Below, piece after piece: positions 1 to 64,000 of a stretch of DNA of 64,000 nucleotides. Each line of letters begins with the position of its first letter. Position 1 is the stretch's first letter. The position numbers and the translations under genes are program-made. The notes under the pieces are model-generated. The model saw only the letters and a program-made list of their open reading frames with translations, was not told where the DNA came from and searched no databases. Source of the DNA: Owenia fusiformis (Eukaryota > Annelida > Polychaeta > Sabellida > Oweniidae); contig CAIIXF020000008.1 in NCBI GenBank assembly GCA_903813345.2, forward strand, positions 26,520,822 to 26,584,821, in the 5' to 3' direction.

Positions 1-462
1 ATAAAATTAGGAGAATAACAATGAAAAACATAAAATAAAAGTGTTGTTTCATACTTCATGAATTTATCACTAAGAAAAACTCTACTTTCCAATTTCAACT
101 TCCAAGTTCAGTGTGAATTTAAAATGAAGTGAAATATTTAAATTGCCAATGTAGCAAATAGTTCCCAATATTATCATTTGAACTTAACTAGTTAACTTAA
201 TTCAAATTTGAACAACAGTCAATTCTTAAAAAATTACTCTATCATAAATATATAGACTATAATATAGAACCCAACATTACTGTTTGAACTTAACAACTTA
301 TTTCAATTAGATTTAGCAATACCAAGCTGTAAGGCAATATTACAATAATTATACATTACTTTTAGATTATTATGTATGTTTTTTTTATATCTTTAAAAGA
401 AATAAAAGTCTTCAAATCTCTTACAAGCAATCTAGAAAATTTAGTTTTTCATTTCTATTTAC
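1..462. other. AT-rich sequence, probable first intron of the minus-strand gene
   Basis: No exon, repeat or RNA gene was recognised. If the exon at 463-550 is real, this is the 5' part of its first intron. Confidence 0.3.
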
Positions 463-550
463 CTGGAGCCCCTGATTTCTCAACAGGTGATGTAAGAACT
501 GTAGCGCTAGTATACAAAAGTACACAGGCAATGTAGAGAGAAAATCCCAT
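463..550 (-). CDS. First coding exon of a secreted protein gene (partial, continues left)
   Basis: Seen: on the minus strand an ATG at 550-548 opens 29 codons plus one base, ending at 463 directly before a GT donor (GTAAAT at 462-457). The peptide begins MGFSLYIACVLLYTSATVL and then SPVEKSGAPG. It has a short n-region, a hydrophobic core of about 16 residues and a small-residue cleavage region, as in a signal peptide. A TATAAAAG box lies about 115 bases upstream of the ATG, which supports a real transcription start and this choice of start codon. Inferred: first exon (phase 1 end) of a small secreted or membrane protein whose other exons lie beyond the left edge. The mature protein is not visible, so no function is proposed. 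A chance ORF cannot be excluded, but signal peptide, donor and TATA box together make it unlikely. Confidence 0.5.
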
Positions 551-662
551 CTTGTAACTTAAACGTTTAATCGAACTTAATATGCGAGTGCAGTCTCAGT
601 TTTAACTTAATGTTTCGCTGATATGATAATTGTCATCTGACTTTTCTCATGAAACTCACCGG

Positions 663-670
663 CTTTTATA
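663..670 (-). promoter_or_regulatory. TATA box of the minus-strand gene
   Basis: The minus strand reads TATAAAAG, flanked by C/G-rich bases. It lies about 115 bp upstream of the ATG at 550. A start site about 30 bp downstream (near 635-640) would give a 5' UTR of roughly 90 bases. Inference from position and consensus only. Confidence 0.4.
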
Positions 671-672
671 GT

Positions 673-2011
673 TACTGTGTCACGCAGGAGGCATGCATCT
701 GATGGTTTATGATGCAGGACATAAGTGTCGAATTAAGTTATTGTTCTTCAGAAGACATGGGATTATTCAGAAAACACTTGAGGAGATCGTAAATAAAATT
801 GAAGAGTTTATTGTTTTTAAATTATGAATATTTCAGGTGAGGCTTAAATGCCTTTTTGCACCTGATATCTAATGTCATTTATTCTATAAATCAAGAGTCG
901 CATATTTACAGTTTTAGTGGTTACTTAGGAGTGTGATATTTGATCACAAAATATCTTAAGTACATTGTTGATATCAAAAGATAAAACAATGATGTCATCA
1001 GTATCAGTCGCTGATATTAACCAATAAAAAGTGAACCTAGACTGAAGTTTCACCAATAAAAGTGAAGAGCTATTTATAAATTGATAATCTTCCTTGTTCC
1101 TTGAATGTATTAATAAATAAGAATAAGTTGTTTTGGATGAAAATCAAACTCTAGAAATTATATTCATTGTATATCTGTTTACCAGTCCAAAAGATCAATC
1201 AAATTATAAATATTTTTCAGTACAGGAATTACATAGAGACTATCATTTATTCTTCGAGGGGTATCATTTTGATCCACAAATGTGAATATCTCCAAAAGCT
1301 GAGATTATTATTCTGGGTGTACATTCTTCACATTAAAGGGACATACAATCATTTTTTATCTATGATTTCCCCTCAAAGTAACACATCTGTAAATATGACT
1401 GTGTTATATAAAAAGAGATCAAGAAAATGAAGAAAAAATAAAAACAAATGACTTCACCTGGATTCAAACCCACTCTGTCTAAGTAAAAGTATTAGAAGGC
1501 AATTTGTTAACATTTACATCAATCCATCAACCAGTTCCTGTGTAGTAACGTTTATTAAAATATGTCAATAATTTTAGAAAAAAGTTATACCACTACACTA
1601 CAATAATTAGAAAATAGTTAATTATTATACCAATAATATTAAAAACGTAAGCATATCTGAGTATTCTAAGCCAAATGTTTTGTCCAGTTTTCATTTTGAA
1701 AATCTGTTTCCTGTCATAGCAGATTAAAAATGCAGGACGCAAAAATCTTCTATTTTGATTTCAATTTTTAATTTGATATATACCCATGGATCAGCTGTTG
1801 TTGGCAACTGAGCCCATCCTAATAGAAAGTTGAGACAATTTTCCGGAATAGCATGAAAACATCTCTTTTTCTCCCTGTAAAGTGCTTGAAAGTGACTTTA
1901 ATCCTTTCATTGATATATTGTTATACGCTTAACAAATCTACATACATGTTTAAGAATAGGTCACCATGACAATTTTGGAAATGAATGATAGATTAAAGAA
2001 ATATTTTTGAA
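673..2011. other. Intergenic, no gene recognised
   Basis: AT-rich with no convincing coding region. A tRNA-like B-box word (GGTTTGAATCC, minus strand, about 1448-1460) follows a TTCTAAT word as in a tRNA-Arg(TCT) anticodon loop, so a decayed tRNA-derived SINE is possible near 1445-1520. It is too diverged to call firmly. Confidence 0.3.
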
Positions 2012-2240
2012 ATCGCTTTTGTTTTAAAAGTGCAGAGATCTTTGTCTTTAAGTGATATATTATTATGACGTAGCAATTTGCTTTGAATAGATTGTTAAAT
2101 CAATTTTGAAACGTTAAAATAATGTGACTACTTGATTGAATAATATCCTTTGTGTTAAAAGTGCAAAGAACTATATGTTTTGTAGTGATATATTACTATG
2201 ACGTAGCAGTCTGCTTTGAATAGATATTAAATCAATTTGT
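2012..2240. repeat. Diverged tandem duplication of about 100-bp units
   Basis: Two direct copies (about 2012-2108 and 2146-2240) share TTTTAAAAGTGCA, AGTGATATATTA and CTATGACGTAGCA (TTATGACGTAGCA in the first) followed by CTGCTTTGAATAGAT with small differences. Function unknown. Confidence 0.6.
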
Positions 2241-2819
2241 AAACTTAATAAATAAGTTGTCTAAACTTTTGAACCATTTGTTTATGAAGAGTTTTGCCGT
2301 CCCATCACTTAACCTCTTGAATCCCAGGCTCTAAAATCGGTTGAAACCAGAGATTTTTTCATTTTTGCCACCTTTTGACATCATACTACATACCTATACA
2401 ACTTCAGATGCTCAATTTAGTAAAATTAGACGGCAGAGATCATTTCTACACATTTTAAGCAACTTTTGTGTAAATTGGATGAAAATTGTTCATTAAGAGC
2501 AATTTTAGTGAAAAATTTTGTGACAGATTTTCTCTTCACTCTGGGTTTCAAGGTCATTTCTGAGGTGACAAGAAATCTCGTCACTCCAGGTAGTCAAGGG
2601 GTTAAGCAGTTCCTTATTCATGAACATACAGGGAACTCCTTTTTATTTGAATTGTAATTTATTGTTATGTTTTCAATCTAATCATGTGATCATTTATTGA
2701 ATAGCAGGTGGTGCTGAATTGAAGATGTCATTAACACATTTTTTTTATTTACCATGTTAATTTGTCAAATTAATATGCCCAATAGGGAGCCATCCACTTG
2801 AAAATGTATAATTCTAATA

Positions 2820-3003
2820 TTGGAAATAAATAAATATATAAAATAAATAAATAAATAAATTACATGATGCATATGTTTGTTAGTGCATGATTTGCTCAAT
2901 AAATACAGCTACCTAAACATAGGGGTATCATATTTTATCATATTATATATTATATTATGTTATATTATATTATGTTATCATACTATATTATGTTATCATA
3001 CTA
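2820..3003. repeat. Microsatellites (AAAT)n and TATTATGT-type
   Basis: An AAATAAATAAAT run (about 2826-2862) and a TATTATGTTATAT run (about 2938-3003) sit immediately left of the mariner-like element. Confidence 0.7.
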
Positions 3004-3981
3004 CAGAGTGTCTCAAAAAAAATGTTACACTCACAAAAAGTTCAATATCTTTTATATTTTGACTTTTCCCTAAAATATACTTTGGATACCAAAAGACAAA
3101 TCTTTCTCGAATAATTTGACACCTTCAAATTCAAAATCTGTCATTGATTGGCTCCACATGACAGCTTTTAGTGTCCCATGGTAAAATCTGACTTGCGCCA
3201 ACCTCTAAGTGCTTGGATGGACCAAATGACAAAAGAGGAACAGTTTCTTTAATATTTAACTTTGTTCTGAGTAGAAGCCTGACCTTAAACTGAGTCATGT
3301 AATTTTCCTATTTGTCTTACATATGATCATTGGGTCTATCCACATAAACATGTGATCCCCTCAACATGTTCTCCAAAGCAAATCTGAGGTACCATTGCCC
3401 ATGTGCACATGAATTGTAATATCACTCTGATTCTATCAATTATTTTTGCAGAAGTTCATTTAGGTCAGTTTGTGATGCTGTAAACCGCTTTCAGAGGCCC
3501 TTCAAAAACTCAAGGGTGTAAAGTGGGATGACCCTGGGGGCCAATTTATTGGGTAATTCAATGCTATCTTCTGATTTCCAAAGAGTTCTACCAAACGATC
3601 TGCCACAGGCCTTTGCATCATCCTGTTGCCATCATACGTAACAAAATTGAACACTCTGACAATGAAATCTTGTATTTCTATCCAGGAAAGAAACAACTGG
3701 ATCATTGATCATATCAAGATAACACTGTCAGCAGCATTCACACCAAAAAAGAATTGATCACCTATGTCCAGCCACTGAGAAGTTGGCGCAAATCAGATTT
3801 CACATGCGTTTATAAAATCTGTCCTGTGCAGTCAATCTTAGACGGATTTTGAATCTGATGGTGTGAATTTATTCGAGAAAGACTGGTCTTATGGTATCTA
3901 AGTACATTTTAGGGGAAAAGTCAAAATCATGAAAGATATTGAACTTTTTGTAAGTGTAACATTTTTTTTTGAGACACACTG
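3004..3981 (-). mobile_element. Decayed mariner-like DNA transposon (978 bp)
   Basis: Seen: terminal inverted repeats CAGAGTGTCTCAAAAAAAA... and ...TTTTTTTTGAGACACACTG continue inward for more than 100 bp with mismatches. TA dinucleotides flank both ends (3002-3003 and 3982-3983), the target duplication typical of the Tc1/mariner superfamily. The minus strand encodes a C-terminal transposase piece (next entry). The element is shorter than a full mariner (about 1.3 kb), so it is internally deleted and inactive. Confidence 0.75.
3502..3705 (-). pseudogene. Mariner-type transposase C-terminal fragment
   Basis: The 67-residue open stretch contains YDGNRMMQRPVADRLVELFG followed by INWPPGSSHFTPLSF. 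These resemble the 'QQDGA-PH' region and the 'WPPRSPDLTPLDF' motif around the last catalytic Asp of mariner transposases. In the WPP motif the expected S-P-D-L reads S-H-F, so the third catalytic acid is lost. A stop follows at once, and later residues of the family (FFLWGYLK) appear only as degenerate matches. Broken gene, no active enzyme expected. Confidence 0.65.
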
Positions 3982-4239
3982 TATATTATGAGATATTGTT
4001 TTCTGTTCACCAGCATTGGCCATGAACATATACAGCAACAGTGATTGAAACAGGCAGACAGAGCTTTTTAGGGCCCCTTTTTATTTGAAATATTTTATCA
4101 TTTTTATCACAATTTATGTCGGTGTTGCTATGCAATAAAATTGTTTGAACTTAAGTCTTAATAAATCCTAATGATTCCAAGTAATTAATAGTAGTATTGG
4201 TAAAAGGTTCATTTTCAAATTGCTCTCACCCTTATGAAA

Positions 4240-4490
4240 AGTCCCAGGGGCATTTGGGGGCAGTCACCAGTAAACGCCCATGTCAATTTAGTAGAGAACA
4301 AAAGATTACCGGGGTCATTTGCCCCCGTCAGATGTGACAGGGGTTGGCCGGGTCCCCGGTTTGGGGGACATGTTAAACTCTCATTGACTTTTAGATTGCC
4401 GGGGTTGGTTGCCCCCGCTCCCCCGGCACACCCAGAATTTCTTCCAAAGTTGATGCCCCCGGCTTCCCCTCGGCAAGCCCTTGTCACTGA
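4240..4490. repeat. GC-rich repeat with CCCCGGCAA words
   Basis: A 250-bp island much richer in G+C than its surroundings, with repeated words such as TTGCCGGGG, GCCCCCG and CCCCGGCAAG. A second copy of this style lies at 20960-21240. Both strands are open over most of the island, as expected of a repeat poor in stop codons rather than of a gene. Confidence 0.55.
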
Positions 4491-4494
4491 ATAA

Positions 4495-5690
4495 TTCTTT
4501 TGCTTGTGTATAGAGGGCAATGCTACATAGTTAAGGTTTGGAAACAGTTACAATTATTCTATTCCTATTATGAGAATTGTGACGTCTTGTTAACAGTTTT
4601 CTTAGAAAGAAATATCTGCCCATAATTTTATTATCAATATCTCACCACAGCTATGACATATTGTGGTCATATCCCAAATAATCGTAATGTTTTAAATTCA
4701 TAAATCACTGCTCATCAGATCATCAAGCTTCCATCTGTAATTTGATTTTTGATTTCACACATTGCTATATACACTGTACAGGATGTTTCATACTGACTGT
4801 CCTATCTACAGTCAATCCTAAATCACATGACCCCTTAGTCTGTATATCACAGTAAAGCTCCTTCAGTTCTTGTCTTATGAACTAAATATTGGCATAATTG
4901 ATTTTTGGGAACATAGTCTTTGAACTTATGTTTGGTAGTAATCATCACCCTAATTTGCTAGATTAATGGCCTACATTCACGAAGGGTTGAAAGAAAGGAG
5001 CAGATAGTTATATAATCCATTGTGTCATTAAGAGCTTTAAAATAATAAATTTTTCTTTTAAATTTTAAGATTTATCCTCAGGATCTATCAAGTGCTACAA
5101 TTGGTACATTCCTGGAGATAATGCTGTTCTGAACCTTGGTTATCATTGCTTTTAACAGAACACACAGCTACAGAAAATATGACTATTTGATAATATGCCA
5201 AAGCTCAAATAGACACCTTTTGTAGTGATATTTAGCAAGTGGTAAACGCTACTGAGCTTAATCAAAGTTGCTTCAATAAGTCAAGAATTGAACATGCTTT
5301 CATATGATATATAACGCATGGATGTTTGTCATCTAGGAATGGCGATAGATGGGGGGACATTCATTATGAAACACCCAGTATATTATATATATCTCTGTGA
5401 AGGATAAAACAAAAAACAAAGTCTATAATCAGCAAATCTACAGGACTTAGAATTACATATGTATAGTTTTTATATCAAACATTGGCTTTCAATAGAGATG
5501 GTGTCAATTTTTTCCTTTTCAATATTTAGACAAAAAACTAATCTTTTCATTTATTAAGCAACCTCTTTAACATGAGTTCTAGGACTTTACTCTTGGGTAT
5601 AGATACGACCTTGTAATAAAACTTATTAAAATTGTTGGGGTATAGGACTCTGACATAAATCTTTATCCTATTCATGTTCAAACCTATTTG
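4495..5690. other. Intergenic, nothing recognised
   Basis: AT-rich sequence without a coding signature, RNA gene or clear repeat. Confidence 0.3.
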
Positions 5691-5977
5691 GAATATACCA
5701 ATACGCGATAAAGTTTAATTTCGTTCAGTTTAGCTGCCTCTCGTTTGAAGAGCTCTCATGTATGGTACAACTTCGTCTACATCCGGGTTCTTTCCCATTG
5801 GATTACACAGGGGTGCTATTTTCAATGCCGCACTGCGACTCTATTAAACATTTATCTAGCGTTTCATTTGCACAAACGATAGGTTCGTATGTAATTAAGA
5901 TATATGACAAAGCTTTTTGAACTATAATCCCCAAATCCGAAGAAACTTGTAGGTGAAAATGCCGTCCAATTCCAGTG

Positions 5978-5985
5978 ACGTCACT
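5978..5985. promoter_or_regulatory. CRE palindrome TGACGTCA
   Basis: A perfect cAMP-response-element consensus inside the longer palindrome AGTGACGTCACT. An ATATAAAA word follows on the plus strand near 6027. The surrounding 5700-6200 is less AT-rich than its neighbours. It may be a promoter or part of an unrecognised repeat; no gene could be attached to it. Confidence 0.3.
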
Positions 5986-6075
5986 GATATCCCAGAAAGT
6001 GCTCAGACGCCATCGAAGATAGAAAAAATATAAAAAATGTCTCCGAACATCTTTCTGATTATTGAATAGATTGGA

Positions 6076-6309
6076 TTATATAACTATGCGTGAGGGCTGA
6101 TGGAAGATTAGAAGCTGAGAAACGTTCAGAGTAATCGACTCGTTCGGCAGGCCAATGAAAATGTGTCCCTTCCAAAGCGATGCATCATGGGAGATATTTA
6201 TGTAAATTACCACCTGAACTCTTATCGCGAATAGGAGTATTGTTGTTACTAAAGGTTTCTTCATATTTCTCCCTTTCCTAAATATCATGCACATATGCTG
6301 GCCATACAT
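6076..6309 (-). other. Short open frame with signal-peptide-like stretch, doubtful
   Basis: Inside a 77-codon open frame an internal Met (MKKPLVTTILLFAIRVQVVI) starts a stretch with two Lys and a hydrophobic core, like a secretion signal. Possible donors (CAGGTGGTAA) lie shortly after. No downstream exon, homology or promoter could be attached, so this may be chance. Confidence 0.15.
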
Positions 6310-6697
6310 GTAAATTGTGATAACTTTTCCATGTTGCTAGAAAATGACAAAGCAACAGTCAACAATAAAACATATGCTGAAACATAATTGTAAGGTAAAT
6401 GTCAAGATTAAATTCTAAGTCATATAATCATTGAATTATATTATCAATAATTATTATCATAACATATACCAACTAAGATTTCTCCTACCCCAAGATTTTA
6501 TGGAAACATCTTCAAATTATATGAACTTGTCAGTTCCCTGTTCATGAATTCTGCTCTTTTAGCATTAAGTTTGAGACATCTTATATGTACCTTTACATGA
6601 GACTTTACATTTAGTTTGCAAATAAACTTTTTGAAATTAGTTATTCTAGAACAATGAATAAGAGTATGTATGAATAAATGATAAATTGTCAAGCTAA

Positions 6698-6858
6698 AAT
6701 TGTCACCTAAAATATGTTTCTTTGCTGATAATTTTGACGAAGATGGAAAATGTATCTCAATATTGTAATTATTATTATATCTGTTAACCTACTTAGGTGC
6801 TTTGTGTAAAATATTTTCGTAAGGCTCTTGTACCTTTGATAGAAAGGTACATGTAGGT
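6698..6858. repeat. Diverged dispersed repeat, copy 1
   Basis: Matches 9033-9202 in the same orientation: ATTGTCA(C/T)CTAAAATA, TATCTCAATATTGT, TATAAAATATTTTC-like and CT(T)(G/C)TGTACCTTT occur in the same order. Unknown family. Confidence 0.5.
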
Positions 6859-6965
6859 TTAATGTAAAGAAGTCCAGTTTGGTCATTTATGGTTCAATGT
6901 CTCCATTTATAAACTTTTATTGAATTTGCTTTAAAGTTGTAACTTTCATACATGATATTAAACCT

Positions 6966-7090
6966 GGTTGAGGCAATTATCCCCAGGTTCAGCTAATTAT
7001 CCCACGGTTCAGCCAATTATCCCCCGGTTCAGCTAATTATCCCCCGGCTTAACTAATTATCCGACGGCAAAGCCAATTATCTCACGACAC
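6966..7090. repeat. Tandem array of an 18-19-bp CAGC(C/T)AATTATCCCCCGGTT unit
   Basis: About six units of AATTATCCCCCGGTTCAGC with point changes (CCACGG, CCGACGG). Two further arrays of the same unit occur at 14890-15030 and, in reverse orientation, at 18894-18975. Confidence 0.8.
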
Positions 7091-7099
7091 AGTTAACCC

Positions 7100-8272
7100 A
7101 TACCCCATACACCAAAAAAGGACATTGGGACAATCTGTAATGCATGGCATCGTAAATTTTTTACAAAAAGCGCAAATTTTATTAAAATCCGACTTGAACT
7201 AGTTTTCTGAATTATTTGTTCAAATGGTGCATCATAATGTATGTCACTTGTAACCATGGGCTTGATATTGAAACATAGTTTTGTCTCATTTTTGTGTCTT
7301 GTATTATAATATATTGTAAAATAAGCTAAAATTAGACTACTATACACTAAATAAAAATATACAAATCAACTGTTGTAAAATACTATATTCAATTGTTGAA
7401 AAATATTGCATGACAAAAATGTAAAAATATCAGTGTGGTGTATGTTTAATTTTGGCTTAGGGTTTAAATGAAGGCAAAGTTCTCAGTGCAACTTGCGTGA
7501 ACAAATTATTCCTAAATGTTCAACATTTTTAATATTTTCTTTCCATTGAGGTATTTTTGACATCGTTTTTTATGAGTCTTGAAGAAATATAATCATCAAC
7601 AATCTGTTGAGTTGGCCAATTGAAGAGTAAATCACATTTTCAGAATATTAATGAATCAATATCAAATGGTCAGTTAGTATGTACATGTAGTTAGTTAGTA
7701 AGTACATGTACCCTGGACAAAAGATAGCATATCTTTGCTGGCACTGGCCTATGCCTGTAGCTATCAGGGGTTCAAGGGGTTCGTGCGAACCCCCGGTCAA
7801 GTAATGATGCATGAATCCCTTATAATTTTGACAGGCTACATTTGAATCTCTAAACTGGAGTCATAGGTCCTGGTTATGCCAGTCCAGTATATCATATGCA
7901 ATACCTTGATTGATTAAGATGATATATTATCAATATGAGATAAAGGTATAATATAGAAACCAAAAACATAAAATGAATGGTCACAACATACATATGTATA
8001 CTATTTTTCCATGAATCTACACAAACTACAATAATCATTAATCAAAACAACTCTTAAATAAACTGCCACTCTGATTGCATCCTGTCTATAGACTTACATG
8101 TAGATACCTTGTTGATTGCATAATAAGGATTATAAAAAATTTTCATATCAATGGAATTATAATTTCTGAAATCTGATCTAAATGATATTTAAATAAAGTT
8201 GAAGCTAGATATTTCCTAAATATTGGCAAAGTACTCCTACAAGTACAAATTAACTGCAGTCCATATTTGATT
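7100..8272. other. Intergenic, repeat relics only
   Basis: No gene. About 7737-7800 carries a fragment of the 'CCTGTAGC..GGGGGTTCG' repeat also seen at 16490-16698 and 19134. The rest is AT-rich and unrecognised. Confidence 0.3.
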
Positions 8273-8773
8273 CAGGCCTGTCAACTTGGGAACACCTAAC
8301 ATGAGTGACTTGGAAATGTTGAACACCTCCCCTCAAAATGTGGACACCTTGGTCCAAATCTGAACACCTTGATCCAAATTTTGAACACCTTGGTTTAAAT
8401 TTAATTACATCTTGCCAAATTTTGAACACCTCAAATTTTTCGCGCTCGCTACGCTAGCGTTTCATACATCCATCAACGGGGGGGAGGGGGAGGGGGGGAT
8501 GGACCAAAAATATTGAACGGAATGCGGGACATATACGTAATTCCCGTGAACAGTACGAACGAAATGCGTACATTTTTTTCCCGCGTTCGTATTTTTGCTG
8601 TGTAGACGATCTTTTTTAGAAATTTTTCTACAGAAATATTTTTGCTTGACAATTACCAGGTAAAATGCGTATTTGAGTGACATTTTCTGTCACGCAAAAA
8701 TAACTGGCGTGACTTCAAATTCTTCAGCAAATGCGTGACAAATACGCAAATTGCGGGACAGTTGACAGGCCTG
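8273..8773. mobile_element. MITE with CAGGCCTGTCAACTT termini, copy 1 (501 bp)
   Basis: Starts CAGGCCTGTCAACTTGG and ends ...CAGTTGACAGGCCTG (inverted termini). It is flanked by a 6-bp direct repeat TTGATT on both sides. The body has repeated TTTGAACACCTTGGTCCAAAT-type words and a G-run. It has no transposase, so it is non-autonomous. Copy 2 lies 0.7 kb downstream. Confidence 0.75.
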
Positions 8774-9032
8774 TTGATTGTACCGAGAGTTTACATAATG
8801 TACATATGATTTCATGACATCATCCTTTTCTTGGAGATATAGTAATAATGTGTTCAAAAATCTAATGTTTCGAAGCCCACAACTTTATTATAATACGTAT
8901 CAGCTAAATGGTATTTTGTATCATGGCTGAATCAAGCAATCTGTGCTAGCGCTAAAATGAGAGATTGAATGATTGATCATGACTTCATTAAAAATATTCT
9001 GGTTCAAAGAATTAGTGCTTTATGCATTTGAA

Positions 9033-9202
9033 ATTGTCATCTAAAATACTTGAAAATATGCCAAGTTTCTAAATATTAATTATTTCGATAAAAGATGAAA
9101 GATTTATCTCAATATTGTTAATCAATAGTTTGCTATAACCTTATGTGCTATGTATAAAATATTTTCATAATGCTTCTGTACCTTTTGTGGAAGGATTGAT
9201 TA
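9033..9202. repeat. Diverged dispersed repeat, copy 2
   Basis: Second copy of the unit at 6698-6858, lying between the two CAGGCCTGTCAACTT MITEs. No coding content. Confidence 0.5.
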
Positions 9203-9463
9203 TTATGAGTGCAGAAGTATGGAATTTTATTTTTATGGTACAGTATTTCCAAAATCTGTTACAAACTGGTTATAATCAGGGCAATTAATCTTTGACACAA
9301 TTTTAGGGTTTTGAGCATTGACTTAAGCCATGTATTCCAAGGTATGAAATATTCATTCCTTGGATATATATACCCTTGCTTCTAGACCCTGGACCCCCTC
9401 CCTATCTACTTTACTGGAGAAGTAGATAAGGGGTGGGGGATCCACAGTCTTGAAGCAAGACTA

Positions 9464-9729
9464 CAGGCCTGTCAACTTGGGAACACCTAACCTGAGTGAC
9501 TTGGAAATGTTGAACACCTCCCCTCAAAATGTGGACACCTTGGTCCAAATCTGAACACCTTAATCCAAATTTTGAACACCTTGGTTTAAATTTTATTACA
9601 TCTTGCCAAATTTTGAACACCTCAAATTTTTCGTGACATTTTCTGTCACGCAAAAATAACTGGCGTGACTTCAAATTCTTCAGCAAATGTGTGACAAATA
9701 CGCAAATTGCGTGACAGTTGACAGGCCTG
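9464..9729. mobile_element. MITE with CAGGCCTGTCAACTT termini, copy 2 (266 bp, internally deleted)
   Basis: Same termini as 8273-8773 and nearly identical flanking arms, but about 235 bp are missing from the middle: the AAATTTTTCG arm is joined to TGACATTTTCTGTCACG. Flanked by a 6-bp direct repeat AGACTA. A different target sequence of the same length as copy 1 shows an independent insertion. Confidence 0.75.
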
Positions 9730-10804
9730 AGACTAGGATATCCAACATGTTTACAAAATTTGAACCTGGGGGATTCATGAGTATATATACATATGAACAT
9801 AACAACCTTTGTGTGCATTACCTATCAAAATAAATTTTCATTGTGTAAGCTACCAAACCAATTAGACAAGGTGCATTTTCATCTAGAGGAAATGTGGTAG
9901 GCGTTTAGTGTTAAAAGTGTTCTGACAAGTGTTTCTTATGTAACTTTTTATGCTGAATCCAAAAAACCATGTTGGCAAGCTGAAATATGATTATTTAACC
10001 CTTAAAATACCATGTTAGTCCCCCTACCCCCAAAATTCACCCCTATCAGAGGGAAAAAAATTTGTCAACCTAAAATAACTTTGATTTTATGGTTTTTGTA
10101 AGTGAAATACATGGACATTGTATAAAATAAACATTTAAAGTATGAATGATACGGATTACACTTAAGAAATTTGAATAAAAGCAAAAAGTATGTACCCCAG
10201 GGGGCAAATTTATGACCCATTTTTTACTTTTCGTGTCATAACTTTTTTATTAGACAATGATAGATGCTAAAAAAATCCATGTAAAAGGCTTAATACCTGG
10301 TCTACTTATCCTGCAAGAATCAAAGTAATTCCTTTGATAATTGCCTTGAAAAAAATTAGTGAATTTAAGACAAAATGACATTTTAGCTGGGACTGATTTT
10401 ATGTGTGACTATAACTGACCCCTATTGCTTTAACATTTATCTCTCTATGTTCATATATTTGGCATTTTAGAATAAATCTAAAATATAAAACTTATTTTAG
10501 CTAAGTTTTAGGAAGATTTAAGCTTTCTAGCATGTTCAAATATTAAAAATTCATGAAATATGATGTCTAAAATTGATAAGTTATAGGTATACCCTTGGAA
10601 GACCCCTATAATTTCTTATCTATGAACATATTTGTACCAATATTAGTTTTCTAGCTTAGACAAATAATGTATGATATATCCTGGCTTGGCTTTCTGGTGG
10701 TTTGAACAATCTTAGGTGTTATCATTGAAAATTCATTCTTAAATCATAGGTCTGCAATCGATTAAATTCAAGTATACCATTAGCCTAGTATCATTCTACT
10801 GGTA

Positions 10805-11330
10805 CAGGGTGTCCAAAAACAGGACCAAGAAAAGTTAATTAACTTTGTCAATCCTGCATATTCTGCCTCAAAACTTCAGAATTATTCAATTCATTCAATA
10901 TGAGTTTTGTTGTGAAAGTTTCATGATAATCTGCCTGTGGAGTAAAAAACTACAGCACTTTACAACATATGTCCAATGTGGCCACTTCTCCTCTACATGC
11001 ACAATCAAATCTGGCGAAGGAAGTTGTTCAATTGTCCATGGCGTGACTAAAATCTATCTAGAGAAGTAAAACTAGTGTCAGACAAATTCTCAGATGTTCT
11101 TCAATTTTAAGTGGATAGCTTCATCAGAAGCTTTGCAATCCATGTTGGTATGTGTAGGAGAGTCATCAACAGCTTCGTTGGCTGGAGTGGTGGCCACATG
11201 GGGCATGTGTTGTAAAATGCTGTAGTTTAAGCAGATTATCATTAAATGTTCACAACAAAATTCACATTAAATGAAGTAAATAATTCTGAAATATTAAAGC
11301 AAAATATGCAAGATTGACCAAAATAATCGA
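10805..11330. mobile_element. Insertion present in only one arm of the foldback element, itself an inverted repeat
   Basis: After TCTACTGGTA the left arm has CAGGGTGTCCAAAAACAGG and about 520 bp absent from the right arm, where the flanks meet within about 15 bp. The insert is an inverted repeat: AATGTGGCCAC near 10980 mirrors GTGGCCACAT near 11190, and CCTGCATATTCTGCCTC mirrors a diverged partner near 11300. The TACAGGGTGTCC start is typical of mariner-like ends, but the matching far end is missing. Confidence 0.55.
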
Positions 11331-12028
11331 CTTGAACAAGCTATGATTTCATAGATTAGTTTGATGTATGACATATTCCGAGCTGACTCTCTGTTTATTT
11401 AAACCATCTAAGAGGCTTAATCATTGAAAATCATTACAAATAAAGGTCTAAACAGACAGTATTAAGGTACACTATTAGAATACCCTTATTATATCCAGGC
11501 TTAGAGTTTATTGGTACCTACTTCTGTTTCATAGCTCGGAGGTTTAATATATGATATATCCTGACTAGTTTTTCCGCAGATTTGAACCAATGACAGGTCT
11601 AATCATTGATTATACTTCATATACTAGGTCTAAAATTGAAGTATTCAATAGAACCCTCTATGAAAATTCAAAAAAAAGATTCAAAATGACATTAACCTCA
11701 ACATTAGATCTGAATAAGGATTAAAATCCTTCATAGAGCTGAACAGGGAAGACAAGGCTAACTTCATTCTGGTGTTGATACATGGACCTGGTCCAAATCT
11801 TGCTATACTTCATCCAAGCCCAAAGAAAGGGAAATTAGGAGCTTCATCTCAATGCATTTCAATGCATGATCCCTTATTTCATGACCACCAAAATTATGGA
11901 AGGTGTGGCACAGTAAACTTTGAGGAAATGCACTAACTATTAGAATATAGTACCTGCTGCAGTTGAGCGAGGATTCTTGCATTGAACTATGTGGTAAAAG
12001 GCTCTACAAATTCAATCAACCAAGTTGA

Positions 12029-12632
12029 TTGACCCCTATGCCAGTATGCTATTGGTTAGAAGGGTGGCAGAATTGTAGGCATAACACAAAGACAATATCT
12101 GCATTGAACAGATGGGCACCGGGGTATAATCTTAGGTCACACATGGGGAGTCCAAACAAGAATGATGTTTGGACTTGCGTTTTGAGATTCCATAGAGGGG
12201 GGGTCGGTAATTTGCAAATCAAAACAAGAATCTATGGAAGAAGATAAAATATGTGACATGCTGCTGAAGTTTGTCATGTTTTCAGAAGATCCATTACTTA
12301 ATCTCCAAAGTATATGTACAAAAGATGTACTCACAGAAACAATCAACCGGCTCGACAGTTTGGCCAACAACAACTGGATGTCTTTGTGTCTTAGAGGTTG
12401 ATACCAACAGGATCAAATGAAAGACACAACATTTCTTGATCTACTGAGCAAGCACCAACATTTTTTAAACTATATGCCTAATCCTAATATAAACGAGCAG
12501 AAAGTTGTTAAGGCAGACAGGAATGTTTTGCAGAATCTTATCACTGCACATGAAGCTAACCACAGACCTGTGGGCATCAATGAAATCATGAAACATGAGC
12601 TGATGTCTATTCCAATAGCCCTCATTGACGAA
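12029..12632 (+). pseudogene. Broken coding fragments in the core of the foldback element
   Basis: Two open stretches (12029-12247 and 12417-12632) in different frames, with stops between them. The second reads NINEQKVVKADRNVLQNLIT and then RPVGINEIMKHELMSIPIAL. This recalls a conserved but functionally uncharacterised segment of repeat-associated proteins in marine invertebrates; that is an impression, not a search result. Upstream, LIDPYASMLLVRRVAEL (from about 12020) ends in a stop. Probably the remains of the element's own or a captured gene. No function assigned. Confidence 0.4.
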
Positions 12633-14886
12633 TGAATCATTCAAGCCAACTCAAATGTACTATACTCCTTAACTGTTTAACAAATGGCATTGAAATGCCA
12701 ACCGTAATATTTCCAATATATGATCCTTCTTACAAATTAGCATCAATTGCATCTACATCTGAGGATTTGGCTACAGTCTTCAAGGAAGCAAAACTTCAGC
12801 AGTGAAGTGTACTGTGCCCCATCTTGCATACTTTTGGTGGTCATATCTCAAGAAAAAGGGGATCATGCATTGAAATACATTGAGATGAAGCTCCCAATTT
12901 CCCTTTCTTTGGGTTATGGTGGAGCGTATCAAGATTTGGACCATGTCCATGTATTACTACCAGAATGAAAAGTAATCCTTGTCTTCCTTGTTCAGCTCTA
13001 TGAAGGATTGTAATTCTGATTTACAAGAGTCATCCGAGATCACATCAATCAGTTGCTTTATTTGATTTCCAGATCCAATGTTGTGGTTCATGTCATTCTG
13101 AATCTTTTTTGAATTTCCCATATATGGTCCTATTGGATTTAAATTGCCAAAAATTGCTACTCTGCAAAAACTCTCATTAACTGAAACATCCCACTAATTC
13201 AAAATGTTGTCAAAGTGAGTATACGCCATTTGTCAAGAATTTCTGCCTTAACTTCAAGAGTAACACAGAAAGGTTAATGGGGACAGGGGGGGGGGGGATT
13301 TTTTAATATGACTAAACATTGTTCAGGGAAGAAAACTCCGTAAAATTAAGATTTGTATGAATCATTGGTACTTTTGCTCTCACATCATGCAATTGTCAGG
13401 CTGCTTAGAATGAAATTAGCCTTGTCTTCCTAGTTCAGCTCTATGAAGAATTGTAATTCTGATTCAGATCCAGTGTTGAGGTTAATGTCATTCTGAATCT
13501 TTTTTGAATTTATCATAGAGGGTTCTATTGAATACTTCAATTTTAGACCTAGTATATTAAGTATATTCAATGATTAGACGTACCTGTTAGGTGGTTCAAA
13601 TCTGCAGAAAAACTAGTCAGAATATGTCATATATCAAACCTCTGAGCTATGAGACAGTAGTAGGTACCAATATACTCTAAGCCTGGAAATAATAAGGGTA
13701 TTCTAATAGTCTACCTTAATACTTAAGCCTTTATTTGTAATGGTTTTCATTGATTAAGCCTCTTAGATGGTTAAAATCACCAGAAAGTCAGCTTGAAATA
13801 TGTCATACATCAAACAACTAATCTATGAAATCATAGCTAGTTCAATTATGCTCATACCAGTAGAATGATACTAATGGTATACATGAATTTAATCGATTGC
13901 AGACCTATGATTTAAGAATGAATTTTCAATGATAACACTTAAAAGATTGTTCAAACCACCAGAAAGCCAAGCCAGGATATATCATACATCATTTCTCTAA
14001 GCTAGAAAACTAATATTGGTACAAATATGTTCATAAATAAGAAATTATAAGGGTCTTCCAAGGGTATACATATAACTTATCAATTTTAGACATCATATTT
14101 CATGAATTTTTAACAGTTGAACATGATAAAAAGCTTAAATCTTCCTAAAACTTTGCTAAAATAAGTTTTACATTTTAGATTTATTCTAAAATGCTAAATA
14201 TATGAACACAGAGGGATAAATGTTAAAGCAATAGGGGTCAGTTATAGTCACACATAAAATCAGTCCCAGCTAAAATGTCATTTTTTCTTAAATTCACTAA
14301 TTTTTTTCAAGGCAATTATCAAATGAATTACTTTGATTCTTGCAGGATAAGTAGACCAGGTATTATGCCTTTTACATGGATTTTTTAAGCATCCATCATT
14401 GTCTAATAAAAAAAGTTATGACACGAAAAGTAAAAAATGGGTCATAAAATTGCCCCCTGGGGTACATACTTTTTGCTTTTATTCAAATTTCTTAAGGGTA
14501 ATCCGTATCATTCATACTTCAAATGTTTATTTTATACAATGTCCATGTATTTCACTTACAAAAACCATAAAATCAAAGTTATTTTAGGTTGAAGAATTTT
14601 TCCCCCTGATAGGGGTGAATTTTGGGGGTAGGGGGACTAACATGGTATTTTGAGGGTTAAATAATCATATTTCAGCTTGCCAACATGGTTTTTTGGATTC
14701 AGCATAAAAAGTTACATAAAAAACACTTGTCAGAACACTTTTAACACTAAACGCCTACCACATTTTACAGAGAGACCTTTTGCAGAAAAGCACCCGGGGG
14801 TAAATTGAAAAAGAATAAAAAAAATTTTGTTTTCTAGACTTTCAATCTGCAAGTAATGCAATCAACAAAATTCAGAATCTTTGAAA

Positions 14887-15035
14887 TAACATTAAACCTC
14901 GGTTTAGATAATTATCCCCCGGTACAGCCAATTATCCCACGGCACAGCTAATTATTCCATGGCACAGCCAATTATCCCATGGTACAGCCAATTATTCCCC
15001 GGCAAGGCTAATCATAGCCCGGAGAAGCTAAATAG
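14887..15035. repeat. Tandem array of the CAGCCAATTATCCC(C/A)CGG unit
   Basis: About seven imperfect 18-19-bp units. Same unit and orientation as 6966-7090. It begins just outside the right end of the foldback element. Confidence 0.75.
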
Positions 15036-15339
15036 TCACCCAAAAATGGACATTTGACTATCTGTAATAAAATCTTAAATTTTTCTTCAGTTTAGTGTAA
15101 ATTTCATTGAAATCTGATTTCTAGTTTTCGAGTTACATATTTCACATCTGAGGTCGGGGCAGTAATAACATTTTTTGAAATCACATCTCTCTTATGTTGT
15201 ATCCATCATCCCTCTATATTTTTCAGATGTCTGGAGTATGTGGAAATGTTGTTCATTTTATAATTACATAAATCATATTTTGTATTGGTGCATCTCCATA
15301 ATTTTTGAACCCAAATTTTCAAAATGACTTCAGTATGCT

Positions 15340-15890
15340 TAAACTTAATTCCTGTTCAAGAACACCTATTCTTACCAATTAGAACTGAAAATACATATAC
15401 TCAGTAACATGATTTTATTGATTGAGACTCAATTATAAACCAATGTTTTTCTGAGATAATGAGGATTTAGTGATATCCTCATGATGATCGCATAGAGAGA
15501 TATCATAGAGGATATCATATTTATCCTATGGTCACTATTTTTGTATGGTTTTAATTTGACCTAAATTGTTTTTGGCTCACACAGTGAGCCTATGGGATCG
15601 ACCAGGCACCAATTTCAAAACTAATGGAACAATTGTATCCGACGGATACTATTTTAAAGACATTATATGAGTTGGATATGTTTAAGTGGCACAAACCAAA
15701 ATTATCTTGGGTTGTTATCCCTATATATATTTAGTATCCGTGGGATAAATTATGATATCCCCATGTCAAGTCAATTAAGTCAATACACCCTTGCTGAATT
15801 CCTCATTTTCTCAGAAAAACATTGGTTGATTAAGCCTCAACAACTAAAATCAATCTTAATTGGTAAGAATAGGGGTTCCTAAACAAAACG
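15340..15890. repeat. Inverted-repeat element around a GCTCACACAGTGAGC palindrome
   Basis: Left arm (about 15353-15470: TTCTTACCAATTA ... AACCAATGTTTTTCTGAGA) is mirrored at about 15795-15887 (TCTCAGAAAAACATTGGTTG ... TAATTGGTAAGAATA). The middle carries TTGGCTCACACAGTGAGCC. Probably a MITE of a family related in style to 19930-20690. No coding capacity. Confidence 0.55.
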
Positions 15891-16489
15891 TTTCACTTGG
15901 TTTTCAACTTTTGGTTAGCTTTATATGGTATATAGAGATTTAGAGGATTTTGTGTTTTTCAAATGTTTCCTTTTCATGAAACAATGGTGAACATAACAGA
16001 GTGGTATAAAATTCAATCAGAAAAGTTGCTTGTGATACATTAGTAATCTGATTATTTATGAGAGTTTATATGGTATTGCTGGTATTGATGGGGGTGGGGG
16101 GGGTGCAGATCATTGCACAGAATACACTGATATACTAGTAATTTTCTCATTATAAGAATCTTAAACGAAGGTTTAAAGTACAATGATTGCATTATCATAA
16201 TGCTACATGATAACATCATCATTAATAAATCAAAAAGTCCGATTTCCAAAATAAGGGAAATAGAGGGATAGAGAGGACGATTTTGGATTATTAAGCTAGG
16301 ATTATCTTATTTATCAGGTCACAAACTTCACAATTTTTAATTTATTCAGAGAACCTTGTGAGATTTTCAGACAAGTGTAGCACAGCCACTAATTGCTTAA
16401 ACCCCCCCCCCATCCCCAATGTGAGCAGTTTCCTATTGGTAAGAGTAATATCGTTTTGATAGAAGTTAGAACTTTGTCAGTTCTTGAGG
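15891..16489. other. Intergenic, nothing recognised
   Basis: AT-rich sequence with short G- and C-runs (about 16090-16101, 16402-16411). No gene signature. Confidence 0.3.
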
Positions 16490-16698
16490 CAGGGACGTAG
16501 CCAGAATTTTCCAAGGGGGGGTTCACTTTTCCCCAAAAATCTAGGGGGGGTTCAGTTTGGCAAATTTGGCCAAAAATCACTCAAAAAATAGTCAGAATGG
16601 TGAAAAACTGCATGATTTTGAAAGAAATTTTGGCCAGGGGGGGGGGGGGGGGTTCGCCGGAACCGCCCGAACCCCCCCCCCCCCTGGCTACAGGCCTG
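16490..16698. mobile_element. MITE CAGGGACGTAGCCAG...CTGGCTACAGGCCTG
   Basis: Imperfect inverted termini and a body rich in long G and C runs (a 16-G run near 16638-16653 and a C run near 16671-16684). A 5-bp direct repeat TGAGG flanks the element. Relatives: 17778-17945 (GGGGGAG, AAAAACTACATGATTTTGAAAG shared) and 19134-19160 (CAGGCCTGTAGCCAGG). Confidence 0.6.
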
Positions 16699-16748
16699 TG
16701 AGGCATGTATTGCACCAAAAACTAAGCAGCCACTTATTCATTTAAATC

Positions 16749-16766
16749 ACCCCCCCCCCCCCCCCC
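16749..16766. repeat. Poly-C tract
   Basis: An uninterrupted run of about 18 C, likely length-polymorphic and error-prone in assemblies. Confidence 0.8.
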
Positions 16767-17777
16767 TTCAAATTCATAGTCAATTAATCCTAGCCAAAAC
16801 AAACATCCATTACAGGATAAAGACGTCTGATGACACTTGCATTGATTTCATTGTGATAGGGAGATTACAATGTGTCTGTATTGAACTTATGAATCAGAAA
16901 TCAAAGGATATTTTTTTATTTACACTCTACTTTACCTCTAAAGTGATATGGCCTTTTAATATGCTTTTTCAACTTTCTAAGAAAATCTGTTTCCAGATCC
17001 ACATTAGAGTACACCCCATGTTCCAAGTTTCGCTGCTTGGAATGGTCAAATTTGTCCCCCTCCCTAACAAAACTAAATTCTACATCATTTAAACAAATAT
17101 CCGAAACCTCTCATTTTCCTTTATTTTGAAAAATAGTGAATATGAACCTGCTATAAAATCTATAAAGTCTAGAATGGATAAATCTTTTTGTTAACATGTC
17201 ACTAAAAGTAAATTGGTTTTAATTTATTGATAAGGATGTTATTATTTCTCTTCAGTTTTCATATAACCCTTATGTATCTAATAGTTATGCAAATTAAAAT
17301 ATGTATGGTAAAAGAAAATGTTATCTGTCCAATACAAGAGAAGATAATTCACTTTTTGTGATTTTGTAACATGGGGTCTATGGGGAATCAACCCGAACAA
17401 GAAGTCACATTTTCAAAAAAACAAAATTTTCAAAGCTGATAGACAATTTTCGAAACCACATTTCTAGATGTACTTTCACATGCAGATTTCAAATATGAGA
17501 TCACTTTGAATGAATTTTGAATATTTAATGACGTAAATCAAGATTATTTCTACTCGCATCTAGTCTATTACAATAGCATCCCACCAATGTGAAATATGAA
17601 TGTGGAACCAATAATCAGTTTATAAAAGCAAGTTTTCATTCATTCCTAGTCTGAATTTTATAATTGGTTATGCAAACATCCTGATTTTTGGAAGTTTGAT
17701 ATTTATCCATTGAATAAACAACCTGATCAAGAGATTTTTTATTTACTAGTGTTTATGGATATTCTCTGCAGGTCCAT

Positions 17778-17945
17778 AGGGAGTTTTTACCAGGGGGAGG
17801 GTGCTTTTACCAAGGGGGAGCTTTTGGCAAAGGGGGGGGGGCTTTTAAACAATTTTGGCAAAAATTATGTGAAAAGTGCTCAGAATTGTGAAAAACTACA
17901 TGATTTTGAAAGAATTTCTGGCCAGTCAATTCTGCCCCCTCCCCC
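17778..17945. repeat. Relic of the same G-rich MITE family as 16490-16698
   Basis: Shares CAGAATTGTGAAAAACTACATG-type sequence, TTTTGAAAGAA and the GGGGG blocks with 16490-16698. Ends are not defined. Confidence 0.45.
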
Positions 17946-18893
17946 AAATCCAATTTAGATTTGATGTTCTTCTTATTGATGTTTTTCTCATTAACTGGGA
18001 ATTTTAGAAAAAACATAACAAAGAGGCCAAATTATTCTAAAACCGAAACAATTTTAGAAAAGAATGATTTGGATCAGCAGTTCTTTGATCATAACTACTG
18101 TATACATAGTCTAGACTATGTTTTATTATTTCCTGTAAAACATCCTAATAAAGTATACTTTCACATACGCTGTACTTCCATTTCTTAACCAGGCAGATAT
18201 ATACAGCATAATTTGTTCATCATTCTTTGTACAATTTATAAAAAGTTTCTCATCTTCATTATAGTTACAAACAACACATACAGTCTTTCTTCAGCTAAAA
18301 ATGGTGTAGGTTTAGCATTATGCCCTGTCTCAATGTTAGTTCATGTGGGTAAATGGGAAACCTGCATTGCTTCTCTTTTTAACGAATTTTGTTTATGTTT
18401 CTACTTCCCAAAATCAGTTTTTATATTTAATATATGTACAATATGTACGTAACATATATAGAGAAGTTACTGCCTGTTTTCAAAGCATTAATATCTTTTC
18501 AAAAAAGAAAGGATGGCGCAATTTCAAATCATTAAGAAAATTTTGTGTATCATGGTTCAAGGGACAATAACGTTTTATTACCAATGTTTCAATTTGATAA
18601 TTTTCAATTTTCAAGCTGACCGTTTTAAGAATCTAGAGTCATTAAAGGATAATATAATTTTAGATAAGGAGTATGATGAAATGAATCATTTATAATTAAA
18701 CATTGGACAAACTGACTCTATGTCTGTTACGAATAATAATTTTGATAATGATGATCTTAAGTCTTGAAAGATTTGGTCAATTTTGATCAATTTTTTTATG
18801 TATTGAAATGTGTATTTGAACCTTATAAAATATTTTTTTTAAAATAAAGTGATACATGTATTTTGAAATTTACCTTTTTAAAAATCAATTAGT
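17946..18893. other. No gene recognised
   Basis: AT-rich; several short open frames overlap but none shows domain-like composition or a splice context. Confidence 0.3.
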
Positions 18894-18975
18894 TCTGCCG
18901 GGAGATAATTAGGTAAACCGGGGGATAATTAGGTAAACCGGGGGATAATTAGGTGAACCGGGAGTTAATTAACTG
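18894..18975. repeat. Tandem array GATAATTAGGTAAACCGGGG (reverse orientation)
   Basis: About four 19-bp units, the reverse complement style of the arrays at 6966 and 14887 (GGGGGATAATTAG against CTAATTATCCCCC). Confidence 0.75.
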
Positions 18976-19929
18976 AATTGGGGCTGACAACAAGACCAGT
19001 TGTTGATTGCACTATTATAATTAATATATAAAGTACTCTTCAATATTGTGTCTATACTATTCTCCAAGTCAATGAATGGTATACATATATATCAGGAGAA
19101 AGATGTAATATGTCATGATTATGGTCTAGCATTCAGGCCTGTAGCCAGGGGGGGGGAGTTCGATGGGAGGTTTGTTAAACACTTGTATCAATCCTGTAAA
19201 GAGTTTTGTGCCTTTTATGCAGTTATGGGGAAATAAAATGGGGACATTTTATTTCCATTTCTAGTTTTCTTGCATTATGAAAAAAAATATTTCTAATATG
19301 ACAATTTCTCACATCTGTTTTAAGAGTCCAAAAAGCTTGTATATTAACTCCAAGTCACTGTGTAACTCAATGAGAATTGTATATTAGCAGTAACAAGACA
19401 GTTTTCCATCAATTATGATTTTCATAAGAACATAGTATATCTTAGTAGAGTAGCCTTTGTTGTGTGTATAATACAGCATCTCAATGTTTTTTCCTGCTTT
19501 TCTTGGGACTATAATTCCCAACATTCAACAATTGTAAAAGTAAAACAATTCAAGTACTGTACATGTAACCAAATGCCACCATTCAATAGACAAGATGCAA
19601 GAAGAAATAAGCTTGATTTTCATCTTTAAAAGTCATTTGAAATGTCAAAGTGACATCATAAAATCGCATCTAGAAATGAAGTTTTAAAAATTATTGATCA
19701 ACTTTCAATTTTTATTTTCTTTAAAATTGAAATATCTTTTCTTGTACTGAACAATTAAATTCTATTACAGAACATATCCTAATAGTAGTTCATTTATAAA
19801 GGTTGAAAATGTAAGAAAAACTGATTTACTAAATCTATTTAGTGAAGTTCAGTAAAACAATGTCTGTCATTGTCTGCAGAGTTCCAATATTCCCTAACAT
19901 GGGGGATTAAAATGATTGCTTGCTTCAAC

Positions 19930-20690
19930 TTTTTAGCTCACATGGTGAGCTTTTGCAATCACTCACTTGTCCGTCTGTCTGTCCGTGTGTCCGTCCGCGC
20001 ATCCATCCATCAACAATAGTGCCACGTTTTAAAACCTCTGTCGATAGGATTCCCGTTTTAAGTTATTTCTGTTCAACATCAATACAGAAAAATCCCCTAT
20101 GACTCCTGATTCAAAATTTCGCCTATTTTCAAAATGGTAGCCATTTTTGTCTCGCGAAATTCACTTTTGGCCCATTTCCTAGGTTTACAAATAATTTCAG
20201 GTGTCCTGCATTGTGAAAAGCCATGTCACTATAAAGAGTAGTTGAATGAAATAATTTTGTTACAAAAAATCGGCGAAAAATTATATCCATTTTTTTTATT
20301 TTCAGCCATTTAGTTAACATTGATTTGTCCATCTGTCTCGCGAAATCCTCTTTTGACCATTTGCCTTAAAACCTCGATCGATAGGATTCCAGTTTTAAGT
20401 TATTTTTGTTCAACATCAATACAAAAAACTCTTGGTTCAAAAGCACACCTATTTTCAAAATGGCTCCCATTTTTGTCTCACAAAATCCACTTTTGGCCCA
20501 TTTCCTAGCTTTACAAATAATTCCACGTGTCCTGCATTGTAAAACGCCATGTCTTTGTAAAAAGTAGCTGTATAAAATAATTTCGTTACAAAAAGCTGGC
20601 AAAAAATTATCCGTTTTTTTTAATTGTTGTCATTTTAGCCATCATTCACTTTTGAGCAACACCATGTGAGCCCAGTACCCATGGTACTAT
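19930..20690. repeat. GCTCACATGGTGAGC repeat with internal 0.34-kb duplication
   Basis: Begins with the palindrome GCTCACATGGTGAGC, then GTCCGTCTGTCTGTCCG. It ends with ACCATGTGAGCCC near 20670. Inside, a unit of about 270-300 bp is present twice (from about 20026 and about 20365, period about 337), sharing CGATAGGATTCC, TTCAACATCAATACA, CTATTTTCAAAATGG and TTGGCCCATTTCCTAG. This type of repeat is familiar from bivalve-like genomes, an impression rather than a search result. Confidence 0.65.
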
Positions 20691-20959
20691 TTTTATTTTT
20701 ATTTGATAATGATGTCAAAGTCCTGAGGGATAATATCAGGAAACCTTGACATTCCTAATATAATGTTAATCCAATGTGGATGTATACCATTAATTTCAAT
20801 ATGTAAGAGATAGTTTTAATATTGCATGAACTTTAGCCGTCATAGCCATGGTCTGAAATAACGGGTACACTGTACAATTTCTCTGAAAAAATAATGTTCA
20901 TACATTAGAATAGGCATTTCAAACAAAATTGACTTGCATTGAGGTGAGATTTTCTAATT

Positions 20960-21240
20960 TTTAAAATAATTTTTACTGCCCCTGGCAGGCCCACGGCAGC
21001 CTCCCGGCATAATTTTAACCACAAAATGCCCCCAAAATCTACCCTTGTCATAACCCCGGCACTCAATAATGCCAACCCCGTCAACCCTGGCAACCCCGAA
21101 ATTCTTTTGTTTAGCCCTAGGCAATTGCCCCCAAATGCCCCCGATAGCAGACCCCGGCCTATGTTAAATTCCCATAGAGAATTTTTTCGCCCCTGGCAAA
21201 TTGCCAACCCCCGGTCGCCGGCAAACCCCGGAGCTTTTCG
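20960..21240. repeat. GC-rich repeat with CCCCGGCA words, copy 2
   Basis: Same style as 4240-4490: CAACCCCG, GCCCCCGAT, CCCCCGGTCGCCGG. Both strands are open over more than 200 bp. It runs straight into the perfect palindrome at 21241. Confidence 0.55.
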
Positions 21241-21307
21241 CATCTAGTAACATAATGTAAACATATTTACATTGAATGTAAATATGTTTACATTATGTTA
21301 CTAGATG
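21241..21307. repeat. Perfect 67-bp palindrome (32-bp arms, 3-nt loop)
   Basis: The left arm, from CATCTAGTAACATAATGTAA to ATTTACAT, is followed by TGA and then by the exact reverse complement of all 32 bases. Read off directly; no mismatch. It lies 335 bp upstream of the first kinesin exon found. Confidence 0.95.
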
Positions 21308-21642
21308 TTTTTGCTCAAAATTCTATTCTTGTCTTTGTGTGAGTCTTACATCATGGCCCTATACTGGATATAATTTTATTGTGGAATATCGATTACTTTA
21401 TAGTAGATAATTGAATAATCTAACCTAGGTGAAAAATACATCAAATTTTGTCTATTACTTTTGAATCATCCCTCTTATATAGTACAGTAGTATGTATATT
21501 TCATTTTATTTTACCAATTGTTTCAGATCTGTTAATATAATGGTAATGAATGGGTAAAATATGGTGAGATTATATGTTCTCAAAACTGTAAGCCTTATAT
21601 GAAGTACATTCATATCATTGAATGGCCTGTTATTGTTTTTAG

Positions 21643-23198
21643 TGAGAGGGCAGATGCCACTGGGGCTACAGGAGTGAGATTGAAAGAAGGAGCAAATATT
21701 AACCGATCCTTGGTGACATTAGGCAATGTTATATCCACATTAGGTAGGTAGAATCACGACAGATATTTTGAGCTTGTTTTTCTTGGTTGGATTTAATGTT
21801 TCCTCCTTTTTATAGTTGTTCATAGATATTTGAACGTTGTATATTATAAAATTTAAGTGAAAATAGGCCTTTTATCAAGCCAGTTGCACTCTAGTAATCA
21901 CCTCCCTGGTATAGCAGATAATAAGTCAGATACCAATGCCAAGATGACCTGGATTTGAACCCAGGACCTTCGGATTAGAAGTCTAATGCTTTATCCATAT
22001 TAAGCTTTGGAGGAAGCCACTCATAGTGATTTTCCCAGCATTAGAGCAACCAGGTACTTAACTTCTTAACCCCCTTGAAAAATTGAAAATTACTTGCCAC
22101 CCTGTTAAAAATATATTTGGAATCACTACCCTTTTCAGTCTTCAGGATCATTGTAACATATATGAACCTGTATATTTCTAGCTGACATGTCTGTGAAGAG
22201 TGGTAGCCAGAAGAAGCAGCTGTCTTCAGGATCATTGTAACATATATGAACATTTATATTTCTAGCTGACATGTCTGTGAAGAGTGGTAGCCAGAAGAAG
22301 CAGCTGTCTTCAGGATCATTGTAACATATATGAACATTTATATTTCTAGCTGACATGTCTGTGAAGAGTGGTAGCCAGAAGAAGCAGCTGTCTTCAGGAT
22401 CATTGTAACATATATGAACATTTATATTTCTAGCTGACATGTCTGTGAAGAGTGGTAGCCAGAAGAAGCAGCTGTTCATTCCCTATAGGGATTCCATCCT
22501 CACCTGGCTCCTGAAGGACAGTCTGGGGGGTAATGCAAAGACCATCATGATTGCTAGTAAGTCACGTCTCTGGAATATATATTGCTCTATTCATGATATC
22601 TTCAAAAAACTTTTTGTCATTGAAAATATGCATTGACTCGGTGTCACTACCAATTAACCAATTTATATGAAACTCGTACAGTCTCAAGCAAACTAACTAT
22701 CCTGTCTCACGTTAAAGTTTGAGCATCCAACTCCTCTTATTATAAAATCGAGAGCCAATGGTAAGAAACCTTTTGATCGGCCCTTGTAGGAAGTCCCATT
22801 CAAAAACTTGCATTTGAAATGTTCCTCTCCACTTACAACTTACAATCAGCCTACTAAAATGGAATGAATTTTGTCACAAATCTGAAATTAATATTCTCAA
22901 GTATATTTATCCCAGCTAAAATTAATAAAACTGCTATTCCGGTCAAAGAGGAGCAGCCAATTATACATAAACATTGTATATATGCAATTAGGTGAATTTC
23001 CAGCAAAGTTTCATTTTCTTTGCAGCCATTTCCCCAGCAGATGTAAACTATGCAGAAACGCTCAGTACACTACGCTATGCTAACAGGGCAAAAGACATCA
23101 TTAACAAACCCACTGTCAATGAAGATCCCAATGTTAAACTGATCAGGGAACTTAGAGCTGAAATATCCCGACTCAAGATGCTTTTAGGTGGAAATATA
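21643..23198 (+). CDS. KIF16B: KIF16B exons 1-3 seen here: end of the motor domain and neck
   Basis: Three exons. The first begins with the last base of the Ser codon of the switch II AGSE motif and reads [20 protein letters not shown], then [11 protein letters not shown] (helix alpha-4 region). The second reads [20 protein letters not shown] and AKTIMIA. The third reads [20 protein letters not shown] and [13 protein letters not shown] (last motor helix and neck), then [14 protein letters not shown]. All are hallmark kinesin-3 sequences. Exon 2's acceptor at 22434 is the last of four near-identical acceptors 84 bp apart; the other three lead to an in-frame stop, so 22434 is the productive one. 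Confidence 0.95.
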
Positions 23199-26100
23199 GT
23201 AAGTTGATTTACATATTATTTCAGTAACCAATGTGTAATCAAACCACAACCCAATGTGTGCTTCTCTCAGACAATCTGGGACGTCAAGTGTAGTGCGTTT
23301 ATCCTAGCTGACATTATCCTTTTTACACATCGGTCACACGGTCCGTCAATTTTCAATTTTTACGGGACAGTATGAATAGAAGTCGGTCTGGACCATTGGT
23401 ACAGCACTAAATAACCTGAAAGTGTAGACTGACTCCACATGGGTTTATTTGATAATTTATCTTTTTAGAGAAGTCTATTTTTCCCACGCCAAGTGATTGA
23501 CTCAAATATTATTATCAGCTTGTTTTTCTCAAAAAGTTTTGTGAAGAGGTTGGTTATTAACAAAAAATATATATTCCCAACCAACATCAAATCTTTAAAT
23601 CAGTGATAACCAGTTACATTTCAGTTTGTATTTCCCTCAATTCTTAATCAACTATACACACGATATCTAAAATGTTTAGCTTTTGTATATTAAAATACTA
23701 TTAAGAAACAAACGTACATTGCATTCATACAATTTCAGGATCAGATGACAACCCCAAAGGTACAGGAAAGATTACATGAGAGTGAGGCTCGTGTTAAAGT
23801 TTTGACGGATGAGTGGGCGGGAAAGTGGTGGGAGGCCCAGACGATTCTACAGGTAATGTGAAGATCAGAAAACATGATATTAAACAATATAGAGGAATTG
23901 TTTGACTCCTAGTAACTATAATATCAGAACACTTGAATTTTACAACCAGAAATTTAAATATACTCTCTGTTCATATAGTTGTAGTTTGTGTTTATTGATT
24001 GTTGTAAAATGTAGAAATAAAGTCATGTGCATTGTGAAAGTCTTACTCTGGAATAAAACCATGCACGTGTATATTATGATATGTTTAATTCAGTCATTAT
24101 TAACAGATTAGCACTAACAGCTATAAGACTGACATCTAAGGACTGTCTTGTTTAGTATTTAAGATTGTGACAAATTTTGCTTCTGGTCTTTTCTTCTTTA
24201 TTGCAAGATGATTCTCATTGACCTTTCCATAGATTGACTGGGAATCTGTGTTATAATTGTATATCCATGATATGAACTGTTTGAGCAATAGTGTCATCAT
24301 GAAGTGAATAGTATTGGGAAATCTTCCAAGTGAGAAGTGAGCAATAGTGTCATCATGAAGTGAATAGTATTGGGAAATCTACCAGGTGAGAAGTCAATAC
24401 TCTTGCAGTTTCTCATGTACCTGTTTTTTCTGTTTCAGGAGCAAAAGACGCTTGCATTAAGAAAATCTGGCCTGGGTGTAGTACTTGACTCTGACCTGCC
24501 TCATCTTATAGGTATAGATGATGATATCCTCAGTACAGGAATCATGCTCTACCATCTCAAGGTATTGAATGCATTGTGTATCTTATGTAATTTACTGTAC
24601 AGTAGAAACTGCTAAGTGGAATGCTTCTGTAAGTAGAACACCTCACAATAATGAAAATTTCGACTGATTGGTACAGAATTGAATATGATGATAAAACAGC
24701 ATATGATGAACCATTTTGGCTTTCAAAAGCTTTCTCTGGAAAGCCCATGTCTAAACTTCTACTTACTTCTACTTCTATTAGTATTATCTTTAATATGTAT
24801 CTTTTGTAGGAGGGTACTACTACAATTGGAACACAAGATGCCAAGGTAAAACAGGACATAGTCCTCACAGGGTTAGATGTGGAGGATGAGCACTGTACAA
24901 TCAAACACAGCTCTGGAGTGGTAACCTTATGTCCCCTGCCAGGAGGGGTATGCATCATTAATGGAACTAAGATTAGTGAACCAACTAAACTAAATCAAGG
25001 TATGAATAGACTGTTTTGTCAAGATGCATGAACATTTAGTGTAAATCAAGTTTGAAATGTAACTTTTGTTACTATAGTAGCCATTCACGGCCATAAACAT
25101 TTTGTGAAGGAAAATGGGATACTGAAGTAAAAGTGAAAGTTACTTTTTATTAGAAGTTAATGAATGCTAATCTGAACACTTTGAGTTGATCCTATAGAGG
25201 TGTTCATATAGGCAGGTTTTACTGTAAAAGAATACATCCACTTAATGACTGTACTATGTTCCTATTATGCTTACGTAGGTGCTGTGATTCTACTAGGATC
25301 AACCAATATGTTCCGCTTCAATCATCCGGCTGAGGCAGCCAAGCTGAGAGAAGAATATAACAATGTAAGAACATCATTGTTGGACATACAGAGTATATAT
25401 CATTACCTTTACGATAACTCAGCATCAAGTCTAAAACATTCTTAAATACATCTCAAATAAAACATTAATTCAGAGAGACTAGTAATATATATGTCTTAAT
25501 AGAACAAGTTAGCAAATAAAACCATGCCCATTGTATGTGTACAATCAATTGTATCATGCCCATTGTATGAATACAATCATTGTATGTGTGCAATCAATTT
25601 GTATCATGCCCATTTTATGTGTACAAACATTGTATGTGTGCAATCAATTTGTCTCATGCCCATTGTATGTGTGCAATCAATTTGTCTCATGCCCATTGTA
25701 TGTGTGCAATCAATTTGTATAATCCCCATTGTATGTTCACAATCAATTTGTCTCATGCCCATTGTATGTGTACAATCAATATGTTTCAGTCACCTTCTAC
25801 CACCAACAGGAGCTTGAATATATCAAGGATGTCTCTCCTTAGTCAATCTATGACAGACATAAGTCGATCAATGGGCTCTTTAGACAACCTTGCTTTGTTT
25901 AGTCCTGGGTAAGTATAATGTTCAACTATTCACCTTTTGATATGCTGCAATTATGCTAAAACTATTCTGTGGTAGTTTTTCCACTTCATACATAAAGGTT
26001 ATACAGTCTTTACAATTGCAATACTAATAATTGGGGTTTTAAGGCATAACTAAAATGATGCTGAATGATTGTTTTAAAGGACTTTCTAACTAACGTTCAA

Positions 26101-29100
26101 ATTATGGGCCTTACAATTCTTGCAATTTCACAATAAATATAACATTCTGATGACGTGTGAGTGAGCAATGTATTATTTAGGCATATTCAGAGAATATTCA
26201 GGGAATGTTCATGGATATGTTACCATGACAATAAAATAAAAATATGAGAATTGGATTTTAATTAAAATATTTACCTCTGCTTAATTTCTTCGACTAAGCA
26301 CAATAAACTGGTGGGAGCATTGTCACCATGTTAACATTTATTCATATCTAAAATCTTGTTTACAGTCCAGACTGGGAGCAGCGGCACCAAGAGGATGTTG
26401 AGAAGCTTGAGGAAAAGAGACGCCACATCGAGGAACTGGAAGACCAGTATAAAACTAAGGAGGATGAGCGTAACCTTCAGTTGGAGACTAAAGAAGAAGA
26501 GATAAAAGATCTAACAGATAAATTGGAGTCTTTGCAGTTAGAATCTGAGCAGTTGAGAAAATATGCAGCTGAGGTGCATCTTATTGCGACATTTCACATT
26601 TGTCACAACATACAACCTCTGTACCATTTGTAATGTTTTAAAACCAGATTATATATGTAGCCTTTGATGTAGAGAACTATCAGTGTCGGTTCTAGCTTTT
26701 ACAGTTTTCTCTAGACACCCTATCATTTTTGCAGTTCAATTATTCACATAGAGGTTTGAGGTTTTTATGGTGAAAATTAATGCATTCAATCAATCGAAAG
26801 TTTTTTCAACATATCATTATCACAACATATCATGTATCAGTTCCTACAATTTTATGTACTATAAATCTAAATCAAATCAGACATGCATCTGTACTGTAGG
26901 CATACCTTATTACTGATGTTCATAAATGATGCGTAAATTTACACTCCTGGAAAATTATATGATGTTATTCACTAGACAATGTTCTTAATGAACAAGATGC
27001 GACCTCTAGCCAAAGCTATATTTAATATCTAATGAGTGTCATGTTAATTAAAAGTGCAACGCTTTGTAATGTATAAAATTGGAATTTAACCTTCTTTCGC
27101 AACTTGGCCTTTATTTCAAAATAAGTACAAGCACTAGAAGCACCATGTGAGCTCACCAAATGGTGGCAGTTCTAGCTCATTATAACCAGGTTCGGGGTGT
27201 GGAAATTCATCACATTGCAAGTTAATTTCTTTACAGATTCATGGAAGTATAAAGACAGAGGAGGAAAAACAGAGGAGCAGAAGTTTTGACCTTCAGAGTC
27301 AGCTTCATTGTCAGGATGAGGAGCAGGTTAATTTAGAGAGAGAGCAAGATGAATTGAAAACTAAATGGGTAAGAAATATATTTCATTCAAATCTACTACG
27401 CTGTATCTGCTACCATAGTATTTAACTGGAATATGTTTTCTTGATTGTAATTTAGTTTAGTTTCAATTGTTGTGTGGTTTAAATTGAACTTACTACCAGA
27501 AATTAATCTACTTTTGATATTTTATGTGATTCCAATGACTTCATTGAAACAACATGTAATTGAATAGAATGAACAAAACATTTGCAGGCCTATGATACAG
27601 TGCCATCGTTTACTGTCTCAACTTTTGAGTTTGTACAAAATGATTTTTTATCAAGCATGCACACATATTGCTAACTGCCTCATGGCTGTTTTCCCTATTT
27701 TTTTTACGAAAATGTGATTTACTTTGCCATAACATAATATTGGCATTGAATACATGTTACTCTATTCTATTAATCAGTCAGAAAGTGCAAAGGACAACAT
27801 TCGAAAAAAAATCGCTTGTTTATAATCAATTTAATTGAAATTGTGACCTTGTTATATATATATAGATGTCTATATAATTAATTTGATTAGCTTCTTTAAC
27901 TGCATGTATGTATAAATAGCTTGTTTAGTAATATGTCTGATGTTTTTTGCTAATATTCTAGATTTTGTAATAAAATATTAATTTGTTTTAGTTTTGTATG
28001 AGTACTGTGTTGTATAACTTTTAGGATGATTTCGAGCGGAGAGTTTTAGATTTTGAAGATGAAATTAAAATAGCCAAGGCTGAGTTACAAGAGGTAGAGT
28101 ATATCTTAATTTTGCATATTCTTAATTTACTCTTTTTTCTTTATTTTGATGTTGTGTATGTGTATAAATGAACTATCCCATCTATTTTTTTTATTTAAAT
28201 TGAGATGACCATCTGCATTGGATGTTTGGGAAAAATCAAAATTGCAGTGGTTTATGAATTACATTTTGCATGCAATGACAAAGATTATTTTTAATTCCCT
28301 TATTTCTTATTTCAATTATTTAAAATTTAGTTGTAGGGATAACTGCTGTGTTTCTGCTTAATTTAGCAAACAGTTTGAAAATGATATCTCTCGTATATCA
28401 GCTTAATGTACTTTTATTATGTCACCACCACAAGTGATGACATATTGACATGGTCTCCTCACGTTTTGGATGGTGTTTGGCTTTTGGTGGTTGGTGTTTG
28501 GCATTTGGTGTTTGTAACAAATGGCAGGTGGTGACATTTTGCACGTTATTAGTGCCTTGTTATCATATGTGAAGCAAGAATTGAGATATCTGATCAAATA
28601 AAGTCAGTTATTGGTGATCTAAATCCATTTTCCAGAATTATTGCAAAATAAAATCATCTGAGAACTGTTGGACCTTTTTTAAAGGGCATAACATGGGGAT
28701 GTTCCAAGCATAGGAGTCACTCTCAACTCACCTCTTAATAATACAGTTTTATGTCACAGTAGTATGGACATATTGTTACAGTTTCAACTTTTTGTGGACA
28801 GTAGTTAGTGTTCAGTGGTTGATGTTCATTGTTTGGTGTCTGTAACAAATGGCAGGTGGTGACATTTTGTATGTTAATACCTTGTTTAATTTTAAATAAA
28901 TTGATCTTTGATTAGAAAATCGATGACCTTGAAACTGAAGAAGAGAAGCAGAAGCGGGATTTGGAAATGAGGCTGACCCAAATTGCTGAGCGTGAACAAG
29001 AGTTGGAACAGAAGGTGGCAGATGGGGAAGTTGAACAGAAGAGTCGTCAACAACTTCTTCAATGGGAGAAATCAGAAGTAAGCCATTATGTTGTTGTTAT

Positions 29101-32100
29101 TTGTAACATAGCTTAATTACATAGAAAAGGGGCTTGCACGGAATGGAATTTTGAATTTCTGTAAAGAATGTTGCACCAGGTATCTGCTCATTGCTTTCTC
29201 ACTTCACACTTTTTACACCCATAATAGATGATCAATTTATTAATTAAAAGTTTAAAAATATGGTTGAACTCAGAACTCAAGAAATCATGGAGAATCAGTA
29301 CCCATGATGCAAGGCATTCTAAGAGGAATACGTTTTTTACATAGGGCAGTTACGAAAATTAGAGAGAGAGGGAGAGATAGAGGGCAAAGGGGTGGTGATC
29401 CTTGATGTTGCCTGAAATTTTGTATAAAGTAAAAAGGTTTTAAATATGAGTGCCAGAAATAAGAGTGCACCATTTGCAGAATTAATATTAAAATGTTTCA
29501 GTGAGATAGTTAGTGCCATGCAAATCTTAAGCATTTAGATTGACAGCTCTACATCCCATTGCAGAGTCCACTAGTTGTTTCATATGTGATTAAGATTAAT
29601 CTGAATACCATGCCTTCAAACTCATTATTGTACAGTACATACATACTTGAGAATGAGATTAAGCCTATTCCTATTTCTTTCTACCTGTTGCATTAATTTG
29701 ATTTCACTCAAAAACATCATCTTATGTATGTGCTCTCTGTATTGCAGAACATTAGACTCATAGCGGAGAAGGAAGTGAAACTTGAAAAACTTGATAAAGA
29801 TCTGCAAGATGCTTGCCAACGTGTTTCTGAAATGGACGACCAATCAAAACAAGAAATGGACAGTGAACTGAAGAAGGTGCAAGATGCCCTTAGTGACATT
29901 ACTTCTCTAGAACATGAAGTCAAAGAAAGTTTTGCCAAAAAGGAAGTAGAAATCAAGAACAAAATTACAAAGGACTTGAAAGATAATCAGAAGAAGTTAG
30001 AAGATAAGAAACAGGGCATTATTGCAAGGGAGGGTTCTCTACGTGAACAACTAAAAAATGGTGAATTTGAAAATGCTACCGAGGAAGAGAAATTACGGAA
30101 AGAACTAATAAGGGCAGAGGTTCAAAAAGTCCATGTATTGGAAGATGAAGAAAAACTGAGATTAAAAGAAGCAGAAGTTGACAGGGTCGTTCATAATGAA
30201 CTAAAATCACTAGAAAAATCACAGAAGGAAGAATTAAGCATAATTCAACAAGAAAAAAACAAACTAGAAGATCGCCTTAAAGGCAGTGTAGAATATATTC
30301 AAAGTGCAATAAAGAAAACTGGTGAAACGCTACAAGAACATCAAAGTGCCAATGAAGTATGCAAACATAAACTAGTCAAGCTGAATCAAGACTATTCCGA
30401 TATGCTTGAGGAGGTTGATAAAGAACAGCAACATTTGAAACAAGAGAAGGAAGATTTGATACATGCAGCTGAGGCAGAGAGTGACAGAATTGAAGGTGCC
30501 AGAGCAGAAGTTCACATGCAACATGAAGACTTAGAAAAGCACATGTCTGAAGAACAATCTAACTTTGATAGTGAGAGAAAACTGTAAGTTCATCTTTCAA
30601 GAGGATTAGATGATTCATTCTACAGAAATCATTTATATCCTATTTTTGGACAACCTTTTATGTATATTAACACTTTCTACCAATCCACAAGAGTATATAT
30701 TTTAGCCCAAGTTTTTAATATCAGAGGTTCCTATATCCAAAATTACATTACTTACACTGCCAGATTCTGGGGGCCCATCCCCCCACCCCATAGACCCCCA
30801 ATTTTTTCCTTTATTCTCACTTGAAATATGCCCCCCCCCCCTTGTTAGCTTCTGGATCCACTCTCGACTTAGTCAATCTGTTTTACTTGTTGGGGCTGTA
30901 TTTGTACTTTTGTATTTCTAATTTAGACTGGAGGAGAAAGAACAGATGTTGAATAATCAAGAGAAAGAGCTCAGCTCCAGGGTGCAGCATACAGAGGAGC
31001 AGCGCAGGAAAAGTGAAGGTAAAATACACAACATAACTTTTTATGTCACCACCAGAAAAGGGGAGATATTGTTATATTCTCCCAAGTTTTTTTGTGGATG
31101 GTGTTCGGCGCTTTGTGTTCAGTGGTTAGCGTTTGGCATTTGTAACAAATGACAGGTGGTGACATTTTGGATGATTCCTTGTTTATCAATTTAATTAATT
31201 TTAATCATGTTGATTAGATATTCCAAATATTTTATAATGCTATTTGTATCTACTTAATGTTGCAGTCCTTGCATCTGCATAAGACTGGAGTTGAAATTAG
31301 GCTATTATTTTTCTATATAAATGTTATTTTTTTAATGTCCAATTTTTTATATATTTATATTCAGTCTAACATGCTATCTACACTTATTTTAGAAATGTTA
31401 CTGGAGCTACAGCAGAAAGGTAAACTGGGTAGTGACATTATTATCCCATCGAACGAAGTTCGGAAGGATATAGGGAACGCCTCCGTCCGTCCGTCTGTCC
31501 GGGCAATAACTCAAATACCGTTGGCCCGATTTTGTTCATATTTTGTACACATATAGCCTATGGATGTAGAAGTTCTGCTCGAAAGCCGATTTTCAAAATG
31601 GCCGCTCATTTCAAAATGGCGGCCATTTTAGTGCCGAATTTACAGTTATTTAGGTGCAATATGTAAAACTGTAATAGCAATATGTTTTAGATGTAAAAAA
31701 ATTATATAGGACATTAATAAAGCTAGAAATGTAGATATTAAAGTAGCACATGGCAGCCATCTTGAAAAATGGCGGCCTTTACTCGTTATTTTGCGATTTT
31801 TGCTGTAACTCAAAAAGTAGTGGAGCGATTTTGTTCATATTTGGTATGTGAATACTATAAACATTGCACACTGTCTAAAGACACTTTTGGTAGAAGGCGG
31901 CCATTTTGAAAAATGGCCACCATTTTAACGTATTTTACTATAACACGAAAAGTAGTGGAGCGATTTTGTTCATATTTGGTATGTGAATACTATAAGCATG
32001 ACACACTGTCCTATGACACTTTTGAAAGAAGGCGGCCATTTTGAAAAAAAATTTGAAAAATGGCCGCCATTTTAACATATTTTACTATAACTCGAAAAGT

Positions 32101-35100
32101 AGTGAAGCGATTTTGTTCATATTTGGTATGTGAATACTATAAGCATGACACACTGTCCTATGACACTTTTGAAAGAAGGCGGCCATTTTGAAAAATGGCC
32201 GCCATTTTAACATATTTTACTACAACTCGAAAAGTAGTGAATCGATTTTTTCATATTTGGTATGTGAATACTGTCAGCATGGCACACTGTCTAATGACAC
32301 TTTTGGTAGAAGGCGGTCATTTTTCAAAATGGCCGCCATTTTAACGTATTTTACTATAACTCGAAAAGTAGTGGAGCGATTTTGTTTATATTTGGTATGT
32401 AAATACTATAAGCACGGCACACTGTCTTATTTTGAAAAATGGCCGCCATTTTAACATTTTTAATATAACTTGAAAAGTAGTGGAGTGATTTTGTTCATAT
32501 TTGGTATATGAATACTATAAGCATCGCACATGGTCTAATGACACTTTTAATAGAAGGCAGCCATTTTGAAAAATGGCTGCCATTTTTGCTATATACTTTG
32601 TTTGTAAAAATGCCACCCATGGCTGTTCGATGGGATTCGCTACGCTTTGGCGTTGCCGTTGTTCTGGTTTTCATTGCACTAATGGCATGTTCTATAATCT
32701 TATACCTAATGATCATATTATGGTCTTCTATATCTCTGTGTTTTTATTCCTCTGCCATATATAGTGTAAGTAGGTCAGAACAGCATGTGTGAGAACTGCA
32801 TTGTTTGATGCATGTAAAGCCATGTCTTCTTCCTATTTGTTGGGATTATGTATGTGTTATAAGTAGGGGTCCCATGAGACATATTCTTCAAAATCGATCA
32901 AGCAGCGATATTTACTTCATAATATGATAGTCAAGCGCAAACAAATGTACAGTTTATCAGTAAATAGTTAATAGAAGTTTGAGTTTCAATAGAGATACAA
33001 ATAATTACGATATTCAAAATATTTTTTGATACAAGCTGATATGCTCCACAATCAATATGATGCAAGGAATTGTGGAACCCTTAAAGGAATATTCCTTGCC
33101 AGACCCTTTCTCCCTTGATATGGTAGCTATAATCATATATATAGTTTTCATATTTAGCAAAACATGGGAAAATGTTTTAATATGGTCAATATTGATCATT
33201 TAAAAATCTAGTGCTTATTTCCAGTGAGCTGCCATCTTTTAAGATTTCTTGCAGGAAGTGATGTCATCAACTCTCAACTTCTATAACCTTGCCCATAACA
33301 GTATAGGAAAGTAGCACAAAATCACTTCTAGACAAGTGATCATTACTTTCTGTGCAAAAATATTTTCAGGGCTTGTCAACTTAGAATAAAAGAAGAGATT
33401 TCCAGAAGGATTAAATAAGATACAAAGTTGAAAAAGAATATTTAGCTGGTTTTGTAATTCTTAATAGCTCCTCACCTAATGCTATATGCAAAGTTGAGAG
33501 TCGATGACATCACTTCCTGTGTGAAATTTTAAAAGATGGCAGCTTACTGGAATTGAGCATCACATTTCTAAGTGATCAAATTTGACCATATCAAAACATT
33601 TTTGCGTGTTTTGCTAAACATGGCAAGCATATATATGGTTTTAGCTTCCATATGAGAGAGAGATGGTTTGGCAAGGAATATTCCTTTAATTATAATGTTT
33701 TTGTAGTTTCGATGGTTATTACTGCCAAATGAGTCAAATTTCTAGAATTGTTTCATTGCCATGTATATTATATTGTTGCTTTTGTGATATCTTGAATTAT
33801 TTCTTCCTTTGAGAAGCGTATTGTAGAATGTCTTTGGTAAATCTGTATCATTCTGGTGTTCTGTTTTGCATTGTGACATGTGAAATCTGTATTATATTGT
33901 AGATTATAAATAGTGTGTGATCAATGGTTTCCAGCTGTTTGTTCTGAGTGTTTGCTTTCATTATGACATCTATGTTAGGGTATCTTATTGTAAAGTGTGT
34001 CAAAAGTTTGCTGTTTGGTCTTCTGTGCAGAGATGACATGAAGTAGTTGTAATCAAGTTGTGCTATAGATTGAAACAGTGCATGACTGATTGACTGGTTA
34101 CCCCTTTTGGCTAGGACTACTTGGGGAAATGTGCTGTACTATGAACATCATCAAAATGCAGGGCATCCAGACATCATCCACAGGAGCATAGTGGATGGTG
34201 TCTGCCAGCTGCGTTTGGAGGATGTATTTTGACCAAGAAATACATTTCAGCACTAGTCGAGTACTATATCACTAGGTCAACATTCTCCTCTTATTTATTA
34301 CACAGCATGTTTACAAATGTGTTGTCCTCCAAAGCTACATGGCATGACATCTGATCTGATGCATCATTTGAATTGAAAGAAGTTGCATGCTATATTTCTT
34401 ACACTTTCTTGGCCTGGCAGCATGTCTGATTCAGATTGAGACATCCCAACATTATACAATTAGCATGGGCTCACAATGTTCAAGTATATCTTAACAACCT
34501 CTATTGATCTTTACCAGTGCTGCGATAATATAGGTGAATTACAATACCAGAGAAGTTGTTATGCCTTAAAGTGGGAATATCGACTGCCGAGTCGTATCCA
34601 TTGATCCTGGGCCTATCGTAAAATGAAAGCTTTGAATATGTTGTTGCCTTCAAAAATGGTTCTATTTTCCATGTATGCAACTAGAATTTGTGCACATACC
34701 TTATATCGATCGATAATGGCAAAGGAAAATCCTCCAACTTTTCGTCTTCATTTCTCCTTTCGTCTCCGCCATTTTTTATTAAACCGGAAGTTTGTTCTCT
34801 GTCGTCCACGCAATTTTTTTTCACTTTTATTTCAGATTACGCTTCAGTTTAAACTTTTAATGCTTTCTAATAATCGTCAAGTGATTTCTATAAGAAAATT
34901 TTCGTAAAAAGACTCACACTGTCAGAGATTTTATCGATTCAAGCGGCCAGAAAAATTAGTTTCAATTTCAACCGCTAGGTGTTTCGACGTCGACTTGGAA
35001 AGAATTTTAAAAATTGGGACTCCTTGTATGGAATTGTAGATTCAAAACGATTTGCCAGTTCTACTGGTTGATGAATATTGCCATATGCATACATTTTTAT

Positions 35101-38100
35101 AAAATAGGAATAAGGAAGAAGATGTTAGACCAAACTTCGCCCCGATAGCTCAGAAAAGGTAAAATTTCTCCATTTTTCTCTCCACAGACCTTAGAGCCGC
35201 TTTAAGGTAATTTCTGATACTGACACTCACAACCAAGAGTTACTAACTTACCTAAAATAGTGGTCCAAAATGAACTTTACTAAAGCAGTTAAAGCAGTAA
35301 AAATTGCACTCCTCTATGACATTAAACTTAAAGCATTATATAAATGTACATAAGAAATACTGTTCCCAACATTAGTATCTTAAAATTCTTTGATACATCT
35401 GTGTATATTCTTTATCTGTATATAAACTTCTTTCTACCATCTTCTAAACACTGGTACTCACCTAGTTATACTGATTATACGTCAAAAAAGCCCTGAAGTT
35501 CTTCCATCTTGTTACGCTGACCTATCGTCAGTGTAAGAGGCTCACAAACTCTGTCCACCTTTTATTGTCTATGGTTAATAACAGACTTTTAAGGACCTGT
35601 TTGTGCATTTAACACAAGAATGCAAACATTTGTAAAGTGTTTATTTTTATGTTCAAATAAGCAAGGTAACTCACTCTACTCATCATACCTTAAAATAGGT
35701 AAAGTTGTGGCATGCACGTTGTATCTTATAGTATATATCCATAAATGATATGCATATTTATTTATATTTATTATTAGACTCCAGATGTCAATCTGGAGTC
35801 TATTGTTTTTGCCAGTATTCTTCTTCTTTTTATTATTATTCTTTATTATTTTTCTTTCCCAGTTTTCTCGATAACCATAAGATTTCCAATAAAGATCATT
35901 ATTCAGTCAATTTATGTCCAGTATCTAGTTCCTCGGAAATTGGGTCAAATTTTTATCTAGGTCAAAGGTCAAGAACTAGGTCAAATCCAGTACTTTGTCA
36001 CTTTTTTCGATTTTCTCGGTCGTCCTTCAATATTTTCGATCCGGGTTTTTTTCATTGTGTTCCTTATAAAAAAGTAGGAAACCTAGGGTCGATTTAGTTT
36101 TTTGATATCTCAAAGTGATTTCGAGATATCAGTGTCCGAAAACGAGGTCCAAAATAAAGTTCTCCGAATCAAATGTCCAGGATATTAGTCTTATAGGAAA
36201 TTTTCTCAGGATTCCGAATCTGAAAACGAAATTTGGATCTGACTTCCAGTTCGGAAGTTATGGCGTTTTGAAAACTCAAAAATCGCTAAATTTGGTGCCC
36301 ATGTTAAGTCAATGGGAAAAAATATTTTTTTGAAGTGAAAAATACGGAATATAGACTGCGTTCAGCTTCCATACCTGCCAACCTAAGACCAAAATTTTGC
36401 GGTAGATTTTTTTAAAATTGCTGTATTTTTGCGGTAGATTTTTTCAAAATGCGGTAGATTTTGCGGTATTTTTCAACAAAAATGCGGTAGTTTTTGCGGT
36501 AGATTTTTTTAAAAACGGTAGTTTTTGCGGTAGATTTAAAAAAAATGGTAGTTTTTGCGGTAAATTAAAAAAAATGGTAGTTTTTGCGGTAGATTTTTAA
36601 AAAATACTGTAGTTTCAGAGGTTTGGGGTAGCTTTTTGAAAAAAGTGTATTTTTGCGGTAGAAATTTTAAAAAAGCGGTAGTTTTACAGAAGATTTAGAA
36701 AAAATGCGGTAGTTTTGCGGTAGATTTTTAAAAATACGGTAGTTTTTGCGGTAGCTTTTTGAAAAATCTGTAGTTTTGCGGAAGATTCTGAAAAAATGCG
36801 GTAGTTTTACGGTAGATTTTGAAAAAATGCGGTAGTTTTTACTGAAGTTTTTTGAAAAAACCGGTAGTTTTGTGGAAGATTTTGAAAAAATGCTGTAGTT
36901 TTACGGTAGATTTCGAAAAATGCGGCAGTTTTTACGGTAATTTTTTGAAAAACCGGTACTTTTACGGAAGATTTGCAAAGGATGCGGTACTTTTACGGTA
37001 GATTTTGAAAAAATGCAGTAGTTTTTGCGGTAGATTTAAAAAAAATAATTTTGCGGAAAACTTTGAAAAAATGCAGTAGTTTTGCGGTAGATTTTGAAAA
37101 AATGCGGAAGTTTTTGCGGTAGATTTCTAAAAAACTAATGAATAAAACAGTATGTTAACCCTGTTATCACACCAAACTAGTTCTCTACGTTCTCGAAAAC
37201 GGGCTTAAACTGTGCACGAACGGAGTTTACGTACTAAGAACACATTAAGAACCGTTTGGGATCTGTCACAAACGTCATGAAACTACTCGAACCAGTAGGT
37301 CCTCCAGAACTTAGAGCATGCTCAAAATTTTCTGGTGATCGTCACGTTCTGCAATCAGCACGAGTGATAACGTACTTAAGACGACCTGGACGCACTGGGG
37401 ACACACTACGAACGGAAGTGTCGTACTTCAATCCTACTAGGGACGTATTACGACGTTGTGTAGTCAGACGTAAATTGCAGCCATGAGTACCCCAATCTAG
37501 TCCGTTTGTAGCTCGTTCATTCTGTTCGTAGACAGACCCAACTCGACCATAAATGCGTTCTGCACGGATTAGGGACACGATTGTTACTATTTTAGAACGA
37601 GTTCAGCCGTATGGAAATTTGGTGGATAATTTAGTAACATATTAGGACGTATTGAGAACGAGGTACAACTAATTGTCAACTGGTTTAATTGGACGTAATT
37701 GAACTGCTTGGTTGCGTTGTGTAGACCAGACGAACGCACAATTTAACCCGATCTAAACGTGATACCATTGACTGCAGACGGAATAAAGACGAGATGAACA
37801 TATTAAAAACTGCTTACAGTGTATGAACGAATTAACAAAAATAGCTATCACACCAGAACCAGTTGTCACTGCGTTCTGCAAAACGTTGCCGAATTGGTTT
37901 TAAACTGTGTGCGAACTGAATGAACGTAGCTACAACGTTCTACGGTCTGTTTACGAACTTCATGGACTTTCCCGGACGGGGAATGTGATTTAGAATTTTG
38001 AATCGATTTAATATCCTGCCGATAACTTATATTCGGTTTGGTAAAGGTATATTACAGGGACAGTACAGAAAGACTTCAATTTTAAGTATTTCCATACAAA

Positions 38101-41100
38101 AACGGGAGATTTTACGGTAGTTTGAACAAAAATACTGTTGATTTTAGCAGAAATACGGTAGATTTTCAAAATTTTACGGTAGATTTTCAAAAATTTACGG
38201 TAAATTTTCCGGCCGTTCTCAGCGAAAAAACGAGTTTTTTTAAAAAAAATTTACGGTAGATTCCGAAAAAAATACGGTAGATTTTTTACGGGCGTTTTTA
38301 CGGGAAAAAAATGGCATTTTCTTACGGTAGTTTGTCATTTTTTACGGAAAAACGAAAAATTTACGGTAGATTCCCGTAAAAATACGGTAGGTTGGCAGGT
38401 ATGGCTTCATATAATCAAATCCTTTAAAAGAAGGGGACCTCAAAAGCCATCTAGCTTCACAATTTGGACACCGAAATGCCTAGGTCAAAATCTAGGTCAA
38501 ATTCATAGGTTTTCCTTATTTTTTCGATTCTGACACTACACTTTAATTATATTCTTCGAAATTCTGTATACATGTAGCCAAGAATATGCTAATAGTGTTA
38601 GCCTTTTGCCGTCAGAAAGTATTTTGACCCACTTTTGAGATATGGTGTCCGAAAAGTAGGTCAAAATAAAAAATTCTCCAAATTGAATATATGAGTTATG
38701 AATTAAGGGTAGAATTCTGTCAGGAATCCGAATCTGCAAACCAAATTTCAATCCGACTTCCGGTTCGGAAGTTATGGCGTGTCCGAAAAGTAGGTCAAAA
38801 TAAAAAATCTCCAAATTTAACGTATGAGTTATGAAATAGGGGTAGAATTTTGTCAGGAATCCGAATCTGAAAACCAAATTTCGATCCGACTTCCGGTTCG
38901 GAAGTTATAGCGTTTTGAAATTTCGAGAAAAATCGATCTGATGGTATCCTGATAGAAAGTCAAGAGTAGAGAAGAAAATATTGAAAAATTCATCCATCCT
39001 TCCTATCTCATCCTACCCTATCCTTCCTATCTATCCTTCCTTCATATCTTTTCCTTCCTATCCTATCCTATCCTATCCTATCCTTTCTTCCTATTCTATT
39101 CTATCCTATCCTTCTTTCTTATTCTATCCTATCGTTCTTTCCTATTCTATCCTATCCTACCTTCCTATTTTATTTATCCATCTCTTTCTAGATGACTCAG
39201 CTTATTCTGGATGACTCGGCTTATTCTGGATGACTCGGCTAAAAAAAGTCTAGATCTGGAGTCTGAAATTGAACTTCGTTCAATTTCCAAAATCTAGTTA
39301 TTATTTGTATTTATATATTTAAGAAAATGTTTTTAATAATGAGTTAGTGTTTTTGAAACAGTGCATCTAATCTAATGTAATGCAATGTTTGAAAAAGACC
39401 AATACATTTCAGAATCTATGAAATAAAAACATTTTCTGAAAACAGAAACAAAATATCTACAGAAGTTCATTTTCAGTAGTAAATAACAGTAAAAGAATAA
39501 ATGAAGAAGAGAACACACTCCAATGGCGTAGCGTCATATACGCATAAAACGCCATGGCGTACTCTCAACAGTTGATTTTTTATATTGATTTGCCCCACAC
39601 TTCAAAAATGGCTAATAATTTACATTTTATTCGTATATAGTTGGAATTTCGTATTTCAAACGCCCCAGAACGCTTCAAATTCATTTTCTTTTTCACTTTC
39701 TTTTTTTTCTTGGGGGGACCTCCCCCGAACCCCCCTCAAAGCACGTCTATTTCGCTTACTCGCGGCGTACACTCACAAAATACCCACGCTACGCCACTGC
39801 ACTCAGTCTGTTTTAACATTCATTCACATGAATTAATAAAATTAAATCTTTGAAATAAGGCTTTTTCATGTATGTTGTAAATTAAACTGTAATAAATGTT
39901 GTTCTGATGGCAGGTGATATCTTAGAACAGAGGTATGACATCACAGGCAGGCAGAGCTCCATCTCTGAGCAGAAGTCATCTTTTATGGACAAGACTGAGA
40001 TGAGGAAGAGGCTGGATGTAAGTGTAGTCATGGGTTTTCTCATGAAGTAGGCTCTTGCAATGTTTTACTCAAGGGTAATGGGAAAAAAGATGCCATATCT
40101 TACATGTCTAATGCCTTGGACATATTTGCCCCGGTTTTCACTACAGCGCCCTGTCGATTGAGTATTTTGTTCAAAATTGAATACAATATTGAACAAAACA
40201 CTCAATCAGCTGGCTGCCGGCCGATGGATCGGGGCAAATGTGACCCAGGCATTACATGTCAAAAGTAAAAGTAAATGGTTAAATTGCTACTTTCCTTGAG
40301 TATATACCCTGGGTTATCAGTTTCTATGGATTGACTTTAGGAGGTTCATTTATTACGATAAGTGTATGTGTGACATATTATCTCCTTAACATATTTAAGC
40401 ATCCTAATGAGAACATGGTAAAATTAAAATATTTTTCATAACTGGCAAGATGCCACATACATTCTTAAAAGTGCATAATTACTTGTGTAATAAAAAAAAT
40501 AGTGTAATAAAATTGTGAGTCTATGGAATCACCAAGTTGTCTGTTCATCTGTCCATTCTTTTGTTGCTTTTTTTGGAATATGAAAATTCCCCTTGCATAC
40601 ATCTCAAATAAAATAAATATTGAATATTCCAGGAGCTGCACAAGATGGAGGAGTTGTGTAAGAAATCAGAACAAGATCTGGAAGTAAAGCGCAATCAGTT
40701 TGAGGAGGAAAGGAATAAAGAACTTGACAGAATTGAGATTGAGAAATACAAACTGCAGGAAATGGAACATCAGGATAGGTCTCTTGCTCAAATTGATGTG
40801 AAAATCTTCCAAAAATCTTGAAATTCATACTTTAGTAGTTAATTTAATTATTGCAGATCAATTTTCCAAAATAGGATAACAAGACATGAAGACACCAGAT
40901 ATGTGTAGTGATATTTAAAGAATGGTTTCTCAAGTTTTCAAAAAGATTGGCATTCATTAAAATGTGAGATTGATGGAGATGTAAGAACATTATTATGTTT
41001 TATGTCATACTTTTCATGGTTGAATTTCTTAACTTGTTTTCAAGTGTGACCTAGTTTATAATACACTAATTTAATTTCAATTATGTATTTATTTTTATTT

Positions 41101-44100
41101 TGATAGAATTAATTCCTTGGTGGAGCAAGAGGTGAAAAAGCGCCTGTTTGAAGAAAAGGTTCAAAGAGAAAAACAACGAAGGATAGAACGAGAGAAGGAA
41201 AAACGTGAAAGAGATGAAGAATTGCAGAAGATCCGATTGGCTCATAAAAAGGAATTAGAAAGGTTGAGGAAAAAATATGAATTAAGGTAGGTTTAACCCA
41301 AGAGAGTAAATTAATCTGTAGTGCTGTGTTGAATAATTCAATTTTCCCTTCTTCTCTATGGCATGAGTGATTGTCTGAAAAATGGTTCTACCCCAGAAAT
41401 ACTCTAGTCTTCATCTACTTTCTAATTAATCTAGATTCAAAAAACTATTACCCAACTTTTCCTGATTTTTATAAAAAAAAATTCTCTATTTCTACCTTTG
41501 AATTAAAGGATGCTCATTTGGATATATGTATGGAAATATATTTGATTCACAAATTTATTCAATGGCTTTCAAGTATAATCAAAAATAGATAATATACTTG
41601 GCCTACCCCTATACTATAAAGAACCATTACCCACCAATATATATCATACAAAATATATATAACCCGCTAATATTTTTCAGTGATAACAGTCTTCCTGCTC
41701 CTTCTAAAAGCAACCCTTATGCCTCTGTCATGGTAAGTCTCCCCTTTAATCAATCCCCAAGATTCCCCCTTAAACATCACCTATAGCCTTGTCTTGGTTA
41801 ATTGTTTTGAGATATATAAATTTCTTAGTAACAAGGTTGCCTAATAGTCAAATATGAATTGTACTGTCTGAAGATTAAATCAGAAATTCATTGATGAGGA
41901 TTCAATTCAAAATGTCTGCTTTCAAAAAACATTTCATACTCTATTCAAATTCATATATTGCTCTAGATCATGATCACAGTCTTCATGTATATTAGTGTTT
42001 TCAGTGTAAAGGATTAAGATATATTCTTCTGTCCCTTTGTGTTTTAGACTGGGGAAAAGCTGCCACAGAATCAGAATGGAGATGTATGGGTGCCAAGAGT
42101 GAGTTCATTTTAATTTGTTTGAATCATGGGTTGAATCCAATGCACTTAGTAACCCTCATTGATGATGAGAATTCTTCGGAGAACAGTTTTGAGGATGAGG
42201 AAATGCCTGAGGAACATACTGCACTGCAGTTCTTTTCAGGATCACTCTGTTATCCTCTGTTTGATAACTAAATGGTTCTTTCAAGAACCAGTTACTCTCA
42301 AAATAGAAATAGGTCATGAATTTGTTTTTGCCATTGATTACATGAGATAGGGTTTGGTTCTGGTGGCCATTTAAAATGGGGAAATAATGTAAGCGCATAT
42401 TGGTCAATCATTAGGCCAGTAGTTGGCTGTAGGGCCTACCACTGTACCATTGACATGATTGATTTCTAATCTTAAGTTCCTCAGATAAATGTACTAACAT
42501 GAATACTGTAACATTGCTCCAGTGTATGTATTAAATATGAAAACCCAGAAGTACAAAATTTAATACAGACTTTAAGCAATAACAGAAAAAAAGAAACAAT
42601 TACATGTCTTGTAATCAAAGAAATGAACGTATTTCAGAAGGGTCCTCAAGCAGCCAGCTCAATGCCCAAACGTTCCACTTCAATGCCAAACTTGCCCATA
42701 GAGAACCCTATAATAATTGACATTCCATCATTCACAATGAGAGGCTATGGAATAGATGCTCACTATGAATATGAAGTCAAGGTAAGGCAAACAAATATGT
42801 CAGTATGAGCTACATGTACACCTGTGCTGTATATACTATATTTGCTGATATGGAGAATATGACCAAGCTGCCCATTTGGTGCAATAAAATTGCTTTACTA
42901 TTAAATATGTGACTGTGATTCTAATCTACAATATAACAATTTTATAAAATGACACATGATTGTTAATAGTCCCCAACATTTTTGTGGACAGTGTTCAACA
43001 GTTGATGTTTGGCATCTATAGCAAATGACAGTTGGTGACATTTTGCATGCATGTTAATGCCTTATATGACATTGTCATAAGTTTTTAAATCTGTAACAAA
43101 AACCTGTTTGCCAGATTTATGAATGTGTCGATATGATAAAACATTCAATGAATGCATGTGTAATGAATAAAAACCTTCACTCAGTGAACAAATTGCTATA
43201 AGACAGGACTCTATAAAATGTACATTATAGGCAGTAACTAAGTGTCTACATTTGGTATGTTTTAAGGATTAACTACTGTAGATACTCCTCTGACTCACCT
43301 CCATATCTTGATTATATGTGTAATTGTTGATGTTTACATTGCTAGGTGAATGTATTAGGAGACAGCTGGTCTGTCTACAGGAGGTATAGCAGGTTTAGAG
43401 AGCTACACAACACATTGCAGCATGAATATATAGAGGTGAGTAACAACACTTTGCAGCTTGAGTATGTAGAGGTGAGTAACAGCACTTTGCAGCTCGAGTA
43501 TGTAGAGGTAACAACACTTTGCAGCTTGAGTATGAAAATGTAGGTAACAGCACTTTGCAGCTTGAGTATATAGAGGTGAGTAACAACACTTTGCAGCTCG
43601 AGTATGTAGAGGTGAGTAACAACACTTTGCAGCTTGAGTATGTAGAGGTGAGTAACAACACTTTGCAACTTGAGTTTGTAGAGGTGAGTAACAACACTTT
43701 GCAGCTTGAGTATGTAGAGGTGAGTAACAACACTTTGCAGCTTGAGTATTTAGCGGTGAGTAACAACACTTTGCAGCTTGAGTATGTAGAGGTGGGTAAC
43801 AACACATTACAGCTTGAGTATGTAGAGGTGAGTAACAACCAATTGCAGCTTGAGTATTTAGAGGTGAGTAACAACACTTTGCAGCTTGAGATGTAGAGGT
43901 AACAACCCATTGCAGCTTGAGTATGTAGAGGTGAGTAACAACGCATTGCAGCTTGAGTATGTAGAGGTGAGTAACAACACATTGCAGCTTGAGTATATAG
44001 AGGTAAGTAACAACACATTGGAGCTTGAGTATATAGAGGTAAGTAACAACACATTACAGAATGAGTTAATAGAGGTGAGTAAAAACATTGCAATATACAA

Positions 44101-46379
44101 CATGAGTGTGCTTATGACTTAGTACATCAGTATTCAAGCTGACACAAAAGTTCCAGGTTAATTTTTCAGATTGATAAATTGTATTGTGCTCAACTAAGCT
44201 AAAGGACAGTGCCTAGGTTCTTCGGTACCGGAGTATAATTTCACCAATATTTAAAAAAAGTCATGAAGTAAATCTTGTTTTCAATCTTTGTGTTACAGGT
44301 TGGTGCACTGGCATTTCCACCTAAACGCTGGTTTGGTAACCGTTCTGAAAAGGTTCTCTCAGAGCGTAGAGTCCAGTTAGAGGTAAAAACATTGCAGTGT
44401 GATAGTGTATGCTTAATCTATAAACATGTGGTAATGAGTACTAATTAGACTCCAGATTGAAAATCTGGAGTCTATTGTTTTTGCCTGTTTTCTTTTTATT
44501 ATTCTTTTTCTTTTTTCTTTCTTCCTCCTAACAGATTTTCTCTCCAACTATAACATCTTATTCTTACTTAATCCAACGTACATGGTTAACTAAAGACTGT
44601 ATCCGGCTTTCTGGGAAATTAGGTCAAATTTTTATCTAGGTCAAAGGTCAAGAACTAGGTCAAATCTTACATTAACAACATTCTTCATCATATCTTCGTC
44701 AATATTCTTCGTAACTCCTTCATCTTTTTTTCACCGTGTAGGTTAGAAGAAGGCGAATCAAAGATATGACATCAGAATTTTAATTACTCTTACCAATTTT
44801 GAGATATGGCGTCCGGAAAGTAGGTCAGAACGAAAAGTTTTCCAAATTCAACATGTGAGTTATGAAATGAGTGTAGAATGATCTCAGGAATCCGAATCTG
44901 CAAACCAAATTTGGATCGGACTTCCGGTTCGGAAGTTATGGCGTTTTGAAAGCTCAAAAATCACTAAATTTGGTGCCTATGTTAAGTCAATGGAAAAAAA
45001 AAAACTTTTTCGAAGTGTAAAATACAAGATATAGACTTGGTACAGCTTAACATAATGAATGCTTATAAAAGAAGGGGACCTCAAAAGCTACATAGCTTCA
45101 AAATTTGGACACCAAAATGCCTAGGTCAAAATCTAGGTCAAATTCATAGTTTTTCCTTATTTTTACGATTCTGACATTACACTTTAATAATTTACTTCAA
45201 AATAGCAAAGAGTGTGCTAATAGTGTTAGCATTTTGCCGTCAGAAAGTATTTTGACCCACTTTTGAGATATGGTGTCCGAAAAGTAGGTCAAAATAAAAA
45301 GTTCTCCAAATTTAACATATGAGCTATGATTTAAGGGTAGAATTTTCCCAGGAATCCGAATCTGCAAATCAAATTTCAATCCGACTTTCGATTCGGAAGT
45401 TATGGCGTTTTGAAAGCTCAAAGATCGCTAAATTTGGTGCCCCATGTTATGTCAATGAGAAAAAAGATTTTTTTGAAGTGTAAAATACCAGATATAAACT
45501 GAGTACAGCTTAACATTCTGAAAGCCTATAAAAGAAGGGGACCTCGAAGGCTATCTAGCTTCAAAATTTGGACACCAAAATGCCTAGGTCAAAATCTAGG
45601 TCAAATTCATAGTTTTTCCTTATTTTTGCGATTCTGACATTACACTTTAATGATTTGCTTCGAAATTTTGTATACAGGTAGCAAAGAGTGTGCTTATAGT
45701 GTTAGCCTTCTGCCGTCAGAAAGTATTTTGACCCACTTTTGAGATATGGTGTCTGAAAAGTAGGTCAAAATAAAAAGTTCTCAAAATTTAACGTATGAGT
45801 TATGAATTAAGGGTAGAATTTTCTCAGGAATCAGAATTTTTAAACCAAATTTCGATCCAACTTCTGATTAGATAGTTATAGCGGTTTGAAGTCTCGAAAA
45901 GTCGATATGATGATATCCCCATATTAAGCCAATGGAGTCGAAGATAACATTCTTAAAAGTTGTCTAAATGTCTATATTCTAGCTGACTCAGCTTATTCTG
46001 AATGACTCAGCTTACAAGTATTTGGATGACTCAGCTTAAAAAAAGTCTGAAATCTGGAGTCTTAAATTGAACTTGTTCAATTTACATGTCTAGTAATTAT
46101 GAATACTTAAAAGTATTTTTACCATACACATACTTAAGAGCTCCCAACATAATACAAATAAAATGGTTAGCAAAGCTGTCACTTGGATTCACCTTACTTA
46201 ACACTTTTCATTTCATTTTTCAGAATTACCTACGTAATGTGATCGAGATATGCCGTAAGTTGCCAAATTGTCCGCTACATGCCACTAAAAATAAACACAT
46301 CAATAAACAAGTACTCCTCGAGTTTTCCACATTCTTCAAGAAAGGTGTATTTGAATCTACAAAACATGGAACTGGATGA
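21643..46379 (+). CDS. KIF16B: Kinesin-3 family motor protein, KIF16B-like (5'-partial)
   Basis: Role (known family): plus-end microtubule motor that carries PI3P-positive early endosomes. Seen: 24 exons with GT-AG borders: 21643-21743, 22434-22556, 23026-23198, 23739-23852, 24439-24561, 24810-24999, 25279-25364, 25790-25908, 26366-26573, 27237-27368, 28025-28093, 28916-29077, 29748-30583, 30927-31018, 31393-31419, 39914-40017, 40633-40778, 41107-41286, 41681-41732, 42048-42098, 42638-42781, 43346-43435, 44299-44382, 46224-46379. All phases agree: 3,562 coding bases, about 1,186 residues. Order: motor end, neck, FHA, coiled coil, PX, and a C-terminus FFKKGVF...KHGTG close to vertebrate KIF16B. 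The first exon starts inside DLAGSE, so about 240 N-terminal residues (P-loop, switch I) are missing; I did not find them upstream. A plausible AATAAA lies near 46966. Confidence 0.95.
21870..22020 (-). repeat. tRNA-Arg(TCT)-derived SINE or tRNA pseudogene
   Basis: On the minus strand ATGGATAAAGCATTAGACTT, then CTAATCCGAAGGT and CCTGGGTTCAAATCCAGG follow in tRNA order. The loop CTTCTAA gives anticodon TCT (Arg), and the T-arm (plus 21948-21965) pairs perfectly. The A-box side and the acceptor stem do not pair, so this is not a functional tRNA. An internal Pol III B-box (GGTTCAAATCC) is intact. The body probably extends toward 21870. Confidence 0.6.
22141..22433 (+). repeat. 84-bp tandem repeat duplicating a KIF16B intron-exon border
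   Basis: The unit contains TATATTTCTAG (3' splice site), the first 41 bases of the following exon and 43 bases of intron. Exon-like starts fall at 22182, 22266, 22350 and the true 22434, exactly 84 bp apart. Copies are almost identical, so the expansion is recent. A decoy acceptor would read into a TAA after 19 codons. Confidence 0.9.
23739..25364 (+). CDS. KIF16B: KIF16B exons 4-7: post-neck helix and FHA domain
   Basis: Exons 23739-23852, 24439-24561, 24810-24999 and 25279-25364. They encode a helical stretch ending [15 protein letters not shown], then [20 protein letters not shown] with [15 protein letters not shown], then the FHA core: [42 protein letters not shown], and [20 protein letters not shown]. 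The order matches vertebrate KIF16B. FHA domains normally bind phosphothreonine. In the first loop the usual GR (T-Y-V-G-R) reads T-T-I-G-T, so the canonical phosphate-binding Arg is absent. The EDEHC motif is retained. Confidence 0.93.
24283..24394. repeat. 56-bp tandem duplication in an intron
   Basis: GAGCAATAGTGTCATCATGA... through GTGAGAAGT is present twice with two substitutions. Confidence 0.85.
25524..25789 (+). repeat. About 33-bp minisatellite abutting a KIF16B 3' splice site
   Basis: About eight units of the type CATGCCCATTGTATGTGTGC + AATCAATTTGTCT fill the end of the intron. The last unit, GTACAATCAATATGTTTCAG, provides the acceptor of exon 25790, so part of the splice site looks repeat-derived. 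Confidence 0.85.
25790..31419 (+). CDS. KIF16B: KIF16B exons 8-15: linker and long coiled coil
   Basis: Exon 25790-25908 encodes a Ser-rich linker ([20 protein letters not shown]; vertebrate KIF16B has a similar SLSMTDLSKS stretch). The next seven exons (26366-31419) are almost wholly charged heptad sequence rich in E, K, Q and L, for example [20 protein letters not shown] and LEVKR-like repeats. Exon 29748-30583 is unusually large (836 bp, 278 residues). Exon 31393-31419 is a micro-exon of 27 bp (EMLLELQQK). Expected role: dimerisation and autoinhibitory stalk. The coiled coil is open on one strand without stops, and the phases join without exception. Confidence 0.92.
28418..28890. repeat. 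Two copies of a GTCACCACC...GGTGGTGACATTTTG repeat
   Basis: Copies at about 28418-28565 and 28745-28875 share GTTTGGC, GTTTGTAACAAATGGCAGGT (TCTGTAACAAATGGCAGGT in the second) and GGTGGTGACATTTTG. Further copies are at 31040-31175 and 42960-43060. All four lie in introns of the same gene, in the same orientation. Confidence 0.6.
31040..31180. repeat. GTCACCACC...GGTGGTGACATTTTG repeat, copy 3
   Basis: Begins TATGTCACCACCAGAAAAGG and ends GACAGGTGGTGACATTTTGG, with GTTCAGTGGTTAGCGTTTGG between. It starts about 20 bp after the donor of exon 30927-31018. Confidence 0.6.
31442..32680. repeat. Tandem repeat rich in GGCGGCCATTTTGAAAAATGGCCGCC hairpins
   Basis: About six units of 100-150 bp, each with CGAAAAGTAGTGGAGCGATTT, TGTTCATATTTGGTATGTGA, ATACTATAAGCATG and a palindromic GGCCATTTTGAAAAATGGCC. 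The left edge carries TCCCATCGAACGAAGTTCGG and CCTCCGTCCGTCCGTCTGTC. The right edge carries GTTCGATGGGATTCGCTACG, so short inverted words (CCCATCGAAC/GTTCGATGGG) may be its ends. A related fragment lies inverted at 50475-50605. Confidence 0.7.
33085..33685. mobile_element. MITE with TTAA target site (601 bp)
   Basis: TTAA at 33081-33084 and 33686-33689 flank AGGAATATTCCTTGCC ... GGCAAGGAATATTCCT. The arms stay complementary for about 200 bp each (GGAAGTGATGTCATC against GATGACATCACTTCC). TTAA duplication is typical of piggyBac and Kolobok. No transposase. Confidence 0.8.
33690..34565. other. Intron sequence, nothing recognised
   Basis: AT-rich part of the 8.5-kb KIF16B intron, without exon or clear repeat. 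Confidence 0.35.
34570..35201. mobile_element. Probable TTAA-type element, AGTGGGAATATCG...GAGCCGCT
   Basis: TTAA at 34566-34569 and 35202-35205. The inverted match at the ends is short (CTTAAAGTGG / CCGCTTTAAG). The interior is less AT-rich than the surrounding intron, with CGGAAGTT and CGATAGCTC words. Shorter terminal repeats make this less certain than 33085-33685. Confidence 0.5.
35206..35767. other. Intron sequence, nothing recognised
   Basis: AT-rich, no exon found. It ends in the TTATTATT target of the next element. Confidence 0.35.
36370..38403. mobile_element. Nested element CATACCTGCCAACCT...AGGTTGGCAGGTATG (2,034 bp)
   Basis: Inverted ends CATACCTGCCAACCT / AGGTTGGCAGGTATG are flanked by a 5-bp direct repeat GCTTC (36365-36369, 38404-38408). 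Both flanks of the interior are arrays of TTTGCGGTAGATTTT-like units of about 20-35 bp (36400-37135 and 38100-38390). Between them lies a CpG-rich stretch of unrelated composition (37141-37990). No transposase seen. The ends are hAT-like in style, although hAT elements usually make 8-bp duplications. Confidence 0.7.
37141..37990. other. CpG-rich segment between the GCGGTAG arrays
   Basis: About 850 bp rich in ACG and CGT words (GAACG, ACGTTCT, CGTACT) with little TpG excess, unlike all sequence around it. Open frames of 70-80 codons on both strands overlap, with no domain resemblance. I recognise no gene. Confidence 0.5.
38992..39180. repeat. Pyrimidine-strand microsatellite (TCCTA)n / (TTCCT)n
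   Basis: Nearly pure C/T/A on the plus strand, TCCTATCCTATCCTATCC with TTCTT variants. Inside the AGACTCC element copy 1 only; copy 2 lacks it. Confidence 0.85.
39521..39799. mobile_element. MITE CAATGGCGTAGCG...CGCTACGCCACTG (279 bp)
   Basis: Inverted ends CAATGGCGTAGCG / CGCTACGCCACTG with flanking CACTC on both sides (39516-39520, 39800-39804). A GGGGGGACCTCCCCC palindrome in the middle. Lies about 110 bp upstream of exon 39914-40017. Confidence 0.65.
39914..42781 (+). CDS. KIF16B: KIF16B exons 16-21: distal coiled coil and linker to PX
   Basis: Exons 39914-40017, 40633-40778, 41107-41286, 41681-41732, 42048-42098 and 42638-42781. They continue the coiled coil ([40 protein letters not shown]; a basic [14 protein letters not shown]-like helix), then a short Pro/Ser linker ([14 protein letters not shown]). 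The last begins the PX domain (IIIDIPSF and [13 protein letters not shown], the first strands). The donor at 40779 (AG|GTCTCT) is weak, but it restores R-I-N-S-L in frame, matching the family; reading on would stop at 40821. Confidence 0.9.
40126..40245. repeat. Small inverted repeat (hairpin MITE)
   Basis: ATTTGCCCCG ... GATTGAGTATTTTGTTCAA is mirrored by TTGAACAAAACACTCAATC ... CGGGGCAAAT. Arms are about 50 bp with mismatches. Lies between exons 40017 and 40633. Confidence 0.7.
42960..43065. repeat. GTCACCACC-family repeat, copy 4 (partial)
   Basis: Shares ATTTTTGTGGACAGTGTTCA, GATGTTTGGC and GGTGACATTTTGCATG with the copies at 28418-28890 and 31040. The left end is missing. Confidence 0.5.
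43346..46379 (+). CDS. KIF16B: KIF16B exons 22-24: PX domain and C-terminus
   Basis: Exon 43346-43435 encodes [20 protein letters not shown], with the R-R-Y-S-R-F motif whose Arg contacts the 3-phosphate of PI3P in PX domains. Exon 44299-44382 encodes [12 protein letters not shown] (the Pro-rich PPK loop) and ERRVQLE. Exon 46224-46379 finishes the fold (NYLRNVIEI) and ends [18 protein letters not shown] before TGA (46377-46379). The C-terminal wording is nearly the vertebrate KIF16B end. The donor at 43436 is the first of about 19 donor-like copies in a following array; the next exon joins in phase 0. Confidence 0.93.
43412..44083 (+). repeat. 36-bp minisatellite that multiplies a KIF16B 5' splice site
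   Basis: About 19 units of TTGCAGCTTGAGTATGTAGA + GGTGAGTAACAACACT. The first is the real exon end (TTGCAGCATGAATATATAGA-G|GTGAGT). Most units keep GAG|GTGAGT or GAG|GTAAGT, strong donor matches. Units are multiples of three; two irregular units (near 43507 and 43890) shift the frame by -4 and -5, a net -9. Long open frames on both strands here are translations of the repeat. Confidence 0.95.
44447..46093. mobile_element. AGACTCCAGAT...TCTAG element, copy 2 (1,647 bp)
   Basis: Same left hairpin (AGACTCCAGATTGAAAATCT...) and right hairpin (AAATTGAACTTGTTCAATTT) 6 bases before CTAG. TAATT flanks both sides (44442-44446, 46094-46098). The interior contains about three diverged 450-480-bp tandem blocks, each with GTCCGAAAAGTAGGTCAAAA, GAATCCGAATCTGCAAA and TCGGAAGTTATGGCG. 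No coding capacity. Lies in the last KIF16B intron. Confidence 0.75.
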
Positions 46380-49300
46380 ATTAACACTACCCAATGTACC
46401 ATATGGCTGGTATCCCTAGGAAGGATATCATATCCAGCTGTGATAAATAGAACAAGGGTGCTAGTCTATATTTTTGCCACTATCTGAGCCAAGTGGTCGT
46501 CATGATTGCACAGCATTAACATTATTCGCCAAAATCATCTGTACTTCTACTCAATTTGACAGCCATTTTAATTAGGCGGATCTGCCAAATTGTTAAAGTC
46601 TGCCAAGTAAAGAAGCCACCAAATTCAATATTTCAATTGTAAATATGTCCAGTATATACATTTCAAAATTGCAAGTCCGCCAAATTAAGTAGCCTCCAAA
46701 TGTTCAAAACAGCAAATCCACCAAAATAAGTAGTGCCAAATTAAGTAGAAGTACAATATTTATTATTAAACTGGTGCAAGCTGATTAGTTGTTGTATTGG
46801 ATATACAAGTGTATGTATTTTATTATGGCTTTATAACTACATTTCCAACTGCTAATTATAATAGCATTATGTAGTGTTTTACACTTTTTGTAGTGGTTAG
46901 GTATGCATGCATAGCACATACAAATTTTACAATACTTACAACCATGTACGCCATGCCAATTATATAAATAAATAAATAGATATAAATTATACCAAAATGC
47001 TTAACATACTGAAAAACAGAATCACCTGTGTATATCCAGTTTAAACAATCTAATCCTAATGACCCTTAATGGATGATGGGGAATCATGTATTAATTGTAT
47101 TTTAAATCAGGGTGAGAAAAATGAAGATGAGATATAAATATTTTGAAAAATACATGCTCGTAAACAGCAGAGTGTTTTTCACTCTAACAGTCTAACTGAA
47201 TGTAATTTAAAGTCAGTATGACATAGATGATTGAATACACAATGATTATGGAGAAGAGGGGGGGGGGGTATTTTATTTATTTTAGTCACCAACATGACGA
47301 AAGAAATCTTCTCAGCATTATCTTTTCCAATTCCCAATAGAACAATTTGAGATATTTTTATAGGAACTGTAATATTGAAATGTTCTTGGTGAGCCAAGTT
47401 ATTTGAGGTTTTGTCAATTCAATGTTCTTTTTTGAATTCTGGAGTTGAATTGAATTATTTTGTTTTCAAAAAAACTGCATGCTCATGTAATTCAATACAA
47501 AAAACTATGTTTCTATTTATTTAAATAGTGCTGTTTTAAATGTAATATTTCATAATGCAAATGTATATTAATGCTCTTTTTATTTTATTTTATAATGCAA
47601 ATGTTGCTTTTATGCATCACACTACGCTCAAATAGACAATGCAGTCTGAAAATGTACTTGTATGTTAAATACATGTAGACACTGATATGAGTAATTGGTC
47701 TTTTAGGCATTAAATTCCTTCTATATCAAAATGTATATCATTCAAGTGGCCAGATATTTTTTTGAAATTTAAGCTAATGAAATATGTATTCATTAAATGC
47801 TATGCTTTTACTGCTTTGCATATACGAGTACTGTTTCCTAGACCACAGGTACTTTGGATATTATAACATGGTAGTGCCTGTAGATATTCTTGATAGTGAT
47901 ATTATATACAGATTGGAAAATCCACTATTTTCAGTCTGGATCTGTTCAAGTATGGTTCACACACACAACCTGCACATTAACATTGAAGAGTTTCAGTGAA
48001 AAACTGTAGCACCTGTAATGTATGTATACCTTTGGGTAGTATCATTCCATACTAGTTTGCCTTTTGATATGCTAACATACATCTGTACATGTATATGTGA
48101 TGTTATATTTTGAGTTGCTGGTTGAAAGAAATCGCATCACTGTAGATATTACTTGATATATTTGAGTTTATGAAGAATTTTGAGATTTTAGTGTAACTAT
48201 AAAATAAATGCTTATTTAATCTTGGAGAAAATAGGAAATCCCTCATTGATTCAGAATCACACAACTGTTAACACAATCTGTTATGTATAGGTTAGAATTC
48301 AGGTTATTTTCCAAATGAATTCTACTGTAATTATTGGCTCATATTGAATTTACACTCTAAAATTCACTGAGGTAATATATAGGGACAGCCATTAGATCCT
48401 GAGAAAGGGGGAAGGTAGCATCTCAACTAGAATTTCTTTCTAAAATATTTTTCTCTGAAATGTGTCATATAGTCCATCAATGTCTAATGGCTGGGCCTTA
48501 TCCTGCCACAGGACTATCATCCTGAACACTGTCACTGTGGCACAGTATACATATGCTTTTAAGATACACTGGTTTTGGGCAAACATGTAAGTTACCATTT
48601 TTATGATTTTGTATTGGCCTAATTCATTTTCATATCATAAGTGTGTGCTATAAACTTTGATGTTCATCCTTTGTATCAGTTGATTCCATGTGGTTTTATA
48701 ATGAAAGGTGTTCCATATGTACTCCTCAAAAACATTAAGGACCACATGTCTAGTTTCCTATCATGAAAATGTGCAGATCAGATGTTTTATTGTTGTCTTA
48801 AAAAAAACACAAATAAAATGAGAAGAACAAGAAACTGTTAACTGCCTGGAAAAAAGTTATGAGAAAAGAAAAGGGTGGTAGAAGTCCTCAACCTTTTGAG
48901 TGGTACATGTATGTATATATATCATTCTAAAGATCATCAAAAGTCTTAATTACAATATTGTGGAAAATAAATAAACAAGGATCTGGTTTATATTCATATT
49001 TTTTATATAAAGCTATATTTGAGTATCTTATGCTCAATATCTGCAGTATAGACTGCATTTATTGACAATACTAAATAGATCAGATGACATGTTCATGTAC
49101 AATTATTCAACAATGCATGAATTATGTCATATTCTACAGTTTTTCTGACAGTGTTTGAAACAATGCCCACTAAGTGAACTTTATTTAGGCTAGTTGGGAA
49201 GTAAGTTCCTCCATTGATAGTGTCATTTTTTGAATTTAATAATTTCGTATGTTTACTCTGGAAAAATAATTTGAAATAAACTGAAGGTTATAATTATTAA

Positions 49301-50450
49301 TTGAATTGTCTCTCTTGTATTAATCATAGAATTTTGGTGACCTAATCTAACCTGTGTTCCATTTACAGTCAATGTTTTGTTTCACCAAACCTCTTCTTCC
49401 ATTGACTCCCATGTAATACATTTATAGAATTCACCCAGTTTGTCGTGAACCAGGAAGTAAAAATTAGTCATCAGTTCCTTCAAGGTTCCGATAAGTACCA
49501 TCTCAGAATTTAACACTGTCATTGGTTACCTGTAAAAAAGTCAATTCGTTAATTAATTTTTAATTTTAATCTCCCGTTTTTATCAAAGTATATCATTTAT
49601 TGAAACTATAAAAATGGCAATGTATTGTAAAAATGTAATGAATGCAATTGCAATAAGCTGTACTGTTTAAAGATATGCTATACAGATATGTAGGTCAGTA
49701 TTACATAATCGTGAAATGAATAAGTCTGAATATATCATTGGTCAGAAAACACTAAAACCTGCTTGAAACTGTAAAAGTTTATACACTCTATTCCACACTG
49801 TATAGAAATAAAATAACTTACACTATAAGTAACTGTGAGCCAATCATTGCATAGAAAAAACTTTATGCACTGTTTATAAGATTCACTGAGACAAGTGGGT
49901 AAATACTTCATGTACTTTATGTGCTCTCACACAATTACCTTCCCTTGCATAAAGTTGCTGTACAGTTATATGCAACTGAATATTGTATATTCATCACAAA
50001 CAACCTTAGCAAAATGATGGTTCGACGAAATGGACGGTTCGCTAAAACCAATTAACCATGCAATCCAAGCCAATTTGGAAAGAAACTAGATAGCGTGATC
50101 TAGCGAATGCGGATAGTAAGTGAAATATATTTTGCAAAGGTCAGCTTGTAAACTACTGGGTAACCCTAAATGATGAGACATATGTACAAAATATGTTTTG
50201 CATGATTTATTCATATCCCAATGATTTAACTCCTTCACTGCATCTAATAAGGTATATAGATACTAATTACGGGACATTTAGGAAGTAAGTTACTAGACCA
50301 AAACAAGCATGTTTGAGATTTTTATGATTTTAAATAAATGACCACTTCATTATTTGCTTTTAGACATTCAATCAGTTTTATTTGTCCAACAAACCATATT
50401 CACAATTGTTCAATCCAACGAAGATTAGGGGATAAGCTATAGAGACCCCT
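46380..50450. other. KIF16B 3' flank and intergenic sequence
   Basis: No further gene. Candidate poly(A) words are near 46966 and 48203. 46555-46745 has degenerate repeats of GCCAAATTAAGTAG / CCGCCAAATTAAG. A G-run is at about 47260-47268. The remainder is AT-rich and unrecognised. Confidence 0.4.
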
Positions 50451-50469
50451 CCATTTTTCCGTCCATCCA

Positions 50470-50610
50470 TCCTTCAACTAGACAACAGCAACACCAAAGT
50501 GTAGCAAATGCCATCGAAAAGCCATGGCTGGCATTTTTACAAACAAAGTATACAGCAAAAATGGCAGCCATTTTTCAAAATGGCCACCTTCTATCTATCT
50601 TCTTCGTATC
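50470..50610. repeat. Inverted fragment of the GGCCATTTT repeat
   Basis: CAACAGCAACACCAAAG, AAAGCCATGGCTGGCATTTT, TACAAACAAAGTATACAGCA and ATGGCAGCCATTTTTCAAAA are the reverse complement of about 32555-32680. It ends exactly where the exonuclease fragment begins. Confidence 0.65.
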
Positions 50611-51238
50611 CATTCACCTGTGTTGCTTGTAGGTCACAATGCAAGATCATTTGATGCTCCACGACTGATATATCACGTACAACAGAATAATCTAGAGCAT
50701 GACTTTCAATCTACTGTATCAGGTTTTGTGGACACCCTCAAGCCTTTCAAAACTGCATATAAAAGGTCAGGTCACTAAGTTCACTCAAAGTGTCCTTTAT
50801 GAACACATTGCACAAAAATCATATAATGCATATAATGCACAGGACGATTCAATTGCATTGGACACGCTTGGGATGCAAAGTTCTCTTTCAAAATCTGATC
50901 TTATTGCAAATAGTTTTACAGTAGAGGATGTGTTATTAAAACACAAAAGAAAAAATGAAGAATTCAAAAACTTCAGCTCATTTGAACAATTAGTCTCAAG
51001 TAATGCCATTAGCAAAACCATGGCTGTCAAAATTTCTTCCAGTGGGTTTAACTTTCAACATCTTGCACTGGCACACCAAAGAGACAAGGAAAGAGGACTT
51101 TTACTTTTATTGAGGGAAAGGGATCAAAAGGGTAGCATTCGAGGCACAAATCGCAAATGTGTTATTTTAAAAATAGTTCAATTCTTTGAAGCAAATGATT
51201 CTAAAAGTACAACATATCTTGAAAAAATATCATTCTGT
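50611..51238 (+). pseudogene. DEDD-type 3'-5' exonuclease domain fragment, frameshifted
   Basis: Seen: SPVLLVGHNARSFDAPRLIY (ExoII-like G-H-N-x3-F-D), then VSGFVDTLKPFKTAYKRSGH in the first frame. After a shift near 50765-50785 the second frame reads FTQSVLYEHIAQKSYNAYNA-QDDSIAL (ExoIII-like) and FQHLALAHQRDKERGLLLLL. This order resembles DnaQ/RNase T-like exonuclease proteins that are multicopy in marine invertebrates (family impression, not searched). The Exo I D-x-E segment is absent, because the sequence starts at a repeat boundary. In ExoIII the usual His (H-N-A-x-D-D) is Tyr. With a frameshift and no Exo I this copy is broken. It is probably a repeat-borne gene fragment. Confidence 0.6.
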
Positions 51239-51440
51239 TAAGTGAAATTGTAAAACATATTTTGCAATGTGTGAAATTGAATTAAAGCACATGATTCAAT
51301 GAATAGTGGATGCTTCAATTCACTTATGTCTTCTAGTCTAGGCTTTGAATTCGGACTACCACCCTCATTCATAGTCTAGAATCAGGACATATGTTAAATT
51401 TAATCATTTACAATGCATTGAGTCAATGGCTTAAATCCTA
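51239..51440. other. Spacer between exonuclease fragment and foldback transposon
   Basis: Nothing recognised. Confidence 0.3.
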
Positions 51441-51496
51441 TAATATAATAGGGTGTCTACAAAACAAAGACCTAAGACCTAAGACCTACAAAACTA

Positions 51497-52690
51497 AGAC
51501 CCCCCACGTTATAAAACTAAGACCCTGTTATAAAACTAAGACCCCCCATGTAATAAAACTAAGACCCTGTTATAAAACTAAGACCCCCCACGTTATAAAA
51601 CTAAGACCCTGTTATAAAACTAAGACCCCCCACGTTATAAAACTAAGACCCTGTTATAAAACTAAGACCCCCCACGTAATAAAACTAAGACCCTGTTATA
51701 AAACTAAGACCCCCCACATTATAAAACTAAGACCCTGTTATAAAACTAAGACCCCCCACGTTATAAAACTAAGACCCTGTTATAAAACTAAGACCCCCCA
51801 CGTTATAAAACTAAGACCCTGTTATAAAACTAAGACCCCCCACGTTATAAAACTAAGACCCTGTTATAAAACTAAGACCCCCCACGTTATAAAACTAAGA
51901 CCCTGTTATAAAACTAAGACCCCCCACGTTATAAAACTAAGACCCTGTTATAAAACTAAGACCCCCCACGTTATAAAACTAAGACCCCCCACGTTATAAA
52001 ACTAAGACCCTGTTATAAAACTAAGACCCCCCACGTTATAAAACTAAGACCCTGTTATAAAACTAAGACCCCCCACGTTATAAAACTAAGACCCTGTTAT
52101 AAAACTAAGACCCCCCACGTTATAAAACTAAGACCCTGTTATAAAACTAAGACCCCCCACGTTATAAAACTAAGACCCTGTTATAAAACTAAGACCCCCC
52201 ACGTTATAAAACTAAGACCCTGTTATAAAACTAAGACCCCCCACGTAATAAAACTAAGACCCTGTTATAAAACTAAGACCCCCCACGTTATAAAACTAAG
52301 ACCCTGTTATAAAACTAAGACCCCCACGTTATAAAACTAAGACCCTGTTATAAAACTAAGACCCCCCCCACGTTATAAAACTAAGACCCTGTTATAAAAC
52401 TAAGACCCCCCACGTTATAAAACTAAGACCCTGTTATAAAACTAAGACCCCCCACGTTATAAAACTAAGACCCTGTTATAAAACTAAGACCCCCCACGTT
52501 ATAAAACTAAGACCCTGTTATAAAACTAAGACCCCCCACGTAATAAAACTAAGACCCTGTTATAAAACTAAGACCCCCCACGTTATAAAACTAAGACCCT
52601 GTTATAAAACTAAGACCCCCCACGTTATAAAACTAAGACCCTGTTATAAAACTAAGACCCCCCACGTTATAAAACTAAGACCCTGTTATA
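51497..52690 (+). repeat. 42-bp satellite, left arm (about 28 units)
   Basis: Dimeric unit: AAAACTAAGACCCTGTTAT plus AAAACTAAGACCCCCCACGT-TAT. Rare variants have CCCCCATGTAAT, CACATTAT, one fewer C or two more C. 42 bp is 14 codons, so it stays open and translates as a repetitive 14-residue unit; this is not a gene. Confidence 0.95.
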
Positions 52691-53619
52691 AGAATCAGTC
52701 ACCGTGCCTTGCTCTGCTCGCCACAAGGTAGTCTTGCCTCTGGGCCTTGTGTTCCCTAGTAACATACAGATTCTACAAAAGATAGTCTTGCTTCTGGTCC
52801 TTGTGTTCCCTTCTAATATACAGATTCTCCCCACTAACATAAAGATTCTACAAAAGGTAGTCTTGCTTCTGGTCCTTGTGTTCCCTTCTAATATACAGAT
52901 TCTCCCCACTAACATAAAGATTCTACACATGGTAGTCTTGCCTCTGGCCCTTGTTTACCCTAGTAACATACACATATGGTAGTCTTGCCACTGACCCTTG
53001 TTTTCCCTAGTAACATGGTGGTTCAAGATTTCAGACCCATCTTTCTCACATAGATTGCTGAACTTATTTTAGTTAAGAATTCCTAATAGAATTAAGAATT
53101 AATAGCTGAAACTGTTCTGTTTGTCCTAGCAAACAATATCCCAATATGCATTTGAAATTCATTTTTGTCTATATGTGTTGACAGTCTGTGATGTCATCAT
53201 CAATCATCACAATGGGAATTAGGTGAATTCTATCTGTGACAGTGAGATTATCTATGATGTCACATAGTAGTTTGATTTCTAAGAAATGTGGCAGAGTTCT
53301 ATCTATGACAGAGATGCTTTGTGATGTCATCATGAATTATCTCGTTTCTATTGTGATGATTGATGATGTCATCAGACTACTTTGTGATGTCATCGTGAAT
53401 TACCTCATTTCTATTGTGATGATTGATGATGACATCACAGTCTGTCAACAAATAGACAGAAGAAGTTGAACTACAAGTTGGAAAATTGTTTGCTAGGGCA
53501 AAACAACTCAGTTTCAGCTAATAATTCTTAATTCTATTAGGAATTCTTAACTAACAATGGTTCAGCAATCTGTGCCAGAATAATGGGTCTTAAATCTTGA
53601 ACTACCATTAAACATCACT

Positions 53620-53770
53620 TCCAAAACAATACCAGCATAAAATGGAGTATCTCTTTTTATACTCAGCATAAAATGGGACATCACTTTTTATGCCAGCATA
53701 AAATGGGATATCACTTTTTATGCCAGCATAAAATGGGACATCACTTTTTATGCCGAGCATAAAAAGTGAT
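53620..53770. repeat. About 38-bp tandem repeat inside the foldback transposon
   Basis: AGCATAAAATGGGACATCAC + TTTTTATGCC is repeated about four times. Found only on the right arm side, so it is an asymmetry between the arms. Confidence 0.75.
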
Positions 53771-53933
53771 ATCAAAAAATTACTTTTTTAAAAATCAACA
53801 AATCCGGGTATTTGTTACAGTCCATTTTTATATAATCCGCTGTTGTATGTTACTGGGGAACACAAGGCCCAGAGGCCAGGAGGCAAGACTACCTTGTGGC
53901 GAGCAGAGCAAGGCACGGTGACTGATTCTTATA

Positions 53934-54769
53934 GCAGGGTCTTAGTTTTATAACGTGGGAGGTCTTAGTTTTATAACAGGGTCTTAGTTTTATAACAGGG
54001 TCTTAGTTTTATAACGTGGAGGGTCTTATTTTTATAACAGGGTCTTAGTTTTATAACGTGGGGGGTCTTAGTTTTATAACGTGGGGGGTCTTAGTTTTAT
54101 AACAGGGTCTTAGTTTTATAACGTGGGGGGTCTTAGTTTTATAACAGGGTCTTAGTTTTATAACGTGGGGGGTCTTAGTTTTATAACAGGGTCTTAGTTT
54201 TATAACGTGGGGGGTCTTAGTTTTATAACAGGGTCTTAGTTTTATAACGTGGGGGTCTTAGTTTTATAACAGGGTCTTAGTTTTATAACGTGGGGGGTCT
54301 TAGTTTTATAACAGGGTCTTAGTTTTATAACGTGGGGGGTCTTAGTTTTATAACAGGGTCTTAGTTTTATAACGTGGGGGGTCTTAGTTTTATAACAGGG
54401 TCTTAGTTTTATAACGTGGGGGGTCTTAGTTTTATAACAGGGTCTTAGTTTTATAACGTGGGGGGTCTTAGTTTTATAACAGGGTCTTAGTTTTATAATG
54501 TGGGGGGTCTTAGTTTTATAACAGGGTCTTAGTTTTATTACGTGGGGGGTCTTAGTTTTATAACAGGGTCTTAGTTTTATTACGTGGGGGGTCTTAGTTT
54601 TATAACAGGGTCTTAGTTTTATAACGTGGGGGGTCTTAGTTTTATAACAGGGTCTTAGTTTTATAATGTGGGGGGTCTTAGTTTTATAACAGGGTCTTAG
54701 TTTTATAACGTGGGGGGTCTTAGTTTTATAACAGGGTCTTAGTTTTATTACATGGGGGGTCTTAGTTTT
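53934..54769 (-). repeat. 42-bp satellite, right arm (about 20 units, inverted)
   Basis: GGTCTTAGTTTTATAACAGG-GTCTTAGTTTTATAACGTGG is the reverse complement of the left array with the same variant types. It is about 0.36 kb shorter than the left array. Confidence 0.95.
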
Positions 54770-54818
54770 GTAGGTCTTAGGTCTTAGGTCTTTGTTTTGT
54801 AGACACCCTAATATAATA

Positions 54819-57447
54819 TGCCTATCAATATAATATGTAATTATTTAAGTATCATCTCAATGCTTTAATTTTAATAGAATTATTTTAATATTTTACTAAC
54901 TGTATAATATGTAGTTTGCATTACTGTTGATAAATAATTCAAACATGACCGTGCTCTATTCGAATTTCTCAACCAATCAGAATGCAGCATAGCCAATATA
55001 GAACGTTCTCTAATTCTCCATAGATGCACAACCATGCTCTATTCAATCTGCAATTTGCATTGTTTTGAGTGACGTCACATCTCAGCTGCACATCTGGGGC
55101 TCTGTCCGGGGATAGCTGTTCTTTTTTACTCCCTCCGTAACTACTGTAACTATTTAACTATGGCTGACTTCCTTGTTTTGTATAAAATCTAAAACGGGGA
55201 GTAAAATAGAACAGCCCAAACAAATTCTAAAATTTTTCCGGCCGACTTCAGAATCTTGACAGCATGCGTATTCTTCCTTCATTCTTCCTGCTTTGTACAA
55301 CATTCTGTCCAACTCGTGCTGAATTTCACCATATTGAATGGCCTATCATTATTTATTCCTTAAATAAATGATTGCACTGTTCAGTAAAGAAATATACCAA
55401 TTGTATTATTTAAACTGACTATACACTATAGAAATGATTTTTATTGAAAAATCAAATCAGTACCAAAATTATGGTTACCCTGTAGTTGTGAAAGGCACAT
55501 TAAAATGAATATCACCCCCTTCAATCTATTTTTACAGATTTTTATGATTATTTCAGATTTTTCTTTAGTTTGCGTAACCAGGACGGTGAATTTTCTTCAT
55601 TTTTCATCAAACATTTTGTCTTACCAATATTTATTATATCTGTCAATTTTATCAAAATCGCGCCGCTACGTTTGAAAATAATTCAAATTATGTAGTTTTT
55701 CCCATTGAGCTCCATTATAAAAATGGAATTTTCAAACTTAATATTTTAATATTCTACGTGGTGAAAAGTTGCATATTGAGTAGTTAGTTGATGTTATGGT
55801 GTTAAAAATTCAAAACAAAAAGGAATAAAGAAAAAATGCCATAGAGAATTCTCAATAGAGTCTCTTTAAGGGTTCAGTGAATTTCATTTTGAATCTGCGT
55901 ACTGTTTAAGGATTCAGTGAATCTCATTTTGAATCTGCGTACTGTTTAAGGGTTCAGTGAATCTCATTTTGAATCTGTGTACTGTTTAAGGGTTCAGTGA
56001 ATCTCATTTTGAATCTGTGAATACTCTGATTACCTTGAAATATGTCTGCTCTTCCTCATTCATCATATTTATATTCAGCATGAATACATGGAAGGAAAGA
56101 ATTCACCTGAAAATAAACAAAATTCTAAATTACACTATTACCACCCTTAGCATATGGAGCTTACATAATGGACTGGTATGCTGCCAAGAGCTGGACCGGT
56201 GTGGTGTAATGGTTATGTTCAAATTTATATCACCTGTTAGGTCCCCATGTCACATATATTTAAAATAATATCTATGATAGACAACATACCGATCATTTTC
56301 TAAATTATGTCGTTTTTTTTTTGTCGATACTTGGCACTTATCACTTATGACAGTAGAAAATTGGTATCCACAAGGTGTAATGATTTCAAACTGATGTATG
56401 AAGTCATATTCTATAACACGGGGCCTTTTAAATTAACTCAAATTCTTTAATATGGAGCTTTTTAACTGACTTTTTAAGTATATCTGTTGTAACTTTGTGC
56501 ATCCCAAATTTTAATACATGGTGTGCCACATAATAATGACAGATAATCTCTCTCAGTATATTTACCAAAATGTTTTCTTATCTAGTATTGACCATTGTCC
56601 TCTAAAGTGACAGAAGGGAGAATTTCAATAATACACTAGTATTACATTTTCTGTCATTCTAGAGAGTGATAATAATATCAGATTTACATACTTTGATTGT
56701 CTGTGGCATTTCTAATGCTGGATGAATTTTTTTCAAGGTCTTTTCACAAATATTACAAATCTTCAATTTTCTCAAAAATGTTTCTAATGTTTTTGTTGTC
56801 AGCAAATCTTTTTTCTCATTAAAATAGACATAGGCCTACTGCTTTGTTGCCCCCTATATGGAGCATGTTACACTATATACGATACTGCCTTGCAAAGTCA
56901 CTGTTTCATGAGATATGGCTAATACATGCAATCCAGCCCTTTATACCATTTTAAAACAAGTGAAGATGAAAAAAAACTGTAACATCAAGCAAAACGGCTA
57001 GAGGTCTTATCACTTTGGAATGACCAGGAATGACAATGTATGTACATTTATGTAAGGGATGAGTGAGATAATTTTTATCAATTGAATTAAACCCAAAGAT
57101 AAGCTTGTCAGATCTTTCAGAAGGTTGAGACAAATAATGACAGGTAATGCAGATATCAGGGTTCTGAAGTAAGTTGGGAGTTAAGGTAGAATGCATAAAT
57201 TATAAACGAATCAATATAGCCTAAGTTAACGACATAAGATTCTAGCAAAAGATGAATAAATAGAGAATCAATAGGAAATAAATAAACGTAAGACTGCAAG
57301 ATGAACCTCTTGCAACTTGTTGATAATTTGAAAAAGATTTAGGTCAATTTTTGAAGCAAATTCCACTCAAAACATGGACAAAATTTGTTCAGATGGCAAA
57401 AGGCTAATTAATACATGTACACTATATGTATTTTTACCAAATTTCAG
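54819..57447. other. Intergenic region upstream of the Toll-like receptor
   Basis: No gene recognised. It contains: TGACGTCA (about 55069-55076); a short inverted repeat GCTGTTCTTTTTTACTCCC / GGGAGTAAAATAGAACAGC (55127-55214); and four 41-bp direct repeats AAGGGTTCAGTGAATCTCAT + TTTGAATCTGCGTACTGTTT (55867-56020). ACCAATCAGAATGCAGCATA near 54973 resembles a dispersed promoter-like repeat. The rest is AT-rich. Confidence 0.4.
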
Positions 57448-57492
57448 GCAAACATAATAAAGGATAGTGTCAAGAACAACTAAACCAAAACC

Positions 57493-60400
57493 ATGGGATG
57501 TACATCTGTGTTCTGCATGTTTATATTAGTATTACATGCTGATTACACAATCTCGTTAATGGCTGAAAATCAAATACAGTGCCTTCCCCTGGGGCATGAT
57601 GCTGAAGGGGGGGGGGGGGGGTTGAGCACCTGAGAGGGTGGAGCTGCCAGTGTTCACATACAACCTGGGGCCCAAGCAAATATTTCTGGAGAGACCTCAA
57701 GGACAGGAAGCATGAGACCAAAAGAGATGAAGATATTACAGGGTTTAAAATGCATTGTGAGAAATGGAACAGAACTTCGGAACTTGAGATTTTTTCTCAA
57801 TTTGATCAATCAATACTCTATCAGATAATACACTTGGATTTAAGTGATAATTCAATTGATGAAATTGCTCCAGGATATTTTCAGAAGGTTCCTAATCTGC
57901 GATATTTAGATTTGAGTGGAAACAATCTTGAAACATTGGTTTCAGATGTTTTTAAAGGCCTCAATCATCTTGAACAATTACACTTGGAGCGAACAAATTT
58001 GGAAATCCAAACATCACTACCACCAGGATTATTCCAACATACACCGAGCCTTAAATATCTGAATTTAAAATGCCCGAAGACCCAAAATTGGAACAATCTA
58101 ATTAGGGTCCCCCTAACAACAAAAGAAAGCAATTCTGACGTAAAATTCAAAGTTAAATCCAACCAAAAGAATAGTGAGTCAACTCCATATTTGGAACCAA
58201 CATTCCCAGATGATGTTTTCATTGATTTAAAGAACATTGAATACTTAGGACTAAGCCTACTCAATGTAGGAGAACTTAGTTTTGGGAACGCATTTACCGA
58301 TATGAAATTCCTGACATTTCTTGACTTCTACCAAGGTGGGGAAAGTGAATCAAAGTGTGGAGATTACTTGCCAATTAATGGGTTTACATACATGTAAGAT
58401 GTCATAATATTGATACATGCATTAGTTCTTCTATCAGTAATTTCTTCCCAACACACCATCAATATGTATGCAGAACTGCAAAAGGGAAAATACAAAAATG
58501 TTACAAAACAAAGAAATTGAATCATCTGAGACAAGTGGAACACTTCAAAATACCATTACCCATTAATTTAAGTTTAAAACCTTTCTATATCTCCTAAGTT
58601 AACACTTTTTGAAGTACTAGTACCAAGTTTTTCATATATATACACATTTTACTGTGTATAGAATGTATATTACTATTACTTTTTTCTAGGTATGATCTGA
58701 CTGGCTCACAATTTGGCAGAAGTGACACTTCAGGTTTTCATCATAATGCAGCCTCTGAAGACATCAGTCACCACACACTACATACCCAAATAAATAAACC
58801 TCCAACAGTTCCAAATCAAAACAGTGTTAACTACAACAATACAGATGCCAATAATGCACACAATGCTAGTGCTTATAAATATGTGCACCCTGATAATTCC
58901 CACAACCAACTAGAAAGCTTTAACACAGATGGTCTTCATTTGAGAAATGACACCTTCCTACCATTTAAAGATGGTCAACTGAAGAAGTTGAACCTTAAAC
59001 ATGCTAAGATAAGAGGTGTGGATGCATGTGTTTGGTGCCCACTGAAGTCCCTAGAAATTCTTGATATTAGTTGCAATGAGTTCCCAAGTAGCTTCGCCAA
59101 ATGGACTGATTCTTTCTATGGCCTTCAAGGTAACAGCATACAGACAATTATGATGGATAACATAGTTGATCCTGATAATATTGAGAAATGGTCATTTGAT
59201 GAAGATAAATTCCGTTTCTTGAAGAACACCCGGATTCACCAGATTTCAATGGCTGGAAATGCAATAAATGAAATATCCCCAATACTTGGGAGTGTATTTC
59301 CCTACTTGGAATATCTATCTCTGAAAGCTAATTTTATATGGAATGTATATGGAGAAACACGGGACTTGGTTCTACTTGATCTCTTTACCAGTAATCTGAA
59401 GGTGTTGGATTTGAGCTACATGATGAATGCTGGTGAGTTCTTTATGGTTTAACATTGCAACAATATTTGTACATTCTTTCCCCTTGATAGGCTTGCTTTG
59501 GACATACATGTATGTATTCTTGATCACCATTGTTAGCTGGATTATAGGGGTTTAAAGGTCAATGCCTTGAAATGTCAATAACAAGCTCTCGGCACAAATT
59601 TAACATTGCTTGTAATATTTTGTAACTGGTACAATCCTCAATTGTTGTTTTACTTAAATGGGGTGCACTTTGACTAAATATAATGAAACCAATAGTGACT
59701 GCCACATAAAAAATAGTGCAAAATGATTAGGCCATAATAAGTAGATTTTTTGTTTTACATTCCCTTGCTTGATTAATTAAGGCCGTTAGAGTAAATCGGC
59801 AAACATCTAAGTATGGAGTCAAATAAAAATCCACAGGTATATCTGAAAGTACCATAGCAAATTGTTTGATCTTAATAAAAATTGAAGGCATAATTTAATA
59901 GCTTTATGACTTCAATCACTGTTAACTAGAAAGTTATTCATTCATTATAAATTTGATTAAATACTCAGTGCAGTGTGCACTTTGTGTGTGGAGTTTGCTA
60001 TAAGAAAGGGACCAGACCATGAGCCATAGTCAAATTAAAGGCAACTTTAAATACTTTAAAATGTTCGGCATTGTAAGATTGTATGTCCTATATGATTACC
60101 TCCAATATATATATATATATAAGAAAGAAAAATAAGAAAAGAAAAATAAGAAAAATATTGCAAAATATTGGATTATATATACATGTATATAGCAATGCTA
60201 ACCTTGATAATTCAGGCATTTTGCATTTTGCAGTTCTTCTCTCTGTGGTCATCTTTTAAATATACTGTATATATTACGTATTATGATATTTGTGTTTTAG
60301 TTTGAATTTGTTTTCCTCATAGCCTTGATTTGGATTTTGTCAGGACAAAAAATTGTCTCTTTCTAATTGCCCTATCACTATTTCTGCCAATCATTATTTG

Positions 60401-62058
60401 TGCACAAAGTTTCAATTTTATACTATTGACTGGAAATGCATTTTGTGTCATTCGTTTTGCTATTGACTGCTCAATAAGAATCACTAGTAAATACTTCTGA
60501 GATACATGTACTAATAGAACAATAAATCATATTTCTAGGTGGCAACACTGTAAAATGCTGGGTTCCTTCTGAATTGTGGTTGAAGAACTTCATTGAAGAT
60601 ACAGACAATCCAAGACCAAGATGTGAATCTGAAGGAGCCCTAGAAGAGTACTTGAGGTACAAAGCTGAACACCCAGAACAAAATGTTGCTGCCTTTCCAC
60701 TTCCCTTTAATATAGAGGAAATATATGGCAACAACTTGCCATTTTACTCAACCACTGGCCAGGCAATATCTTACACACCAATTTTCATCTTAAACAATAA
60801 CCATCTTCGTAGGATAAGTGCTGAAGGGGTGTCACTACAACAGCTTCGTCATGATTTTCTTGGTGCAAAATGTCTTGAATATATTAATGTACGTGATAAC
60901 AAGATAAGCTTCATTAAACCCGATATTTTAAGAAATCAACCATATCTGAGGACCATCCTTCTTGGAGACAACCAATTAGGACAACAATTAAGCAAAGGAG
61001 GTAATGATAGTACATTATTTGAGAATGTTACGTCACTTCAGGTAATAGACATATCCTCCAATAGCATCCCATCACTGAATAAGTCCACCTTTAGAGGGTT
61101 ACATAACCTAAGAGTCCTCAACATCAGTAGAAATTATCAGTTTGGAAAATCTGGTCTAGATTTAGATGTCCAAGATCTGAGAAAATTGGTCTACTTTGAC
61201 CTTTCCTATACATCTACCACAAGTTTTGATATGGTAACAAGGAACTTTTTTGATGATGTGAACAAGCATGAACAACTCAGCATTGATTTGACAGGGAATG
61301 GCTTTCCATGTGGATGTCAGAATCAAGAAATGATAAACTGGATGCAGAACTCATCAATTCACTTCCCCAACAAGCAAACATACATGTGTGACAATAACAA
61401 CACCTACATCATGGAGGTGAATATTTCAAAGCTAGCCACTGACTGTTTCCAAGCACCAATTGAAGTCAAACATAATGCTCTAGTTCAGACTATTCTCCTC
61501 TCACTTGGATCAGTTCTGTTCTTGGTGATATTAGGTGCTGTAGTTTATAGGTATCGTTGGAAACTGCGATACCACTTCTATCTTGCGAAAGGTTCCTTAC
61601 GTGATCATGGTGATCCAAAGGTTCAAGATGGATTCAAATATGATGCCTTTGTTGCATATAACCATTCAGAAGATTATCATTGGATTATTGATGAACTCAT
61701 ACCTGAGATAGAAACCAAACACAATCTGAGCCTTCTGATTGGTCAACGTGACTTCACTGCCGGAAATCTTATCATAGACAACATAGTTGATGCAATCGAA
61801 AACTCTCGTAAAACAATCTTGGTTTTGACGCCTAGTTTTGCCGATAGTACCTGGTGTAATTGGGAAATGAAATTCGCACTGAGTAAGGGGGAGGGTTATG
61901 TTATTCCAATAATGCAGAGACATATCCCGCAGGAAGTGATGCCAAAGACACTTATGAGAATTATTTCCACTATGACCTATCTTGAATGGAGTGATGATGA
62001 AGATGCCAAACCATTATTTTGGAAAAAACTCCTTGACAAAATAGCCGTGAGAAAATAA
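57493..62058 (+). CDS. Toll-like receptor (signal peptide, LRRs, LRRCT, TM, TIR)
   Basis: Role (known family): cell-surface or endosomal receptor signalling through its TIR domain to NF-kB-type pathways. Seen: three exons, 57493-58393, 58690-59432 and 60539-62058 (introns 296 and 1,106 bp, phases 2 and 1, frame closes). Start: CCAAAACCATGG, then MGCTSVFCMFILVLHA, a signal peptide; a 3' splice site at 57447 suggests a 5' UTR intron. An LRRNT-like C...C-Q-C...C cluster, then LRRs (IIHLDLSDNSIDEIAPGYF; LRYLDLSGNNLETL; VLNISRNYQFGKSGLDL). LRRCT at about 61300-61455 (PCGCQNQEMINWM...C...C). Membrane span 61477-61551. TIR from about 61630: box 1 YDAFVAYN, box 2 QRDFTAGN, box 3 LFWKKL. About 1,050 residues. 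Odd: a 15-G run at 57607-57621 breaks the frame between signal peptide and LRRNT. Confidence 0.92.
57607..57621. repeat. G15 mononucleotide tract in the TLR first coding exon
   Basis: Fifteen uninterrupted G. With 15 G the signal-peptide frame meets TGA at 57631-57633. The LRR frame is open from 57606 through the tract. A tract of 13 or 16 G would join them. Confidence 0.9.
58394..58689 (+). other. TLR intron 1
   Basis: Donor CAT|GTAAGA, acceptor TTTTTTCTAG|G. 296 bp, AT-rich, no other content. Confidence 0.8.
59433..60538 (+). other. TLR intron 2 with (AT)n and GAAAAATAAGAAAA microsatellites
   Basis: Donor GCTG|GTGAGT, acceptor CATATTTCTAG|G. 1,106 bp, with an ATATAT run and AAGAAAAATAAGAAAA repeats at about 60100-60165. 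Confidence 0.8.
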
Positions 62059-63633
62059 CATGAAAATCTATAACTAAGCTAGAGATATAGCAACTTCCAA
62101 GCTAGGAAATCCCAACGAACAAGACATACGTTTCAAATCTTTCATCATTTTGAAAATGTCAAGATAGAAAGAATTACTAGGAAGTAAATTCACCTTTCCA
62201 CAAAGTAAAGAAAATCCATAATTTCCGGCGCGATGATTGGTTGTATGCAAATGAGTCAAATCAATAACGTCAATGATGGAAAGTTTTGAAGAATTAGTAC
62301 AGCCAGCATAGGAATATTTTGAATTGACTGCAACAAAAAGGATTCTCTTTGCTCAATGCACTAATTATTTTTAATCAAATATAAAATATGGACGGGGCAC
62401 TTTCATTCCGAATCTCATGTAATTTAATTTAATCATTTTTTGACAGAACTATTGTTTACGTATTAAGACTTCTTAGGTCAGCCTCACATACCCGTGCTCA
62501 CATGTCTCATGCGATTGTAAACAAAAAATGTAAATTGTGAAGTTACAAACAACTCGGTTTAATTATCTAATAGTGGTCATACAATATCCTGTTTAATGGT
62601 TATTATGTCGTAGTAAAAAGTTTCATCAAAAATTCACCACGAGTGACATTCGCGCAAAGCGTTACCTTTTGGTATTTCGCCATCAGCAAGTCAATAACGA
62701 TCAGCAATGTCAACACATCATCAATAAACATTATATGATATACGCTCTTTCCCTGAAATCTTCCCAGTGATCATTATTCAAAACCGATCATCACAACTTA
62801 TTTATCCTATGAAAAATGAGGTTGCACAAGTGAAGTTTCAGGACACCCTTCATATCCAGGTTTGTTTTCTATGAAGCGTTCTCATTCTCCTTATTTTCGA
62901 GAAATTCAGCATCATTTTGGTTAAGAAAAATTTTACGGTCTGCTGGATCTATTTTGACAGTTTTGCTTTGGCAAGATATAATTTTAACAAATTGACTGTT
63001 TCTACACTGAATAAAAAAAACATTTTCCCGGGAAAATTTGGATCGGGAGATACGCAGTGGGAAATATGTGACATATACATTGAAACATATATACATGTAT
63101 ATGGTACGCTCCTTAAAGATATCAATTCTATATTCCGATATTTTCAAGTATAATATTTTCAAGATAAGATCTGATATGACTTGCAGAAATAAATAGGAAG
63201 TAATCGTTTAGTTCATTGAATTATGGGAGTAGTGAAGTCAATGATTTAATGAATAAGAGCAAATGTTTTTAATTTGAACATGTCATTCATCAAATTAAAC
63301 TTAACTTAAATAGTTTGTCTATCTCTATATTTTTATGCATGAGAGACATGTTATAATGTTGGTGAACTAATGATTATGATAATTTCACCTGTTCACATCC
63401 AGTTCCTATCATGATTGAAAACTGACCGGGAGTAATTCTCTTCAAATTATTTACTCATTATGAACAGAAATTTAATATTTAAATCGCTTAGAAGGCGTAA
63501 ATAAATGTCAATTTGACGTTCAATAAAAATCCGTCAATAATTTACTGTTTACTTGCACATTTGAAGAGGTAAAACTTACAGCAATCAACCGAGGATTTAC
63601 ATGTAAACTCAATTGCATTTGTTTTTCTCTCAT
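62059..63633. other. TLR 3' flank, nothing else recognised
   Basis: No coding signature. AATAAA words occur at about 62722 and 63186 as possible poly(A) signals. Confidence 0.35.
62245..62258. promoter_or_regulatory. Octamer plus AP-1-like motif
   Basis: ATGCAAAT (62245-62252) overlaps TGAGTCA (62252-62258) by one base. Both are exact consensus words for POU and AP-1 factors. About 190 bp after the TLR stop; no attached gene, so the relevance is unknown. Confidence 0.2.
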
Positions 63634-63641
63634 TGACGTCA
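63634..63641. promoter_or_regulatory. CRE palindrome TGACGTCA
   Basis: Exact consensus, followed by TTATAATAG (about 63660) and, 92 bases downstream, the candidate start codon at 63733. Confidence 0.3.
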
Positions 63642-63732
63642 CAGATTTTTAAGAGGCTCATTATAATAGTCATGAGCTGACTTTGTGGCCCGCCGCTTTG
63701 TGGAAAGGTGAATAGTGAGTCTTTTTGCAAAG

Positions 63733-63780
63733 ATGGACAGGTTTTCAATATCCCTACTAAACTTTCTTGGGATAATAAGT
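63733..63780 (+). CDS. Candidate first exon with signal peptide (weak)
   Basis: AAGATGG context, reading MDRFSISLLNFLGIIS up to a possible donor GTATGT at about 63781. A hydrophobic leader downstream of a CRE and a TATA-like word would fit a promoter-proximal first exon of a gene leaving the window on the right. No second exon is visible before the edge, so this is speculative. Confidence 0.2.
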
Positions 63781-64000
63781 GTATGTGATATATATTGAGA
63801 GTATCCTACCTAGAGGATCAGGATACATTGGAACAGATATCAAATCCTATATCAGAGTGACTCAAGATTTCTGACCCCTTTTTAACCTAAAAGACCTTCT
63901 AGACATTCTTCTAAACATTATTCTTATATGCACTTATTTGCCGGTATATTAACAAGCGAATTGATGCAATTCTTTTACACAAAAAGTGATATTGCGACAT

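Follow-up and report, generated by a model that had tools for sequence, protein, structure and literature searches.

Minisatellite-like tandem duplications extending over exon-intron boundaries, called mirages, have been described in lancelets, and they are reported to leave regular splicing undisturbed (PMC3087553, PMC3902484). They were found in the genes for Adh3 and the globins BflGb6 and BflGb9 (PMC3087553, PMC3902484) and also in TnC and PGBD5 (PMC3902484). The same reports give units of 10-72 bp for the Adh3 mirages and indicate that either boundary can be duplicated and that many units carry splice signals (PMC3087553, PMC3902484). Our literature search, with most subscription papers outside its reach, found mirages in lancelets only. 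Turri is said to have reported in 1995 a minisatellite with multiple splice donors in human IFI6 (6-16, G1P3), the unit of which is reportedly 12 bp. Two downstream repeat units of IFI6 serve as donors, giving rise to three mRNAs (PMC4526556). Tandem duplication has also been connected with intron gain (PMC4974935), and internal tandem repeats at exon-intron boundaries can alter splicing in human segmental-duplication genes (PMC2812944).

The array considered here lies in a kinesin gene of the annelid Owenia fusiformis, and judged by its sequence in a single assembly it belongs to the mirages, a kind known from lancelets. Like the lancelet mirages, it spans an authentic exon-intron boundary, its first unit leading from a PX exon to the junction given by KIF16B, and its units carry AG/GT splice signals, with 15 of the 19 donors reading GTRAGT. 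Unlike them, it is found in another gene and another phylum, and the present analysis includes a genome-wide search for further cases in Owenia and a test of frame neutrality. The array may carry to another lineage a structure that these searches found in lancelets only. It resembles the IFI6 minisatellite in offering several donors at an exon end and differs from it in the 36-bp unit and in that use of a later donor is a candidate only, donors 2 and 3 being those that could give a full protein. As in the work on intron gain (PMC4974935), it is a tandem duplication within a gene involving splice signals, but it lengthens an existing intron and forms no new one. Whereas the human repeats belong to recently duplicated paralogues (PMC2812944), a search of the genome returned the kinesin array from a single place. 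Models in which introns arise by boundary duplication can draw on arrays of this type.

The window, a stretch of 64,000 nucleotides, contains the exons of a KIF16B-like kinesin-3, all on the plus strand. A motor exon, matched best by the kinesin-3 KIF13B (E=1.4e-12), and an FHA exon (E=5.3e-7) are found upstream on the same strand as exons for a C-terminal PX domain, the combination of a KIF16B-type kinesin-3, and strand and order suggest that they form one transcript. The probable start of the PX domain is exon A (42638..42781), recognized by reading frame and splice signals only and followed by the donor AAG|GTAAGG; a Pfam search with the 98-residue open frame containing it gave no match. 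Exon B (43346..43435, 90 bases) matches the PX domain in Pfam (E=2.9e-5) and the KIF16B chain 6ee0_A in phmmer (E=2.2e-7), the latter match stopping at the final residue of the exon. Exon C (44299..44382) also matches PX (E=0.0021; 19 bits, which alone does not reach the curated cut-off of 21.6), and the last coding exon (46224..46379) ends in a stop, as seen from the joined protein and the frame table. When 43346-43435, 44299-44382 and 46224-46379 are joined via the first donor, the product matches KIF16B with E=3.8e-30, without a gap at the array junction and with its sole gap far downstream. Thus, the first donor, GAG|GTGAGT at 43436..43441, is taken as authentic. A second boundary array is present in the same gene at 22138..22475, where TRF finds an 84-bp unit four times with 99% likeness; what is repeated is the 3' splice site of the motor-domain exon together with roughly the initial 40 bases of that exon, which starts at 22434 and was identified by sequence and by phmmer (KIF13B, E=1.4e-12). 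In this acceptor-side counterpart, splicing to the acceptor of an earlier copy would read into stops.

The array at the PX exon is a 36-bp minisatellite (43407..44087) with 19.2 copies, 88% matches and a score of 991 in TRF. According to the unit table, its units consist of an exon end and a 5' splice site: unit 1 lies inside exon B as its 3' end, and every later unit repeats this end together with a donor. The donors lie at 43436, 43472, 43508, 43544, 43576, 43612, 43648, 43684, 43720, 43756, 43792, 43828, 43864, 43899, 43931, 43967, 44003, 44039 and 44075, and those of the GTRAGT type are packed into 640 bases, 14 of them reading GAG|GTRAGT and one GCG|GTGAGT. The remaining four are one GTGGGT and three GTAACA (43508, 43544, 43899), and the units opened by the three GTAACA donors show an identical 4-base gap in the alignment. 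These results bear out the original prediction of about 19 candidate donors in a kinesin intron, created by duplication of the PX exon end with its donor and mostly preserved as GAG|GTGAGT or GAG|GTAAGT; the two frame-shifting losses that it described are also present, one of 4 bases at 43508 and one of 1+4 bases near 43890-43902, which together restore the original phase. A search of the genome with 43300-44400 returned a single place (repeats can escape such a search); with units that differ from each other, so that a simple collapse is unlikely, with intact flanking exons and with many similar arrays elsewhere in the genome, we regard an assembly artefact as scarcely credible.

Unit 17, near the far end of the array, is the one most like the exon (3 differences), and a derived ACTTTGCA is common to units 2-11 and 14, which suggests that the half nearer to the exon expanded later. 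Behind exon C, the intron opens with GTAAAAACATTGCA (44383-44396), a 14-base exact match to 44079-44092 just behind the array (P=0.0015 by shuffling).

Which of these donors could yield a functional mRNA? The full-length end of the gene is reached from donors 1-3 only, with 0, +12 and +24 residues, respectively. The second donor (43472..43477) is strong, in frame and adds 12 residues without a stop, and the third (43508..43513), weakened to GTAACA, is also in frame and adds 24, as seen in the unit table, the U1 energies and the frame table. All transcripts spliced from donors 4-19, that is 16 of the 19 donors, read a TAG at 43541..43543, and a complete protein is excluded for them. The predicted insertion of one 12-codon unit through the second donor would thus be in frame, at a different place: it had been put directly behind RRYSRF and would lie 13 residues after it. 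Likewise, the idea that later donors run into a stop holds from donor 4 onward and fails for donor 3.

We consider, with a probability of roughly 0.8, that the kinesin array is a mirage minisatellite in which the first donor is normally used and the other donors behave as intron. An outline of the process would be as follows: initially, a tandem duplication creates a founding unit that reaches from the 3' end of a coding exon across the adjoining 5' splice site. Slippage or unequal exchange would then lengthen the array within the intron. The spliceosome would pick the first donor at 43436 to give the ordinary 90-base exon, and the gene would keep working. Occasional use of donor 2, or of the weak donor 3, would add 12 or 24 residues at the end of a PX helix, a position that we assume from the PX fold, and a transcript from any donor after the third would meet the stop at 43541 and be removed by nonsense-mediated decay. 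The array, its donors with their frames, the match to KIF16B and the sister arrays are observed, and we infer the choice of donor, the decay, the mode of expansion and the helix-end position of the insert. Stops behind 16 of the 19 donors, the gap-free KIF16B junction obtained with the first donor, the recurrence of sister arrays, the frame neutrality of the units and the undisturbed splicing reported for lancelet mirages all favor this model, and of the three fates that had been envisaged for the array, namely neutrality, splice noise and an insertion of variable length, neutrality fits best, splice noise is a further candidate, and the insertion is possible for donors 2 and 3 of the 19 only.

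The model meets with some difficulties. The duplex with U1 has an energy of -12.4 kcal/mol for the exon's own donor at 43436, -11.0 to -12.4 kcal/mol for 15 copies and -6.4 to -6.6 kcal/mol for the three damaged GTAACA donors. Thus, U1 pairing is equally good for most copies and for the donor at 43436, and donor strength alone cannot explain why the first donor should win. Moreover, among identical competing donors the intron-proximal one is often favored, which counts against the first-donor reading. Neutrality is also questioned by the fact that the first two added donors are in frame and that the variation in the donor columns leans, not significantly, to conservation: variant cells amount to 4/145 in donor columns and 30/458 in other columns (P=0.10, with the poorly aligned unit 4 excluded), so that this test gives no significant sign of selection on the donors within the kinesin array. 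Donor columns without significant conservation and three donors with the same deletion are what is expected without selection on donors. The same figures bear on the proposal of a regulated decoy, in which late donors together with nonsense-mediated decay would lower the output of kinesin. It could draw on the 15 GTRAGT donors crowded into so short a stretch and on the stop reached from donors 4-19; the lack of significant conservation in the donor columns, the deletion shared by 3 of the 19 donors and the presence of equal structures in unrelated genes, suggestive of a mutational origin, make it most unlikely.

How common are such arrays? The genome searched comprises 498 Mb in 525 contigs, of which C1-C12 are 32-62 Mb long. 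A search for arrays of three GAGGTRAGT motifs spaced 10-40 bases apart gave 83 places, corresponding to 16 arrays including the kinesin array. When the other 15 were read by eye up to the first donor, 12 appeared to start at the end of a coding exon and three did not (L004, L014, L015). When the acceptor-to-donor stretch is required to have a codon score above 3, 10 of the 15 pass, or 11 of 16 with the kinesin array, whose own pass is not independent, the score having been trained on exons of the window including the PX exon. The score is a rough one: for random noncoding places, the majority of which lack a donor, the pass rate is 0.5 to 2%, and the false-pass rate is higher at donor-like sites, where L059, L067 and L068 pass without the look of an exon. 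The motif AAGGTRAGT yielded at least 18 arrays from the best 100 of 117 places, of which L017 was known already and 17 were new; among the matches listed, 10 of the new ones are exon-anchored by eye and eight pass the score, L035 barely, and L047 is exon-anchored by a CRIPT match beyond these eight. From the best 100 of the 570 AGGTRAGT places, six arrays were read (L002, L017-L021), with C1:8832853 and C1:14175041 left out.

The exons at the sister arrays belong to diverse genes. Pfam recognized an AAA domain (AAA ATPase; L005, E=2e-27), UDP-glucose dehydrogenase (L039, 5.4e-11), Ig (L043, 1.1e-5) and MIR (L042, 0.001, below its cut-off). Other matches are to SRP72 (L006, 8.9e-10), a WD40 protein (L007, 1.8e-6), NCS-1 (L044, 2e-10), CRIPT (L047, 2e-8) and cadherin (L008, 3.2e-7), and those to SRP72, NCS-1 and CRIPT reach to within one residue of the donor. 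At E<0.01, Pfam gave no match for seven of the first 10 array peptides and for seven of the next 10. Other sister genes are, as we presume by name, DCAF7, Rab27, SVOP, tetraspanin and ELOVL. Two arrays are built otherwise. L037 (C2:27479000-27480300) has a possible exon within a 53-bp array, its own end and donor being copied before and behind it, and L021 (C1:11973900-11977400) has a 29-bp unit repeated about 78 times and contains dozens of AGGTGAGT donors; an exon was sought at the start of L021 and none was found, so that this donor array is apparently not at an exon.

If a regulated choice of donors 2 and 3 extended the PX domain by 12 or 24 residues, the array would be a source of functional protein variation. 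This proposal is attractive in that the unit is 12 codons long, both donor 2 and donor 3 are in frame and stop-free, and the 12-residue unit peptide is similar to the 10-residue exon-end peptide. It was confronted with a set of 30 exon-end arrays, 29 judged exon-anchored plus the kinesin array, 23 of which pass the score or have a PDB match (L089, with two copies only, and L050 are included, L037 is left out on account of an exon situated within its array, and L013 is counted from a re-placed first donor). In eight of the 30 (P=0.56) and in seven of the 23 in the scored subset (P=1.0), the most frequent spacing is divisible by three, and a later donor that is in frame and free of stops exists in six of the 30, the kinesin array included, and in none of the other 24. 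Such frame-neutral units with few usable later donors argue against a selected protein insertion, which is unsupported for the class as a whole, and in the kinesin gene itself donor 3 is damaged; we therefore judge regulated protein variation very unlikely. Two arrays are the best candidates for an insertion of variable length by their reading frames: L087 (C1:442400-443900) with 54-bp spacing, where all 16 later donors counted would keep the frame without a stop, and L002 (C1:5411200-5413000) with 33-bp spacing, where all 11 counted would do so.

For the first-donor model, the set of 30 has a further consequence. In 28 of the 30 arrays, the median later donor is within 0.35 kcal/mol of the first donor's U1 energy, a likeness that is partly by choice, as later donors were counted only if they read AGGTRAGT. 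Frequent use of later donors would break most mRNAs, so that either the first donor usually wins or decay clears the rest. Each array is a natural test of 5' splice site choice among many near-identical donors, and with about 30 of them in one genome, most without a usable alternative, the rule, whether first transcribed, exon size or decay clean-up, should be readable from RNA data.

Are real donors hot spots of tandem duplication, whether for mutational or selective reasons? This idea, that arrays at donors exceed random placement, is compatible with the mirage model and is a possibility toward which we do not lean. Random minisatellites landing on donors would also yield such arrays, and a donor-motif search selects them, so that controls are needed. 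There are 6,238 GAGGTRAGT sites in the genome, 7,946 and 6,486 sites of two control motifs, 5,840 of the reversed motif and 16,774 of the acceptor motif TTTTYYCAGG; arrays of similar spacing number 16 for GAGGTRAGT, 14 and 6 for the control motifs and 1 for the acceptor motif, and the reversed motif gave 2 unlisted places. Per site, this makes 16/6,238 for GAGGTRAGT and 22/20,272 for the controls, the two unlisted places counted as two arrays (P=0.012; P=0.010 after removal of a control array that proved to be a donor array). A hand count at the start of C1 gave tandem clusters for 4/54 GAGGTRAGT sites, two of the four with two motif copies only, and for 1/299 of three other motifs (P=0.002). 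In addition, 11 of the 16 arrays are exon-anchored by score as compared with 11 of 36 single sites (P=0.015), or 10 of 15 without the kinesin array (P=0.028). The single GAGGTRAGT sites, of which 11 count as exon ends by score or Pfam, are 36 that were read from the 50 non-tandem sites among the best 100, with Pfam families assigned to L065 and L074 by judgement.

Among 35 control arrays, three sit at an exon end, that is at a donor (L029, L031, L106), and one at an exon start (L098). An exon-end score above 3 was obtained for L023, L027, L029, L031 and L106, the last with a Cav channel match (E=0.0018); L023 and L027 were set aside, as their peptides lie mostly within the repeat. An exon-start score above 3 was counted for L098 and set aside for L092 and, antisense, for L031. 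The control TGARTGGAG gave 14 arrays, one of which is the donor array L020 and stands outside the 35, and the control ACTGTCAA gave 17 among the best 100 of 309 places, with one skipped as a copy of another. Several control arrays extend past the sequence read, so that their ends are partly uncovered (e.g. L026, L030, L102, L105, L108, L110, L111). L098 (C4:4114274-4115362) is a minisatellite that runs up to where a probable WD40 exon begins, the family being assigned by eye, and thus a boundary array on the acceptor side.

However, the shares vary with the calling of exons. With earlier calls of the array starts, P becomes 0.04 or 0.06, and 0.14 when the AAG arrays are included; with rechecked starts and the AAG arrays added, it is 0.027 (19/32 and 11/36), and it rises to 0.08 (17/32) when a weak row is dropped along with a row called through a PDB search, which the single sites did not receive. 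By Pfam alone (E<0.01) the shares are similar, with 4 of the 16 arrays and seven families' worth among the 36 sites, and genic and intergenic sites differ in other respects too. Counted as raw places in arrays, donor motifs are barely commoner than the reversed strings: 570 and 517 for AGGTRAGT, 83 and 76 for GAGGTRAGT, and 117 and 116 for AAGGTRAGT. The near absence of arrays for TTTTYYCAGG (one among 16,774 sites) is matched by its reversed control, with none among 4,380 sites, so that a mere scarcity of T-rich motifs in minisatellites may be the reason. Overall, P lies between 0.002 and 0.14, varying with the exon calls, and the results are suggestive of a donor hot spot, which is thus not claimed. 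The stronger statement, that true 5' splice sites are the preferred birthplaces of minisatellites here, that runs of strong donors, with as many as 33 counted in one array, occur in scores to hundreds of genes and that a strict first-donor-wins rule holds, is doubtful; if true, the arrays would amount to repeated natural experiments on the choice of a 5' splice site.

Elsewhere in the window, two large 42-bp satellite arrays lie about 1.2 kb apart at 51508-52691 and 53929-54769; their units look mutually reverse-complementary and the open frames flanking them are similar, perhaps a mobile element with inverted ends. A Toll-like receptor gene with leucine-rich repeats and a TIR domain (E=6.2e-16) occupies 57606-62058.
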